A stretch of DNA of 37,615 bases. Origin: a bacterium (GTDB lineage Bacteria > Bacillota_I > Bacilli_A > RF39 > UBA660). The DNA lies in assembly GCA_030524925.1 (NCBI GenBank), contig JAUNFS010000008.1, positions 1 to 37,615 of the forward strand, given 5' to 3'. The position numbers and the translations under genes are program-made. The notes beneath the pieces were generated by a model, which was not told the origin of the DNA, did no database searches, and saw only the letters and a program-made list of their open reading frames with translations. Positions 1 through 37,615 of the stretch are shown here, piece by piece (the stretch's first letter is position 1; each line of letters opens with the position of its first letter).

Positions 1-35
1 AGCAGCGAAAAAGCAGCGAAAAAAGATGATAAAAT

Positions 36-1697
36 TTATTTAATTTTCCAGCATGAACCTCCTGATTTTGCATCATTATAAATTTTACCATCTTTTTTTA
101 AAATATCTAACAAATATCTTACTCTATTAATTTTATTTTTACTGTCTAATGATTTAGGTAGTTTATCATTTAATAACTCCATAATTTCTTTACGACTTGC
201 AGAGCCATATTCATTTAAATATTTCATGATTATTTCCATATAAAATTCATTTTCCAGTCCAACGTTGTATACATAGTCTTTCTTATTCCCAGTTATTTTT
301 GCTATGTCAGATGAAATATAAATTTTGGGATATCTTCCCTCAATTAAATTATCTTTTCTTAGATAATCGCATTGTTGTTTAGTGATTTCATAATTTTTTT
401 GAACTCTATCAAGAAGCATTACTTTTTCTATATCTAAATTTGTTTTTTCAAATAATATTTTACTGTATTTTTCATCTATTATTTTACCATATAATGTTAC
501 CTTAACGCGGTTATTTGTTGTTAAATCATAATCAGGCATTGGAAAAAATTTTTTCTTTTGAATATCATATACTCTTCTTATGCCGCTGCCAACAGTATCA
601 ATCATATTTAGATTTACCATAGCATTAGCTAAAAATTGATTTCTATAATAAGGTGAAGAAAACCCATCTTTTAGAACGTTCTCAATTGTTTCGGGAATGA
701 AATTTCCTTCATTGATTATTATTAGCTTGTCTTTATATTCCATTATATTAATATTTCCACGTAGTTTATAATCTTGATGAACAATACAGTTGTTGATTAA
801 TTCACGTAGAATGTAATTATCATATTGATCTACTTCTTTTGGAAATAATGTGTTGTCATTGACCATGTATCTATATCTCAAATTTCTAATTTTAGATTTT
901 AATTTTTCAACATTTAATATAAATGGTATTCCAAAATGTTCATAATCTATAACATTGAACTCATCATATAATTTCCATGTCATTTTAGGTGTGTAACCAT
1001 TCATTAGATAATCATCATCATTTTTTCCTAATAATAGCATACATGCCATCGTAATTTTATTATTTAAAGTTAGTTTTGCTTTATTTAAAAAATTAATATC
1101 TGATAAATTGTCTATTTCATTAGAAATCTTTTTACCTTTATATTTTATTTTAAATTGTTCTCGTGCCATTTGGATCGCATCTTTATCTAAATTATCTACT
1201 GTAGCATTTTCTATAACTTGTCTTGACCAGTCATAATTGGCTGTAGCCTTTATCTGCTCTATTTTATTAGACGTTAAAGATGTTAATGATTCTCCATTTC
1301 TGCCATACGGGAACCCCTTCCAATTAATAGGCGTCCCTGAAGCTGCTGGCACTTGAAACATTATTATTCTCTTACTATCTTTAATTAATTCATATATTTC
1401 TATAAACCCAATATTATCTGTCGTATTATCTGAAATTTGTTTTTTTAATTTATTAAAATTGCTATCTCTATAAAAATTGGTACCCATCAACTTGTGAGTT
1501 TTATCATCAACTCCAAAAATTATCCAAGAATATTGTTTGTTTTTTAAATTTGCTTCGTTCCCTAATGCAGAAAAATACTTACCTAGATTATCAATATCAA
1601 AATTATTTTCTGCTCTTTTAAATTCTACACATTCGTTTTCTGAATTTGATAGCAATTCTTCCAATATTATTTTTAGTTCTTCGCTGTTTTTATACAA
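36..1697 (-). CDS. AlbA_2 (Schlafen-like) domain / ATPase-fold putative regulator
   Basis: The N-terminal part (about residues 15-140) has the AlbA_2 pattern: an ECVEFK acidic/aromatic start, a LGNEAN stretch and IIFGVDD. A GHKL-like HATPase_c_4 region follows at about 295-380 (ELINNCIVHQDY, IINEGNF, GSGIRRV). The last 80 residues look like a winged helix. This architecture is usually annotated as a RecG-like or ATP-binding putative transcriptional regulator; its true role is mostly unknown. The longest reading starts at a GTG at 1706, but that GTG lies inside AGAGGTGAT, which is itself a good ribosome binding site for the TTG at 1697, so I start there (553 aa). It is transcribed alone and leftward. 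A defence or regulatory role is possible but not shown here. Confidence 0.8.
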   Translation of the reverse strand: MYKNSEELKIILEELLSNSENECVEFKRAENNFDIDNLGKYFSALGNEANLKNKQYSWIIFGVDDKTHKLMGTNFYRDSNFNKLKKQISDNTTDNIGFIEIYELIKDSKRIIMFQVPAASGTPINWKGFPYGRNGESLTSLTSNKIEQIKATANYDWSRQVIENATVDNLDKDAIQMAREQFKIKYKGKKISNEIDNLSDINFLNKAKLTLNNKITMACMLLLGKNDDDYLMNGYTPKMTWKLYDEFNVIDYEHFGIPFILNVEKLKSKIRNLRYRYMVNDNTLFPKEVDQYDNYILRELINNCIVHQDYKLRGNINIMEYKDKLIIINEGNFIPETIENVLKDGFSSPYYRNQFLANAMVNLNMIDTVGSGIRRVYDIQKKKFFPMPDYDLTTNNRVKVTLYGKIIDEKYSKILFEKTNLDIEKVMLLDRVQKNYEITKQQCDYLRKDNLIEGRYPKIYISSDIAKITGNKKDYVYNVGLENEFYMEIIMKYLNEYGSASRKEIMELLNDKLPKSLDSKNKINRVRYLLDILKKDGKIYNDAKSGGSCWKIK

Positions 1698-1827
1698 AGT
1701 AATCACCTCTGCTTTATTTTACCATAAATTTTATTGTTATAATGATAATTCCTGATAGTTTTTAATAATTTCATGTTCTACTTTTTCAAATGCCTTTTTT
1801 CTTTTTAAAAAGCGTATTTTCGTTTAT

Positions 1828-1851
1828 AAAAAAAGATGATTTCTCACCTTT
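1828..1851 (-). terminator. Rho-independent terminator of the 1868-3454 gene
   Basis: Just past the stop, on the minus strand, an 8-bp stem (AAAGGTGA/TCATCTTT, one G-U pair) closes on a GAAA tetraloop and runs into seven Ts. Confidence 0.75.
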
Positions 1852-1867
1852 CTTCAATTTAATTTTA

Positions 1868-3454
1868 TTATTTATTTACTTTTTTCTTTAAAACAAAAGC
1901 AAGAGTTATTATTCCTAAAGATACTAAGCTTAGAATTACGTATTTGATGATATTATCACCTGTTGCTGGATTAATTACTTTAATTATTGGATCTGTTTCT
2001 TCAGCACTATTAGATGCTAGCGCATAGGTACTAAAGTGAGTTGTTTTAAATTTTGCGTATTTTTTATCATCTTTAATAATTACAGTTCCTTTAATTGTTT
2101 CACTTGTTTTGCCATCTTCACTGATGTAATATACCTCTACTGTTTGATTTTCTTCGTAACTGTCACCTACTGGTAAAAGAACTTCTATGCCATTTTTGAT
2201 TTGAGTTATTAGTTTACTATCAAACATTTTACTTAAAGTTATATCGTAGGCTGAGTCTATTTTTAAATTATTTTCTTCACTTGCTTTTTTTACGTATTCA
2301 TCATTAGTTACATTTTTAGCACTTACTTTAGCATCTAGTGGCACTTCATAGCTGTTTGTACTTACCATGACACCACTAGTAGTATCTTTTGAGCTAACAT
2401 TGTAATTATCTAATTTATCTTTTGGTATTTCAACAATGGTTATATCAGTTTCTGTTTTACCAATCTTTGTTCTTGCATAGTGGCCCACATAATGAATATC
2501 TTTAGTTCCTAGATTTTTATTGATAATTTCATTTATTTCTTCACCGTCAAGTTCCCAGGTTTCAGAACCATCTACTTGCACTTCTATTTCATTTTTAAAG
2601 TTGTCTTTTAATCTTCTTTCGGCTTTTTCAAAAACGGTTCCTGTTTCATTTTTATCTACATAAACAATGTTATATTCTTTAAATAAGATTTCTTTTATAT
2701 CATATAAAATTCCATCTTTCATAACACCTATTGCATTTATAAAGGTTGCATAGTATGGGGCTCCACCACCACCTAGATTATAATTTACAAATTTATATTC
2801 TTTTTCACTTTCAAAAATATCTTTAACATTACCATAGCGAGCAATTAAGGCATCATTCAAATAAGCATCATCGTTGGTAAGTCCATAATGATATACTGAG
2901 TTTATAACGTTTAAACCAAACATTGAGTATTCACTTTCAAAAGCGTTTAGCTTTGCTTTAACTTCGTTATAGTTTTCTGAGTCTTTGATAAATTTAATTT
3001 TTATGGGATTTTCTAATGGAGTATTTTCAGTTTCATCAGAATAGCTAATTCTTACGGCTATGTCATCTGTAAATGTAAAATCACTTATGAGATATAAATT
3101 ATTATTTCCTTCTATTTTGTAACCTAGACTTTTTAAGTATACACTTAGAGTTTCAGCCATTATTCTGTCTTTGCAACTGTTAGTTTCACTTTTTATCCAG
3201 CTTTCACTGGTTATTCCTTGTTTTTCAAAGAAACCAGGATCCTTACTGTCTGCTTTTTTATAGTCCTCTTCTGTGAAAATGCATTCTTTTGCTAGTTTTG
3301 CAGATGGATCTACTATTTTAGTATTTAAATATTTTTCGCCATTTTCTTCTACGATTGGCAGTTCGTTTAATTTAGCAAGTCTTTCTTCTTTGGTTAAAGC
3401 ACTTACGCTTACTGGGAGAGTTAAGCAAGTAAGTAAAACAATTAATCTTTTCAT
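1868..3454 (-). CDS. Secreted surface protein with NPATG sorting signal
   Basis: The protein has a Sec signal peptide (MKRLIVLLTCLTLPVSVSA) and a long polar ectodomain with no domain I recognise. It ends in a classic cell-wall sorting signal: NPATGD, a hydrophobic segment of about 20 residues (IIKYVILSLVSLGIITLAFVL), then a KKKVNK tail. A sortase would join the protein to peptidoglycan after the Thr. No sortase is encoded in this window. The reading can be extended to 3475, but AGGTG five bases before the ATG at 3454 fixes that start (528 aa). It is a single-gene unit bounded by a terminator on each side. The function of the ectodomain is unknown. Confidence 0.85.
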   Translation of the reverse strand: MKRLIVLLTCLTLPVSVSALTKEERLAKLNELPIVEENGEKYLNTKIVDPSAKLAKECIFTEEDYKKADSKDPGFFEKQGITSESWIKSETNSCKDRIMAETLSVYLKSLGYKIEGNNNLYLISDFTFTDDIAVRISYSDETENTPLENPIKIKFIKDSENYNEVKAKLNAFESEYSMFGLNVINSVYHYGLTNDDAYLNDALIARYGNVKDIFESEKEYKFVNYNLGGGGAPYYATFINAIGVMKDGILYDIKEILFKEYNIVYVDKNETGTVFEKAERRLKDNFKNEIEVQVDGSETWELDGEEINEIINKNLGTKDIHYVGHYARTKIGKTETDITIVEIPKDKLDNYNVSSKDTTSGVMVSTNSYEVPLDAKVSAKNVTNDEYVKKASEENNLKIDSAYDITLSKMFDSKLITQIKNGIEVLLPVGDSYEENQTVEVYYISEDGKTSETIKGTVIIKDDKKYAKFKTTHFSTYALASNSAEETDPIIKVINPATGDNIIKYVILSLVSLGIITLAFVLKKKVNK

Positions 3455-3496
3455 ATCATCACCTAGAATAATCATATCATATTTTATAAATTTGCA

Positions 3497-3527
3497 AAAG
3501 AAAAAGTAAGATAATTAGTCTCTTACT
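3497..3527 (-). terminator. Rho-independent terminator overlapping the aspS stop codon
   Basis: On the minus strand AGTAAGA and TCTTACT form a stem around a 9-nt loop, followed by TTTTTCTTTT. The 5' arm includes the last codons of aspS. Confidence 0.75.
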
Positions 3528-5257
3528 TTAATATGAAGTTCTCTTAATTGTTTTTCATCTAATTCGTTTGGACCACCCATTAATAGATCTACGCCTGATA
3601 CATTTGGTGGGAATATTTGAACTTCTCTTAGGTTTTCTTCACCAGTTAGTAGCATAATGATTCTATCAATTCCAGGAGCCATACCTGCATGAGGAGGCGC
3701 TCCATATTGGAATGCAGTGTAAAGTGATCTAAATTTATTTTTAATTACGTCTTCATTATAACCAACAATATCAAAGGCTTTTTTCATAATTTCAATATCA
3801 TGATTACGAACAGCACCTGAACTCATTTCATAGCCGTTACATACAAAGTCGTACTGAATTGCGGTGATGTTTAATGGATCTTCATTGTTTAGTGCTTCTA
3901 ACCCTCCTTTTGGCATACTAAATGGATTATGACCAAAATCTAATGAACCAGTCTCTTCGTTTTCTTCATACATTGGGAAGTCATTAATAATGCAGAACTC
4001 AAAACGATTTTCGTCTATTAAGTCTAGTTCTTTACCTAATTTTGTACGTAATAAGCCAGCTAGTTTTGGTGTCTTTTTAGGTTCATCAGCAATAATAAAT
4101 AATACATCGTTTGTTTCTAGGTTGTATTCTTTAATTAGGCTTGCTCTAATATTATCATTTAGATATTTATCTACCGATGATTTAAATGTTTTGTCTTCAT
4201 TTACTTTAATGTATGATAGACCATGAGCTCCAACGCTTTTAACATATTCTTCTATTTGTTTGAACCAAGAGTTTGATTTGTCTACATTACTTGCTTTGAT
4301 AATTCTAATACATTTATTTTTAAATGGTTCAAATTCACTTTCACTTAGGATGCTTCCATCAGTAATGATTAATGGGTTTCTTAAATCTGGTTTATCACTT
4401 CCATATTTTAGCATTGCTTCTTTATAAGATATTCTTCTAAATGGATATGGTGATACTTCTTTGTTTCCAAAGGTTTTAAATACATTATAGAAGATTTTTT
4501 CACCCACACTATAAACGTCTTCTTCAGTAGCAAAACTCATTTCTAAGTCTAACTGGTAGAATTCTAATGTACGGTCTGCACGGCAGTCTTCATCTCTAAA
4601 GCATGGCGCTATTTGGAAGTACTTGTTAAAGCCACTTACCATTAAAAGTTGTTTATAAATTTGTGGTGCTTGAGGAAGTGCGTAGAATTTTCCTTTGTAG
4701 TTTCTTGATGGAATAACAAAGTCTCTAGCGCCTTCGGGACTACTTGTAGTTATTATTGGAGTAGCTATTTCAGTAAATCCTAGTTCCTTCATAAGTGATC
4801 TCATGTAGTCAATTACTTTAGATCTAAATAGAACTGTTTGATGATGTTTCTCGTTTCTTAAGTCTAAGTAACGATATTTTAATCTTGTTTCTTCACTCGC
4901 ATTTTCCGGATGGTTAATTTCAAATGGCAATGTACTTGCGCATTTACCTAGAATTTCAAATGAGATTAGTTCTAATTCAATGTCTCCTGTTTTCATGTTA
5001 GGATTTACCATGTCAGGAGTTCTTTTTTTAACAATTCCTTCTAAGGTAATAGTACTTTCTCTTGTTACGCCATTAAATTCTTCTGGTTTATTACTAATAA
5101 CTTGGATAGTTCCAGTTTCATCACGAATTAGTAAAAACATTAGATTTGCACCTAGGTTACGAATTTGTTCAATCCAACCAGCAATGCGAACTTTTTGACC
5201 TTCTAATTTGCTTGTTACTTCTTCAGCAAATAATTCACGATAAATATTTCCTTTCAT
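3515..5257 (-). CDS. aspS: Aspartyl-tRNA synthetase
   Basis: This class II synthetase charges tRNA-Asp in the cytoplasm. The order is normal for the bacterial enzyme: an N-terminal OB-fold anticodon-binding domain (residues 1-105; VRIAGWIEQIRNLG), the catalytic core with motif 2 around FRDEDCRADR (with TLEFYQ after it), a GAD insertion at about 280-400, and motif 3 near the C-terminus (GMAPGIDRIIMLL). The length of 580 aa is usual for bacterial AspRS. The gene stands alone behind a T-box leader (5258-5502), so it should be induced when uncharged tRNA-Asp accumulates. It ends in its own terminator. Confidence 0.97.
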   Translation of the reverse strand: MKGNIYRELFAEEVTSKLEGQKVRIAGWIEQIRNLGANLMFLLIRDETGTIQVISNKPEEFNGVTRESTITLEGIVKKRTPDMVNPNMKTGDIELELISFEILGKCASTLPFEINHPENASEETRLKYRYLDLRNEKHHQTVLFRSKVIDYMRSLMKELGFTEIATPIITTSSPEGARDFVIPSRNYKGKFYALPQAPQIYKQLLMVSGFNKYFQIAPCFRDEDCRADRTLEFYQLDLEMSFATEEDVYSVGEKIFYNVFKTFGNKEVSPYPFRRISYKEAMLKYGSDKPDLRNPLIITDGSILSESEFEPFKNKCIRIIKASNVDKSNSWFKQIEEYVKSVGAHGLSYIKVNEDKTFKSSVDKYLNDNIRASLIKEYNLETNDVLFIIADEPKKTPKLAGLLRTKLGKELDLIDENRFEFCIINDFPMYEENEETGSLDFGHNPFSMPKGGLEALNNEDPLNITAIQYDFVCNGYEMSSGAVRNHDIEIMKKAFDIVGYNEDVIKNKFRSLYTAFQYGAPPHAGMAPGIDRIIMLLTGEENLREVQIFPPNVSGVDLLMGGPNELDEKQLRELHIKVRD

Positions 5258-5502
5258 TTTATACCTTCTTTCTATTTAAAAAACAGTGATCAATCCTAAA
5301 CAAGGACGAATCACTGTTAATCCGCGGTACCACCTTTATTACTTTAAAAGTCTCTCTTTATGAATAACGGCATTAACCGGCTTAGTCTACTTAATTCTTT
5401 AAGCACTCATGGTGTCTAAAAGATTATTTCTATATTAACTTTCACCTAGTGTTAACTCTCTTTGATAGAATATTAATCTTCCTTGTCCAATCAACGTTTA
5501 TA
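5258..5502 (-). promoter_or_regulatory. T-box riboswitch leader of aspS
   Basis: The minus strand carries the hallmark T-box bulge sequence AAAGGTGGTACCGCG at about 5338-5324, just before a terminator hairpin. Upstream lie an AGAGAG loop-type motif and GGTGAAAG, as in Stem I. The 3' side of Stem I contains GACACC, in which GAC (5416-5414) is the likely specifier codon, matching Asp. In this family, uncharged tRNA stabilises an antiterminator and allows transcription of aspS. The Stem I pairing was not folded, so the specifier is an inference that fits the downstream gene. Confidence 0.92.
5275..5318 (-). terminator. T-box regulated terminator hairpin
   Basis: On the minus strand AACAGTGAT and ATCACTGTT form the outer stem, with further pairing of TCC with GGA inside, followed by a run of six Ts. 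The 5' arm overlaps the T-box antiterminator region. Confidence 0.85.
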
Positions 5503-5508
5503 AATATA

Positions 5509-5537
5509 TTTATAATACTTTTTTTTAAATATTGCAA
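5509..5537 (-). promoter_or_regulatory. Putative sigma-A promoter of aspS
   Basis: TTGCAA (5537-5532), a 17-bp spacer, then TATAAA (5514-5509). Transcription would begin near 5502, just upstream of T-box Stem I. Confidence 0.5.
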
Positions 5538-5549
5538 GTGGTTTTTATG

Positions 5550-6860
5550 CTATTTTACTAAAAATGTCGCATAAAGTGGTACTGATTTAATCTTACTATT
5601 TTCATCATACCCAAAGTTTTTGGTACTGATGCGTACTGCATATTTAGGGTTATAATTTTCAATATATGTTTTTAAACTTTTAGATTGAGTATTATCTGCA
5701 GCTTTTACCTCTACTGGGATAATCCCGTCTTCGTTATAAAGTAAGAAATCTACCTCAGCTATTCCATCACTTATCCAGTAATATAAGCTTATCTTATTAC
5801 TTACTAACTGAGTAGCTACATAATTTTCAGTAATTGCTCCTTTAAATAACGAGATATTATCTAATACTATATCGCTATATTTAATTTCAAGCATGTAATT
5901 TAATAGGCCAACGTCATTAATGAATAGTTTAAAGTTTTCGTTATCTTCAAAAGCTTTTAAAGGAATTAACGGTTTAGTTATTCTTTTTGATGAGATAATC
6001 AAGTTACTTGCTTCTAGCCAAGATAATGGTAATACATAATCTCTAGATCTTGCATTTCTATCAATTTTATTAAATTGGAATTTTTTACTTTCGTTTGCTA
6101 TTTGAGCTGGTACAGATCTATATGTCTTTTCTATTTTAATAGTTTCTGCTTCGCTCGTTACATATTTTTTCATATCTTTAATATATGAATTTATGATATC
6201 GTCTTTGATTGATGAGTCATATTTCATGATGTCACAGTTAACACTAATAAAGTTTTTAACTGATTCTGGCATTCCACCTGATATTAAATAATAACGATAA
6301 AACTCTAAGGCTTGGTTGTGTAATTGCTCTATTAGAGGTTTATTTGTTTCATAGGATTTTTTAATTTCAGCTAATAAGCTTTCACGGTTATTTGCAATTA
6401 AGAATTCTTCAAAATCCATCGGATATAATGTTAGCATTTTGACTTTACCAACTGGAAATGAGAATTTGGCACGATTTAATTTGACACCTAGAAGGCTTCC
6501 AGCACAAATGATATTTACGTTATTATGACTTTCACAAAAAAATTTTAATTCAGCTATTAGTGCTTCGGATTCTTGGATTTCATCTATAAATATTATAGAA
6601 TTAGGCGTATCAAAGTCAAAATTAATAATGGTTTTTAAATAATTATATTTCTCTTCTGAATTAATATCTGTTCTTTTATATAAATCAATAATATTTTGAT
6701 TTTCAAAAAGATTTATTTTTTTATAGTGCTCGTATTCATTTTCACAAAACTTTTCAATAATATAGGTTTTTCCTACCTGTCTTGCTCCTAAAATCATTAA
6801 TGGTTTATTTTCTTTATTATTTTTCCATTCTAAAAGTTCATTATATATCTTTCTTTTCAT
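5550..6860 (-). CDS. AAA-family ATPase with DUF4143 C-terminal domain
   Basis: The N-terminal ATPase domain (AAA_14 type) has a Walker A motif in GARQVGKT near residue 25 and a Walker B motif IIFIDEIQES near 100. A DUF4143-type domain follows, with the characteristic end ITENYVATQLVS, YYWISDGIAEVDFLL and IPVEVKAADN, which resembles a PD-(D/E)XK nuclease fold core (E-D-VEVKA). The length of 436 aa is normal for the family. These proteins are common and often mobile, and their cellular role is not established. GGTGAT six bases before the ATG supports this start. The gene has a near-consensus promoter preceded by three 33-bp repeats. Confidence 0.9.
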   Translation of the reverse strand: MKRKIYNELLEWKNNKENKPLMILGARQVGKTYIIEKFCENEYEHYKKINLFENQNIIDLYKRTDINSEEKYNYLKTIINFDFDTPNSIIFIDEIQESEALIAELKFFCESHNNVNIICAGSLLGVKLNRAKFSFPVGKVKMLTLYPMDFEEFLIANNRESLLAEIKKSYETNKPLIEQLHNQALEFYRYYLISGGMPESVKNFISVNCDIMKYDSSIKDDIINSYIKDMKKYVTSEAETIKIEKTYRSVPAQIANESKKFQFNKIDRNARSRDYVLPLSWLEASNLIISSKRITKPLIPLKAFEDNENFKLFINDVGLLNYMLEIKYSDIVLDNISLFKGAITENYVATQLVSNKISLYYWISDGIAEVDFLLYNEDGIIPVEVKAADNTQSKSLKTYIENYNPKYAVRISTKNFGYDENSKIKSVPLYATFLVK

Positions 6861-6875
6861 ATAATCACCATGCTC

Positions 6876-6904
6876 ATTATAGCTTAATTACGGCAAATTG
6901 TCAA
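6876..6904 (-). promoter_or_regulatory. Consensus sigma-A promoter of the DUF4143 ATPase gene
   Basis: A perfect TTGACA (6904-6899), a 17-bp spacer and a perfect TATAAT (6881-6876) lie just upstream of the gene. The first copy of the 33-bp repeat abuts the -35 box. Confidence 0.8.
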
Positions 6905-6908
6905 TTTA

Positions 6909-6998
6909 TTTCACATAATCCGAACGACTTTTCACTAAATGTTTCACATTTTTCTAACGACTTTTTGTCAAATATTTCACATTTTTCTAACGACTTTT
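6909..6998. repeat. Three direct repeats with a 33-bp period
   Basis: A 24-bp core starting TTTCACA and ending AACGACTTTT begins at 6909, 6942 and 6975, exactly 33 bp apart. Copies 2 and 3 are identical over 24 bp; copy 1 differs at a few central bases. A 33-bp period is about three helical turns, so a protein bound to the cores would sit on one face of the DNA, immediately upstream of the ATPase promoter. The period is also a multiple of three, and one minus-strand frame reads as an 11-residue repeat (KSLEKCEIFDK-like) without its own start. Confidence 0.85.
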
Positions 6999-7198
6999 AA
7001 TTTTTTGAAGCTTTTAGGCATAAAAATAATGTCTTTTAGTAGATATATACCAGGAAACAAAATAAGAGTTTCTATGTGTGTTAGAGTATATCCTAGATAT
7101 TCAAATATATTAAAACCAACAGTAAAAAGATTTAGATTAAGTATCCAAAATGATAATGAATAACTAGTTATAAGTAAACCTAATAATATTTTAGTCAT
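6977..7198 (-). CDS. Small putative membrane protein
   Basis: A 73-codon reading with two hydrophobic stretches (about residues 4-30 and 36-60) and a basic tail (KSFKKLKVVRKM). I do not recognise it. The composition is that of a small integral membrane protein, but no ribosome binding site is visible before the ATG and no homologue can be named. Its last codons run into the third 33-bp repeat. It lies between the gap terminator and the ATPase promoter, so it would need its own promoter. It may be spurious. Confidence 0.35.
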   Translation of the reverse strand: MTKILLGLLITSYSLSFWILNLNLFTVGFNIFEYLGYTLTHIETLILFPGIYLLKDIIFMPKSFKKLKVVRKM

Positions 7199-7221
7199 AT
7201 TACATTTTATTATTTATTTAA

Positions 7222-7242
7222 AATAAAAAGACCTTAGAGGTC
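7222..7242 (-). terminator. Rho-independent terminator of gap
   Basis: GACCT-CTA-AGGTC immediately after the gap stop codon on the minus strand, followed by TTTTTATTTT. Confidence 0.7.
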
Positions 7243-8250
7243 CTATTTATCTAATTTTAGTAGTTTAATCATGGTTCTTAACATTTGGCAAGTATAACCT
7301 AGTTCGTTATCATACCAAGCTACTACTTTTACTACGTGATTGTCACAGTCTAATACTTTAGTAGCTGACCCATCAACTAGTGCTCCACATCTATTACCAA
7401 TGATATCACTTGATACTACTGGATCTTCTGTGTATTTTAAAATCACATTAGCATTTGCTTTGAATGCGGCATTTAGTGTTTCAATGGTTACTTCTTTATT
7501 TAAGTTTAGGGTTAAATCTACACATGAACCGTCAACAACAGGAACTCTAAAAGCTACACCATCTAGTTTGCCTTCTAGTGATGGAATAACCTTTCCTACT
7601 GCTGATGCGGCTCCGGTTGAGGTAGGAATAATATTGTTAACAGCGGCTCTACCTCTTCTTGATGAAATACCCTTTTTATGTGAGCCATCTAAAATATTTT
7701 GATCATTTGTTAAGGCATGGATGGTTGTCATATAACCTGATGCAATACCAAAGTAATGCTCTATTATTCTAAGTACAGGAGTTAAGCAGTTAGTTGTACA
7801 CGAAGCGGCACTTATTACCTCTTCTTTACCCGTTAAAGTATTGTCGTTTACACCGAAGACAACTGTTTTCATATCGCCCTTTCCTGGAGCAGAGATTACA
7901 ACGTGTTTAGCTCCTGCTTTAATATGTTTCATAGCATCTTCTAATTTAGTGAATTTACCAGTACATTCTAATACACAGTCTACTTCTAATTCTTTCCATG
8001 GGCACATTTCTGGGTCATCATATTTAAATGTTTTAATTAATCTATCTTCAAATACAATTCCTTCATCAGTAAAGCCAATACTATCTTCTTCAAAACCACC
8101 TTGGGCTGAATCATATTTTAGTAAGTAAGCCATTTCTTCACTTGTACCATGACCATTTACTCCTACTACAACATATTCCTTGCTACCCATTAATTCTCTA
8201 AAAGCTAAGCGACCAATACGCCCAAACCCGTTTATTACTATTTTTTTCAT
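7243..8250 (-). CDS. gap: Glyceraldehyde-3-phosphate dehydrogenase (type I)
   Basis: It oxidises glyceraldehyde-3-phosphate to 1,3-bisphosphoglycerate in glycolysis, or runs in reverse. The N-terminal Rossmann motif is NGFGRIGR, the catalytic Cys is C151 in SCTTNC, and HALTNDQ and WYDNELGY are in place. The length of 335 aa is standard. The residue after VVGVN is Gly33, where NAD-dependent enzymes usually carry the Asp that binds the adenosine ribose; NADP-using GapB-type enzymes also lack that Asp, so coenzyme preference is open. AAAGGAT eight bases before the ATG gives a clear start, 13 bp after the upstream surface-protein gene. It is the last gene of a three-gene unit. Confidence 0.96.
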   Translation of the reverse strand: MKKIVINGFGRIGRLAFRELMGSKEYVVVGVNGHGTSEEMAYLLKYDSAQGGFEEDSIGFTDEGIVFEDRLIKTFKYDDPEMCPWKELEVDCVLECTGKFTKLEDAMKHIKAGAKHVVISAPGKGDMKTVVFGVNDNTLTGKEEVISAASCTTNCLTPVLRIIEHYFGIASGYMTTIHALTNDQNILDGSHKKGISSRRGRAAVNNIIPTSTGAASAVGKVIPSLEGKLDGVAFRVPVVDGSCVDLTLNLNKEVTIETLNAAFKANANVILKYTEDPVVSSDIIGNRCGALVDGSATKVLDCDNHVVKVVAWYDNELGYTCQMLRTMIKLLKLDK

Positions 8251-8263
8251 ATCTATATCCTTT

Positions 8264-9229
8264 CTATATTTCTCTAAATATTTGTCTTTGTTTAATTACT
8301 GCAAATGTAAATACGCCTATAATTAGTGATATTCCTAAAATTAAATAGTTATTTTCAATGCCTGTTTTAGGATTTTTTTCATCATTATTTGTACTATTAA
8401 TTTCTTCTGTTTTATTATCGTTTTTAACGTCATTATTATCATTAGATGAATCTCCACCTAAAGAATTTGCATAACCGTCAATTTTGGAAAAGTTTGCATT
8501 AGGATTAACTGTTATTTCGCCTATGATATAATACTCGTCTTCATTTTGAGTAAGTCCTGATATTTTGCTTATATCATTACTCATTTTATATGTGTAAGAA
8601 TTAATCATGTTTTCTTTATTATCACTGATAACTTTTGGAGTAGATAAGTCTCCGTATTGCTTTTTTACTACATCAAGAGCATACTGTCCAAATTCACTTT
8701 CTTTAATAACTAGTATTCCTTCACTACCTGAACCATCGGCATCATCCGGAATTATCATAAAGGTTGGTGTTAAACCATCTTCGCCAGCTTCACTTAAACC
8801 TAGAGTGAAAACGCTAAAAAGGAAATAAAATCCAGCATCTTCTATTTTAATATTGTTCATACTTGCGATTAGAAGATAACCCATCGCACCGATAGAGGTT
8901 CCGTTATCTTGTGCCTGATACTCCTCGTAGGTCATGCCTTTAAAGTAACGGCTATATGTTGTAAAGGTAATGGTATTATCATCATTGATTTTATAATAAG
9001 CTTTTTCGGTCTGTCCATCACTAGTTACCTCTAAAGTTTTATTAGTTTTATCTAATTTAATTTCGCCTTTAACCGTAGCATTTTCAGTAGTAGTTCCACT
9101 TTTTAAAGTTTCATATAATTTATTTACTTGTTTTTCTAATAGATCATCTGTTAGAGTTATTTGGGCTTTTACCGAAATTGGAATTAAGGCTAGAACCATT
9201 AGAACAATCTTTACTATATTCTTTTTCAT
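8264..9229 (-). CDS. Secreted surface protein with NPKTG sorting signal
   Basis: A signal peptide (MKKNIVKIVLMVLALIPISVKA) is followed by about 230 residues of unrecognised ectodomain and an Asn/Asp/Lys-rich linker (about 260-285). The C-terminal sorting signal is NPKTG, a hydrophobic segment (YLILGISLIIGVFTFAVI) and a basic tail. It is probably anchored to the wall by a sortase encoded elsewhere. It sits between the nucleoside kinase and gap with gaps of 13 bp on each side, so the three genes are probably cotranscribed. It shares the anchor type, but no obvious ectodomain sequence, with the 1868-3454 protein. Confidence 0.85.
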   Translation of the reverse strand: MKKNIVKIVLMVLALIPISVKAQITLTDDLLEKQVNKLYETLKSGTTTENATVKGEIKLDKTNKTLEVTSDGQTEKAYYKINDDNTITFTTYSRYFKGMTYEEYQAQDNGTSIGAMGYLLIASMNNIKIEDAGFYFLFSVFTLGLSEAGEDGLTPTFMIIPDDADGSGSEGILVIKESEFGQYALDVVKKQYGDLSTPKVISDNKENMINSYTYKMSNDISKISGLTQNEDEYYIIGEITVNPNANFSKIDGYANSLGGDSSNDNNDVKNDNKTEEINSTNNDEKNPKTGIENNYLILGISLIIGVFTFAVIKQRQIFREI

Positions 9230-9242
9230 TATTTACCTACTT

Positions 9243-10703
9243 TCATTCAAAATAACTTCCACCAATAAATTCTCTTAAGACGTTAGTATCAGTTACATAT
9301 TCACTTGGAATTGGGAAGAACATTTGTAATTCATTAATTAGTCTTCTTGCTTCTTTATAGTATTTTGAATCTATGGGTACACTATATAGAAGCGGTTCTA
9401 CATAAACTTTTAGGACGCCCATTTCATAGATGTAGGCAGTATTAATTATCATATCTGCTTGTGGTGTAAATGGGAAAATATATTTTGTTTCCCCTGCTCT
9501 TACGCTTTCCCAAGTTTTTAGGGTGTGAACTACATCATATCCTCTTGTTAAATTATCTCTTACAATTCTTCTAATTAATCTAATATCAACGGTTGATAAA
9601 TGATTATGTCTATCTATGTTTAGTGGAATAAACGGACTTAAGTAGATTTTCATTTTGTCTTTACTTGGAATGTGGCTTGTTAGTTTTTCATTTAAACAGT
9701 GTAAGCCTTCAATAAGTAAGATATCATTTTCTTTCATCGTAATATTTTTATCTTTGTATTCTTTATGACCAGTAAAGAAGTTAAATGTTGGAATGCAAAC
9801 GGTTTTACCTGCTAGTAAATCGTTTAACTGAGTATTAAAAAGATTTAAGTCTATGGCTTCTAAACATTCATAGTCTTTGTTACCTTGCTCATCTTTAGGC
9901 GTATCTTCTCTTTCTACAAAGTAGTCATCTAAACTTAAGTATATTGGATTTAGTCCTAGAGAGCTTAAGTAAAGTGATAGCTTTCTAGTTGTTGTAGTTT
10001 TACCACTTGATGATGGGCCGCCTAGTAAAATAAGCTTTTTTTGTTCTCTTTTAATGGTTTTAGCGGCTTCACAGATTTGATCGTCCATTACTATATCGTT
10101 TCTTTTGATTAACGTTTTAATCATACTATTGGAAATAGCTTTGTTTAAGTCAGCAGCATAAATTATATTTTGGGTTTTAAGCCACGAACGATATTCAGAA
10201 AAGCTTTTAATAATTAATTCTTGATGAACATATTTTGGTACGACATAATCGTCATTTATTGGAAATGTTAGTACTAGATTATTATTTTCTAAATAGTTTA
10301 AATCAAAGGTTTTTAGTTCACCAGTTGTTGCTGGCATATCACTCATAAAATAGTTATAGTAACCAAGAAGTTCATACATAGTTACAGTTTTACCATTTTG
10401 ATTTTGAATATTTCCAGCTTTTTCTAAGAAGTTCTTTTTGATGTAATAATTATAAGCATCTTCTTTAGTAACTACTTTTTTAGAAATCTTATGATTTTCA
10501 CTGATGATAGTTTGCATAGTATTTTTGAGATTAGTTATATCTTCTTCACTTAAATTTCTTTCAGTCATAACATGACAGTACAGACCTTTATCTATTGAGT
10601 TTAGATAATGAATATCACAGTTATAGAGTTTTTTTACAGCTACATATAAAACGAATTTTAAACCTGCTTGATATTTTTTTTGAACATATCTATCTAGTAG
10701 CAT
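9243..10703 (-). CDS. Uridine kinase-like nucleoside kinase
   Basis: The C-terminal half is a P-loop kinase of the uridine kinase/phosphoribulokinase family: Walker A in GGPSSSGKTTTT (about residues 225-235), LSLDDYF, and LLIEGLHCLN. The N-terminal half resembles the second additional domain of threonyl-tRNA synthetase (YNCDIHYLNS, KGLYCHV). Related proteins of about 550 aa usually start with a TGS domain; here the protein is 486 aa and that domain is absent. It probably phosphorylates a nucleoside such as uridine or cytidine; the exact substrate is not shown. It is the first gene of the unit with the surface protein and gap. Confidence 0.87.
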   Translation of the reverse strand: MLLDRYVQKKYQAGLKFVLYVAVKKLYNCDIHYLNSIDKGLYCHVMTERNLSEEDITNLKNTMQTIISENHKISKKVVTKEDAYNYYIKKNFLEKAGNIQNQNGKTVTMYELLGYYNYFMSDMPATTGELKTFDLNYLENNNLVLTFPINDDYVVPKYVHQELIIKSFSEYRSWLKTQNIIYAADLNKAISNSMIKTLIKRNDIVMDDQICEAAKTIKREQKKLILLGGPSSSGKTTTTRKLSLYLSSLGLNPIYLSLDDYFVEREDTPKDEQGNKDYECLEAIDLNLFNTQLNDLLAGKTVCIPTFNFFTGHKEYKDKNITMKENDILLIEGLHCLNEKLTSHIPSKDKMKIYLSPFIPLNIDRHNHLSTVDIRLIRRIVRDNLTRGYDVVHTLKTWESVRAGETKYIFPFTPQADMIINTAYIYEMGVLKVYVEPLLYSVPIDSKYYKEARRLINELQMFFPIPSEYVTDTNVLREFIGGSYFE

Positions 10704-10731
10704 ATTAACACTTCCCTTTATTCTATAGTTA

Positions 10732-10740
10732 AGTATATCA
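10732..10740 (-). promoter_or_regulatory. Putative extended -10 promoter of the nucleoside kinase unit
   Basis: TGA followed by TATACT on the minus strand, 29 bp before the start codon. No good -35 box is visible; A/T tracts lie upstream. Confidence 0.4.
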
Positions 10741-10772
10741 AATTATGGCGAAAAAAAAAACTCTTTTTTATG

Positions 10773-10778
10773 TATAAT
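10773..10778 (+). promoter_or_regulatory. Putative -10 box of clpP
   Basis: A perfect TATAAT 40 bp before the ATG. There is no clear -35, so this is a weak call. Confidence 0.4.
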
Positions 10779-10817
10779 TTTGAGGCTTTTTATTTAAAAT
10801 AGTATTAGGTGAAAAAA

Positions 10818-11393
10818 ATGGTTCTAATACCCAATATAATTGATAGAAGTATTAGTGGTGATAAGATATATGACATTTATACAAAGCTACTTGCTAATAG
10901 GATTATTTTTTTAAGTGGTGAGATTAATAGTGATTTAGCTAATTTAGTAGTTTCTGAACTTTTATATTTAGATTCTTTAAGTCATGATGATATTTTTATT
11001 TATATTAATTCTCCAGGTGGTGAGGTTACTAGTGGACTTGCTATTTATGATACGATGAATTATGTAAAAAGTAATGTGGCGACTGTTGCTACTGGGTTAT
11101 GTGCTAGTATGGCGGCAATTATTTTAGCTGCTGGTGAAAAAGGTAAAAGAATGGCTTTACCAAATTCTGAGGTGATGATACATCAAGTTTTGGGTGGCAC
11201 TCAAGGACAAGCAACAGATATTAAAATTCAGGCAGAGAGAATATTAAAGATGAAAAGTAAACTTAATGGAATACTTTCTAAGTTAACTGGTAAAAATATC
11301 AAAAAAATAGATAATGATACAGAAAGAGATCATTATCTAGATGCTAAGGAAGCACTTAGCTATGGAATAATTGATAAGATACTTAATCAATAA
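10818..11393 (+). CDS. clpP: ATP-dependent Clp protease proteolytic subunit
   Basis: ClpP is the barrel-shaped serine peptidase that degrades proteins unfolded by Clp ATPases. The catalytic triad is complete: Ser97 in GLCASMAA, His122 in IHQVLGG and Asp171 in ERDHYLD. The NSPGGEVTSG and YINSPGG motifs are also present. A GTG at 10809 extends the frame, but it forms part of the ribosome binding site AGGTGA, which lies six bases before the ATG at 10818, giving 191 aa. The gene stands alone; its end overlaps the end of the convergent 11383-12516 gene by 11 bp. Confidence 0.95.
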   Translation: MVLIPNIIDRSISGDKIYDIYTKLLANRIIFLSGEINSDLANLVVSELLYLDSLSHDDIFIYINSPGGEVTSGLAIYDTMNYVKSNVATVATGLCASMAAIILAAGEKGKRMALPNSEVMIHQVLGGTQGQATDIKIQAERILKMKSKLNGILSKLTGKNIKKIDNDTERDHYLDAKEALSYGIIDKILNQ

Positions 11394-12516
11394 CACTATT
11401 TAAATTAATAGCGCTACTTCTACCAATATTACCTACTTTATCTTTAGTCCATACATAGTAAGTACCATTTTCGGTAATTTGATAACTAAGCTTATCAAAT
11501 TTTTTTGTTTCTTCTATTATTACCCAGTTACTAGGAGCACTAGTAGTTTTAGATATTTGATATGCTACTACGCCACTTTCGTTATCGGTTATCTGACCAG
11601 TTAATATTTTAGTTTTTTCATCAAACGAAATATTATTTACCTTTGGTGCAGTACTATCAATATTATTAATAACTAGTTCTTTTTTACTCATATTATTTGA
11701 TAAATCTTTAACGCAGATATAATAAGTACCATTTTCAGTTATTTCTTCTTCAATTAAATTTAAATTAGTATTTTTAAATGAAGAACAGTTAGTATCTACT
11801 GCATAAGAAGCGATACCTGAGTCATCATCTAAAATATTAGCTTTTAATGTTACTCTTTTTACGTATTTATCTTTATTATAAGAGATATTTTCTATTTTTG
11901 GTGCTGTATCATCTACAATAAATATATTTGATGAATACTCTTCGTTATTATAGATATAAGTTATTTCATGGATGCCGATTGAATTAAATGTGTAGTCGCT
12001 TTTTAGTTTAATGTTATCAGTAGTTAAAGCGTCTTTTTCTACTTTACCATCTTTAGTAATACATAATTTATTAGTGTTAATTATATCTTCTAAAGAGTAC
12101 TTAATATCACTGATGTTATAGATTAGAGTTTTAATATTTAAACCATCTTTAAAATTATTTGGATAATCTATAACGTAATTATTATACTCATCTAAAGAGA
12201 TACCGATAGTTTCAATAGATGCTTCTTCTTTAGTTTTAGGATTAATTAAGTTAGCCACTAAATAGTTATCATCTTCTAATTCTTTAATAGAAATTGTATA
12301 GTAGAAATAATCACTACTTAATTTATCTTTAATATCTTTATGAGCATTTAAATATTTAGTAGTGCTATTAATAATTAAAGCTTTATAGTCATTATACTTA
12401 CTTAGTTTATTCTTATTAATGTAGTTATTAACAATCAGAAAAATACTTACTATAAAAAGTATAATAAGTATTGTAATTGTTATTTTATCTACATAAGAAT
12501 GTTCTTTATTTTTCAT
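11383..12516 (-). CDS. Membrane-anchored protein with two Ig-like repeats
   Basis: There is one N-terminal membrane segment (about residues 10-31, ITITILIILFIVSIFLIV) and no cleavage site, so most of the protein is probably outside the cell. After about 200 unrecognised residues come two repeats of the bacterial Ig-like type, each with a TAPK start, a D(D/N)ESG- or DDSGIA-like turn and an ENGTYY(I/V) strand (about 205-285 and 290-370). Such repeats are common in adhesins and other surface proteins. AGGTGA before the ATG supports the start. It lies 127 bp downstream of the 12644-14656 gene on the same strand. Its function is unknown. Confidence 0.75.
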   Translation of the reverse strand: MKNKEHSYVDKITITILIILFIVSIFLIVNNYINKNKLSKYNDYKALIINSTTKYLNAHKDIKDKLSSDYFYYTISIKELEDDNYLVANLINPKTKEEASIETIGISLDEYNNYVIDYPNNFKDGLNIKTLIYNISDIKYSLEDIINTNKLCITKDGKVEKDALTTDNIKLKSDYTFNSIGIHEITYIYNNEEYSSNIFIVDDTAPKIENISYNKDKYVKRVTLKANILDDDSGIASYAVDTNCSSFKNTNLNLIEEEITENGTYYICVKDLSNNMSKKELVINNIDSTAPKVNNISFDEKTKILTGQITDNESGVVAYQISKTTSAPSNWVIIEETKKFDKLSYQITENGTYYVWTKDKVGNIGRSSAINLNSVID

Positions 12517-12566
12517 ATTTCACCTGTTATTTTGTGGGATTTTATTTTTTACCTTATTTTCTCGTT

Positions 12567-12594
12567 TTGTCCCTCAAAAGGTTTTTCGGGACAA
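12567..12594. repeat. Near-perfect hairpin downstream of the variable-protein gene
   Basis: TTGTCCC and GGGACAA form a perfect 7-bp stem, with AAAA/TTTT able to extend it internally. Neither strand has a T-run after the stem, so it is not a normal terminator. It lies about 50 bp past the stop codon of the gene with the pyrimidine-ending codon tract. Hairpins just downstream of the variable repeat are known in DGRs. Confidence 0.7.
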
Positions 12595-12643
12595 GAGACG
12601 TCAAACGATTTAACAGTACCACTATTTTTTTTACTCAACCAAA

Positions 12644-14656
12644 CTACTCTACAACATAAGGGCTTGTTCTTGTCCCTTTTCCAGATGCAATCGGTACTGT
12701 TGACTTAAGTGATAGAGAAGGCCGCCCACCGCCGTCGTAGTAAACATCGCCGCCGTCAAGGACGCTGTCGTTGCCATCAACAACCCAAACGATAGCGCCG
12801 AAGCCACTAAAGTCGAACGGAGACAAAGCCCACCACCATGTGTTCTCGGTATTTTTTAATAAATAATAACTAAAATTAACATTTCCACCACCTGCATATA
12901 CTATTTCATCTGCAGTAAGTAATCCGACCTTTTTATCTAAATCTCCATTACCGTTTATTTTATCATTTACAGTATATTTAGAAAGTTTACCACCAAGATT
13001 ATCATTTGGACATATTAATGATGGGCTATCACCTAACGGTATAACAGCTTCTGCATCAATTATTCTTTGTGTAGTACCATAATAATTTACATTTAATCCA
13101 TATCCATAATTTGTTCCAAGCGTCGATCCAAATGGATTAAATGATGTATCATTTACTGTACTTTTATCATTACACCATATTGTATCAGCTATATAACTAT
13201 CATAATTAGCTATGTTATTATCATACCATTCTTCAAGATACTTTAATATCGTACTTTTATTGATATTTGCATGAGCATTAGCATATGATGCTGAAGCAGT
13301 CCACGTGCCTCTAGCACTGGTACAAGCATTTTGATTAGCGGATGTTCCATTGGAGCATCCAACATTACCATACATTAATCCAACAAATGCATTATCGCCA
13401 TAAGCATAATTAAATTTGCTTTCACCAATGATTGCCGCATCACCACTATCATTAGCTTCTGCACATGGATTAGTATTTCCCTCTGTATTATTATTGAAAA
13501 GTGCTAACTTTATTGAACCATCACCAGTTACTCTCACTATTCGCCAGCATTTATTAGCAAATTCTACATAATTGTTTTCTACTGCTCCTCTAAAATAATA
13601 ACTCGTACCATAATCATCGGCAGTACTTGCCATAACTGCCTCAGTCTCTTCAGGGAATGTTTTCATTCCACCAGATATTTTACTATATGTAAATCTATCT
13701 GCACTAGTTTCTCTTATCAAAAGAAGTTGTTTCTTATTTGTGGTTTCAAGAAGTTCATCAGTAGTTGATTTTACATCAGAGTAATCATACGCCGAACTAA
13801 CCATATACTTTCCTTTTAATGTGCTCAATCCTTCACTATATTTTACCTTCTTTGGATTTTCAATTGTATATGTTCCATCTGCATTTACTTTATATGTATC
13901 ACCGTATGTATAATACGCATTAGCATTAAATACAAATGATGGAAAGGTATCGTTTATACTATAACTTGTCGCAGCTCCAGGTGGCGTTAATGTTTCTCTT
14001 AATTTATTATCTCTTCTTATTGCTGCAAGTAGTGTTCCGTCTGCTGCTTCGTTCCAGCCATTAGGTGTTGCTGGGTCTTTGATTGCTACTGTTGCTACTA
14101 CTATTTTGCCTTCCCATTTTTTGTTTAAGCCTTGTTCTATATTTGTATCAGCATCTAACCATATTCTTAAGTCGTAAGTAAATTCTTGTTTAGGTCCCAT
14201 TTTTATCTCTAGTAGTTTGTAACCTTTTCTAGAGTTATCTAAATCTACTAGTTCTTGATTTCCTAGGTGCATATTGCTTTGTGTTAAAACATCACTTTTT
14301 GATAAATTTACTTTTACATAATCATCTTTTAAATATGTTGTACTTATTTGAGTGCGGTATTCACTATCTATTGTAATTGTTGCTTTTACGTAACCAGTAC
14401 AGTTGTTTTTGATAGTAAATGTGTATGGAGTTCCTTTAATACCTTCTTCATCAGTTACTGGGTAAACGTCTGTTAGAGCTATTTTTGATGTTTGCTCAGT
14501 TAGTGTTATACTAAAGCAAGTTCTTGATGCTAAGCTGTTGTTATCTGATTGAGATAAAACTAGTCTAAAATAAGCATAAGATACTCCTATTATACAGATT
14601 ACTGTTATTAGTAATGTTACATAGATTTTGATTTTTTTATCGTTATTATTTTCCAT
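12644..14656 (-). CDS. Secreted C-type-lectin-fold-like protein, putative DGR target
   Basis: The N-terminus has a short basic start and a membrane segment ending in GVSYAYF, like the signal sequences of TasA/SipW-type secreted proteins. A beta-rich domain follows (about 30-200). From about residue 340 the protein shares a long C-terminal domain with the two proteins at 33959-37519 (YFRGAVENNYVEFANKCWRI, ADTIWCND, GKLSKYTVND, KVGLLTADE). Its end (WWWALSPF ... GRPSLSLKS ... SPYVVE) is the layout of FGE/C-type-lectin-like variable domains. Residues 614-643 are encoded by 29 of 30 NNY codons. It probably binds a ligand outside the cell; the ligand is unknown. AGGGTG before the ATG supports the start. 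Confidence 0.8.
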   Translation of the reverse strand: MENNNDKKIKIYVTLLITVICIIGVSYAYFRLVLSQSDNNSLASRTCFSITLTEQTSKIALTDVYPVTDEEGIKGTPYTFTIKNNCTGYVKATITIDSEYRTQISTTYLKDDYVKVNLSKSDVLTQSNMHLGNQELVDLDNSRKGYKLLEIKMGPKQEFTYDLRIWLDADTNIEQGLNKKWEGKIVVATVAIKDPATPNGWNEAADGTLLAAIRRDNKLRETLTPPGAATSYSINDTFPSFVFNANAYYTYGDTYKVNADGTYTIENPKKVKYSEGLSTLKGKYMVSSAYDYSDVKSTTDELLETTNKKQLLLIRETSADRFTYSKISGGMKTFPEETEAVMASTADDYGTSYYFRGAVENNYVEFANKCWRIVRVTGDGSIKLALFNNNTEGNTNPCAEANDSGDAAIIGESKFNYAYGDNAFVGLMYGNVGCSNGTSANQNACTSARGTWTASASYANAHANINKSTILKYLEEWYDNNIANYDSYIADTIWCNDKSTVNDTSFNPFGSTLGTNYGYGLNVNYYGTTQRIIDAEAVIPLGDSPSLICPNDNLGGKLSKYTVNDKINGNGDLDKKVGLLTADEIVYAGGGNVNFSYYLLKNTENTWWWALSPFDFSGFGAIVWVVDGNDSVLDGGDVYYDGGGRPSLSLKSTVPIASGKGTRTSPYVVE
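12728..12817 (-). other. Candidate DGR variable region (VR)
   Basis: These 30 codons (residues 614-643 of the preceding gene) end in C or T in 29 cases, TGG being the only exception, and 18 end in C. GC is 50 of 90 bases, against an AT-rich background. All 29 can be reached from AAC or AAT by changing the first two bases, which is the pattern left by adenine-specific mutagenic retrohoming. The matching stretch of the 33959-35734 gene does not show this. No template repeat or reverse transcriptase was found in the window. Confidence 0.65.
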
Positions 14657-14680
14657 ATTTACACCCTATTTTCTTACTTA

Positions 14681-14710
14681 ATTATATAAAATTATGTAGG
14701 TAGTAGTCAA
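14681..14710 (-). promoter_or_regulatory. Sigma-A promoter of the 12644-14656 gene
   Basis: TTGACT (14710-14705), an 18-bp spacer and TATAAT (14686-14681), 25 bp before the start codon. Confidence 0.65.
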
Positions 14711-14717
14711 GGATGAA

Positions 14718-15623
14718 TTATTTTTTGTTTTGGTGTTTGCTTACTAGTTCGTTTAGTTTACGCATGTGATGGTTGATTCCTGATTTAGTTATTGGTTTGC
14801 CAGTTTCTAGGCTGATAATTTCTGCTAGTTGTCCTAGAGATGTGTCCGGATATTTCTTTTTGTAGTTTAGAATTTCCTTGGATTTATCGTCTAATAGATT
14901 AAATAAATCGTTGTCTTCTAAGTATTTGATATTATCTAAAACTATTTTGCTTGATTTAAGAGTTTTTTCCATGTTTGCTTGTTCACAGTTGTTTAGTCTA
15001 TTTACCATGTTTTTGTGGTCTTTATAAATTCTGATGTCTTCAAAGTAAAATAATGAGTTTACTGCTCCTAGTGATTTAATAAAGTCAGCTATGTTTTCAC
15101 TAGATTTAATATAAATCATGTATTCTCTTTCTCTTTTTAGGATTTTACTTTTTAGTTTTAAGCTTAGTAGAACGTCATTAATAGTATTTGCATCTTTTTC
15201 TTCTTTAACTAGAAATTCTAAGTGATATTGATTTTTCTTTGGGTCATTTATACTACCACATGATAAAAATACACCTTTTAAGAATGCTCTTTTGGCTTCA
15301 TTACTTTCAGTTTTAATGTTTTCTAGGGTTCCTTTGATGTCAGCGATGATTGTGTCTAGTTTCTCTTTGATTTCTAAGATATATAAGTTTCTTACTTTAA
15401 ATCTTTTCATGGTTCTAGTTGTTAGTTTAATATCAATGTTATAGATTTCTTTTAAGTTTTTAAAGACCCATCTTGCAACAGAGGCATTGATGATAGTTAC
15501 TGATAAAGTGTCATTTTGAATGGCACTATTAAAATGCAGATATGTACATACTGCGGTTAATTCTTCTGGTACGTTTTGAAAGTCTTTAGTTATTTCTTCT
15601 TTGATTTGCGTTGTATAAGTCAT
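14718..15623 (-). CDS. whiA: DNA-binding protein WhiA
   Basis: WhiA joins a degenerate LAGLIDADG homing-endonuclease fold (about residues 90-190) to a C-terminal helix-turn-helix. In Firmicutes it influences cell division and chromosome segregation. Recognisable parts are the N-terminal FTxQIKEE-like start (YTTQIKEEITKDF), RAFLKGVFLSCGSINDP and YHLEFLV, and the C-terminal LAEIISLETGKPITKSGINHHMRK segment, which is the HTH. The length of 301 aa is typical. Its ATG overlaps the TGA of yvcK (ATGA), so the two are translationally coupled. The usual upstream partner rapZ is not here. Confidence 0.95.
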   Translation of the reverse strand: MTYTTQIKEEITKDFQNVPEELTAVCTYLHFNSAIQNDTLSVTIINASVARWVFKNLKEIYNIDIKLTTRTMKRFKVRNLYILEIKEKLDTIIADIKGTLENIKTESNEAKRAFLKGVFLSCGSINDPKKNQYHLEFLVKEEKDANTINDVLLSLKLKSKILKREREYMIYIKSSENIADFIKSLGAVNSLFYFEDIRIYKDHKNMVNRLNNCEQANMEKTLKSSKIVLDNIKYLEDNDLFNLLDDKSKEILNYKKKYPDTSLGQLAEIISLETGKPITKSGINHHMRKLNELVSKHQNKK

Positions 15624-16564
15624 TGTTCATCTCTTTTCATTAGATATGAGAATATTAAGTATGCTGTTTTTAATGAGTCGTGTCTAATTATTCCTTCTTC
15701 TAGAGTAAATATTTTATCTGCTAGAAGTTCTACGTTCATATCTTTTATTTTTCTTTTATCTAGTTTTACTTGATCTTTTTGTTCTTTAGTCATGTATTTT
15801 TTTAGTTCTTTTTGTGGAAGATGTGAATTATTAGCAATTACGGCATCTATTTTTACGTATCTTTCTAAAACTTTTAAGTGGTCTGATACGCCAAAGTTAT
15901 CAGTTTCTCCTGGCTGAGTAAATAGATTTGCGATATACATTTTAGGAGCAGATGAGGCGTTTATTTTTTCGGCTACTTCAGGAATAATTAAGTGTGGCAA
16001 GATACTTGTATAAAGTGATCCTGGACTAAAAATAATTAAGTCTGCTTCTTCTATTGCTTTAAATACTTTTTTATTTACTTTTATTTTTTTGTTGTAAGTT
16101 AATTCAGTTATTGGTTTACCGTTTTGAGTAATTTGTTCTTCCCCTACTATTTTTTTACCATCAGCATAGTGCCCAACAATTTCAATAACATCTTCACTTA
16201 TTGGAAGGATTGTACCTTTAATGTTTAACATACCACACATGATATTTATGGCGTCAGTTAGATTTCCTTTTATGTCGTATAGAGCTGCTAGAAGAAAGTT
16301 TTTTACAGCGTGATTTTCTAAACTGGTATTTTTAAAACGGTATCTCAGTAGTTTCTTGATGTCTTCACTAGTATTAGCCATACTAATCATTACGGTTGCT
16401 ATATCGCCTATTGCGGGAATGTTCATTTCTTTTTTTAGAATACCTGTTGATGAGCCATTATCACTTACTGAAATAATTGCGGTTACGTTTACAGGAAATA
16501 ATTTTAAACCTTTTAAGATGTGAGATAAGCCAGTGCCACCTCCAAAAACAACTACATTTTTCAT
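15620..16564 (-). CDS. yvcK: YvcK/CofD-like protein (gluconeogenesis factor)
   Basis: YvcK proteins are CofD-like UDP-sugar-binding proteins needed for cell shape and growth on gluconeogenic carbon sources. The protein begins with FGGGTGLSHILKGLK and continues with ISVSDNGSSTG and IPAIGDI, all diagnostic. IFSPGSLYTSILPHL and MYIANLFTQPGETDNF follow at about 180-230. The length of 314 aa is normal. AGGTGAT before the ATG is a good ribosome binding site, and a -35/-10 pair lies 17-45 bp upstream. It is the first gene of a yvcK-whiA pair. Confidence 0.95.
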   Translation of the reverse strand: MKNVVVFGGGTGLSHILKGLKLFPVNVTAIISVSDNGSSTGILKKEMNIPAIGDIATVMISMANTSEDIKKLLRYRFKNTSLENHAVKNFLLAALYDIKGNLTDAINIMCGMLNIKGTILPISEDVIEIVGHYADGKKIVGEEQITQNGKPITELTYNKKIKVNKKVFKAIEEADLIIFSPGSLYTSILPHLIIPEVAEKINASSAPKMYIANLFTQPGETDNFGVSDHLKVLERYVKIDAVIANNSHLPQKELKKYMTKEQKDQVKLDKRKIKDMNVELLADKIFTLEEGIIRHDSLKTAYLIFSYLMKRDEQ

Positions 16565-16580
16565 TTAATCACCTACTGGT

Positions 16581-16609
16581 ATAATATAATATTATTGATT
16601 TTTTAGCAA
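16581..16609 (-). promoter_or_regulatory. Putative sigma-A promoter of yvcK-whiA
   Basis: TTGCTA (16609-16604), a 17-bp spacer and TATTAT (16586-16581). Confidence 0.45.
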
Positions 16610-16642
16610 GAAATTCGGCAAATTATAGCGTAAAATTTAAGT

Positions 16643-16688
16643 TGTTAAAGATTTTTAACATTTTAAAGTGCAAAATTTGCACTTTAAA
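16643..16688. repeat. Two adjacent inverted repeats between the peptidase and yvcK genes
   Basis: TGTTAAA/TTTAACA with a 4-bp spacer (16643-16660) is followed, 1 bp later, by a 27-bp palindrome with perfect 13-bp arms (TTTAAAGTGCAAA/TTTGCACTTTAAA, 16662-16688). No strong T-run follows on either strand. They could form a weak terminator for the peptidase gene or operators; I cannot decide. Confidence 0.7.
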
Positions 16689-16716
16689 GGGATTTGTTTG
16701 CACTTAAAAAGTGGTA

Positions 16717-17916
16717 TTATCTAGAATACCACCAGGTTCCTTTGTTAGGTAGTTTAGCTACTTCTTTAGAGTCTATTAGGTGAGCTAAGAAACTACTATA
16801 TGATACATAAGAGTTTTTATCACCGTACCAGCCAGTTGCCACTGAGAAGTGTAAATGAGCGCCGGTTGAGCAAGTTTCCCATGCCCAGGTTCCTTTGCCA
16901 CCACCAACGGTTCCTACTACGGTATTTGAGTCTACTTTATCACCAATACTAACATTTATATTTAGTAAGTGCATATATAAACTTGTATATTTTTTACCAC
17001 CTATTGTATGCCATACGTATACTTGGTTACCACCACAGCTAGCTTTACGAATGATTTTACCTACTGTACCGTTTGCTGTTGCATATACATTGGTTCCTTC
17101 TTTATTTCCACCAATATCGGTACCACTATGGAATTTAGTACCTTTACCGGTTAATGGATTAATTCTATAGCCATAATAACTGGTTATTGTACCTTTAACT
17201 AAAGGCTTTCTAAACATTGTATCACCTTTTACGGAAATACATTCGTAGATATTTTGATTTTCGCCACATCCTAACTCTTTGTAGTAATTTAATAATTCTT
17301 GTGTAGAGTCTATTTCATCTTGAATGTCCATTACGATGTCAGAATATGCTGCGAGTTTATCTCCTAGTTTATCTATGTTGATTTCGTATTCTGAAACTTT
17401 TTTATTTAGTTCTACTTCTTTGTTTGCTAAGTCTACTTGTAATTGTTCATTTTGAATTATTTTTTCATTCCAACCATCAATTAGTTCTTTATTATAATCA
17501 ATTACTTGTTTGATTACAGTGTAACGATAAACAAAGTCGGCGTAGCTTTCAGCTTTAAAAATATAATCCATGTAAGCATTATCTGCACCGTTAATTTGGT
17601 AAGAGTTCATTAAACTTTTAATATTTTCAGTGCCATCTTCTATTTCTTTGTCTAACTTTTTTATTTCTAGTCTTGCAGTTTCTATTTGATTTCTGCCTTC
17701 AGTTATTTCATTTTTTGTATTGTTTAGTTTATTTGTCGTAGTATTTATTTCGCTTTGAGTTTGAGCTTTTTTATTTCCTTGAGCTTGTTTTTTAGCTTTT
17801 AGGGCTTCTATTTCTTTTCTTAGTTCAGCGATGGTGTTAGCACTTGATGCATTTACTTTGGGCATAAATACTAAGAGCATAATTATAATTAATAATATTT
17901 TATTTATCTTTCTCAT
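16717..17916 (-). CDS. FtsEX-associated M23 (LytM) murein hydrolase
   Basis: A signal peptide (about residues 1-23) is followed by a long coiled coil (about 28-215, rich in Lys/Glu/Gln) and a LytM peptidase domain at 235-385. The zinc and catalytic residues are present: His263 and Asp267 in HSGTDIG, and His354/His356 in GAHLHFS. This is the architecture of EnvC, PcsB and CwlO-type hydrolases and activators that FtsEX drives through the coiled coil. Its ATG overlaps the ftsX TGA by ATGA, so the three genes ftsE-ftsX-peptidase form one unit. It probably cleaves peptidoglycan cross-links during division or elongation. Confidence 0.9.
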   Translation of the reverse strand: MRKINKILLIIIMLLVFMPKVNASSANTIAELRKEIEALKAKKQAQGNKKAQTQSEINTTTNKLNNTKNEITEGRNQIETARLEIKKLDKEIEDGTENIKSLMNSYQINGADNAYMDYIFKAESYADFVYRYTVIKQVIDYNKELIDGWNEKIIQNEQLQVDLANKEVELNKKVSEYEINIDKLGDKLAAYSDIVMDIQDEIDSTQELLNYYKELGCGENQNIYECISVKGDTMFRKPLVKGTITSYYGYRINPLTGKGTKFHSGTDIGGNKEGTNVYATANGTVGKIIRKASCGGNQVYVWHTIGGKKYTSLYMHLLNINVSIGDKVDSNTVVGTVGGGKGTWAWETCSTGAHLHFSVATGWYGDKNSYVSYSSFLAHLIDSKEVAKLPNKGTWWYSR

Positions 17917-18821
17917 ACGGTTAAATACTTTCTAACAGCTTTGACACTACCAAACATACCAACTACGGCACCAATTATTAAAATGATTAGGGATGCTTTA
18001 TAAACAATGGCATCAGGATTTACTAGTTTTATTACGCTAAGGAGGTTTGATGTTCCTAGTGATGATAAAGCATCATAAGCATAGTTGTAACCAAAGATTG
18101 TTATAAGGATAGGAATTATAGATCCTAGTACCCCAATAAATAATCCTTCAAACAGAAATGGTAGTTTAATGACTGTATTACTAGTTCCTACTAGTCTCAT
18201 GATATCTATTTCATTTCTTCTTGAGAAGATGGTTATTTTGATGGTGTTGTTTATTAAGAACGCGGTTACGAGAATTAGGCCTACTACAAGGATAATCGTG
18301 CCGGTTTTAATAGCGTCAAATATTTTAATAAGTTCACCAATTGTGCTTTCGCTGTATTTGACTAAATCTATTTTGTCTAGATTTTTGATTGTAGTAACGG
18401 TTTCGTTAATGTCCCTTACATCTTTTACTTTAATTATATATGAATCTTGAAATGGATTATCATTTTCTTTCCAACTATCCATCATTTTAGAAAAAGAAGG
18501 ATATTCACTCATCATGTCATTTTTAATTGTTTCTTTAGATGTAAATGTTACTTTTTCTACGTTATCTATTTTCTTCAATTTTTCTTCAGTCGTTTTTAAT
18601 TCTTCTTCTGTAATGTCTTTTTGCATGAATACAACAATTGTTAGTTCTTTTTCAATGTCTTTAGTAATGTTGTTAACGTTATATGATACTAATAGTCCAA
18701 GTGAGACCAAGATTAGAGTAATTACTGTACAAGTTATTGAGGCCATACTTAAACTAAAATTACGAGCAATGCTTTTAGCTGCTCCGGATATACTTCTGCC
18801 AATTATTCTAAATATTTTCAC
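17913..18821 (-). CDS. ftsX: Cell division protein FtsX
   Basis: FtsX is the membrane subunit of the FtsEX complex, which signals through the membrane to a murein hydrolase. The topology fits: a short cytoplasmic N-terminus (RIIGRSISGAAKSIARN), TM1 at about 25-50, an extracellular domain (about 55-165) and three more TM segments in the C-terminal half (TIILVVGLILVTAFLINN, FIGVLGSIIPILITIFGY, ASLIILIIGAVVGMFGSV). The motif RRNEIDIMRLVGTSN after TM2 is typical. The length of 302 aa is normal. It overlaps ftsE by 14 bp and the peptidase gene by 4 bp. Confidence 0.95.
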   Translation of the reverse strand: MKIFRIIGRSISGAAKSIARNFSLSMASITCTVITLILVSLGLLVSYNVNNITKDIEKELTIVVFMQKDITEEELKTTEEKLKKIDNVEKVTFTSKETIKNDMMSEYPSFSKMMDSWKENDNPFQDSYIIKVKDVRDINETVTTIKNLDKIDLVKYSESTIGELIKIFDAIKTGTIILVVGLILVTAFLINNTIKITIFSRRNEIDIMRLVGTSNTVIKLPFLFEGLFIGVLGSIIPILITIFGYNYAYDALSSLGTSNLLSVIKLVNPDAIVYKASLIILIIGAVVGMFGSVKAVRKYLTV

Positions 18822-19509
18822 TTACTTTGTAACTTCCTTTCAAATAGTCTCCTTCTATAAGGCCATTTTGAACTACTACTACTCTTTTTTTCATTCTATT
18901 TACGATGTCTTTATCATGAGTTGCCATCACGACGGTAGTTCCTAAATCTTTATTGATTTTTTCAATGAATCCCATTATCTCTTTTGATGTTTCAGGATCT
19001 AGATTTCCAGTTGGTTCATCGCATAGCAATAGTTTTGGTTTATTTACAATAGCACGAGCGATGCAAACTCTTTGTTGTTCACCACCTGATAGCTGGTGAG
19101 GGAAACTTCTTGTTTTATCTTTTAAGCCTACATGCTTTAGGGCATTCATTACTAGTGGTCTTATTTCACTTGAACTCATTCCATAACTTTCTAGAGGGTA
19201 TGCAACATTTTCATAAGCTGTCAGTTTAGGAAGGAGTTTATAGTCTTGGAACACAATACCAATTTTTCTTCTTAATTTATAAGTTTTATTATTTTTAAGT
19301 CTTGATACGTTTACTCCACCAACGTATACAGAACCTTTAGTAACTTTTTCTTCTCTATATAATGTTTTAATTAAAGTAGATTTACCACTTGCAGTAGAAC
19401 CGATAATGAATACAAAGTCCCCTTTTTTAATTTGTAGGTTTACTCCTGCAAGACCAGTTACTCCATTTTTATATACTTTATAGACATCTTTTAATTCAAT
19501 AAATTCCAT
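18808..19509 (-). CDS. ftsE: Cell division ATP-binding protein FtsE
   Basis: This ABC-type ATPase subunit of FtsEX has all the nucleotide-binding motifs: Walker A GSTASGKST (37-45), the Q-loop in GIVFQDYKLLPK, the signature LSGGEQQR, Walker B LLLCDEPTGNLD and the H-loop in MATHDKDI. The length of 233 aa is normal. AGGAG before the ATG and an extended -10 promoter upstream mark it as the first gene of the ftsE-ftsX-peptidase operon. Confidence 0.95.
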   Translation of the reverse strand: MEFIELKDVYKVYKNGVTGLAGVNLQIKKGDFVFIIGSTASGKSTLIKTLYREEKVTKGSVYVGGVNVSRLKNNKTYKLRRKIGIVFQDYKLLPKLTAYENVAYPLESYGMSSSEIRPLVMNALKHVGLKDKTRSFPHQLSGGEQQRVCIARAIVNKPKLLLCDEPTGNLDPETSKEIMGFIEKINKDLGTTVVMATHDKDIVNRMKKRVVVVQNGLIEGDYLKGSYKVSENI

Positions 19510-19531
19510 ACTCTACTCCTTATATACAATA

Positions 19532-19540
19532 ATTATAACA
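19532..19540 (-). promoter_or_regulatory. Extended -10 promoter of ftsE-ftsX-peptidase
   Basis: TGTTATAAT on the minus strand (TG-n-TATAAT), 23 bp before the start codon. There is no good -35, which fits an extended -10 type. It lies right after the rmuC terminator. Confidence 0.6.
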
Positions 19541-19541
19541 T

Positions 19542-19578
19542 AAAAATCCAATTATTTTTTGAGGAAATAATTGGATTT
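19542..19578 (-). terminator. Rho-independent terminator of rmuC
   Basis: AAATCCAATTATTT pairs perfectly with AAATAATTGGATTT (14 bp) around a short loop. The stem ends in TTTTT on the minus strand. Confidence 0.85.
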
Positions 19579-19584
19579 GACATT

Positions 19585-20649
19585 TTATTGATCTTTGTTT
19601 TCTAATTCTAGGTTTACGTTGCTAATGGAAGCAAAGCGTTTGGTTATTTTTTCAGTTGTTGTATGGATATCTTCTACATCTTTTGAAACGGTGTTAATGC
19701 TTCTTGATAGCTTATCCCATCTTTCACGGTAACGGTTAAATTCAATACCTAGTTTTGTTAGTTCTTCATGAATTACTTTAGCGTATTTGTCTCTTTCAAT
19801 ATTCTTTAGAATCATGCTAATTATTGTTAGAGTGCTCATTAGGGTTGTTGGACTACAAATCCATACTTTTGCTTTATATGAGTATTCAATTAAGTCTGGG
19901 TGATAAGCATTGATTTCAGCAAAGATTGCTTCTGCTGGTAAGAACATGATTGCTTCGTTTGCGGTTGTGCCTGGGATGATATATTTATTTTTAATAGCAT
20001 CTATATGTTTTTTAACATCTATTTTAAAGGCTTTTGTTGCTAGCTCTCTTTCAGCTTTTTCTTTTTTATTATCAGTCATTATTTGATAGTGTTCTAAAGG
20101 AAATTTTGAGTCAATTGCGATAGTACCTAGTGGCTCTGGAGCAAATAGCATAGCATCGGCAATATAGCCGTTTGGTAGTGTATACTGAGTTTGATATATT
20201 TTATCATTTACACCAAAAACACTATTTAGGATGTAATTAAGATTAGTCTCACCAAAGATACCTCTAGTCTTTTTATCTGTTAAGACTGACTGAAGTGAAA
20301 TAATATCATTTGATAGACCGTCTATTTTCTTTTGGGCTTCATCTATTTTACTGATTCTTTCTAAGATAGATGTAAATGTTTTATTAGTTTTTTCAAAGCC
20401 GACATCTAGTCTTTCATTAACCTTGTTACTAATTGATTCTAGTCTATTGATGATAACGTCATTTAGACCTTTAAAATCAGTTTCAATATTTTTACTGAAA
20501 GAATATTTAAACTCGCCTATTTCTTTGGTTAATTCAGTTTCAAATTTACCTAAACGATAAGTAATTTCTTCATTATTATTTTTTTTAGTTAATAAGATAA
20601 TTAGTAATATAATAACTATTACTAGTAAAGCGATTATAACGTACTCCAT
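19585..20649 (-). CDS. rmuC: DNA recombination protein RmuC family
   Basis: The N-terminus is a membrane anchor (about residues 2-20), then a coiled-coil region (to about 125), then the RmuC core: TRGIFGETNLNYILNSVFG, YTLPNGYIADAMLF, IAIDSKFPLEHY and AIMFLPAEAIFAEINAYHPDL. In E. coli RmuC limits inversions at short inverted repeats, and the core has a nuclease-like fold. The length of 354 aa is toward the short end of the family. AGAGGT before the ATG supports the start. It follows the VTT gene by 10 bp and probably shares its transcript. Confidence 0.9.
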   Translation of the reverse strand: MEYVIIALLVIVIILLIILLTKKNNNEEITYRLGKFETELTKEIGEFKYSFSKNIETDFKGLNDVIINRLESISNKVNERLDVGFEKTNKTFTSILERISKIDEAQKKIDGLSNDIISLQSVLTDKKTRGIFGETNLNYILNSVFGVNDKIYQTQYTLPNGYIADAMLFAPEPLGTIAIDSKFPLEHYQIMTDNKKEKAERELATKAFKIDVKKHIDAIKNKYIIPGTTANEAIMFLPAEAIFAEINAYHPDLIEYSYKAKVWICSPTTLMSTLTIISMILKNIERDKYAKVIHEELTKLGIEFNRYRERWDKLSRSINTVSKDVEDIHTTTEKITKRFASISNVNLELENKDQ

Positions 20650-20659
20650 AAAATGACCT

Positions 20660-21274
20660 CTATTCTATTTTAAATTTTCTATTAATTATTTTGCTTATGA
20701 CAAAAGATATGACTAAATAAATTGCTATTTTGATTAAGATTTTAGGATTTTGGATGCTTTCAATTAGACCTGTACCAATGAAGCCCCAAAAGTAAACTAA
20801 GAAGATTTTGCCTATAATTATAGATATTAAATATTTTTTAGCGTCCATGTTTGATAAGCCTGCGGCGATGTTTACCATAAATGCGGGAGTAAATGGAATT
20901 GCTATTAAAAGAGTTAATTGTTCTAGTTTTAGTTTATTGGTAACTCTCATAAGCCTTCTTAGTTGTTTATGCTCTTTTTTGTCGAGCATGTTATCAAAGT
21001 GCTTTTTTAGTTTTGTTCTACATAATTTGTATGAGAAATAACAGCCGATACAAGTGAGTACCCAGCTTATTAAAAAACCAGTTACAGTGCCCATGTAGTA
21101 AAAGTTAATTGTTATAAATACTGCTAGTGGAAGAATTGGTAACATGCTTTCAACTAAGATTAAAAGGCAAGCTAAAATTGGAGCAAACGCTCCCATGTTA
21201 TTCATAATGTTATTAATAATATTGTCAATATCACTTAATATTTCCATAAACATCATTTGTATTATATCATACAA
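20660..21274 (-). CDS. VTT-domain (TVP38/TMEM64, DedA-related) membrane protein
   Basis: A polytopic membrane protein of about 200 aa with the VTT/SNARE-associated pattern: ESMLPILPLAVFITINFYY, then GCYFSYKLCR, and a conserved IPFTPAFMVNIAAGLSNM segment followed by IIIGKIFLVYFWGFIG. Relatives are implicated in lipid scrambling and membrane stress; the role here is not shown. The start is uncertain. None of the ATG codons at 21274, 21256, 21253 or 21247 has a clear ribosome binding site, and an extended -10 (TGATATAAT, about 21261-21269) overlaps the first, so a later one may be used. Confidence 0.82.
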   Translation of the reverse strand: MYDIIQMMFMEILSDIDNIINNIMNNMGAFAPILACLLILVESMLPILPLAVFITINFYYMGTVTGFLISWVLTCIGCYFSYKLCRTKLKKHFDNMLDKKEHKQLRRLMRVTNKLKLEQLTLLIAIPFTPAFMVNIAAGLSNMDAKKYLISIIIGKIFLVYFWGFIGTGLIESIQNPKILIKIAIYLVISFVISKIINRKFKIE

Positions 21275-21321
21275 ATATTTTTTCAGTTATATACGAACAA
21301 TCATTTGACACATTTTTTATA

Positions 21322-22176
21322 TTAATATTTTAATAAAACTACACCGAATATAATTATTAGACAAACAATCAGTTTTAAAATTAGTTCCTTGCGGTCTTTA
21401 TTTAATATAAATTCATATATAGTATTTAAAACTGATGTAAGTGTTAGAAGCGGTGCAACAATGCTTACAACACCAAACTCATAAGCTTTAACTGATGAGA
21501 TGAGCATTACACTCCAGCAAAAAGCTGCTAATAAGAATTTCTTTTTATCGTATAGATTAAATTCGTCTTTTAACATTTTAAATGTTGTTTTAGTGGTTAG
21601 CGTTAAAATTATTGCTGGGATGCCAGTAGTAATCATCGTGTATATTGCAATATTAAATTTACTTGAAAGACTTGTATTAATTAACATTGCTACGGCAAAT
21701 AAAAAGTTAGAGATTATTAAATAAATAAAATATTTGTTGTATTCAAATTTACCATTTTTGTTTAATCCGAGAAGAAAATTAGCGATGATAATAAGGCCTG
21801 CTCCTAAAATTTTGTTTATAACAAGCTCTTCTTTTAGAAAAATGAAACTTAGTATTAACATGAAAACTGAAGATAACTGTTTTAGCATACTAAATGTTGA
21901 TGGTGCTAGGCCGTATCTTGATTCGGTATTTAGCCTATCGGTTACAGCGTAGATTAAACCTACGATGAAAAGAATGATATATGTACGTGCATCTGATGCT
22001 ATTTTTATTTTAAAAAACGGGATAAAGATAATAGCAAATGTGCATGTAAGTATTTCTAATAAAATAGTCAGCGAGGTTGCAGATTTCATATTTTTATTAG
22101 CAACTTTAAAACTTTGTGCAAAAATTACAGCAGTTATCAAATAAATTACCACCCAAAATCTCCAATTATTAAACAT
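21322..22176 (-). CDS. EamA/DMT-family transporter
   Basis: Ten hydrophobic segments span the 284 residues, arranged as two five-segment halves, as in the drug/metabolite transporter superfamily. LAPSTFSMLKQLSSVFMLILSFIFLKEEL is the usual motif ending the first half, and GVVSIVAPLLTLTSVLNTIYE its counterpart in the second. The substrate cannot be told from sequence. AAGGTGA before the ATG marks the start. It is a single gene between the VTT gene and a non-coding interval. Confidence 0.85.
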   Translation of the reverse strand: MFNNWRFWVVIYLITAVIFAQSFKVANKNMKSATSLTILLEILTCTFAIIFIPFFKIKIASDARTYIILFIVGLIYAVTDRLNTESRYGLAPSTFSMLKQLSSVFMLILSFIFLKEELVINKILGAGLIIIANFLLGLNKNGKFEYNKYFIYLIISNFLFAVAMLINTSLSSKFNIAIYTMITTGIPAIILTLTTKTTFKMLKDEFNLYDKKKFLLAAFCWSVMLISSVKAYEFGVVSIVAPLLTLTSVLNTIYEFILNKDRKELILKLIVCLIIIFGVVLLKY

Positions 22177-22254
22177 CTATATTCACCTTATTTAGTATAC
22201 ATTGAATTTTTTGAAAATGCTATTAATAATTTATATTCATAAGTAAACATAAGC

Positions 22255-22306
22255 AAAGTTTTGCAAGTGTATTTGCAAAACTTTTTATTTTTAGAAGTTT
22301 TGCAAA
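22255..22306. repeat. Three alternating copies of TTTTGCAA forming two exclusive hairpins
   Basis: This lies in the 173-bp gap between the ftsW-like gene and the EamA gene. AAAGTTTTGCAA (22255) pairs perfectly with TTGCAAAACTTT (22273). The same middle copy can instead pair with a third copy (AAGTTTTGCAAA, 22295-22306) over 12 bp. The first hairpin ends in TTTTT on the plus strand; on the minus strand, where the genes are, the T-run is poor. The remainder of the gap shows nothing else. Confidence 0.75.
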
Positions 22307-22349
22307 CGGGATTATGTTGTTATAACCTTTTTAATAATCTTTTTTACCT

Positions 22350-23429
22350 TTATTTTTCCCTACTAATATTAAGTATTATACCAATAGATATCATACTAAT
22401 AAGTAAGCTTGAGCCTCCATAACTAATAAATGGTAAGGTTACGCCTGTTACTGGTACTAGCCCAATTACAACTGAAATATTTAAAATTGTTTGAAAGATT
22501 ATCTCTATGATAAGACCAAATGATAAATATTTAGCAAATAAGTCCTTTTGATTTAAGCTTATTTTAATAGTGTTATAAAATAATGTAAGGAATAAAATAC
22601 TGATTATTAAAATTCCTAAAAAACCAAATTCTTCACTGATGATAGCAAATATAAAGTCAGTTTGAGGTTCAGGCAAATAGAAATGTTTTTGTACTGAGTT
22701 TCCTAAGCCTTTGCCAAATAGACCTGATGGACCAATAGCGTATAAACTTTGAATAATCTGAAAGCCACTACCTAAAGGGTCACTCCAAGGATTTAAGAAT
22801 GATAAAATACGGGCTAGTCTATATGGGGCAATGATGATAAGAGCGGCTATTCCCCCTAAGCCAAGAGTTCCCATTATACCAAAAAATGATAATTTGATAT
22901 TAGAAATAAAGAGCATAAACATAAGACTCATAACAATTACCATACCAGTTCCAAAGTCTGGTTCTAGCATAATTAGGCCAAAAAATAGAAAAATTATTAG
23001 AAGAATTGGCAAGGTTCCATTTTTAAAAAACTTGATAGTCTTTTCACTTTTTGATAAGTATTTCGCGGTGAAGATTATTAAAGATATTTTTGCAAGTTCA
23101 CTTGGCTGAATACCTAAAGAACCAATACCAAACCAACTCCTTGAACCATTTCTTACTTGACCTAGACCTGGGATTAAAACTAGGACTAATAGAATGAAAC
23201 TACCAAGTAATATAATATTTGAGTATTTGTAATATAATTTATAGTCTATTTTACGGATAAAGTAAATTAAGATTAAACCAATAAAAAAGAAAATTAACTG
23301 ATGCCGAACATAGTAGTATGGATCATTAAATTTATATTCACTCCAAATATGGCTTGATGAATATATCATAAGCAAACCAAATATGGATAATAAAAGTGCA
23401 GATAAAAAAATTAGTAGGCTTTTTTTCAT
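22350..23429 (-). CDS. FtsW/RodA/SpoVE-family peptidoglycan polymerase
   Basis: A SEDS glycosyltransferase with about ten membrane segments. Family marks are LGSFILLVLVLIPGLG, the RSWFGIGSLGIQPSELAKISLIIF segment, LEPDFGTGMVIVMS, FAIISEEFGFLG and the GVTLPFISYGGSSL end. It polymerises lipid II into glycan strands at the septum or spore cortex. Proximity to mraY and a PASTA-type class B PBP suggests FtsW or SpoVE rather than RodA. The length of 359 aa is normal. AGGTGAT before the ATG supports the start, 19 bp after mraY. Confidence 0.92.
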   Translation of the reverse strand: MKKSLLIFLSALLLSIFGLLMIYSSSHIWSEYKFNDPYYYVRHQLIFFFIGLILIYFIRKIDYKLYYKYSNIILLGSFILLVLVLIPGLGQVRNGSRSWFGIGSLGIQPSELAKISLIIFTAKYLSKSEKTIKFFKNGTLPILLIIFLFFGLIMLEPDFGTGMVIVMSLMFMLFISNIKLSFFGIMGTLGLGGIAALIIIAPYRLARILSFLNPWSDPLGSGFQIIQSLYAIGPSGLFGKGLGNSVQKHFYLPEPQTDFIFAIISEEFGFLGILIISILFLTLFYNTIKISLNQKDLFAKYLSFGLIIEIIFQTILNISVVIGLVPVTGVTLPFISYGGSSLLISMISIGIILNISREK

Positions 23430-23448
23430 TTAATCACCTACTAATATT

Positions 23449-24441
23449 TTATAACCAAACTCCGTAAATAATTCCTATCATTGCTAGAAATAAACCAACT
23501 ACCCAAAATAGTTTAACTATGTCGGTTTCTTCCCAGCCAAGTTCTTCAAAATGATGATGAAGCGGAGCTTTTAAGAACACTTTTTTATGAAATTTTCTAA
23601 TTGCAATTATTTGGATGGCACTTGATAAGGTTTCTATTACAAATACACCACCAATAAGTAATAGTGATAGTTCGTGTTTTGTTAAAATGGCGATAGTTGC
23701 AAGTGCACCACCAAGGGCTAGTGAACCAGTATCTCCCATAAATACTTTTGCGGGGTGTGTATTAAATACTAAGAAACCTAAAATAGCCCCGACTAGTACA
23801 AAAGCAAAAATTGCTATTTCTTGATATCCTAAAATCCACTTTGAGCCCCAAGCGATAACTCCGTAAGCAAGAATAGCAACTACGCTTAAGCCTCCTGCTA
23901 GTCCATCTAAGCCATCAGAGATATTAACTGCGTTAGTTGTTCCTACAAGTACTAATAAGATAAAGATTCCAAATACCCAGCCTAGTGACCAATCAATACC
24001 GAGCGATGATATTACTAAGTTAGAGTCGCCACCATTATTTCTATAAATAATGTAGAAAACTAAAGCAATAACTGTTTGAAATATTAATTTAGTTACAATG
24101 CTAAGGCCTTTATTATTATGAAATTTTACTTTTAAAAAGTCATCCACAAAACCTAAAGCTCCATAAGCTAGAAAAACAAACATTAAAATTATTAAGTTTG
24201 AATTAAATTCAATGCTACCCCTTAGTTTTAAAATAACCATAATTAGAATAGTGGGAATAATAAATATTAAGCCACCAATTGTTGGAGTTCCATCTTTCTT
24301 TAAGTGTCTTTCATTAATTAATTTACTTACACTTTGTCCTACTTTTAATTTTTTTAATATTGGTATTAAGATAACGGCAGCTATTAATGATAAAACAAAG
24401 CCAAGCATTAGTCCTAATACTGATTTAGCTAAAATAAGCAT
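23449..24441 (-). CDS. mraY: Phospho-N-acetylmuramoyl-pentapeptide-transferase
   Basis: MraY moves phospho-MurNAc-pentapeptide onto undecaprenyl phosphate to make lipid I at the inner membrane face. The diagnostic motifs are present: GTPTIGG, GFVDDFLKV (the DD pair), NISDGLDGLAGG, FMGDTGSLALGG and APLHHHFEE. Ten membrane segments fit the 330 residues. GAGGTGA before the ATG marks the start. It has its own promoter and precedes the ftsW-like gene. Confidence 0.97.
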   Translation of the reverse strand: MLILAKSVLGLMLGFVLSLIAAVILIPILKKLKVGQSVSKLINERHLKKDGTPTIGGLIFIIPTILIMVILKLRGSIEFNSNLIILMFVFLAYGALGFVDDFLKVKFHNNKGLSIVTKLIFQTVIALVFYIIYRNNGGDSNLVISSLGIDWSLGWVFGIFILLVLVGTTNAVNISDGLDGLAGGLSVVAILAYGVIAWGSKWILGYQEIAIFAFVLVGAILGFLVFNTHPAKVFMGDTGSLALGGALATIAILTKHELSLLLIGGVFVIETLSSAIQIIAIRKFHKKVFLKAPLHHHFEELGWEETDIVKLFWVVGLFLAMIGIIYGVWL

Positions 24442-24459
24442 AGTTTCACCTCGCTTTTA

Positions 24460-24488
24460 ATTATACTATTTTTAATTTAAAGAGTAAA
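24460..24488 (-). promoter_or_regulatory. Putative sigma-A promoter of mraY
   Basis: TTTACT (24488-24483), a 17-bp spacer and a perfect TATAAT (24465-24460). Confidence 0.55.
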
Positions 24489-24508
24489 CAAGATTTACAT
24501 AATTTATG

Positions 24509-26413
24509 TTAATCGTCTAGAAGAAGTTTGACTATACTACCCTCTTTAACCCATATAGAGTTTGGCTCTTGAGCTATGATGTTTGCTCCTTCACCTGCGT
24601 ATTCTATTTTAAAATTTTTTAGAGTTTTTTTGGCATCTGATAGATTCATACCAATAACATTTGGTAAGTAATAATATTTTTCATCAAGCCAGGTATATTC
24701 TCTACTTTTTTCGGATGGTTCTTCTTTATAGTTTTTATAATCTATGATGCTAAGCATGATATTTTTTGCTACTGGAGCTGAAACTGTTCCACCGTACTGA
24801 GTAACTCCTTTGGGGTTATTGATAGCAACATAGACGACATAGTCTGGTTTGTCAGCTGGAAGAAAACCTACAAAGGATAGTATATAATTTCCTACCATAT
24901 ATCTTCCATCTTTAACTTTTTGGGCAGTTCCAGTTTTTCCACCTACACGATAATTTTCAATATAAGCATTTTTACCGGTGCCGTTTGCGACAACGCTTTC
25001 TAAAGCATATCTTACTAAGCTTGAGGTTTCTTCAGTTATTACACTGCCATTAAATTTAGGCTGATTTAAAACTATCATTTCATTAGTTTGACTTTCACTA
25101 ATACTTTTTACAATATATGGAGTATAGAGTTTTCCACCATTAATTGCAGCACTAACTCCCCTTACTTGTTGGATTGGGGTTACGCTTATTCCTTGACCGA
25201 ATGCAGTTGTTGCAGTTTCAACTGGGCCCATATTTTCTTTTTTAAACATAATACCTTTAGATTCACCATTTAAATCTATGCCGGTTTTGGTTCCAAAGCC
25301 AAATTTTTCTAAATAACTATATAAAAGGTCAGTCCCTAGTCTTTGACCTAAGACGACAAATCCAGGATTACAAGAGTTTTCAACTACGTTTAGAAAGCTT
25401 TCGGCTCCGTGTCCACCGGACTTCCAACATTTAATCCTAGCGTTTTCTACAGTTATTGAACCGTTATCATAAAATTTGTCTTCAAATAAATTAACTTTGT
25501 TTTCATTAATAGCACTAGCTAAAGTTATAATTTTAAAGGTACTACCTGGTTCATAACTCATCCAAATTGGCAAGTTTCGGTTGATAGTTTCTAAATCATA
25601 GTTTTGGTAGTTGTTAGGATTAAAGTTTGGTCTACTTGCCATGGCAATAATTTCGCCAGTGTTAGGATCCATTACAAGAACTAAAGCATTTTCAGGGTTA
25701 TATTTTGTCATAACATTATCCAGTTCTCTTTCAGCAACATTTTGAATATTAATGTCTATGGTAAGAGCAATGTTATTGCCCGCTACTGGTTCATCGTAGA
25801 CTTCACTTAAATTTAGTCTTAGCCCTTTACCATCAGAATAATATTTTATTTTGCCATCAGAGCCTTTTAAATAGTTATCGTATTCAAGTTCTATTCCTGA
25901 TAAGCCTTGATTGTCTATACCTACATAACCTAGAACATGAGATAAAACATTATCGTATGGATAGTATCTTTTTGATTCTTTTAAAAGATATACACCATCA
26001 TAATTTAGTTTATTAATGGCTTCGGCTTTTTCATAAGATAGTCTTCTACCTTCGGGGTGAATTCTTTCTACAGATGTATGTTTTGTTAAGTGGGAATAGA
26101 TATTTAAGTAGTCAGTTTCTAGGATTTTAGCTAGATTTTCCGCTACTTCTTCTTTATTTTTAATTTGAACTGGTACGACAATTAGACTAGTTGTAGTAAT
26201 ATTACCAGCTAAAATTACGCCATTACGGTCAGTTATATTACCACGGTCTGCTAGGATAGGAAGATTTCTACTCCATAGGTTGTTAGCTAAATCGTCTAGC
26301 TTGTTTTTACTAAATACCTGAATATAAAAAATTCTAAAAATTATAATAATAAAAATTAAGATTATTAAATATAAGACAAATTTGATTCTTTTTTGAATAG
26401 TATAATGGAACAT
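24509..26413 (-). CDS. Class B penicillin-binding protein with PASTA domain (FtsI/SpoVD-like)
   Basis: One N-terminal membrane anchor (about residues 9-32) is followed by a dimerisation/pedestal domain (about 50-210) and a transpeptidase domain with all three active-site motifs: S291-T-F-K294, S347-C-N349 and K493-T-G-T496. A single PASTA domain ends the protein (about 578-634, starting YYLPNVIGM). It cross-links glycan made by its FtsW/SpoVE partner. A PASTA domain at the end is seen in SpoVD and in Gram-positive FtsI homologues; I cannot choose between them. GGTGAAATT before the ATG marks the start. mraY follows after a 67-bp gap. Confidence 0.92.
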   Translation of the reverse strand: MFHYTIQKRIKFVLYLIILIFIIIIFRIFYIQVFSKNKLDDLANNLWSRNLPILADRGNITDRNGVILAGNITTTSLIVVPVQIKNKEEVAENLAKILETDYLNIYSHLTKHTSVERIHPEGRRLSYEKAEAINKLNYDGVYLLKESKRYYPYDNVLSHVLGYVGIDNQGLSGIELEYDNYLKGSDGKIKYYSDGKGLRLNLSEVYDEPVAGNNIALTIDINIQNVAERELDNVMTKYNPENALVLVMDPNTGEIIAMASRPNFNPNNYQNYDLETINRNLPIWMSYEPGSTFKIITLASAINENKVNLFEDKFYDNGSITVENARIKCWKSGGHGAESFLNVVENSCNPGFVVLGQRLGTDLLYSYLEKFGFGTKTGIDLNGESKGIMFKKENMGPVETATTAFGQGISVTPIQQVRGVSAAINGGKLYTPYIVKSISESQTNEMIVLNQPKFNGSVITEETSSLVRYALESVVANGTGKNAYIENYRVGGKTGTAQKVKDGRYMVGNYILSFVGFLPADKPDYVVYVAINNPKGVTQYGGTVSAPVAKNIMLSIIDYKNYKEEPSEKSREYTWLDEKYYYLPNVIGMNLSDAKKTLKNFKIEYAGEGANIIAQEPNSIWVKEGSIVKLLLDD

Positions 26414-26476
26414 AATTTCACCAGTTAATTTTATGTTTTGGTAAAATTATTTATGTTTAAATTAGCAGGCGTTATT

Positions 26477-26505
26477 ATAAAAACCCAAGATTAATCTTTG
26501 GGTTT
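26477..26505 (-). terminator. Terminator of the sigF-spoVA operon
   Basis: On the minus strand AAACCCA...TGGGTTT closes an AAGATTAATCTT inner palindrome, followed by TTTTTATAAT. The hairpin includes the last codons and the stop of spoVAE. Confidence 0.8.
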
Positions 26506-26841
26506 AGTAAATATCATTATTATAAAGGAAAATACTACTGCTGCTACGACGCCGGTGGATACTCCTGCTAACATATTATTAAATAAACCTAGGACCCCAC
26601 TTTTTAAATAGCCTTCATACACATAATTAGTTAGAGTATTTCCAAATGACATAATTGGTAAGTTAGCTCCTGCTCCTACACAGTCTGCTATTTTATCATA
26701 TATACCAAAGATAGCTAAGAACGCTCCAATTACAACAAATAGTGATGTGATGTGTCCTGGAGTCAGTTTGGTTTTACTTAAAATTATTTGACCAATTAAA
26801 CATAATAAACCGCAGAAAAGAAATGAATATACTAGAGTCAT
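26491..26841 (-). CDS. spoVAE: Stage V sporulation protein AE (SpoVAEb-type)
   Basis: A small hydrophobic protein with about four membrane segments, and 116 aa matches the SpoVAEb component. SpoVA proteins form the channel that moves dipicolinic acid into the forespore and out at germination. The family pattern includes LCLIGQIILSKTKLTPGHITSLFVVIGAFL and GVLGLFNNMLAGVSTGVVAAVVFSF. Its ATG overlaps the spoVAD TGA (ATGA), and AGAGGTG lies before it. It is the last gene of the operon. Confidence 0.93.
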   Translation of the reverse strand: MTLVYSFLFCGLLCLIGQIILSKTKLTPGHITSLFVVIGAFLAIFGIYDKIADCVGAGANLPIMSFGNTLTNYVYEGYLKSGVLGLFNNMLAGVSTGVVAAVVFSFIIMIFTKPKD

Positions 26842-27785
26842 TTAGACACCTCTATTTCTATTGCATGAGTTACTGCTGGAATGCTTTCTTTTTGATTTAC
26901 TAGTAATGGACTATGAAGTGATCCAGTAGCTAGTAAAAGAATTCTTTTGTATTTTTTGTTATAGATTGTGTTATTAAAGAAGTATAGTGGTAAGACAGCT
27001 GGGCCAGATGCACCACTTGCTTCATTTTTTTGATAGAAGTTAGCTCCAGCATCTTCATAGTTTTTAAGTTTAATATTTTCTTTTTTAAGAAGTTCTAAGA
27101 AGATCTTTTTACCAACCTCACCTAAATCTCCAGTTATAACTAAATCATAATCTTCAGGTGATTTATTTTGATTTTTCAAATGGTCTATTAACGTTCTTAC
27201 AGCACTTGGTGCCATAACTGCGCCCATATTATAAGCATCTTTGATGTAAGAGTCAGTTACCATACCAAGAGTACTACTTACTATTTTATATTTAGTTTCT
27301 TTTTTAGTAAGTTTGATACCAATTGCTCCAGTTGCAGTTATTGTACTTCTTTTTGGTACTGGTGCTCCGTATTCAGTTGGAAATCTAAATTGTTTGCCAG
27401 CTGTTAAATTATGGGAACTTGTTATAAACAAGCCATCTTTGATATTTTTAAAACTTAGCATGTTCGCAATTGTGATAAGTCCTGATACTGAAGAAGCACA
27501 AGCATTATATAATCCTAGATAAGGGATAGATACATTTTTTGCACCAATAGCTGATGAGGTCATCTGATCCATTAAATCGCTAGCTACTAGGACACTTGGT
27601 TTAGAGTTACGATTAAAGTAATTAAGAATAATTTTTTGCATTTTGACTTCGGCTTTTTCAAATGTACTTTCATTAAAATAATAATCATTGATACTTAAAT
27701 TATATTTTTTTAAATTTGTTTCTTTAGCTTTAGGGCCTACAATACTAAACCACTCTTCAATATAAACATTTTTATAGTTAAACAT
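26838..27785 (-). CDS. spoVAD: Stage V sporulation protein AD
   Basis: SpoVAD is the soluble, thiolase-fold subunit that binds dipicolinic acid. Visible marks are a YNACASSVSGLI segment like the thiolase nucleophile elbow, FITSSHNLTAGKQFRFPTEYGAP, ATGAIGIKLT and VITGDLGEVGKKIF. At 315 aa it is slightly shorter than the usual length of about 338. AAAGGTGAT before the ATG is strong. It overlaps the spoVAC 3' end by 8 bp and spoVAE by 4 bp, so the three are coupled. Confidence 0.95.
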   Translation of the reverse strand: MFNYKNVYIEEWFSIVGPKAKETNLKKYNLSINDYYFNESTFEKAEVKMQKIILNYFNRNSKPSVLVASDLMDQMTSSAIGAKNVSIPYLGLYNACASSVSGLITIANMLSFKNIKDGLFITSSHNLTAGKQFRFPTEYGAPVPKRSTITATGAIGIKLTKKETKYKIVSSTLGMVTDSYIKDAYNMGAVMAPSAVRTLIDHLKNQNKSPEDYDLVITGDLGEVGKKIFLELLKKENIKLKNYEDAGANFYQKNEASGASGPAVLPLYFFNNTIYNKKYKRILLLATGSLHSPLLVNQKESIPAVTHAIEIEVSK

Positions 27786-28215
27786 TAATAATCACCTTTA
27801 TTATTCCAAATATAAAACCACTGATAGTTCCGTACAATAAAACGCAGCCGGCTAATTTAAAGAAATTAGCACCAATTCCAGTAATTAAGCCATCTTTTTT
27901 GTAATCTAGTGCACAGCTCATAATTGAGTGAGCAAAGCCGGTTATTGGTATAATTAGACCGCATTTAAATTTGGATACTATATTATCAAATGTTCCTAAG
28001 CTAGTAAGTAAGCAAGCTAGAAAGATAAAGATTATTAAGACCCAACTTATAGCATCATCTACTGTTAAATGATAGCAACTTGTTAAAATCATTTTGATGC
28101 CTTCTCCTAAAAAACCAATTGTTCCACCTAGTAGAAAAGCATTTAAAGCGTCTTTGCCAGTATTTTCTTTTGGGGTTAATTTGTCTACTACCTTTAAATA
28201 TTCTTGTCTATTCAT
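27778..28215 (-). CDS. spoVAC: Stage V sporulation protein AC
   Basis: A membrane protein of about 145 aa with four to five hydrophobic segments. LLGGTIGFLGEGIKMIL, GLIIPITGFAHSIMSCALDYKKDGLITGIGANFFKLAGCVLLYG are typical of SpoVAC (the last two run together). SpoVAC has been linked to mechanosensitive release of dipicolinic acid. The frame can begin at GTG 28224 or ATG 28221, but GTGAT before the ATG at 28215 looks best. It lies 29 to 38 bp after sigF and overlaps spoVAD. spoVAA and spoVAB, often found next to it in Bacillus, are absent here. Confidence 0.93.
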   Translation of the reverse strand: MNRQEYLKVVDKLTPKENTGKDALNAFLLGGTIGFLGEGIKMILTSCYHLTVDDAISWVLIIFIFLACLLTSLGTFDNIVSKFKCGLIIPITGFAHSIMSCALDYKKDGLITGIGANFFKLAGCVLLYGTISGFIFGIIKVIINV

Positions 28216-28253
28216 ATTCATCACACTACTATTATGAGGATAAATAATAATTT

Positions 28254-28904
28254 TTATGCAGCAAAGTAACTTTTAATCTTTTGTTTACCTTTTTGTTCTA
28301 TTCTAGATACTTTAACTTGACTAATACCTAGAGCTGAAGCTGTTTGAGCTTGCGTTAAATCTTCAAAGTATCTTATTTTAATTACTTTTCTTTCCATATC
28401 GTCTAAAGAAGCTAGTGAGTCGTTTACTAAAATTTGATTATCCCAGTTTTCTTCTTTACCAATACATTCTTTAATAGATAGATTGCCATTTAAAGTAGCA
28501 AATTCATCATCAATACTCATCATTTTAGTAGTTAAAGTCACTACTTCATAATATAAACTTTCATCTATTTCTAAATAAAGACAAAGTTCAGTATTAGATG
28601 GCATTTTTCCATTAATTGAAGCTAAATGCATTCTTGCTTCTTCTATTTTCTTATAAAGCTTTAAGTAAGCCTTATTTAACTTTATGTCTCTACTTTTGTT
28701 AGCTAGTTCATACATTTCACCAAAGATATACTTATAAGCAAAGTTAATAAAGTTATCGTTAACACTAGCATCATAATTACGATAAGCTTTTATTAAACCA
28801 ATACATCCTGCTTGATATAAATCATCTAACTCAACATTATAAAATTTCTTAGCTATCTTATATATTAATTTTTCATATTTTTGAATCAGCTCATATTCTT
28901 CCAT
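28254..28904 (-). CDS. sigF: Sporulation sigma factor (sigma-F type)
   Basis: A sigma-70 family factor of 216 aa with region 2 (DDLYQAGCIGLIKAY, INFAYKYIFGEMYE), region 3 (about 110-140) and a region 4 helix-turn-helix at the end (LTQAQTASALGISQVKVSRIEQ). Small size and close linkage to a SpoIIAA-like STAS gene and spoVA genes favour sigma-F, the first forespore factor; sigma-G is the alternative. In Bacillus, SpoIIAB holds sigma-F inactive, but no spoIIAB lies between the STAS gene and this one (9 bp gap). AGGGTGAT before the ATG supports the start. Confidence 0.88.
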   Translation of the reverse strand: MEEYELIQKYEKLIYKIAKKFYNVELDDLYQAGCIGLIKAYRNYDASVNDNFINFAYKYIFGEMYELANKSRDIKLNKAYLKLYKKIEEARMHLASINGKMPSNTELCLYLEIDESLYYEVVTLTTKMMSIDDEFATLNGNLSIKECIGKEENWDNQILVNDSLASLDDMERKVIKIRYFEDLTQAQTASALGISQVKVSRIEQKGKQKIKSYFAA

Positions 28905-28913
28905 ATTATCACC

Positions 28914-29231
28914 CTATATTATTATTTTTTGTAATGCCGTAAGTTCACTTTCAGTTACTTCATAATTTTCTTTAAATTTAATATTACTAGAACATATTAG
29001 TCCGTTTCCTAAATTCTTTCTAGCGGTTTCAATGCCTTCATAAAGACATTCTTTACCATAAATATCTATTTTATTAATATTTTGAATATTATATACGATA
29101 TATTTTATTCCTTGATTCTTAATGACTGGTATTAAGTAATCGTTAAGACTTTTATATGTATATTTAGTAAGTTCTCCAAATAGTCTTACAAATAAAACGC
29201 CTTTACGATACTCCATATTTATTTTTAACAT
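28914..29231 (-). CDS. SpoIIAA-like STAS-domain protein lacking the phospho-serine
   Basis: A single STAS domain of about 105 aa. The strand patterns VLFVRLFGEL and GIKYIVYNIQNINKID align well with SpoIIAA. In SpoIIAA the loop reads MDSSGLG, with Ser58 phosphorylated by SpoIIAB. Here it reads IDIYGKE, so both serines are replaced and the Asp and first Gly remain. Its location just before sigF fits an anti-sigma antagonist, but that switch cannot work in the known way here. AAGGAG six bases before the ATG at 29231 supports that start over the ATG at 29237, which has no spacing. Confidence 0.75.
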   Translation of the reverse strand: MLKINMEYRKGVLFVRLFGELTKYTYKSLNDYLIPVIKNQGIKYIVYNIQNINKIDIYGKECLYEGIETARKNLGNGLICSSNIKFKENYEVTESELTALQKIII

Positions 29232-29274
29232 ACTCATCTCCTTGCAATTTACTATAGGTATAATAATCTTTCAT

Positions 29275-30615
29275 TTATACAGATTCGACAAAACTAGTTT
29301 TTATTTTTTGAATAATTAAGACAAATATGAGTAAAATAGTAATTAAAATGCATATAAAATGACTTTTAATCTTACTTTCTTTTTGTAGTACTTTTTGAGT
29401 GTTTTCGGATGTTTTTATAGTCGTTCTTGGTATTTTTTGGTCTTCTGTTTTATTTACCAATAATTTTTTAGAATGATTATTTTTGATGGTTTCCTGCTTA
29501 ATTTGGGGCTTACTTATTTCTTTATTTACAGTGTTATTTGGCAAGCTGGTTATTTCTTTTGGAATATTAATAATCTTTTGGTTAAGTTTTACCTTGTGAT
29601 ATATGGTGTTATCTAAATAATTAATTTTAATAAGATATGTCCCTTCTTTAGTTATATCTAAATTTGTTTCAATTTGATATTTACTACTTGATAAACTTGA
29701 ATTTATTAAAGTAATGTAATCTTCTACACTATTTATTTCATCTTTAATATCAAAAACTTCTCTTTTATAGTACTTATAAATATCTTGATATCTTTCTTTA
29801 TCCTGATAATAATTTTTAGGTGGGGTTTCCGTATAATTTTCACTATAAATTATTTCTTCTTTAGTACACTTAAATATTTTGGACTCATTATAATAATATG
29901 ATACTGAATTATCTGAAGGATTAGAAATTAGTGATGGAGATGTTTTAATTATTTGGTTAAATTCATCAAGATTATAAAATTCTAAATTAGTCATGTTAGA
30001 GTTTTTCTTAGTTTCAATTTTGTATACGTATCCTAAATATGGTGGAAGTTTTTTCTTTGAAAAATCAAAATTGTAAACAAAATCTTCATCAAAAAACGCG
30101 TCATAGAAGATAACTACATTTAGGTCATTTAAATGATAACCTTTTTTTAAATCTAGAATTAAAAAGAATTTTTGATCTTTATATTCAACATCTTTAAAAG
30201 AATCATATTCTATATTTATTTCTTTAGATGATACTTCAATATTTGAAATATTAATTCTTTTATTTTGATTTTCATATGGATACTGTCTTATAATTATATA
30301 TCTAATTATATCGTCAGTTCCTAAAAGAGCATTTGTTGTTTTGCCAGTGCCGTACATATCAGAACTGTTATACTCTTTTATTATTTTAGAATCTTCATAA
30401 TTGATGTTTGCATGACAATTTTCTTCTTTTTGATAGCCGAAGTCTTCTTTAATGATTTGATAATTGGCATATATTCTTGACTTTTCAACTTTAACAAGGG
30501 CACTTTCTGGTTCTTTTTTGGTACTTTCTTTCTCATAAATATAATTTGTATAATATTCTTTAGCATAAATATTTACTGGTAGTAATAGAATTATTATTAA
30601 TATAAACTTTTTCAT
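29275..30615 (-). CDS. Unrecognised secreted/membrane protein at the head of the sporulation unit
   Basis: I do not recognise this gene. It encodes a signal peptide (MKKFILIIILLLPVNIYA), about 360 residues rich in Lys, Asn, Tyr and Ile, a polar Lys/Gln/Thr-rich linker (about 360-415) and one C-terminal membrane segment (FICILITILLIFVLIIQ) with a short tail. The bulk should therefore be outside the cytoplasm and held in the membrane. AGGAGG before the ATG is the strongest ribosome binding site in this block. The STAS gene starts about 43 bp after its stop on the same strand, so it may belong to the sporulation operon. Confidence 0.6.
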   Translation of the reverse strand: MKKFILIIILLLPVNIYAKEYYTNYIYEKESTKKEPESALVKVEKSRIYANYQIIKEDFGYQKEENCHANINYEDSKIIKEYNSSDMYGTGKTTNALLGTDDIIRYIIIRQYPYENQNKRINISNIEVSSKEINIEYDSFKDVEYKDQKFFLILDLKKGYHLNDLNVVIFYDAFFDEDFVYNFDFSKKKLPPYLGYVYKIETKKNSNMTNLEFYNLDEFNQIIKTSPSLISNPSDNSVSYYYNESKIFKCTKEEIIYSENYTETPPKNYYQDKERYQDIYKYYKREVFDIKDEINSVEDYITLINSSLSSSKYQIETNLDITKEGTYLIKINYLDNTIYHKVKLNQKIINIPKEITSLPNNTVNKEISKPQIKQETIKNNHSKKLLVNKTEDQKIPRTTIKTSENTQKVLQKESKIKSHFICILITILLIFVLIIQKIKTSFVESV

Positions 30616-30714
30616 CTTTTCCTCCTCATTAGTTATTGTTGTAAGAAGAATAGCTATTTCCTTTTTTTATTTTTAATTTTTTTGATAAGAGAATTGTAAA
30701 GAAGAGTACCCCAC

Positions 30715-30743
30715 TAGACAAAATCGTTATTTTATATTATAAT
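30715..30743 (+). promoter_or_regulatory. Sigma-A promoter of rnj
   Basis: TAGACA (30715-30720), a 17-bp spacer and a perfect TATAAT (30738-30743). The transcript would have a leader of about 40 nt ending in AAGGAGG. Confidence 0.75.
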
Positions 30744-30792
30744 TAGACGTACGAAATGAAACTTTTCAATTATTTTTTAAGGAGGAATATTA

Positions 30793-32466
30793 ATGAAGAA
30801 TAACGAGAAAGTTACGACTATTTTTGCATTGGGCGGACTTGGTGAAGTTGGCAAAAATATGTATGTTGTTGAACATGAAAATGAAATTATTATTATTGAT
30901 GCTGGAGTTATGTTTCCAGAAGGAGATTTACTTGGAATTGATTATGTAATACAAGATGTTACTTATTTAAAACAGAATGAAAATAAAATTAAAGCTTTAT
31001 TTATTACTCATGGTCATGAAGATCATATTGGTGGTATTACTTTTCTTTTACAAAATGTCAATATTCCAGTTATTTATGCTCCAAGAATTGCTTGTGATTT
31101 AATTAGAAATAAATTTGCTGATAGAAATGTCAATTATAAGAATTTAGAGATTTATGATAAGGATAGTGTGTTTAAGTATAAACATTTTGAAATTTCTTTT
31201 GTTACCACTACCCACTCTATTCCAGATAGTTTTGCGATAGTAATTAAGACACCTAATGGTATTATATTTGAAACTGGAGATTTTAAGTTTGATTTAACAC
31301 CTATTGGACCAATGGCTGATATTCATAAGATGGCGGCTTTAGGTAGTGAGGGTGTAAAGTTACTTTTAAGTGATAGTACAAATGCACTAAGCCCTGGTTT
31401 TTCAGCTAGTGAATCTTGCGTTGATGAAGCTTTAAGTGATGTATTTGCTAAACATAATTCTAGAATTATTCTAGCAACATTTGCTTCTAATATTTACCGT
31501 ATTAAACATATTGTTGAGACTTGTAGAAAGAATAATCGTAAGATAGTTACATTCGGTCGTTCTATGGAAACTGCTAAAGAAATAGCTCTAAAGAATAATT
31601 TAATAACTGATAAGACAATCTTTATTGAGCCTAGTGAAGCTAAGAATTTAAAGAAACATCAAATTTGTATTTTATGTACTGGATCACAAGGTGAACCACT
31701 TGCAGCACTTTCTAGAATTGCTAATGGAACACATAAACAGATTGAATTAATTCCTGATGATATTGTCGTATTTTCATCTAGTCCAATTCCAGGAAATAGA
31801 GCTTCTATAAATAGAATAATTAATAAGTTATATTTAAAAGGTGTTAAGGTTTATACAAATACTGAACTATCAGATATTCATACATCAGGACATGCTAAGC
31901 AAGAAGAACAAAAATGGATGCTTAGAATTATTAAGCCGCAGTATTTTATGCCAATGCATGGTGAATATCGTATGCTTAAAACTCATGGTGATTTAGCTAT
32001 AGATTGTGGTATTCCTAAAGAGAATATTTTCATTTGTAAGAATGGAGATACCGTAGAGCTTACTAAAGATGGAGCTAGACTGGGAAAAAGAGTTCAAGCT
32101 GGAGATGTTTATGTAGATGGTTCTAGAATTGGTGATATTGGTTCAGTTGTAATTAAGGACCGTAAATTAATGAGTCAAGATGGAATTCTTGTTACAATAC
32201 TTAATATTAATCCTTTAACTAGAGAACTATTAATAAAACCTAATATTACTACAAGGGGCTTTGTGTTAGTTAATGAAAATGCTGAACTTTTATCTAAGAT
32301 AGAAAATAAAGTTTCTGAGATTGTGGTTAAAGCCATTAAAAATTCTTATAATTATGTGGATTTAAAAAATCAAATTATTTTAGAACTTAATCCATTTATT
32401 AATGAACTTACTGGTAGAAGACCAATTATATTACCGGTTATTATGGAAGTAAGAGAAAATATTTAA
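30793..32466 (+). CDS. rnj: Ribonuclease J
   Basis: A metallo-beta-lactamase/beta-CASP nuclease with endo- and 5'-exonuclease activity in RNA decay and processing. The metal-binding motif THGHEDHIGG (about residue 75) is intact, with the later TTTHSIPDS and GDFKFDLTP, the beta-CASP region (about 210-380, TFASNIYRIKHI) and SGHAKQEE and MPMHGEYR. The C-terminal domain (about 450-557) ends in TGRRPIILPVIMEV. The length of 557 aa is typical. GGAGG before the ATG marks the start. RNase J1 versus J2 cannot be told from one copy. Confidence 0.95.
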   Translation: MKNNEKVTTIFALGGLGEVGKNMYVVEHENEIIIIDAGVMFPEGDLLGIDYVIQDVTYLKQNENKIKALFITHGHEDHIGGITFLLQNVNIPVIYAPRIACDLIRNKFADRNVNYKNLEIYDKDSVFKYKHFEISFVTTTHSIPDSFAIVIKTPNGIIFETGDFKFDLTPIGPMADIHKMAALGSEGVKLLLSDSTNALSPGFSASESCVDEALSDVFAKHNSRIILATFASNIYRIKHIVETCRKNNRKIVTFGRSMETAKEIALKNNLITDKTIFIEPSEAKNLKKHQICILCTGSQGEPLAALSRIANGTHKQIELIPDDIVVFSSSPIPGNRASINRIINKLYLKGVKVYTNTELSDIHTSGHAKQEEQKWMLRIIKPQYFMPMHGEYRMLKTHGDLAIDCGIPKENIFICKNGDTVELTKDGARLGKRVQAGDVYVDGSRIGDIGSVVIKDRKLMSQDGILVTILNINPLTRELLIKPNITTRGFVLVNENAELLSKIENKVSEIVVKAIKNSYNYVDLKNQIILELNPFINELTGRRPIILPVIMEVRENI

Positions 32467-32476
32467 CATAATTTTT

Positions 32477-32512
32477 AACTTATCATATTATAGAGTATGA
32501 TAAGTTTTTTTT
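32477..32512 (+). terminator. Rho-independent terminator of rnj, overlapping the ZIP start codon
   Basis: AACTTATCATA pairs perfectly with TATGATAAGTT (11 bp) around an 8-nt loop and is followed by an uninterrupted T-run. The ATG of the next gene (32497) lies in the 3' arm. Confidence 0.8.
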
Positions 32513-33261
32513 GTGAATTAAATCCAATTTTACAGTCATTAATTATGGGAATAATTACGTTTTTAATTACGACACTTGGGGCAGCTGCAATTTTTTTATT
32601 TAAAAATATTAATGATAATTTAATGACAAAATTTATCAGTGTATCTGCGGGAATTATGATAGCTTCTAGTATATTTTCTTTAGTAGTACCAGCTCTTGAT
32701 TATGTTGATGAGTTAAAGCTAGGATCAATTATTATTTCAGTTAGTTTATTAATGGGAGCTTTACTACTTTTTGGAATATCAAAGATTAATTTAAATGGAT
32801 CTAAAAAGATTGATAGTTTAATTTTATCAATTACTGTTCATAATATTCCAGAAGGAATGGCTATTGGGGTTGCATTTGGTAGTTTATTTTTTAATCATAG
32901 TCATGCAGCACTTATGGGAGCAGTGAGCTTAGCTATTGGAATTGGCATACAAAATTTTCCTGAAGGATCAGCAATTAGTTTTCCACTATATAATAAAGGA
33001 TATTCTAAATTAAAGGCTTTCTTTTTTGGAAGTATATCTGCCCTACCTGAGCCAATTGCAGCTGTTATTGGAGCTTTGATTGTTGTTAAAATGCAGTGTG
33101 TGTTACCTATTCTTCTAGCTTTTGCTGGTGGAGCAATGCTATATGTAATTATTAATGAACTAATTCCTGAATGTATGAATAATAAGAAAAAAGAGCTTAT
33201 GGCCCTTTATGTAATTATTGGATTTATTGTAATGATGATATTAGATGTTTCCTTAGGGTAA
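32497..33261 (+). CDS. ZIP-family metal transporter (GufA type)
   Basis: A divalent metal transporter of 254 aa with about eight membrane segments. The metal-binding motifs are HNIPEGMAIGVAFGS in TM4 and QNFPEGSAISFPLY in TM5, as in the GufA subfamily. Zinc, iron or manganese are possible substrates. The N-terminus (NPILQSLIMGIITFLITTLGAAAIFLF) matches the family, so the start should be near 32497, yet this ATG sits inside the rnj terminator hairpin and has only a weak GAG upstream. Its translation may depend on read-through or on a separate promoter. It converges with the gene at 33270. Confidence 0.9.
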   Translation: MISFFCELNPILQSLIMGIITFLITTLGAAAIFLFKNINDNLMTKFISVSAGIMIASSIFSLVVPALDYVDELKLGSIIISVSLLMGALLLFGISKINLNGSKKIDSLILSITVHNIPEGMAIGVAFGSLFFNHSHAALMGAVSLAIGIGIQNFPEGSAISFPLYNKGYSKLKAFFFGSISALPEPIAAVIGALIVVKMQCVLPILLAFAGGAMLYVIINELIPECMNNKKKELMALYVIIGFIVMMILDVSLG

Positions 33262-33269
33262 TATCTTTT

Positions 33270-33908
33270 TTATTTAGTAAAGATTTGTTTAAATAGTTTA
33301 GGAATATCATCTTTAATTTCAATGATTTCTTTAGTTTTTGGATGAGTAAACTTTAGATAGTATGCATGAAGAGCTAGGCGGTTTATGGGATTTTTGATTG
33401 CACCATACTTTTTATCCCCTGTTAGAGGATGCTTTAAATTAGCAAGTCCTACTCTAATTTGATTTTTTCTACCAGTAAGAATTTCAATATCTAAAAGGGT
33501 ATAAGCTTTGGTACTATCCACTATTTCATAATTAGTTATAGCGAGTTTGCCCTTATCTTTAGTAGTAGCATAAGTTTTTAAAGTTTTATCTTCAGTTAGA
33601 TATTCTTTAATCGTGCCTGATTTAGTCATTTTGCCTTCCACTACTCCATAATATTTACGAGTGACTTTAGTCCAATTATCTTGAAAGTAATTTTTTGTTT
33701 CTTCATTTTTAGCAAACATGACTAAGCCACTAGTTTCTTTATCAAGTCTATGGACGATAAATACTTTTTGATTTTTCTTATGTAAATAATCGTAGACTTC
33801 GTTATATAGCGTATTATTGGTCTTGCCATCACTAATAGTGAGAATTTTGGGTTCTTTATTTATTATTAAAATATTTTTATCTTCATATAATATTTTTAGT
33901 TTTTTCAT
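33270..33908 (-). CDS. RluA-family pseudouridine synthase
   Basis: It isomerises uridine to pseudouridine in rRNA or tRNA. The catalytic motif HRLDKETSGLVMFAKN carries the Asp nucleophile, and NQIRVGLANLKHPLTGDKKYG is the second signature. No S4 domain is present at the N-terminus, so it resembles the short RluA/YlyB-like branch; the RNA target is unknown. The frame opens at 33962, but the first codons lie in the upstream terminator and a -10 box sits at 33924, so that start is not credible. GTGAT before the ATG at 33908 is the best start (212 aa). Confidence 0.9.
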   Translation of the reverse strand: MKKLKILYEDKNILIINKEPKILTISDGKTNNTLYNEVYDYLHKKNQKVFIVHRLDKETSGLVMFAKNEETKNYFQDNWTKVTRKYYGVVEGKMTKSGTIKEYLTEDKTLKTYATTKDKGKLAITNYEIVDSTKAYTLLDIEILTGRKNQIRVGLANLKHPLTGDKKYGAIKNPINRLALHAYYLKFTHPKTKEIIEIKDDIPKLFKQIFTK

Positions 33909-33923
33909 AGACATCACAGATAT

Positions 33924-33929
33924 ATTATA
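33924..33929 (-). promoter_or_regulatory. Putative -10 box of the RluA-family gene
   Basis: A perfect TATAAT on the minus strand, just after a terminator T-run and 15-20 bp before the start codon. No -35 box is clear. Confidence 0.45.
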
Positions 33930-33931
33930 AT

Positions 33932-33963
33932 AAAAAAACGTGAATAAAACTAGTCTATTCACG
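33932..33963 (-). terminator. Terminator of the tandem paralogue operon
   Basis: CGTGAATA pairs with TATTCACG (8 bp, 9-nt loop), followed by seven Ts on the minus strand. The 5' arm includes part of the stop codon of the 33959-35734 gene. Confidence 0.85.
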
Positions 33964-35734
33964 AAACTATTTTGTATGGACTATTGGCAGTGCCAGCACC
34001 TGATGAAATAGTAACACTAGAGTTAAGCGATATTGCGGGTCTAATACCTTTGTCATCAGTAACACTTACTGGATATAAATAAGTATTCCCAAAACTCCCA
34101 AGAACAAGAGCCCCTGCTGGAAGATCTGGTGTGGCATTAGTTAGATATAAAATCGGAGACAACGCCATCCAACCATCAGATGTAGCATTTTGATTCAAAT
34201 AATGATATGATGAACTATTAAGTGCTAGACCGCCAGCGAAAGTAACTTCTTCCATAGTAAGTAACCCTATTTTACCGTAACCATTTAATGCGCCATTACC
34301 ATACACTGTATCACTTACTGTAAACTTGGATAACTTTCCATTACTACCATCTACACATGTAAAATCCAGTTCTTCTGTGTATAATAAATTTGACACTGTA
34401 TTATAATAATTTGTATTGTCCCCATAACCAAAGTTAGTTTCAACAGAAAGATTTAATGGGTCGAATCCCGAATTAGAAACTACACCTTTATTATTACACC
34501 ATATTGTATCTGCAAGCTGAGTATCATTAAAATCAGATTGCTTAGAAAGTACATTCGTATACCATTTATTTAAATTCGTTAATATTGTACTTGGATTAGT
34601 GTTGGCATGGGTCGCAGCATAAGTGCTTGAATTTGGTGTTCCATACATAAATCCGATGTAGGCATTATCATTATTATTATCGTTAAATTTTGATAAATAT
34701 GTATTACCAGTATATCTAGCAAATGCTAAATTATTGCCTGTTACATTACAAGGAGTATTACTTGCCGGTGTATTATTACTATCTGTTAATCCATTATAAT
34801 TATATAAGACTAATTTAATTGAACCATCACCAGTAATGTGCACTATTCGCCAGCACATATTGGCATACTCTACATAATTATTTTCTACAGCTCCTCTAAA
34901 ATAATATGAGGTTCCATAGTCATCATTAGTTGATGCTAATACAGCTTCAGTCTCTGCACTACTTGTTGTTCCTGGCACTGTAAGTGGTTCACTTACTACA
35001 TTATCTCTTTTGATAGCTCCCAGTATCGTATCGCCACTGGCACTATACCAATTATTTGGTGCGGCTATTGTGGTATCCTCTTCTATCTCATCAGTTGTTA
35101 TCTCAATCTTTGCCCCAAATATCTTATTCTTATCAGTATCTTGTGATATATGATTGTCAGGAAAATAGATATTGAATGTGTATGTATGAACGACATTTTC
35201 GCCTGGCATAAAATATCCACTACCAAGGATAGTTCCAGTTGTATTTGCTCCTGTTGGTATATCTTGCCAAGCACGTATATCTACTACTTTTCCATTATCA
35301 CTGTCTTCTTTACTTCCTATTAAAGTATATTTTAGTGCTCCACTAGAAAACTGATTTTGTGGTATTACTAACTTTATATTATATGGCATCTTCATATTCT
35401 TTGATGCATCAGTAGTATTAGTTCCTGTTAATGTAAATGTTTTAGTTCCAACTGGAGTATACTCACTTTGATTACAATAATATGCTCCAGTTTGTTTAGT
35501 ACACTCATTTTTTGCTGGTGTTGGCTGTACATTTTCTGTAATTTGCACACTATTAGTATTAGCAAACTTTATCTTTAACTGACCTGCTCCTACTTTTAAA
35601 GTTGCCTCAGTTTCTCCCTGACTTATTCCGGCTGTAAAAAAAGCATAAGTTCCACCTATTACAGCTATAAGTGAAGTTGCTAGTAACATTATTAGGTATG
35701 CCATTTTATTGTTGTTTGTTTCTATTGGATTCAT
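33959..35734 (-). CDS. Secreted SipW/TasA-like N-terminus with FGE/lectin-like C-terminus (paralogue 1)
   Basis: The N-terminus (KMAYLIMLLATSLIAVIGGTYAFFTA) is a membrane segment with the TYAFFTA end seen in SipW-cleaved TasA/camelysin-type proteins. Residues 30-225 are almost identical to the next gene. The C-terminal domain (about 265-591) shares YFRGAVENNYVEYANMCWRI, ADTIWCNN, GKLSKFTVSD and GLLTMEEVTFAGG with both relatives and ends in WMALSPI ... GIRPAISLNSS ... SPYKIVS. In the variable-like stretch only 24 of 37 codons end in C or T, so there is no sign of recent DGR mutation. It follows the paralogue by 24 bp and ends at a strong terminator. The function is unknown, probably extracellular binding. 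Confidence 0.75.
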   Translation of the reverse strand: MNPIETNNNKMAYLIMLLATSLIAVIGGTYAFFTAGISQGETEATLKVGAGQLKIKFANTNSVQITENVQPTPAKNECTKQTGAYYCNQSEYTPVGTKTFTLTGTNTTDASKNMKMPYNIKLVIPQNQFSSGALKYTLIGSKEDSDNGKVVDIRAWQDIPTGANTTGTILGSGYFMPGENVVHTYTFNIYFPDNHISQDTDKNKIFGAKIEITTDEIEEDTTIAAPNNWYSASGDTILGAIKRDNVVSEPLTVPGTTSSAETEAVLASTNDDYGTSYYFRGAVENNYVEYANMCWRIVHITGDGSIKLVLYNYNGLTDSNNTPASNTPCNVTGNNLAFARYTGNTYLSKFNDNNNDNAYIGFMYGTPNSSTYAATHANTNPSTILTNLNKWYTNVLSKQSDFNDTQLADTIWCNNKGVVSNSGFDPLNLSVETNFGYGDNTNYYNTVSNLLYTEELDFTCVDGSNGKLSKFTVSDTVYGNGALNGYGKIGLLTMEEVTFAGGLALNSSSYHYLNQNATSDGWMALSPILYLTNATPDLPAGALVLGSFGNTYLYPVSVTDDKGIRPAISLNSSVTISSGAGTANSPYKIVS

Positions 35735-35758
35735 CTACTTTCTATTATGATTATTAAT

Positions 35759-37519
35759 TTACGATTGTACCTTATATGGGTCGGTTGCTGTACCTGTGCC
35801 TGTTACTTTGGTAGAAGATACTAGTGATAAAGCCGGACGTAACCCTAACGCAATGTTAACATCACCACGACTAACAAATCCTACACCAGAAACATCCCAG
35901 ACAGATGGTACACCACTGAAACAAAGAGGAGACATAGTCCACCACCAATTTGAATTAGCATTTTGCCTTAGATAATATGATGAGTTTGTCGTTTTATAAA
36001 CTACACCAGCAAAGGCCATTTCGTCTGCCGTTAGTAGTCCTATTTTTGCATAGCCACTTAATGCTCCATTTCCGTACTCTGTATCACTTACTGTAAACTT
36101 AGATAACTTTCCTCCATTATTATCATTTGGACATATTAGACTTGGTCCTGTTCCACCAGCTTTCCAAGATGAGGCCTGTACTAATCTTTTAATAGCATTA
36201 TAATATGTTTGTTTATTTCCATAGCCGTAATTTGTTCCTAAGGGTAAATTGTCTGGATTAAATGTTGCATCAGTTACTGCGCCTTTATCATTACACCATA
36301 TTGTATCTGCTAATTGACTACTACTAAAGCCTGGTTGTTTTGAAAGGACATTTGTATACCATTTATTTAGATTAATTAATATTGTGCTAGCATTTATATT
36401 AGTATGTGAAGATGTATAGTTATTTGAGTCAGCTGTTCCATACATGAATCCTACATAAGCATTATCTGTATAATTTATATTAAATTTTGTGGTGTAACTA
36501 TCTGCTTCATACCTTGCTAAAGCTATATTGTCACCTTTTACGCTACACGGTATATTACTGCTTGGTGTCTGATTAGTACTAGTTAAACCATTATAATTAT
36601 ATAAAACTAATTTAATTGAACCATCTCCTGTTATTCTTACAATACGCCAGCACATATTAGCATATTCAACAAAGTTATTGTTAACAGCTCCTCTAAAATA
36701 ATACGACGTACCGTAATCGTCTTCTGTACTAGCAAGAACTGCTTCGGTATCGGATGAAATTTCAGAGCCAGGTTCTGTAATTGTTTTACTTAATGTATTA
36801 TTACTCTTTATCGCTTCTAACAATGTTCCGCCACTTGCACTATACCAGCCTTTTGGTATAGAGTCTTTTATTTCATCATTTGTTACTTCTATTAGGCCTC
36901 CAAATATTTTATTCTTATCTGCATCTTGTGATATATGATTATCTGGAAAGTAGATATTTAATGTATATGTGTGAACTACATTTTCTCCTGGCATAAAATA
37001 TCCACTGCCTAAGACAGTTCCAGTTGTATTTGATCCAGTTGGTATATCTTGCCAAGTATCTATATTTACTACTTTTCCGTTGTCGTTTGCTTCTTTACTT
37101 CCAACTAAAGTATATTTTAATGCTCCACTTGAAAATTGATTTTGTGGTATTATTAACTTTATATTATATAGCATCTTCATGTTTTTTGAGGCATCTGTGG
37201 TATTAGTTCCAGTTAATGTAAATGTTTTTACTCCAACGGGTTCGTACTCACTTTGATTACAGTAATATGCACCTGTTTGTTTAGTACATTCATTTTTAGC
37301 TGGAGTTGGTTGTACGTTTTCTGTAATTTGAATACTATTGGTATTAGTAAACTTTATCTTTAATTGCCCAGCACCTACTTTTAAAGTTGCTTCGGTTTCA
37401 CCTTGACTTATTCCCGCAGTAAAAAAAGCATAGGTTCCTCCTATTACTGCAATAAGTAGGCTTGCAAGTAACATTATTAGGTATGCTATTTTATTGTTGT
37501 TTGCTTCCACTATGATCAT
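35759..37519 (-). CDS. Secreted SipW/TasA-like N-terminus with FGE/lectin-like C-terminus (paralogue 2)
   Basis: This has the same layout as paralogue 1: a membrane/signal segment ending GGTYAFFTA, a near-identical first 225 residues (GETEATLKVGAGQLKIKF) and a C-terminal domain (about 260-586) ending WWWTMSPL ... GLRPALSLVSS ... DPYKVQS. The variable-like part (residues 532-560) has 20 of 29 NNY codons, intermediate between the other two family members. It is the first gene of a two-gene operon, with a promoter at 37534-37562. Both genes have AGAAAGTAG rather than a good Shine-Dalgarno site before the ATG. The function is unknown. Confidence 0.75.
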   Translation of the reverse strand: MIIVEANNNKIAYLIMLLASLLIAVIGGTYAFFTAGISQGETEATLKVGAGQLKIKFTNTNSIQITENVQPTPAKNECTKQTGAYYCNQSEYEPVGVKTFTLTGTNTTDASKNMKMLYNIKLIIPQNQFSSGALKYTLVGSKEANDNGKVVNIDTWQDIPTGSNTTGTVLGSGYFMPGENVVHTYTLNIYFPDNHISQDADKNKIFGGLIEVTNDEIKDSIPKGWYSASGGTLLEAIKSNNTLSKTITEPGSEISSDTEAVLASTEDDYGTSYYFRGAVNNNFVEYANMCWRIVRITGDGSIKLVLYNYNGLTSTNQTPSSNIPCSVKGDNIALARYEADSYTTKFNINYTDNAYVGFMYGTADSNNYTSSHTNINASTILINLNKWYTNVLSKQPGFSSSQLADTIWCNDKGAVTDATFNPDNLPLGTNYGYGNKQTYYNAIKRLVQASSWKAGGTGPSLICPNDNNGGKLSKFTVSDTEYGNGALSGYAKIGLLTADEMAFAGVVYKTTNSSYYLRQNANSNWWWTMSPLCFSGVPSVWDVSGVGFVSRGDVNIALGLRPALSLVSSTKVTGTGTATDPYKVQS

Positions 37520-37533
37520 CTACTTTCTTTTTT

Positions 37534-37562
37534 ATTATATTATATTTTTATTTTTTATACAA
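37534..37562 (-). promoter_or_regulatory. Putative promoter of the tandem paralogue operon
   Basis: TTGTAT (37562-37557), a 17-bp spacer and TATAAT (37539-37534), 15 bp before the start codon. Confidence 0.5.
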
Positions 37563-37564
37563 GT

Positions 37565-37594
37565 AAAAATCCACCCTTAAAAAGGGTGGTTTTT
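37565..37594. terminator. Bidirectional intrinsic terminator
   Basis: CCACCCTT pairs with AAGGGTGG around a 3-nt loop, flanked by AAAAAT on the left and TTTTTCT on the right. It can therefore end transcripts on either strand and probably closes a gene beyond the right edge. Confidence 0.85.
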
Positions 37595-37599
37595 CTCTG

Positions 37600-37614
37600 A
37601 AGCCTATAAGGCTT
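37600..37614. repeat. Short palindrome at the right edge
   Basis: AAGCC-TATAA-GGCTT with perfect 5-bp arms, next to the bidirectional terminator. It may be part of a structure cut off by the window edge. Confidence 0.4.
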
Positions 37615-37615
37615 G

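Follow-up and report, generated by a model that had tools for sequence, protein, structure and literature searches.

A single-template diversity-generating retroelement and its dispersed target genes in an uncultivated lineage of Bacilli

The window, namely the whole stretch of DNA analysed, comprises positions 1 to 37,615 of contig JAUNFS010000008.1 in assembly GCA_030524925.1 (GTDB lineage Bacillota_I, Bacilli_A, RF39, UBA660). On its reverse strand, with clpP and whiA on either side, lies a gene (12644-14656) coding for a protein of 670 amino acids, which has an N-terminal hydrophobic segment and a putative DUF6273-like C-terminal domain that finishes with a variable region (VR) followed by an RPSLSL end. 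One tract of this gene (12728-12817, reverse strand) has an unusual codon composition: in the gene frame, 29 of 30 codons have a pyrimidine as third base, the exception being TGG, 18 end in C, and the GC content is 50 of 90 bases, against 29.8% for the window. This recount bears out the composition from which a sequence-only reading had suspected the work of a diversity-generating retroelement (DGR). Under the third-position frequencies of the window (C+T 0.517, C 0.123; 11,770 codons), the naive binomial probabilities, uncorrected for the choice of place, are 7e-8 for at least 29 of 30 codons ending in C or T and 8e-10 for at least 18 ending in C; across 10,842 runs of 30 codons in 32 genes of the window, the other genes reached no more than 25 pyrimidine-ending codons and no more than 14 with C as third base. 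The related gene at 33959, said by the same reading to show no such bias, indeed has 3 C-ending codons out of 49, and the gene at 35759 is likewise unbiased (3/42).

The VR region was used to search the window's own draft genome (metagenome-type, 905 kb, 38 contigs, 85% complete), which returned about a dozen significant places, most with 66-76% identity. The repeat with mismatches at adenines that had been anticipated was found at G000:C25:392-509; this template repeat (TR) matches the VR core (12718-12835, reverse strand) over 118 ungapped bases, and the two differ at 22 of 34 TR adenines and at 8 of 84 other bases (Fisher p = 2.7e-9). In the tract 12728-12817 the 22 changed adenines became G (13) or T (9) and 3 of 56 non-A bases changed; in the rest of the core, 5 of 28 non-A bases changed. 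The interval of the tract had been picked from the codon pattern alone, and every one of the 34 adenines in the TR core lies inside it.

The codons of the template explain how much of the earlier proposal on the origin of the tract can stand. That all 29 pyrimidine-ending codons are derivable from AAC or AAT is formally true, but it holds for any NNY codon; their descent from such codons was not upheld, since the template has 12 AAC and 2 AAT (14 of 30), the others being 5 GAC or GAT, 1 AGC and 10 codons without A. Nearly all the adenines occupy the first or second position of a pyrimidine-ending codon, so that no change of a TR adenine in the tract can create a stop codon; the capacity of the 34 sites is about 1e20 protein variants. 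The VR ends about 70 bases upstream of the stop codon, as it does in the other targets whose ends are complete, and in the TR itself CGTCCC is followed at once by TAA.

Contig C25 carries a cassette in the order TR, MutS-I-like gene, avd and DGR-type reverse transcriptase (RT), and thus the RT and avd genes that were expected beside the repeat are present downstream of it. As read over C25:1-9000, the contig starts with the cut 3′ end of a gene of the target family (C25:1-59), which adjoins the TR and whose own VR is off the contig. Downstream of the TR, after an AGGAGG-type site, a MutS-I-like ORF (C25:760-1116) matches MutS_I (PF01624) with 28.7 bits over a cut-off of 20.6; such MutS-I-like proteins (MSL, PF01624) are known DGR accessories (PMC10053308), so this gene is not a novelty of the cassette. 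Here the MutS domain I protein is encoded alone between TR and avd, and similar ORFs occur near related RTs in several loci of Clostridia and Bacilli. The following ORF (C25:1103-1459) is Avd-like, with weak or sub-cut-off matches in three libraries (among them NCBIfam Avd, 3e-6, below cut-off, and PHROG Avd, 1.8e-5) and no match in the PDB. The RT (C25:1447-2547), about 1 kb from the TR, is the only one above cut-off in an RT family search of the draft genome (match at C25:1666-2394); its assignment to the DGR kind relies on family matches (PF00078, 56 bits; PHROG RT, 4e-71), on the best PDB match (8ub7_A, E 1e-22), which we take to be the RT of BPP-1, and on the motifs IGNMTSQ and YMDD. Directly after the RT come a member of the target family without a TR-like end or a VR (C25:2551-4557), and one with a VR (C25:4570-5991; VR at C25:5791). 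A strict automatic search for TR/VR pairs within this stretch returned none; it admits up to 3 non-A mismatches per 60 bases, and the VR at C25:5791 exceeds this limit.

Ten further VRs match the same TR, on contigs C18 (two), C14 (two), C16, C7, C21, C25, C26 and C38, each at the 3′ end of a paralogous gene. The 11 VRs differ from the TR at 56-85% of the adenines and at 1-21% of the other bases; C18a departs from the present TR almost exclusively at adenines (19/34 A, 1/84 non-A; p = 8e-12), and the VR on C7 has 4 non-A mismatches out of 83. The sequences indicate at least 11 targets written by a single chromosomal DGR. Two more target-like tails open contigs C25 and C15, so that 11 is probably a lower limit. 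Contig ends fall at, or just past, the 3′ ends of VR-type genes at G000:C25:1, C15:1, C7:1 and C16:42852; with assembly breaks at such places, further targets may be missing.

Ten other paralogs, with non-A mismatches of 29-60%, are not close copies of the TR: C16a, C2, C25a, C28 (two), C37, C38b, C6 and the two genes of the window at 33959 and 35759. An excess of changes at adenines is absent in seven of them, including the gene at 33959-35734 (reverse strand), which serves as a negative control (18/34 A, 36/84 non-A, p = 0.21); it is present in the gene at 35759-37519 (reverse strand; 24/30 A, 30/82 non-A, p = 4e-5), in C38b (p = 0.008) and in one of the C28 genes (p = 0.02). These three may be old, decayed VRs or may share ancestry with the template. 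The paralog ends at G000:C28:1948-2088 (L170) and, inside the gene at 35759, at window positions 35822-35947 resemble the TR to an intermediate degree and have some A excess; they are possibly decayed VRs. Short tracts of skewed codons do occur, and an ordinary codon or composition bias of a surface-protein family, acting without any retroelement, could in principle have generated the tract 12728-12817; however, the finding of a TR, an RT, an Avd-like ORF and ten more A-biased VRs, and the lack of the pattern in some ten paralogs that share the end motif, make this explanation hardly credible, and the comparison of TR and VR together with the paralog controls rules it out.

The TR and the window VR are on different contigs of a draft, so their linkage depends on the bin, and a 38-contig assembly in which several VR contigs end at VR tails could have gained its RT contig from a related organism that was also in the sample. 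This is very improbable: eight contigs other than C25, among them C20, have VRs that match this TR, one VR nearly perfectly at non-A bases, C25 and the window contig have in common a tail of 137 bases with about 96% identity, and the RT contig, farther along, encodes ribosomal protein S10.

The reading that we prefer, with a probability of about 0.95, is that the tract is a VR and owes its sequence to mutagenic retrohoming from the TR on C25. The proposal that a DGR wrote it is supported by the A-specific differences between TR and VR, by the cassette, by the ten additional A-biased VRs and by the repeat pairs of related genomes described below; the TR/VR relation with its A bias, the multiple targets and the cassette are seen directly in the sequences, and they constitute strong evidence for a history of mutagenic copying. 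The mechanism would be that of BPP-1, by homology: TR RNA from C25 would be copied by the adjoining RT with Avd, probably with the MutS-I-like protein as a helper, bases opposite template adenines would be misread, and the cDNA would replace the homologous 3′ end in one of the target genes at other loci. One TR would serve in this way at least 11 paralogous genes, whose products are predicted, from their N-terminal hydrophobic segments, to be membrane-anchored or secreted, presumably displaying at the surface a diversified tip that would bind a ligand.

Retrohoming from the TR does not by itself settle when the window VR was last written. An alternative, to which we concede a little less than even chances, is that it is a fossil: the DGR once wrote the tract, and only fresher VRs, such as C18a and C7, are still rewritten. 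Indeed, fresher copies than the window VR exist, since eight of its non-A bases differ from the present TR, compared with one and four, respectively, in those two VRs, and four of these eight differences are among its last 13 bases; in C18a this 3′ end, where an IMH-like sequence common to TR and VR would be expected, matches near-exactly up to CGTCCCT. In BPP-1, retrohoming needs close identity at the 3′ end. Furthermore, TR position 455 is a G, while the VRs have there A (five), G (three), T, C and, in one case, a gap, which is the pattern expected if the TR formerly had an A; the window VR has A, and thus it probably predates the change, having been copied from an earlier version of the TR. 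On the other hand, the few non-A differences inside the tract (3/56) indicate that decay is slight, and BPP-1 retrohoming tolerates differences between the ends of TR and VR. The window VR may no longer be rewritten, even if the retroelement was its author.

The tail of the gene is also relevant to how the VR arrived. Window positions 12566-12702 (reverse strand), i.e. the gene tail and the adjacent downstream bases, correspond to G000:C25:1-137 without gaps and with 4 to 5 mismatches, and this match to the gene beside the TR continues beyond the stop codon (12644-12646); the gene body, instead, is nearest to a VR-less paralog on C16 (80%), which is not a close TR copy. The simplest reading of these similarities would be the transfer of a VR-bearing 3′ end into the window paralog, from a donor whose VR lies off the contig. 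Accordingly, the VR might have reached the window gene by gene conversion from another target and not by retrohoming there, a possibility that we take seriously but lean against, as the set of A-site changes in the window VR is unmatched by the other VRs of the genome; thus, if the VR was copied, it was rewritten later or its donor falls in an assembly gap. Writing from the C25 template is compatible with such a transfer, and gene conversion and retrohoming can both have happened. A broader scheme can be drawn as a two-step antigenic variation, in which gene conversion would spread VR-bearing 3′ ends and one chromosomal DGR would rewrite the copies in trans; it appears rather unlikely to us, and, if true, it would involve more than 20 surface-protein paralogs, with non-target genes being recruited and VRs of graded age recording past templates.

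As for the target domain, weak matches to DUF6273 were obtained for 8 of 22 family members, the window protein not being among them, and the gene at 35759 has a DUF6273 match below cut-off. A first structure model (445 aa, 11 sequences) was discarded because of its pLDDT of 34; the second had a pLDDT of 62 and a pTM of 0.71, and fold searches with it gave nothing significant, several of the weak viral matches being DUF6273 proteins. The C-type-lectin-like fold that the sequence-only reading had ascribed to this domain was not confirmed by these models and matches. A profile search of the PDB with the domain alignment returned nothing relevant, and the viral contigs searched for the target domain contained two distant loci only. 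Downstream of the VRs, no BPP-1-like hairpin kept across targets was found; a 7-bp inverted repeat is present in the window and C25 tails and absent from the others.

By the features tested, the element is a DGR, of a known kind and unusual in its number of targets; no record is claimed, the catalogues having been covered in part. It resembles BPP-1 in the RT (8ub7_A), in Avd, in the A-specific TR/VR differences and in having the VR at the target's 3′ end, but BPP-1 is phage-borne, with a single target in cis, and no conserved hairpin was found downstream of the VRs here. The DGR of Treponema denticola, in which one TR and one RT serve seven targets, is similarly cellular, uses one TR for several remote paralogous surface-protein genes and shows differences concentrated at adenines (PMC4891356); it belongs to a different phylum and has seven targets instead of at least 11, whereas the present cassette has a MutS-I-like gene besides avd and DUF6273-like targets. 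Thiohalocapsa PB-PSB1 is also cellular and has many targets, for some of which diversification in trans is the best explanation, but its 15 targets are distributed over nine DGR loci (PMC10907252), compared with one RT and one TR for at least 11 in this genome. The DUF6273 targets of gut phages (tentaclins, Faecalibacterium prophages) likewise have a DUF6273-like domain whose C-terminal end carries the VR (PMC10743442, PMC11792537); in our case the system is chromosomal, with ribosomal protein S10 encoded beside it and with clpP and whiA flanking the window target. Larger numbers of VR copies are listed for some DGRs, but the main example given has few A changes and 21 merged VRs in one gene (PMC6642488). 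A large metagenome survey states that remote targets are beyond its detection (PMC8144416), and therefore the target numbers of DGRs may be underestimated. The value of the present case lies in a DGR whose single template has at least 11 scattered targets within one small draft genome from uncultivated Bacilli; its VRs of differing age and the non-target paralogs alongside them form a natural series for following target recruitment and template drift.

RT matches at E <= 1e-10 were found in 69 of 145 genomes of the family; the weakest of these matches may be to RTs of other kinds, those of full length show about 40-51% identity, and further matches are to uncultured Bacilli and Candidatus Caccenecus. 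Among three congeners an RT match occurs in G147 only, which has the same order of VR, TR, MutS-I-like gene (45%), avd (61%) and RT (54%), with its own A-biased TR/VR pair in cis; the drafts of the other two, G145 (84% complete) and G146 (78%), gave no RT or TR match, and no orthologous VR was found in same-genus genomes. Both G145 and G146 carry target-family matches, which are many in G145. G140 and G082, from two other genera of the family, have A-biased repeat pairs beside RT and Avd. In the C25 stretch (L017:515-640), 3′ of the TR, a motif like GAAACAAGCATA-TTCC is kept in four related DGRs, those of G147, G140 and G082 included, and it is perhaps part of a template RNA spacer.
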